This document shows positions 1 to 12,221 of a stretch of 12,221 nt of DNA, one piece after another. Source of the DNA: Erysipelotrichaceae bacterium (lineage in GTDB: Bacteria; Bacillota_I; Bacilli_A; Erysipelotrichales; Erysipelotrichaceae). The notes under the pieces were generated by a model. The model saw only the letters and a list, made by a program, of their open reading frames with translations. It ran no database searches and had not been told where the DNA came from. The position numbers and the translations under genes are program-made. The number at the start of each line of letters is the position of its first letter. The first letter of the stretch is position 1. The stretch is from positions 1 through 12,221 of the forward strand of contig DMBB01000279.1 in assembly GCA_003446295.1 (NCBI GenBank), in the 5' to 3' direction.

Positions 1-1558
1 GATAGAACAGTTTTGTACCGGTTCCGCCTGTATCGGGCAGAATAATACCGCTGTTGTTCTCAATTGAGCCGGATGCCTTCGGCTGATTGCTGCTGCGAAC
101 TGCATTCATATCAATGGTGTGATTCGTCATAGAAGCAGATTCACCGTTGAATGTGACATCATAAGTGATCAGCTGTTCTGTTTCGGTAGCAGATATCACG
201 ATTGTGACCGGTTCTCTCAGAAGATTGTACCCTGCCGGAGCCTTTGTTTCCAAAAGGTAATAGGTTCCCTGACCAAGACCTCTGATCACCTGTTCGAAAT
301 GACCGGATGCATCAGTTCTGAATGTATCTCCGCTGCTGCGTTCACTGACCCAGCTGACTGTCTGACTGTCAGGATTCCATAAATAGTATTCATTGCTCTC
401 ATCGACTGTTCTGTACAGTTTGAATTCCGCACCGGAAAGTGATTTGCTGTGGTCGGATCCGTCGATCTTCAATACATCCAGATCAATATCAGTAATGTAG
501 ACAGTCTTTGCCGGCGTTTCACCTGTACCATCGCTGTACGGGCTGTTTGAATACGTCAGTACCGCAGTATTGTTGTCATAGTTCGCTGTAAGTGCATTTT
601 GATTGACCGCTGCATCATAAGTGATCCTGATCGGGTCTCCTTTTGTGTAATTGCTCAGCACTGCAAACGGGATCGCAACAGTCATGGTCTGTCCGGACAC
701 TTCCGGTGCTGCGGTTATTTCTGCCCCGTTGATCATCATATGGAAATTGCCGGAGTATGTCAGACCTGCGCTTAATGTATCCGTCACTGTAAAAGTATAT
801 GTACTGTAACCGGTCAGATCAGGAACAATGGAGTCTAGTTCAAAGGAAACGACTGAACCTACTTTTGCTGATGCAGCTTTTCCCTGGCTGTCTAGAATAG
901 CTCCGGAAATTACAGCATCGCCTTCTTTGACGCCTGTGATCTTTTTGGACAATGTTGGAACGCCGGCTTTTGGCTGCACCTCGGCATCAGGATCCGCATT
1001 GCTTAAGATGACAGCAGAGATGATCTCGCTTTCACTGTTTTCAGGATCTGTTGGTTTTACGGTGCCGGTGATGATGTAGTAACCGGCTTCGGGTACAGTG
1101 ATGACTGCAGTTTCACCTTGTGCTGCCGCAGATCCTGCCCCAGTTCCAGAGATATATGGTTTCAGTGCATCTGCTAATGAACGAATATCAGAAGCAGAAA
1201 GCGTATTTGTTTCGTTATCCATTTTTGCAGGTTTCACGGTAACATTCTTGACATCTGTTTCTGATGCAATGTCGCCAAAATCAAAATATTCATCAAGGAC
1301 TGATTTGGCACCGGTGTAAAACGGATTTTCTGTATTGATCGTGTATGCGTAGTTTGTACCGCTGTACACGACATCAAACAGTTTATATGCAGTATAGGTC
1401 TTTCCGGCAATGGATATTGCGGGGTTGTCGTTTGTGACGGTAATGGTGTACGTTTCAGCCGGCTGCTGATCTTCCTCCTCTGCCGAAGCGGCTGTTTGCA
1501 TACCCGTAAGGATCAATGCGGATAATGCCAGCGATAGATGACGTTTCAAATGTTTCAT
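1..1558 (-). CDS. LPxTG major pilin-like surface protein (SpaA/D2 isopeptide type), 3' end cut by window edge
   Basis: Probable shaft subunit of a sortase-assembled pilus. The start at 1558 has a strong ribosome site (AAAGGAAG, 1564-1571, five bases away). 519 codons lie in the window with no stop. Residues 1-26 are a Sec signal peptide ending AASA. An N-terminal pilin domain carries the motif TYTAYKLFD (Lys59), where such domains place an isopeptide lysine. Residues 194-197 are VQPK, at the position of the VYPK pilin motif whose Lys (here Lys197) is joined by class C sortases; the Tyr is replaced by Gln. About 205-345 is a fimbrial D2-type domain (VTDTLSAGLTYSG). About 358-460 is a SpaA/Cna-B domain with Lys364 and an E-box YYLLETKAPAGY (Glu437). 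LPDTG is at 507-511, followed by the start of a hydrophobic stretch; the rest of the anchor lies outside the window. It is divergent from the sortase gene, its likely assembly enzyme. Polymerisation is inferred. Confidence 0.93.
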   Translation of the reverse strand, partial: MKHLKRHLSLALSALILTGMQTAASAEEEDQQPAETYTITVTNDNPAISIAGKTYTAYKLFDVVYSGTNYAYTINTENPFYTGAKSVLDEYFDFGDIASETDVKNVTVKPAKMDNETNTLSASDIRSLADALKPYISGTGAGSAAAQGETAVITVPEAGYYIITGTVKPTDPENSESEIISAVILSNADPDAEVQPKAGVPTLSKKITGVKEGDAVISGAILDSQGKAASAKVGSVVSFELDSIVPDLTGYSTYTFTVTDTLSAGLTYSGNFHMMINGAEITAAPEVSGQTMTVAIPFAVLSNYTKGDPIRITYDAAVNQNALTANYDNNTAVLTYSNSPYSDGTGETPAKTVYITDIDLDVLKIDGSDHSKSLSGAEFKLYRTVDESNEYYLWNPDSQTVSWVSERSSGDTFRTDASGHFEQVIRGLGQGTYYLLETKAPAGYNLLREPVTIVISATETEQLITYDVTFNGESASMTNHTIDMNAVRSSNQPKASGSIENNSGIILPDTGGTGTKLFY

Positions 1559-1664
1559 AATGTCTTCCTTTCTTTATGTGCAGACAGCAGGTATATATGC
1601 TGTGCTGCGTATAATCAGGAAACCTTAAATAAACCGGAAGACATTCATGTCAGCTGACCCGTAT

Positions 1665-1679
1665 CTGTGAACTTCACAG
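1665..1679. repeat. 15-base perfect palindrome, possible operator
   Basis: CTGTGAACTTCACAG has 7-base arms around a single central base. It lies in the divergent pilin/sortase intergenic region, about 107 bases upstream of the pilin start and 187 bases upstream of the sortase start. No U-tract follows, so it is not a terminator. A dimeric repressor or activator site is plausible but is an inference. Confidence 0.45.
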
Positions 1680-1819
1680 TGCAGAAACAATATATCCGCA
1701 ATCTGCAAAGATTGGAAGCCGATTCTTTACTTTCACACATTTATTGTAATAAAACTCATACAGTACCAATGGATTTAAGCAGATAACTGGAAATACTGCT
1801 GAACTGTTGTATGTTTTCT

Positions 1820-1849
1820 TTGCACAACATTTGTTTAGAATGGTAATAT
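1820..1849 (+). promoter_or_regulatory. Candidate promoter of the sortase operon (extended -10)
   Basis: TTGCAC (1820-1825) is a weak -35. TAATAT (1844-1849), 18 bases on, is preceded by TG at the extended -10 position (1841-1842). Transcription would begin near 1856-1858, only about 9 bases before the sortase ATG, which has no recognisable Shine-Dalgarno sequence. That would give a nearly leaderless message. Moderate confidence from motif match only. Confidence 0.4.
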
Positions 1850-1865
1850 ATACAATGTTTGTAAT

Positions 1866-2828
1866 ATGAAAAAAATCAGAAAAGAAACAGGGATAAAAAC
1901 TGAATCTGTACAAAATGGGGAACGGCAGGAAAACTGGTTTCGAAAGAACTGGTCAAATATCGTGATCATGCTTGCTTTCTTTGTCGGTCTGGGACTTCTG
2001 CTGTATCCGAGTGTTTCGGATTACTGGAATTCATTCCATCAGTCAAGGGCAATCATGTCATATACGAGCGATGTAGCCAAACTGGACACTAGTGAGTATG
2101 ACAGGATCATTGCATCTGCCCAGGAATATAACCGCAATATCAGTGATAACGGCATCGATTGGATACTGACGGATGAAGACAAGGTCAACTATGAAAATGA
2201 ACTGAATTTCGCGGCAGGCGGCAATATGGGATATATCCAGATCGATAAGATCAACGTTAAACTGTCGATTTATCACGGAACAAGTGAAGCAGTTCTGCAG
2301 ACAAGCGTAGGTCATCTGGAAGGAACCAGTCTGCCGGTCGGCACAGCCAGTTTCGATCACAAAACAGGTGAGGTTACCGATCCAGCAGAAGGGGTACACA
2401 TTGCGCTGAGCGGACACAGAGGATTGCCGCGCGCAAAACTGTTTTCCGATCTGGACCGTCTGACAGAGGGAGATCGGTTCGTTATTGTGATCCTGAATGA
2501 AACATATACATATGAAGTTGACCAGATCAGGATCGTGGAACCGACTGATTTGAGCGATCTGGCGATTGAACCGGGCAAGGACTACTGTACCTTGATTACC
2601 TGTACACCATATGGAATCAATACACACCGACTGCTTGTCCGAGGTCATCGTGTAGAGAATGCGGGCGGAGATCTGCAGGTCACTCCTGATGCAGTGCAGT
2701 ATGAACCGTATATCATAGCGCCGTTTGTCGCAATACCGGTCATTCTGCTACTGATCATCATATTGTTTATGATCAGTGCACAGCCGAAAATCAACATAGA
2801 CGATATTAAAAAGAAATTGAATTTGTAG
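1866..2828 (+). CDS. Class C (pilin-polymerising) sortase
   Basis: A transpeptidase that cleaves LPxTG-type signals and joins pilin subunits through a pilin-motif lysine, acting at the outer membrane face. The 320-residue protein has an N-terminal membrane helix (about 31-49) and a second near the C-terminus (about 283-304), the two-helix layout of class C enzymes. The catalytic triad is visible: His184 in LSGHRGLP, Cys246 in TLITCTPYG and Arg255 in NTHRLLVRGHR. The stretch MGYIQIDKINVKLSIYHGTS is also class-typical. The lid region (about 90-110) lacks a DPF or DPW motif; the nearest match is Asp98-Trp99. The ATG at 1866 is the only good start after an in-frame stop at 1836, but has no clear ribosome site. 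It heads a three-gene operon and diverges from the LPDTG pilin, its likely substrate. Confidence 0.94.
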   Translation: MKKIRKETGIKTESVQNGERQENWFRKNWSNIVIMLAFFVGLGLLLYPSVSDYWNSFHQSRAIMSYTSDVAKLDTSEYDRIIASAQEYNRNISDNGIDWILTDEDKVNYENELNFAAGGNMGYIQIDKINVKLSIYHGTSEAVLQTSVGHLEGTSLPVGTASFDHKTGEVTDPAEGVHIALSGHRGLPRAKLFSDLDRLTEGDRFVIVILNETYTYEVDQIRIVEPTDLSDLAIEPGKDYCTLITCTPYGINTHRLLVRGHRVENAGGDLQVTPDAVQYEPYIIAPFVAIPVILLLIIILFMISAQPKINIDDIKKKLNL

Positions 2829-2839
2829 GGAGTCTGAAT

Positions 2840-3160
2840 ATGGATACAAAGGATCTGAAGAAACTGAAGAGGGGAGATCTGCTTGAAATACTGGTGGATA
2901 TCTCTGAAGAAAATGACAGGCTGAGGCAGGAAAATGCCGAATTAAAAGAGAAACTTGAAGAAAAAAGGCTGATCATGAATAAGGCAGGTTCGATCGCCGA
3001 AGCATCACTGCGCCTCAACAGGGTATTTGAGGCAGTGCAGGATGCAGCGGATCAGTATCTTACCAGTATTCGCGATATCAACATCATGAAGCGGGAAGAA
3101 TTAAGAAAACTTCAGGAAATGACGGGGAAGAAAGATGACGCAGAGGCAGAGGAAGAGTAA
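2840..3160 (+). CDS. Small cytosolic coiled-coil protein of unknown function in the sortase operon
   Basis: No function recognised. The 106-residue product has no signal peptide or membrane segment and is very charged. Residues about 20-48 form a heptad-rich coiled coil (EENDRLRQENAELKEKLEEK). A helical stretch follows (about 50-80, AGSIAEASLRLNRVFEAVQDAADQ pattern), and the tail is acidic (last residues AEAEEE). The ribosome site AGGGAG (2827-2832) overlaps the sortase stop codon, 7 bases from the ATG. The gene sits 11 bases after the sortase gene and overlaps the next gene by 26 bases, so it is almost surely co-transcribed and translationally coupled. Small coiled-coil proteins of this look occur beside sortase and signal peptidase genes in Firmicutes, to my recollection. 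A scaffolding or regulatory role for the membrane enzymes is a guess. Confidence 0.85.
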   Translation: MDTKDLKKLKRGDLLEILVDISEENDRLRQENAELKEKLEEKRLIMNKAGSIAEASLRLNRVFEAVQDAADQYLTSIRDINIMKREELRKLQEMTGKKDDAEAEEE

Positions 3161-3737
3161 GGTCAATGTCCGGCCGACAACGGAAGAACTGACCAGGGAA
3201 CTCAAACGTGTCAGGTATAATGAACGTTATGGGCGGACGATCAGAAGTACGATCTATATTCTGATCACTGTAGCTGCCGCATCTATTCTTGTGGCGACAC
3301 TTGTTTTCCCGATCTTCCGCATTTACGGAAGCTCCATGTCACCGACTCTTGAAGAAGGAGATATTGTTGCCTCACTGCGTACGGCTAAATTTGAGCATGG
3401 CGACCTGGTGGCGTTCTACTATAACAACAGACTTCTGGTGAAAAGAGTGATCGCTTCCGGCGGAGAATGGGTCGACATTGATCAGGATGGCAACGTATAT
3501 GTCAACAATCAGCTGCTGGATGAGCCGTATGTGGCTGATAAGACATTTGATTTTGATACACAGATGAACATCGAGATCCCTTATCAGGTTCCGGATGGAA
3601 GGATCTTTGTCATGGGTGACCACAGAAGCACCTCGGTCGATTCGCGTATGAAGGAGATCGGATGCATTTCAGATGATCTGATCGCAGGAAAACTGATCCT
3701 GCGCATCTGGCCTCTTGGACAATTCAAATTTAACTGA
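3135..3737 (+). CDS. Type I signal peptidase, Ser/Lys class (S26 family)
   Basis: Membrane serine protease that removes Sec signal peptides at the outer face of the membrane. The 200-residue protein has a basic N-terminus (1-38), one membrane helix (about 40-60), then family box B, GSSMSPTLEEGD, with nucleophile Ser67. Box D, LLVKRVIA, carries the general base Lys103, and box E is MGDHRSTSVDSR. This is the bacterial Ser/Lys type, unlike the Ser/His enzyme encoded at 8093-8617. The ATG at 3135 lies inside the end of the coiled-coil gene, with GGGGA (3124-3128) upstream as ribosome site. Being in the sortase operon suggests a role in maturing the local pilins, as for dedicated signal peptidases in other Gram-positive pilus islands; a general housekeeping role is also possible. 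Confidence 0.94.
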   Translation: MTQRQRKSKVNVRPTTEELTRELKRVRYNERYGRTIRSTIYILITVAAASILVATLVFPIFRIYGSSMSPTLEEGDIVASLRTAKFEHGDLVAFYYNNRLLVKRVIASGGEWVDIDQDGNVYVNNQLLDEPYVADKTFDFDTQMNIEIPYQVPDGRIFVMGDHRSTSVDSRMKEIGCISDDLIAGKLILRIWPLGQFKFN

Positions 3738-3762
3738 CGGGCAGAGATGTCCGTCATTTTTT
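3735..3762 (+). terminator. Intrinsic terminator of the sortase operon
   Basis: TGACGGGC (3735-3742) pairs with GTCCGTCA (3749-3756), giving an 8-base stem with one G-U pair around the loop AGAGAT, followed by six T (3757-3762). The stem begins at the signal peptidase stop codon itself. It separates the sortase operon from the surface-fibre operon. Confidence 0.85.
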
Positions 3763-4030
3763 CGCAGACTTCTGAATTTTGAAAATGCATCAGATATTTC
3801 AATTAACATATGATGGATAAGCCAAATCAACACCGTATATTTGATTGTAAAAAGAAGGAAAACGAAAAATATAAAAAAAACGTCAAAAAAAAATCCCAAT
3901 TGATGCTATTATATTAACGTCGGTTTTCTTTTGACAAAATTTTTGTGTTGTTCAGAGAAACTATATGTCATTAGATTTAACAAAAAGTCTGCATACTTAG
4001 CCGGCTATATCCGGCAGATAAGGAGAACAA
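3763..4030 (+). promoter_or_regulatory. Leader and promoter region of the six-gene surface-fibre operon
   Basis: No gene is seen. The stretch is AT-rich, with A-tracts around 3850-3893 that could bend DNA or act like an UP element. TATTATATT (3907-3915) is a good -10 candidate lacking a matching -35. A perfect TTGACA (3931-3936) has no -10 at 16-18 bases. GTCAAAAAAAAA (3882-3893) and TTTTCTTTTGAC (3924-3935) form an imperfect inverted repeat around the -10-like sequence. A GCCGG/CCGGC hairpin (4000-4015) sits just before the ribosome site AAGGAG (4020-4025). The exact start of transcription cannot be fixed; an alternative sigma factor or an activator may be needed. Confidence 0.45.
4000..4015 (+). 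promoter_or_regulatory. Leader hairpin directly upstream of the ribosome site of the fibre operon
   Basis: GCCGG (4000-4004) and CCGGC (4011-4015) can form a 5-base GC-only stem with a CTATAT loop. It ends five bases before the AAGGAG ribosome site (4020-4025). There is no T-run after it, so it is not a terminator. It could tune translation or protect the 5' part of the message; this is inference. Confidence 0.3.
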
Positions 4031-5119
4031 ATGGGGAAGAAATATAAAGGCATGATGAAAGGTATTCTGGCAGCCGCTTTTGTTGTGCCTGCTATGATTC
4101 ATGGGACTGTGTACACCCAGGCGTCAGTGCGCGTTGATGCAGAATGTTTTCTGACTGCAAATGCCGAGCCGGAGTTTCAATCTGACTTGACGGATTACAA
4201 GGTCGGCAGCGGTGAAAATGTTACGGACAAGATCGTTGTTGACTATTACAAAGTTGCAGGGATCGTCAAAGACGAACATTATGATACATTCACATTTGAA
4301 TTGTCAGAAGGCTACAGCCTGGAGAACTATGACATCGCAACTTATGAAGGACTGTCGGAACTTGAGAGTGAAGACTGGAATGATATCGGCGAACAGCTGT
4401 TCAGTGAAGCGCTCAATAACAAACCCCTGCTGACAGAGGATTTCGGTACAAAAACAGATAAGCTCGAGACTGGTCTGTATCTGATGGTCGTGCGCAACCT
4501 GGCAGAGACCGAAGCTGAAGACTATGTGGATGGCAATAGTACGGCAGCTTATACAACGCAGTATGTGTATACATTTACACCGCAGCTGGTTTCACTGCCA
4601 AGCACCAATGAAAATACCAGAGAAGGAATGAAAACATCCGATGGTACATGGATCTATGATCTGACTGTCACATTAAAGGCTGAGCGTGAAAGACGTCTGA
4701 GCAGTCTCCGCATCGAAAAACTGCTGGAATCATATGAAAACTCATCACCTGCTACATTTGTGTTCGACATTGTCGGCAAGATCGATGATGAAACTGTATA
4801 CACAAATGTAACATCACTGACATTCAGTGCTGCCGGACTCGAAACAGCTGTTGTTGACAAGATTCCTGTTGGTACGCATGTAGTCGTTAAGGAGATCTAT
4901 TCAGGAGTTTCCTATGAACTGACTACTGATGCTGAAGCAGAGACAGTTATTCTGATTCCTGTTGATGAAGAAACAGAAATGACGGCAGAAAATACTGCAA
5001 CGATACGGTTCGGCAATCAATACAATGGCAAGATCCCGCATGGCCATGGAATCAAAAACATCTTTACGTACGGTGATGATGGATGGGGATTAGAACAAGA
5101 GGACGGTAAAGCAGAATGA
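4031..5119 (+). CDS. Secreted pilin-like protein with Cna-B-like domain, no wall anchor
   Basis: No exact family recognised. The 362-residue product has a signal peptide (about 1-31, hydrophobic 10-24). An N-terminal domain (about 45-190) has pilin-like phrases such as VVDYYKVAG and FELSEGYSL. A second, Ig-like domain (about 222-334) resembles the Cna-B/DUF7601 group. It starts SLRIEKLLE (Lys230), has an E-box-like VVVKEIYSG (Glu288) and ends TATIRFGNQYNG (Asn329, Asn332). An internal isopeptide between Lys230 and one of these Asn residues is possible but inferred. The C-terminus is hydrophilic (GWGLEQEDGKAE) with no LPxTG or membrane helix; SLPST at 188-192 is internal and not a sorting signal. 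Start supported by AAGGAG (4020-4025). First gene of the operon; it overlaps the next by 4 bases (ATGA). It may be a soluble partner or tip of the fibre. Confidence 0.85.
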   Translation: MGKKYKGMMKGILAAAFVVPAMIHGTVYTQASVRVDAECFLTANAEPEFQSDLTDYKVGSGENVTDKIVVDYYKVAGIVKDEHYDTFTFELSEGYSLENYDIATYEGLSELESEDWNDIGEQLFSEALNNKPLLTEDFGTKTDKLETGLYLMVVRNLAETEAEDYVDGNSTAAYTTQYVYTFTPQLVSLPSTNENTREGMKTSDGTWIYDLTVTLKAERERRLSSLRIEKLLESYENSSPATFVFDIVGKIDDETVYTNVTSLTFSAAGLETAVVDKIPVGTHVVVKEIYSGVSYELTTDAEAETVILIPVDEETEMTAENTATIRFGNQYNGKIPHGHGIKNIFTYGDDGWGLEQEDGKAE

Positions 5120-5619
5120 AAAAAAGAAATCTGATTCTTGCTGTCGCTGCTGTTTGCCTGCTGCTATGCGTATCAGTGAAAAACGCAATGGCATATTTCA
5201 GCGTCAGTGTCCGTTCGGAAGGACATACAGAAGTTCAATTCAGTGAAAAAACGGAAATTATCGAAACATTTGACAACTGGACAAAGCATCTGACAGTCAC
5301 CAATGAAGGTGATGATAATGGACAGGTATATGTCCGTGCCAGAGGTTTTGCACCGGAAGGCATGACATTGGATTATTCCGGTGATAACTGGTCAGACGGC
5401 GGAGATGGTTACTGGTATTACAACGGTTACATCGGTAATGGTGAATCCACAACTGTTCTGAATGTAGAGATCAAGAATATTCCTGCTGAGGTAAAAGCAG
5501 GGGACAACTTCAATGTAGTAGTGATCTATGAAACGACACCTGTTCAGTATGATTCAGATGGCAAGATCATTTCTGCAATTGAAGCAGACTGGAATACGGA
5601 GGTGCAGACCAATGATTAA
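5116..5619 (+). CDS. TasA/CalY-like fibre protein with SipW-type signal peptide (short)
   Basis: Probable secreted fibre subunit of the TasA/camelysin type, processed by a SipW-like peptidase. The 167-residue product has a signal segment (about 1-27) ending NAMAYFSV, the Ala-Tyr-Phe-Ser pattern seen at SipW-dependent cleavage sites. The mature part (about 28-160) is a compact all-beta-like domain with phrases found in this group: HLTVTNEGDDNGQVYVRARG, then a Gly/Asp/Trp/Tyr-rich segment (87-104) and LNVEIKNIPAEVKAGD. There is no sorting signal and no C-terminal helix. It starts inside the stop of the previous gene (ATGA overlap) with only a weak, distant GAGG upstream, so translation is probably coupled. 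It overlaps the next gene by 8 bases. The metalloprotease activity once proposed for camelysins is not implied. Confidence 0.82.
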   Translation: MKKRNLILAVAAVCLLLCVSVKNAMAYFSVSVRSEGHTEVQFSEKTEIIETFDNWTKHLTVTNEGDDNGQVYVRARGFAPEGMTLDYSGDNWSDGGDGYWYYNGYIGNGESTTVLNVEIKNIPAEVKAGDNFNVVVIYETTPVQYDSDGKIISAIEADWNTEVQTND

Positions 5620-6376
5620 ACGTTTGAAATCACTTCCGAAAAGTGTAACTGCAATGCTGGTGACTGCTCTTGTACTGCTGGTCTTCAGTACAGTAGGAGG
5701 TGCAAGAGCTGCCCTGAAGTATTTCTCTCAAACATATACGGGACAGTTCCAGACATATCATATCGGCACACGACTGAATGAAAACGGGAATTTATCCGCT
5801 TCTAAAAAATGGTCTTCCGGCAGCTGGACGACTGAAGGCGATTCAAAAATCCTGAGCGGCATCACGTCATTTGAATTCGGAAAAACATATCCTGAAGAGC
5901 TGACGATTGCCAATACCGGTGAGATTAAAGAATATGTCCGTGCAACGATCTATAAATACTGGGTCAACGCAGACGGTGAGAAGCAGGTCGATCTGGATCC
6001 TTCCTATATTCAGCTGGAATTGAACACTGCTGACGGATGGATCAAAGATACTGCATATTCCGAAACTGAAGATCATCCGGAGCGTATTGTCATGTATTAC
6101 ACGGAACCGCTTGATGTAGGCGGAGAAACTCCGGCTTTCATGAAGTCAATCAAAGTGGATCCTGCGATCAAGGCTGTTGGAACACAGACTACCGAAACCA
6201 AAACAGTAGATGGAAAGACAGTCACAACAATTACTACAACATATACATATGATGGTAAATTCTTTGCACTGGAAGTTCAGGCAGATGCCGTTCAGACACA
6301 TAATGCAGAGGATGCGATCAAGAGCGCATGGGGCAGGGATGTAACGATCAGCGGAACGACCCTGAGCCTTAAGTGA
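5612..6376 (+). CDS. TasA/CalY-like fibre protein with SipW-type signal peptide (long)
   Basis: Likely main fibre subunit, exported and cut by the SipW-like peptidase encoded at the end of the operon. The start at 5612 is preferred over an upstream in-frame ATG (5528) because it has GGAGGT (5598-5603) eight bases away and begins a proper signal segment. The product is then 254 residues. Signal segment about 1-34 (hydrophobic 14-28, GGARA), then ALKYFSQTY, a SipW-type mature start. The body has ELTIANTGEIKEYVRATIYKYW (98-117 region), a Thr-rich stretch (191-212), and the C-terminal phrase EVQADAVQTHNAEDAIKSAW (221-240), a hallmark-like end of TasA/CalY proteins. No wall-sorting signal. The last gene base pairs run close to the next gene (14-base gap). 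Confidence 0.85.
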   Translation: MIKRLKSLPKSVTAMLVTALVLLVFSTVGGARAALKYFSQTYTGQFQTYHIGTRLNENGNLSASKKWSSGSWTTEGDSKILSGITSFEFGKTYPEELTIANTGEIKEYVRATIYKYWVNADGEKQVDLDPSYIQLELNTADGWIKDTAYSETEDHPERIVMYYTEPLDVGGETPAFMKSIKVDPAIKAVGTQTTETKTVDGKTVTTITTTYTYDGKFFALEVQADAVQTHNAEDAIKSAWGRDVTISGTTLSLK

Positions 6377-6390
6377 GGAGGATGATCGGG

Positions 6391-7143
6391 ATGAAAAAAA
6401 CATTGATCCGTTTAGCGGCGTCTCTTTCCGTTCTCAGCATGTGCTTTGTGACAGTCTCAGCAGAAGTATATCCGCAAGTGGAAACAGACTGGAAAGTAAC
6501 GTTTACCGGTAAGGAAATGGTTTCCAACTTTACGACTGAGGACATTCAGGATAATGTAAAGGGAATGGAACCCGGTGATGAACTCAACATCAACATCGCA
6601 CTTGAAAACACCAGCAAAGGTGAAGCTGATTGGTGGATGGAGAACAAAGTTGTCAAGAGTCTGGAAGACAACAGTGCCGGTAAGGGCGGTGCTTATACCT
6701 ATGAACTGGTCTATACCAACAGCAAAGGTGAGAATGTTACGATCTTCTCAAGTGACACAGTCGGTGGTGAAGATACAGCAGCCGGTGTCGGTCTGCATGA
6801 GCCGGGCGAAGTCTTGAAGGACTACTTCTATCTGGAAACCATGGGAGCAAATACATCTTCATCACTGTCTCTTCATATCGTTCTGGATGGTGAAACACAG
6901 ACAAACAGCTATCAGGACGCACTTGGGGAACTGACAATGAACTTTGCGGTAGAAGTTCCCAAAACAACGAAAAAGCCAAATGATCCTGAGGTGATCGTCG
7001 ATAAGAAACAGACGATCGTATATCTGCCCAACACAGGTGATCGCTCCAATCTTCCTCTGTATGCAGGAGCGTTTGGCTGCAGTGTTCTGCTGTTCATTAT
7101 CGCGGCAGTTATTCTGAAGCGGTCATCCCGGAGCAGCGAGTAA
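6391..7143 (+). CDS. LPxTG-anchored TasA-like surface protein
   Basis: Probable wall-attached member of the fibre system. The start at 6391 is chosen because AGGAGG (6376-6381) lies nine bases upstream; the in-frame GTG (6373) and ATG (6382) sit on or against that site. The product is 250 residues. Signal peptide 1-24 ends VSA before EVYPQ. The body (25-190) has TasA-like strands, for example ELNINIALENTSKGEADWWM, and predicted all-beta character. A linker rich in Lys, Pro and Thr (190-208) precedes LPNTG (212-216), a hydrophobic helix (about 223-242) and the tail KRSSRSSE, a complete sorting signal. It is the only gene of this operon with one, so it may link the TasA-like fibre to peptidoglycan through a sortase. 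Which sortase acts is not shown by the sequence. Confidence 0.88.
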   Translation: MKKTLIRLAASLSVLSMCFVTVSAEVYPQVETDWKVTFTGKEMVSNFTTEDIQDNVKGMEPGDELNINIALENTSKGEADWWMENKVVKSLEDNSAGKGGAYTYELVYTNSKGENVTIFSSDTVGGEDTAAGVGLHEPGEVLKDYFYLETMGANTSSSLSLHIVLDGETQTNSYQDALGELTMNFAVEVPKTTKKPNDPEVIVDKKQTIVYLPNTGDRSNLPLYAGAFGCSVLLFIIAAVILKRSSRSSE

Positions 7144-7157
7144 GGAGCGGTATTGAT

Positions 7158-8096
7158 ATGAAACGATTAAGGATAGTATTGAGCCTTTTAGCAGTTGTTC
7201 TTCTGATGATCGGAAGCAATGCTGTAGCAAGGGCAGCCAGCTATAAATACAGAGTTACGATCGATCCGGGCCTGCATGGAACATACAGCGGAACAAAGGA
7301 CATGGAGATCCCTTATGGTTCAACATGGAATCCTTCTGATTATGCAGACAATATTACAGTTACGGATGACAACTATTATTTCAAAGGATTCCATATCAGC
7401 GGTGTGGAAGGAGTTGTCGGAACAACAGACATCACAGAAGATACCGTATTTGTTGCATCATACGGCATGAAGGGTGAGACTGTTGCATATACCGTTAACT
7501 ATGTGGACGAATCCGGAAAAACGCTGCTTCCTTCAGCGACATATCAGGGGAATGTCGGTGATCAGCCGGTCGTCGCTTTCCGTTATGTTGACGGATATCT
7601 GCCGCAGGCATATAACCTGACAAAGAAACTGAGTGATCAGGCATCTGAAAATGTCTTTACATTCAAATACAAGAAGGTCAAGCCGAAGGTCGTCGGAACC
7701 ACAGGAAGCGGCGGAGTAACATATGTTGTTGAAGACGGCGGTGTTGTCTATATCCAGCTCCCTGCCGAAAACACCGGTAAAAAAGGTTATGCGGCATCAG
7801 CTTCCAACACGACATTCAATAACACCAATGCTGAGACTGCTGAGAATCAGAAAGAGACAGTGCCTGAGACTGAATCAGATCTGCCAGTGACGATTATTGA
7901 TCTGGATCAGGAACCTGATAATGAGATGGCAGTATCCGAAAATACATCCGGTTCTACAGAAGAACTGATCAGCTCAGACGATGTTTCCAACAGCAAAGGT
8001 ATGAGTACAGGAGTTAAAATCGGCATTGGAGCAGGTTGTGCCGGAATCCTGGTTCTGCTGATCACAGTCATGGCAAAAGCAAGATCTGCCGAATGA
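7158..8096 (+). CDS. Membrane-anchored surface protein with InlB-like and MucBP-like domains
   Basis: Likely adhesin or structural partner on the cell surface. The 312-residue product has a signal peptide (1-27, ending ARA). A beta-grasp-like repeat (about 29-103) resembles InlB B-repeats: YGSTWNPS, YYFKGFHI, DITEDTVFVASY. A MucBP-like domain (about 109-172) runs from YTVNYVDESGKTLLP to ENVFTFKYKK. A low-complexity Ser/Thr/Glu/Asn stalk follows (about 210-282), and a C-terminal helix (about 286-305) ends with a short basic tail. There is no LPxTG, so it is expected to stay in the membrane, unlike the LPNTG protein before it. Ribosome site AAGGAG (7142-7147) overlaps the previous stop. It overlaps the signal peptidase gene by 4 bases. 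MucBP domains bind mucin in some proteins; binding here is not shown. Confidence 0.85.
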   Translation: MKRLRIVLSLLAVVLLMIGSNAVARAASYKYRVTIDPGLHGTYSGTKDMEIPYGSTWNPSDYADNITVTDDNYYFKGFHISGVEGVVGTTDITEDTVFVASYGMKGETVAYTVNYVDESGKTLLPSATYQGNVGDQPVVAFRYVDGYLPQAYNLTKKLSDQASENVFTFKYKKVKPKVVGTTGSGGVTYVVEDGGVVYIQLPAENTGKKGYAASASNTTFNNTNAETAENQKETVPETESDLPVTIIDLDQEPDNEMAVSENTSGSTEELISSDDVSNSKGMSTGVKIGIGAGCAGILVLLITVMAKARSAE

Positions 8097-8617
8097 GCCG
8101 AACTGATTACAATAACACTTCAAAGGGCGGGAGTATTCTCCCTGCCCTTTGCAGTATCATCGGAACAGGCATTCTGCTGTGTGTCATTATACTTCTGATA
8201 CCGATGTCCACGCCCAGACTGTTTGGGTACGATATGTACAATGTTGTAAGCGGAAGTATGGAACCTGCGATCCCTACCGGCAGTATGATCTTTGTAAAAC
8301 CTGCCGAAGCTAAAAATATAGCAGAAGGTGAAGTGATCGCTTTCTACAGTGGGGGAAGTGTTGTAGTACACCGTGTGACGAACAACAACACAGTAGAAGG
8401 AAAGATATCCACCAAAGGCGATGCAAACGCGGATGAGGATTTCAACAGTGTCCTGTATAAGGAAGTGATCGGTGTTGTGAAATACCATGTCCCTTATCTG
8501 GGGGATGTTTCAAGCAATCTGACATCAGCGTTCGGCAAAGTATATCTGCTGGCGCTGATTATACTCGGACTTTTGTTCCACCTGCTTGCTGTACGCCTGC
8601 GTGCACTATTGATTTGA
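8093..8617 (+). CDS. sipW: SipW-like signal peptidase I (ER-type, Ser/His)
   Basis: Membrane peptidase expected to cut the signal segments of the TasA-like proteins in the same operon. The start at 8093 gives an ATGA overlap with the previous stop and a sensible N-terminus; an in-frame ATG at 8036 would add 19 residues inside the upstream gene and looks spurious. The 174-residue protein has a helix at about 15-37 and the nucleophile box VVSGSMEPAIPTGS (Ser55). The general base is His93 in VVVHRVTN, replacing the Lys of bacterial-type enzymes. A conserved segment, ISTKGDANADED, carries Asp110, and a second helix lies at about 150-168. Ser/His chemistry is that of SipW and ER/archaeal signal peptidases. 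SipW processes TasA in Bacillus subtilis; the same pairing here is strong contextual evidence. Symbol given by analogy. Confidence 0.92.
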   Translation: MSRTDYNNTSKGGSILPALCSIIGTGILLCVIILLIPMSTPRLFGYDMYNVVSGSMEPAIPTGSMIFVKPAEAKNIAEGEVIAFYSGGSVVVHRVTNNNTVEGKISTKGDANADEDFNSVLYKEVIGVVKYHVPYLGDVSSNLTSAFGKVYLLALIILGLLFHLLAVRLRALLI

Positions 8618-8654
8618 AGATTCGGTCGAGAGAATTCGGTCGGATCTTTTGTTT
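8617..8654 (+). terminator. Intrinsic terminator of the surface-fibre operon
   Basis: Bases 8617-8629 pair with 8636-8648 over 13 positions (three G-U pairs) around the loop GAGAAT. A T-rich tail, TTGTTTT, follows. It starts at the last base of the signal peptidase stop codon and ends the six-gene operon, setting the downstream TIR gene apart as its own unit. Confidence 0.85.
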
Positions 8655-8765
8655 TATACGGCCGGATATTTACTATACAGCAGCTGATCAGACACAGCTG
8701 TCAGCTATCGTATATATGAACAATGATATGGATGCTAAAATGAATTCATGAAACAGGTGAATGAT
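8655..8765 (+). promoter_or_regulatory. Short region before the TIR gene, with inverted repeat
   Basis: No gene is present. AGCTGA (8682-8687) and TCAGCT (8701-8706) form an inverted repeat with a 13-base spacer, and CAGCTG occurs twice (8681-8686 and 8695-8700). TATATATG (8711-8718) could hold a -10, but no good -35 lies at the right distance. A ribosome site AGGTGA (8755-8760) precedes the ATG at 8766. A promoter must lie here if the terminator upstream works, but I cannot place it firmly. Confidence 0.35.
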
Positions 8766-11726
8766 ATGACAGAGAGCAGAAAAAGATATAAAGCATTTAT
8801 CAGCTACAGACATAAGCCGAATGACATGAAAACAGCCAAAGCTGTGCATCAGCTGATCGAACATTACCGCATTCCGGCAGAGATCGCTGAGAAGCACGGA
8901 ATTGCCGACCGCAGATTCGGAAGGGTATTCCGTGACCAGGACGAACTGCCTCTTTCTGATGATCTGTCTGCCAATATTACACAGGCACTGGATGATTCGG
9001 AATTCCTGATCGTGATCTGCACGCCTGATCTTCCGCGGTCCATCTGGTGCAAAAGGGAGATCATATATTTTCTTGAACACCATCCGAGAAGCCATGTGCT
9101 GGCAGTGCTGGCTGACGGAACGCCGGAAACATCGTTCCCTGATTCATTGACACATGTTTATGATCCGGTCACAAAAGAAACCGTTGAACTGGTTGAACCG
9201 CTGGCCGCAAACATCTGCGGTGCTGCAGGACCGGATATGAAACTCCTGAACAAGGAGATCTTCAGACTTTACGCGGCAATGATTCCCTGCGCATTTGATG
9301 ATCTTTGGCAGCGTGAGCGCCGCTATCAGACCAGAAGGCGGATCATTGCAGGAAGTCTGGCAGGCTGCCTGCTTCTGGGTTATACAGGAACAGTTGTCTA
9401 TAAGAATCATCAGATCCAGACAGCATACAATGAGCTGGAGATCGAACACGCGAATACGCAGAAAAAAGAATCGGAGGCACTTGCGGCACTTTCAGGGAAT
9501 GCATTGTCATCCGGGGACCGCACATCTGCATTGAAGTATGCATTTGAAGCGCTGCCTGCTCAGTCAGACCGTCCGTATGTTCCTGCTGCAGAGAAAGCAA
9601 TATCTGAAGCACTGTATCTTTACCGCACACCGAATCTGCGTTTTGACCGTGCGTTTGACTATGATGTGATTCCGAACAGTATCGACACAGACGGTGAGCG
9701 GATCTTCTTTGCCGGAAATGACAAAAGAGTCTATTGTATTGACGGCAGCGGCAAACAGCTGTGGAAAACAGAACCGGATCAGCTGTCATTCCGGTATATC
9801 CATGTTATGAAAGACGCTGGCAGGATCATTGCCGGCGGTACGGGCTCAGTTCTTCTGCTGAACAGCGAAACAGGCAGTACAGACTATCAGATCAATGGCA
9901 CATATCTGGGGATGTCAGATGATGAGTCTCTTGTCTGTGCGGTACAAAACAAGAACCTGATCTTCATTGATGCTTTGACAGGAAAACAGGCCTTTTCCGC
10001 AGATCTGTCGGAGCTCACAGATTTAACGATCGCCAATAGTTATGACTGTACTTTTTCGAATGACAACAGGATCTGTCATGTCAGTTTCCGTGCATATGAC
10101 AGCAGCACCTCCAGAAACTACGAGGCGATCACGTTCAAAGCGGATCTGTCAGATCAGACAGTATCCATCTTCAGAACGATACCATATAACGTTGATGATC
10201 ATGAAATAACCGATACAAAGACTGTTTTCCGGGCTGACGGCAGTATTTTCCTGTTTGCCATTGCATACAGTGATGATCGTGTTCTCACAATGACAGAAGC
10301 ATATAACGCTGATGGAACGGTCAGGTACAGCCGTATTGACGATCCTGATATTCTTCCTTCAGTTCCATCAGCCGGCGCGATATTGGAAGACGGCTTTTAC
10401 CTGACAGACTCGAATTACTTGACTGCAGTATGGAAAAAATACGCACTGCTGTTTGATATGAGGACAGGGGAACTCGTTGATTACGATCTGATGGAATCAG
10501 ACTGTCTTGATGTACGGGCTTACGTAAAGGACAGATGGCATTTCCTGTTTGAAAACGGAACAGTCAAGATCGTATATCCTGAAGCATTTGCCAACGGCAT
10601 CCTTGAATTCCACGATGTATTCTCAGCAGGCATTGAACTGGCAGGAGGCTGGCTGCTGGACGGAAAAGGATATGAGATGTCTGTGATTCCGATGAGTGAT
10701 ATGTCAAAGATGGAATTCCTGAACGTGATCGGTGATCATCCTGAAAAGAAAGTACCCTGGCTGATTGATCAGAAATCCAGTTTTCCTTCTTCCAGCAATC
10801 TGGCAGTCTCCGAAGATGGTCAGTGGTATCTGCAGTATGTAGAATCATATGATAAAGAAGGATACTTCCAGCTTCATCTGCTGGACAGCACACATCATGA
10901 AGTTCTGAAAAATATATATCCTGAGACACTCAATATAAACCCGGTATTCGGCGATCATAAACTGTATCTGTTCGGAGACCGTGAATACATCTGGGACTTT
11001 GAGACAAACGAGCTCAGTGCGGCAGACCCGGGGATCCCGTATGACTATGATTACATCAGAAGCAATCGGATATGCGGAAATATGGCAGTTTTTGAGCTCG
11101 CCGAAAATTCAGATGATCCGGGAATGGGGATCAGGGGCGGCTATGCCGTGCAGAATGTCAGAACACAGGAATGGACGCTGGTCCAGTATGGGGCCGGAGA
11201 AGAAACAGAACGCTATCTGCCTTCCTATTACGGGGGAGATATCTACACTGCTGATGAAAATCATTTCTACATGCTGGATACCGATCATATCCTGCATATC
11301 TGCCCGCTGAAGGGTGAAGCAGAAGAGAGAACGGTACCGTTTGAATCAGATGATGTCAAGAGGGCCGTATGTGATGGGCAGCTGATCCTGATCGAAGATC
11401 ATTCCGGAACACTTACATTGATCGATATCGCAACAGGAGAGACGCTGTATCAGAAGAACCTTGATACGGGTTCAACCAGCATCCGTCTTTGGGTAACTGA
11501 CGAGAGGATCATCATTTCTGAATCAGGGGCATACGGAAACGGATATATTCTTGACAGAAACAGCGGGGAAGAACTGTGCAGTGTTCCGAAACTTGTGGAA
11601 TATGACAGGGCAGAGCGCAGGCTGATCTGCTATGATCCCGGCACAAAATCATATCTGCTTTACAGGATGCTGAATACGGCAGAAGCTGCTGAACGGGCAT
11701 CATTGATCATTTCCGATGATGAATGA
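8766..11726 (+). CDS. TIR domain - single membrane helix - beta-propeller-like protein
   Basis: A large (986-residue) receptor-like protein, function unknown. Residues about 8-140 form a TIR domain: YKAFISYRHKP, FRDQDELP in the BB-loop area, DDSEFLIVICTPD, and SIWCKRE, whose Glu98 sits where NAD-cleaving TIR enzymes have their catalytic Glu. One membrane helix (about 193-212) follows a very basic stretch (RERRYQTRRR, 183-192), which predicts TIR in the cytoplasm and the rest outside. Next come a helical linker (about 221-285, EALAALSGNALSSGDRTSALKYAFEAL), as found before WD40 or PQQ-like repeats in signalling proteins, and about 690 residues of propeller-like strands, for example RVYCIDGSGKQLWKTE and LIFIDALTGKQAFSADL. 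Start: ATG 8766 has AGGTGA five bases away; ATG 8748 in the same frame lacks a site but would add six residues. It lies between terminator and MATE gene, as a single gene. Confidence 0.9.
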   Translation: MTESRKRYKAFISYRHKPNDMKTAKAVHQLIEHYRIPAEIAEKHGIADRRFGRVFRDQDELPLSDDLSANITQALDDSEFLIVICTPDLPRSIWCKREIIYFLEHHPRSHVLAVLADGTPETSFPDSLTHVYDPVTKETVELVEPLAANICGAAGPDMKLLNKEIFRLYAAMIPCAFDDLWQRERRYQTRRRIIAGSLAGCLLLGYTGTVVYKNHQIQTAYNELEIEHANTQKKESEALAALSGNALSSGDRTSALKYAFEALPAQSDRPYVPAAEKAISEALYLYRTPNLRFDRAFDYDVIPNSIDTDGERIFFAGNDKRVYCIDGSGKQLWKTEPDQLSFRYIHVMKDAGRIIAGGTGSVLLLNSETGSTDYQINGTYLGMSDDESLVCAVQNKNLIFIDALTGKQAFSADLSELTDLTIANSYDCTFSNDNRICHVSFRAYDSSTSRNYEAITFKADLSDQTVSIFRTIPYNVDDHEITDTKTVFRADGSIFLFAIAYSDDRVLTMTEAYNADGTVRYSRIDDPDILPSVPSAGAILEDGFYLTDSNYLTAVWKKYALLFDMRTGELVDYDLMESDCLDVRAYVKDRWHFLFENGTVKIVYPEAFANGILEFHDVFSAGIELAGGWLLDGKGYEMSVIPMSDMSKMEFLNVIGDHPEKKVPWLIDQKSSFPSSSNLAVSEDGQWYLQYVESYDKEGYFQLHLLDSTHHEVLKNIYPETLNINPVFGDHKLYLFGDREYIWDFETNELSAADPGIPYDYDYIRSNRICGNMAVFELAENSDDPGMGIRGGYAVQNVRTQEWTLVQYGAGEETERYLPSYYGGDIYTADENHFYMLDTDHILHICPLKGEAEERTVPFESDDVKRAVCDGQLILIEDHSGTLTLIDIATGETLYQKNLDTGSTSIRLWVTDERIIISESGAYGNGYILDRNSGEELCSVPKLVEYDRAERRLICYDPGTKSYLLYRMLNTAEAAERASLIISDDE

Positions 11727-11736
11727 TCATATTTGA

Positions 11737-11767
11737 TTGCAAAATAGTTGCATTTAGCATATATAAT
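11737..11767 (+). promoter_or_regulatory. Promoter of the MATE gene with overlapping palindrome
   Basis: A perfect -10, TATAAT (11762-11767), lies 19 bases after TTGCAA (11737-11742). The inverted repeat TGCAA-AATAG-TTGCA (11738-11752) overlaps the -35 and spacer, where a repressor would block polymerase. Half-sites of the TTGCA kind occur in operators of MarR-type repressors, which often control drug-efflux genes; that link is inferred. No MarR gene is in the window. Confidence 0.6.
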
Positions 11768-11793
11768 GGTTGTGCGAATTGGAGATGTAAATC

Positions 11794-12221
11794 ATGAGTG
11801 AGAAAAAACAACTGATCCGGGATCTGACAACCGGCAGCGTGCCGAAAACACTGCTGACATTTGCTATGCCGCTGTTCTTTTCCGGACTGCTTCAGACTGT
11901 CTATAACATGGTAGACATGATCGTTGTCGGTCAGTTTGTAGGAACAAACGGATTGTCCGCAGTATCGATCGGTGGTGAAGTCCTGCAGCTTCTGACATTT
12001 GTGGCAATGGGCTTTTCCAATGCCGGTCAGATTACGATATCCAGATATGTCGGAGAAGGAAGAAGAGACCGTGTCGGCCAGATGGTCGGTACATTGTTTA
12101 CCCTTCTCATGGGTGCCGCAATCGTATTGATGATCATATTCCTGCTCGGATACAAGGGCGTTATGACATGGCTCAATACCCCTGAAGCATCCTGGGATAT
12201 GACAGCTGATTATATCAGGAC
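11794..12221 (+). CDS. MATE family efflux transporter, 3' part cut by window edge
   Basis: Cation-coupled multidrug or metabolite exporter of the inner membrane. 142 codons are in the window, about a third of the roughly 450 residues usual for the family. The N-terminus is typical: DLTTGSVPKTLLTFAMPLFF followed by SGLLQTVYNMVDMIVVGQFVG, the first helices of MATE proteins. The sequence then continues with GLSAVSIGGEVLQLL and a GFSNAGQITISRYVGEGR loop. Start at 11794 is supported by GGAG (11781-11784) nine bases upstream and by a promoter with perfect TATAAT (11762-11767). Substrate cannot be told from sequence. It is a separate unit from the TIR gene, although no terminator was found between them. 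Confidence 0.93.
   Translation, partial: MSEKKQLIRDLTTGSVPKTLLTFAMPLFFSGLLQTVYNMVDMIVVGQFVGTNGLSAVSIGGEVLQLLTFVAMGFSNAGQITISRYVGEGRRDRVGQMVGTLFTLLMGAAIVLMIIFLLGYKGVMTWLNTPEASWDMTADYIR

Follow-up and report, generated by a model that had tools for sequence, protein, structure and literature searches.

A conserved gene module of gut bacteria that may join a class C sortase pilus to a putative SipW-processed fibre

The window, a 12,221-nucleotide stretch of an Erysipelotrichaceae bacterium genome, holds six coupled forward-strand open reading frames at 4031-8617, labelled A-B-C-D-E-SipW; the initial annotation had described a six-gene set here, and all six were found in place. A (4031-5119) encodes a secreted, pilin-like protein of 362 aa without a sorting signal, B (5116-5619) a small BsaA-like subunit of 167 aa, and C (5612-6376) the main BsaA-like subunit, 254 aa from the ATG at 5612. 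D (6391-7143) encodes a predicted β-sandwich protein of 250 aa with a C-terminal sorting signal, the proposed root of the fibre, E (7158-8096) a 312-aa protein with a C-terminal membrane segment, and F (8093-8617) a SipW-like signal peptidase, 174 aa from the ATG at 8093. A/B and E/SipW overlap by ATGA and B/C by 8 nt, and 14 nt separate both C from D and D from E. The six genes are bounded by two forward-strand hairpins resembling intrinsic terminators, one of 9 pairs with a T-run at the boundary between the sortase unit and A (3735-3756) and one of 15 pairs past the operon end (8616-8649); the region contains 11 such sites, against a shuffle mean of 5.2 (sd 2.3).

Upstream lies a class C sortase pilus, identified in the window and in relatives by a class C sortase and an LPxTG shaft pilin encoded at one locus. 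The sortase gene (1866-2828, forward strand; NF033745, E 1.7e-77, 260 bits against a cut-off of 160) is divergent from the gene of a SpaH/EbpB-type major pilin (2-1558, reverse strand), which is cut by the window edge and carries an LPDTG signal and a VQPK pilin motif. The major pilin matches GramPos_pilinBB (2.2e-17), SpaA (1.7e-15) and TIGR04226, the last over its cut-off, and NF033902 under its cut-off. Besides the sortase, the shaft pilin is the one pilus component in view within the window. The sortase gene is followed on the same strand by a gene of unassigned role (2840-3160), whose product appears coiled-coil-like by eye, matches no family over a cut-off, and in several relatives pairs with the downstream signal peptidase gene. 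The latter encodes a bacterial-type signal peptidase I (3135-3737, forward strand; TIGR02227 over cut-off, E 2e-36) possessing the Ser and Lys residues (GSSMSP, VKRV). Exactly one large and one medium LPxTG protein are encoded upstream in 34 of the 53 loci with enough upstream DNA, and a small one (150-420 aa) in none of the 53.

Six-frame HMM mapping of the genes across relatives, with three repeated loci dropped from the counts (L097, L106 and L107, repeating L002, L079 and L069), revealed a strongly conserved order. A-B-C stands ahead of D in 76/76 loci having 3 kb or more to the left of D, E directly follows D in 81/81, and a SipW-type peptidase is in place in 68 of the 74 with at least 2 kb to the right; L020 is the sole locus with more than 1.7 kb upstream having D but neither B nor C. 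Recurrence of this order in dozens of loci is far more than chance, and the gene set is a conserved module of many gut species, not a local oddity. The initial annotation had staked its proposal on conservation of the order in relatives, which the proposal survives; the combination it had singled out, SipW-associated subunits and a sorting-signal protein in one set beside a class C sortase, likewise recurs across loci. A relative of D is encoded in 215 of 258 candidate stretches (one genome per species), and 36 of 294 genomes from the order carry D. The module is widespread in gut and rumen Firmicutes, for example in Acetatifactor muris DSM 23669 (L009). Viral contigs yielded no relative of D and plasmids no match to C. 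A profile search for distant D proteins gave 53 matches among the 7992 candidates listed, with Erysipelotrichaceae bacterium HCN-30851 as the sole named source among the distant matches listed. The open-licence PMC literature, a scope outside which subscription papers and preprints fall, contained no recognised description of this combination.

Protein A, which matches DUF5979 over cut-off, comprises an N-domain with weak homology to pilins, a Cna-B/DUF5979 domain with Lys230-Glu288-Asn329, and a conserved C-terminal tail encoded from 5042. Its pilin-motif-like site, W-x8-K, ends in Lys216 (codon 4676-4678). The aligned lysine, whose use is a prediction, is present in 76/76 short A's, 74 of which also carry the motif's Trp at its aligned position; in one short A (L104) the motif is hard to read. 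A C-terminal membrane segment occurs in 1 of 77 A proteins, and the sorting signal is missing from all short A's bar perhaps one. Since A carries no LPXTG sorting signal of its own, it is not classed as a standard basal pilin; the short forms resemble an anchorless one. A PDB profile search with A returned nothing credible.

The initial annotation asked whether a sortase is always nearby, and the answer depends on the form of A. Of the 76 loci with a short A, 74 (L040 and L062 included) have a class C sortase immediately upstream of it; in the remaining two, the sortase lies at a greater upstream distance on that contig (L047) or on a different contig (L023). None is present on the contigs of ten giant A's. 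Seven of these giants are complete reading frames with longer flanks (L098, L103 and L108 were completed in this way), and L103, the tenth, has a D that is not labelled separately. The A N-domain profile, built from the 76 short A's and matching all of them, matched 0/10 giants even at E 10. One genome (G168) encodes both forms, a giant A without an upstream class C sortase (L119) and a short A with one (L111, outside the association counts); a second A-like match in L021 (2379 aa), outside the module, was left out. Given the relatedness of the loci, no weight is placed on the Fisher p of 1.7e-9 for the association between A form and class C sortase. Giant A's share the Cna-B domain and tail with the short forms and also sit directly before B. 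The reading of A as a Cna-B-like pilin without an anchor keeps its domain and its missing signal but falls short as a description of a plain pilin: the lysine motif and the giant variants suggest that A joins pilus to fibre.

B and C score 19 and 35 bits, respectively, against the BsaA family model TIGR04090, below the curated cut-off of 60; at E ≤ 0.01, the model is matched by 28 of the 39 rows for B and 39 of the 46 for C. The B and C profiles are related to each other (hhalign prob 90, E 1.9e-6), and on these profile comparisons both are probably distant BsaA-family proteins. Inspection reveals SipW-type signals with AxA-YF/AL sites, AMA-YFS in B and ARA-ALKYFS in C, and, with a SipW gene in the operon, cleavage is predicted. 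A C-terminal membrane segment is found in 0/77 B and 0/78 C proteins. The structural model of C has a pLDDT of 87; residues 1-14 of the mature protein fall below 50 yet include near-invariant positions, and such a disordered but conserved N-terminal arm hints at strand exchange. The N-terminal arm of TasA is donated to the next subunit in this way, according to the cited excerpts (PMC9674648, PMC10151520). In a Foldseek search with C, the TasA entry 8aur ranked 6 (E 0.016, TM 0.36) below generic β-sandwiches, making TasA compatible without singling it out, and TasA was absent among the best 50 rows listed by VIA-align. PDB profile searches found nothing credible with C or with B, the B rows being largely antibody chains with E values no better than 0.03.

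D in the window carries a wall-protein sorting signal, in which LPNTG (codons 7024-7038, forward strand) precedes an Asp residue, the membrane segment and a basic tail. Its family matches are the LPXTG anchor model and, weakly and below cut-off, EF0750. The full LPNTG noted by the initial annotation is present but is a local form, occurring in 5 of 95 D proteins, and the signal elsewhere is mostly xKTGD-like. A T[GS] pair lies within 22 residues of the membrane segment in 95/95 proteins, in a search that required T[GS], and the C-terminal membrane segment itself is found in 81/81. As a sequence homologue of TasA/BsaA, D finds no support (hhalign prob 0.4 for C-D and 3 for B-D; none relevant among 47 NCBIfam rows). 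The proposed likeness to TasA is not shown by sequence, and the predicted fold is no more than compatible with TasA, the top rows of the fold search being generic β-sandwiches that do not single it out. A PDB profile search with D found nothing credible, and TapA was absent among the matches listed in both its fold and PDB searches.

The initial annotation had placed D beside the class C sortase; a class B enzyme fits better. On the strand of D and no more than 5 kb downstream of it, a class B sortase gene is present in 23 of the 81 loci, or in 20 of the 69 with at least 3.5 kb downstream of D, and in 3 of 15 extra loci; two further such genes, one upstream (L023) and one on the opposite strand (L037), fall outside this downstream count. 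Nine of the 26 downstream enzymes were run against TIGR03064, and all nine exceeded its cut-off. Three Solobacterium genomes also possess a class B sortase. The sorting signal of D is better matched to class B than to class C, and from its sequence we infer that D is anchored in the wall as a sortase substrate.

D might instead be a membrane-anchored assembly factor whose T[GS]D motif is cut by no sortase, a reading we consider improbable. It would account for a loose motif (TS instead of TG in 15/95, LPxTG in 6/95), for four D-bearing genomes without a sortase and for three in which D runs into E in one reading frame. However, the motif has V, P or I at -2 in 92/95 proteins and Asp at +2 in 87/95, stands 6-9 residues ahead of the membrane segment in 83/95, adjoins a class B sortase gene at the loci counted above, and is retained as PxTG, together with the D membrane segment, in the readthrough proteins. 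Still less probable is that the class B sortase links the Thr of D to the Lys of A, making D a member of the pilin chain and not a wall root. The sorting signal on D, the lysine on A and the reported part of the class B enzyme Spy0129 in Streptococcus pyogenes pilus assembly (PMC3019223) would suit such a linkage, but D retains T[GS] even with an A devoid of the pilin domain (L048, L067, L069, L077, L079, L098, L102, L108), and two loci with such an A (L102, L112) have a downstream class B gene.

E and the peptidase F complete the operon. E had been called a MucBP/InlB membrane protein; the C-terminal membrane segment is there, but the MucBP match is under cut-off, the InlJ/MucBP-like matches are weak, and E has no LPXTG. 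The E profile cross-matches the Cna-B pilins encoded upstream, and labels of E ahead of the sortase therefore denote pilins. F exceeds the TIGR02228 cut-off (86.7 bits against 51.85) and retains active-site Ser and His (SGSMEP, HRV), His replacing Lys; its match to the SipW model NF046067 (E 2.2e-25, 89 bits) lies below the equivalog cut-off of 190, which makes it SipW-like and leaves it short of equivalog status.

We propose that these parts form one appendage, with a class C pilus ending covalently on A, A seated on a SipW-processed B/C fibre and D serving as wall root, a reading we hold with slightly less than even confidence. The upstream genes would build the class C sortase pilus from tip adhesin and LPxTG shaft pilin, and A would be the final pilin of the chain, its pilin-motif-like lysine accepting the last shaft subunit by the pilin-lysine chemistry described for sortase pili (PMC5536039). 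Because A has no sorting signal, the covalent chain is proposed to stop there. The conserved C-terminal part of A would dock on a non-covalent BsaA/TasA-like fibre, in which B may act as adaptor and C as main subunit after the operon's SipW has cut their signal peptides. D would close the fibre at the cell and be fixed to the wall by the class B sortase, with E as a putative membrane-bound assembly or anchoring factor. The gene order A-B-C-D would then correspond to the positions of the proteins from tip to root. At loci lacking a neighbouring class C pilus, where A is a giant without the pilin domain, the fibre would bear a giant adhesin instead. The broader claim, a new Gram-positive architecture with a class C pilus on an anchorless terminal pilin, a SipW-dependent fibre, a class B root and a swappable giant adhesin, is plausible, and we hold it a little more tentatively.

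Alternatively, pilus and fibre may be separate neighbours, a biofilm fibre of BsaA type, built from B and C with SipW and with D as wall root, sharing no more than its regulation with the class C pilus, while A serves as an ancillary pilin of the pilus that makes no contact with the fibre. In the window, the hairpin resembling a terminator that separates A from the sortase unit accords with this arrangement, as does the C. perfringens fibre, which needs no sortase according to the source excerpt (PMC7395162). In five more distant Erysipelotrichales loci (L091-L095), C-D-E and a SipW/S26-type peptidase persist although the stretch fetched encodes neither a class C nor a class B sortase, showing that the fibre genes need no pilus beside them. 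Against separation, A is the first gene of its operon, shares an ATGA overlap with B in the window, and stands directly before B even where the pilin domain is missing, and its Cna-B domain and tail are common to giant and short forms; we regard two separate structures as rather unlikely. The module looks built to bear a sortase pilus at its upper end, with a second sortase fixing it in the cell wall; the initial annotation is partly supported.

Sortase pili and TasA/BsaA fibres are regarded as separate routes to surface filaments. A conserved locus uniting the two with two sortase classes would, if the composite reading is true, represent a new building plan, and it yields a sharp, testable prediction of what holds the base of these pili. 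As the module is common in gut and rumen Firmicutes, it bears on commensal attachment and biofilm formation.

Individual components have counterparts in known systems, described here from excerpts of the cited reports. SpaCBA-type class C pili share with this locus a tip adhesin, an LPxTG shaft pilin and a class C sortase (PMC5536039), and A resembles their components in its W-x8-K site and Cna-B domain. The basal pilins of those pili each bear a sorting signal, and a housekeeping sortase attaches them to the wall (PMC5536039), whereas A has no such signal and a small LPxTG protein is missing upstream in 53/53 loci. The TasA/CalY and BsaA fibres are reported to be independent of the sortases tested (PMC13082335, PMC7395162). 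The Bacillus cereus TasA/CalY/CapP system likewise combines two co-assembling subunits with a wall-located helper but is sortase-independent, and CapP has a DUF4047 motif, unlike the proteins here (PMC13082335). The B. subtilis tapA-sipW-tasA operon also yields SipW-processed β-sandwich subunits and includes an accessory protein proposed for anchoring, but the excerpts describe no LPXTG-type protein, pilin or sortase in it, unlike here (PMC9674648, PMC10151520). The C. perfringens sipW-bsaABCRSD locus of the BsaA pellicle fibre also combines SipW, BsaA-family subunits, further secreted proteins and an adjacent sortase gene (PMC7395162). There, sipW is the leading gene, and BsaA, which lacks an LPXTG-like sequence, polymerises without the sortase in the excerpted account (PMC7395162), whereas the locus described here includes A, D and E together with a class C pilus.

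The six coupled genes A to F (4031-8617) are flanked by two terminator-like sites (3735-3756 and 8616-8649). To their left, a SpaH/EbpB-type major pilin gene on the minus strand (2-1558), divergent and truncated by the window edge, is followed by a class C sortase gene (1866-2828), a gene for a coiled-coil-like protein and a signal peptidase I gene (3135-3737). The last two occupy 2840-3737, are separate from SipW and recur as a pair beside L005, L012, L017, L042, L048 and L067 (L-numbers denote compared loci); the signal peptidase of this pair is possibly the pilus's own. To the right, a plus-strand gene (8748-11726) encodes a 992-aa protein that combines a TIR domain at its N terminus (PF13676, PF08937 ThsB_TIR) with a beta-propeller part; a MATE gene follows. 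The TIR/beta-propeller gene also adjoins the module in L001 and L003.

Protein A has a signal peptide, identified by inspection, together with a DUF5979 (Cna-B-like) domain that scores above cut-off and was matched in all 45 A rows scanned. Inspection likewise revealed SipW-type signal peptides on B and C. TIGR04090 scores of the window B and C fall below cut-off; across the loci, hits to this model at E ≤ 0.01 were obtained for 39 of 46 C rows and 28 of 39 B rows, and the B and C profiles are related to each other. B and C are distant BsaA-family proteins. D possesses an ordinary signal peptide (inspection) and a full sorting signal, and its predicted structure is a beta-sandwich (pLDDT 76, pTM 0.73). 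E carries a C-terminal membrane segment and weak InlJ/MucBP matches and lacks LPXTG, and F is SipW-like and contains both Ser and His.

Searching one genome per species with a D profile built from 35 homologues gave 215 relatives. The 80 best loci were retained and, with the window, form the set of 81 whose gene order was read by six-frame profile mapping. Wherever 3 kb or more was available on the left, D is preceded by A-B-C (76/76 loci). E follows D in 81/81. Of the 74 loci extending 2 kb or more on the right, 68 encode a SipW-type peptidase, which comes after E except in L009 and L060, where it lies between C and D. L020 contains D and E, with upstream B and C absent. The closest relatives of the window are Solobacterium sp. 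MAGs (D identity 81-82%), two of three from ruminant gut according to their titles, and 36 of 294 genomes sampled from the order contain a D relative. In five more distant Erysipelotrichales loci (L091-L095), C-D-E and a gene for an S26-type peptidase are retained; neither a class C nor a class B sortase was found in the DNA fetched around them. Weak A- and B-like matches occur downstream in L094, and L091-L093 contain several C-like copies. D continues into E as one frame in three genomes (G168, G297 and G243; L103:6855-8555, L109, L110), the readthrough proteins retaining the PxTG motif and membrane segment of D and the signal-like segment of E.

Short, pilin-like A proteins share a site resembling the pilin motif, given as WxxxVxVYPKN in PMC5536039: the aligned lysine is present in 76/76 and Trp occupies the motif's Trp column in 74/76, the motif of L104 being unclear. 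Trp lies nine residues before Lys in window A, as in the pilin motif, with insertions between them in some rows. Also conserved in A is the residue set of an isopeptide Cna-B domain, Lys-Glu-Asn (Asp replaces Asn in L100), and most A proteins share a G-x-G-[IV]-x-N-x-F-like tail. A C-terminal membrane segment is absent from 76 of 77 A proteins, giants included; the sole exception, L037, has an added tail. Class C sortase genes lie directly upstream of short A in 74/76 loci; this count includes the window and L001-L003, L007 and L016, in which the coiled-coil and signal peptidase genes intervene. In the other two loci, the gene is further upstream on the same contig (L047) or on a different contig (L023). 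Many loci (L006, L008, L009, L025-L027, L036, L037 and others) have two consecutive class C sortase genes before A. No small (150-420 aa) LPxTG protein, a candidate basal pilin, was found in any of the 53 short-A loci for which sufficient upstream DNA was available; 34 encode precisely two LPxTG proteins, a large one of 738-1704 aa and a medium one of 463-742 aa, and the remaining 19 encode one (15 loci) or none (4). Homology of the A N-domain to shaft pilins is weak (probability 47, E 1.9e-4, signal peptide removed). In its sequence features, short A is reminiscent of a basal pilin that lacks an anchor.

Ten loci encode a giant A of 1492-4001 aa. Seven are complete frames (L048, L067, L098 (L117), L102 (L121), L103 (L119), L108 (L118) and L112 (L122)), and those of L069, L077 and L079 run off contig ends. 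In an alignment that left out L112, the Cna-B set is retained by L048, L067, L069, L077, L079, L098, L102, L108 and L103. The profile of the short A N-domain matched 0/10 giants at E up to 10, and the longer frames fetched later gave no match at E up to 0.01; in L098, Trp and Lys occupy the motif columns, a stretch that we read as another Cna-B repeat. Class C sortase is absent from the contigs of all ten giants (whole-genome PF04203 search; profile in fetched flanks), and three giant-A genomes (G008, G010, G111) show no sortase of any kind. G168 carries both forms, a 4001-aa A without an upstream class C sortase (L119) and a 410-aa A with one (L111). In a phylogeny of C and D combined, the giant/short switch occurred two to four times. 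Class C sortase tracks the switch in an average of 1.8 out of 2 independent pairs, with no pair going the other way; these pairs are too few for significance. G116 (L117:2-16830) has two consecutive giant A-like genes, of at least 2540 and of 3026 aa, before B.

Across 95 D proteins, in a search that required T[GS], the usual sorting motif is [V/P/I]-[K/R]-T-[G/S]-D, with V, P or I at position -2 in 92 and Asp at +2 in 87; the LPNTG form of the window occurs in five. Within the 5 kb downstream of D, 23/81 loci carry a same-strand class B sortase gene and 58/81 show none; among loci with at least 3.5 kb of downstream sequence the count is 20/69, and in an extra sample it is 3/15. All nine class B sortases examined, of 26 downstream ones, passed the TIGR03064 cut-off. 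The genomes of L001, L003 and L004 each encode one class B sortase, all three passing the cut-off, and a class C one; the L001 genome additionally has a partial second copy, L082. A division of labour, with class C serving the pilus that ends on A and class B serving D, fits these data without being proved by them.

Alongside the observed conservation, motifs and sortase classes, we infer contacts that would join the parts into a composite appendage. The class C sortase would link tip adhesin and shaft, and the lysine of A would receive the last shaft subunit; the covalent chain would stop there because A lacks a threonine that it could hand on. The C-terminal part of A may dock on B or C, with C forming the fibre and D rooting it in the wall. 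At giant-A loci, the pilus would give way to a giant adhesin that shares this docking end.

TasA/CalY/CapP are described as sortase-independent (PMC13082335). The closest described case is the C. perfringens sipW-bsaA system, in which a neighbouring sortase had no effect on BsaA polymers (PMC7395162). We found no account of the present combination in the open-licence literature searched; its parts are of known kinds, and their combination seems to be new.
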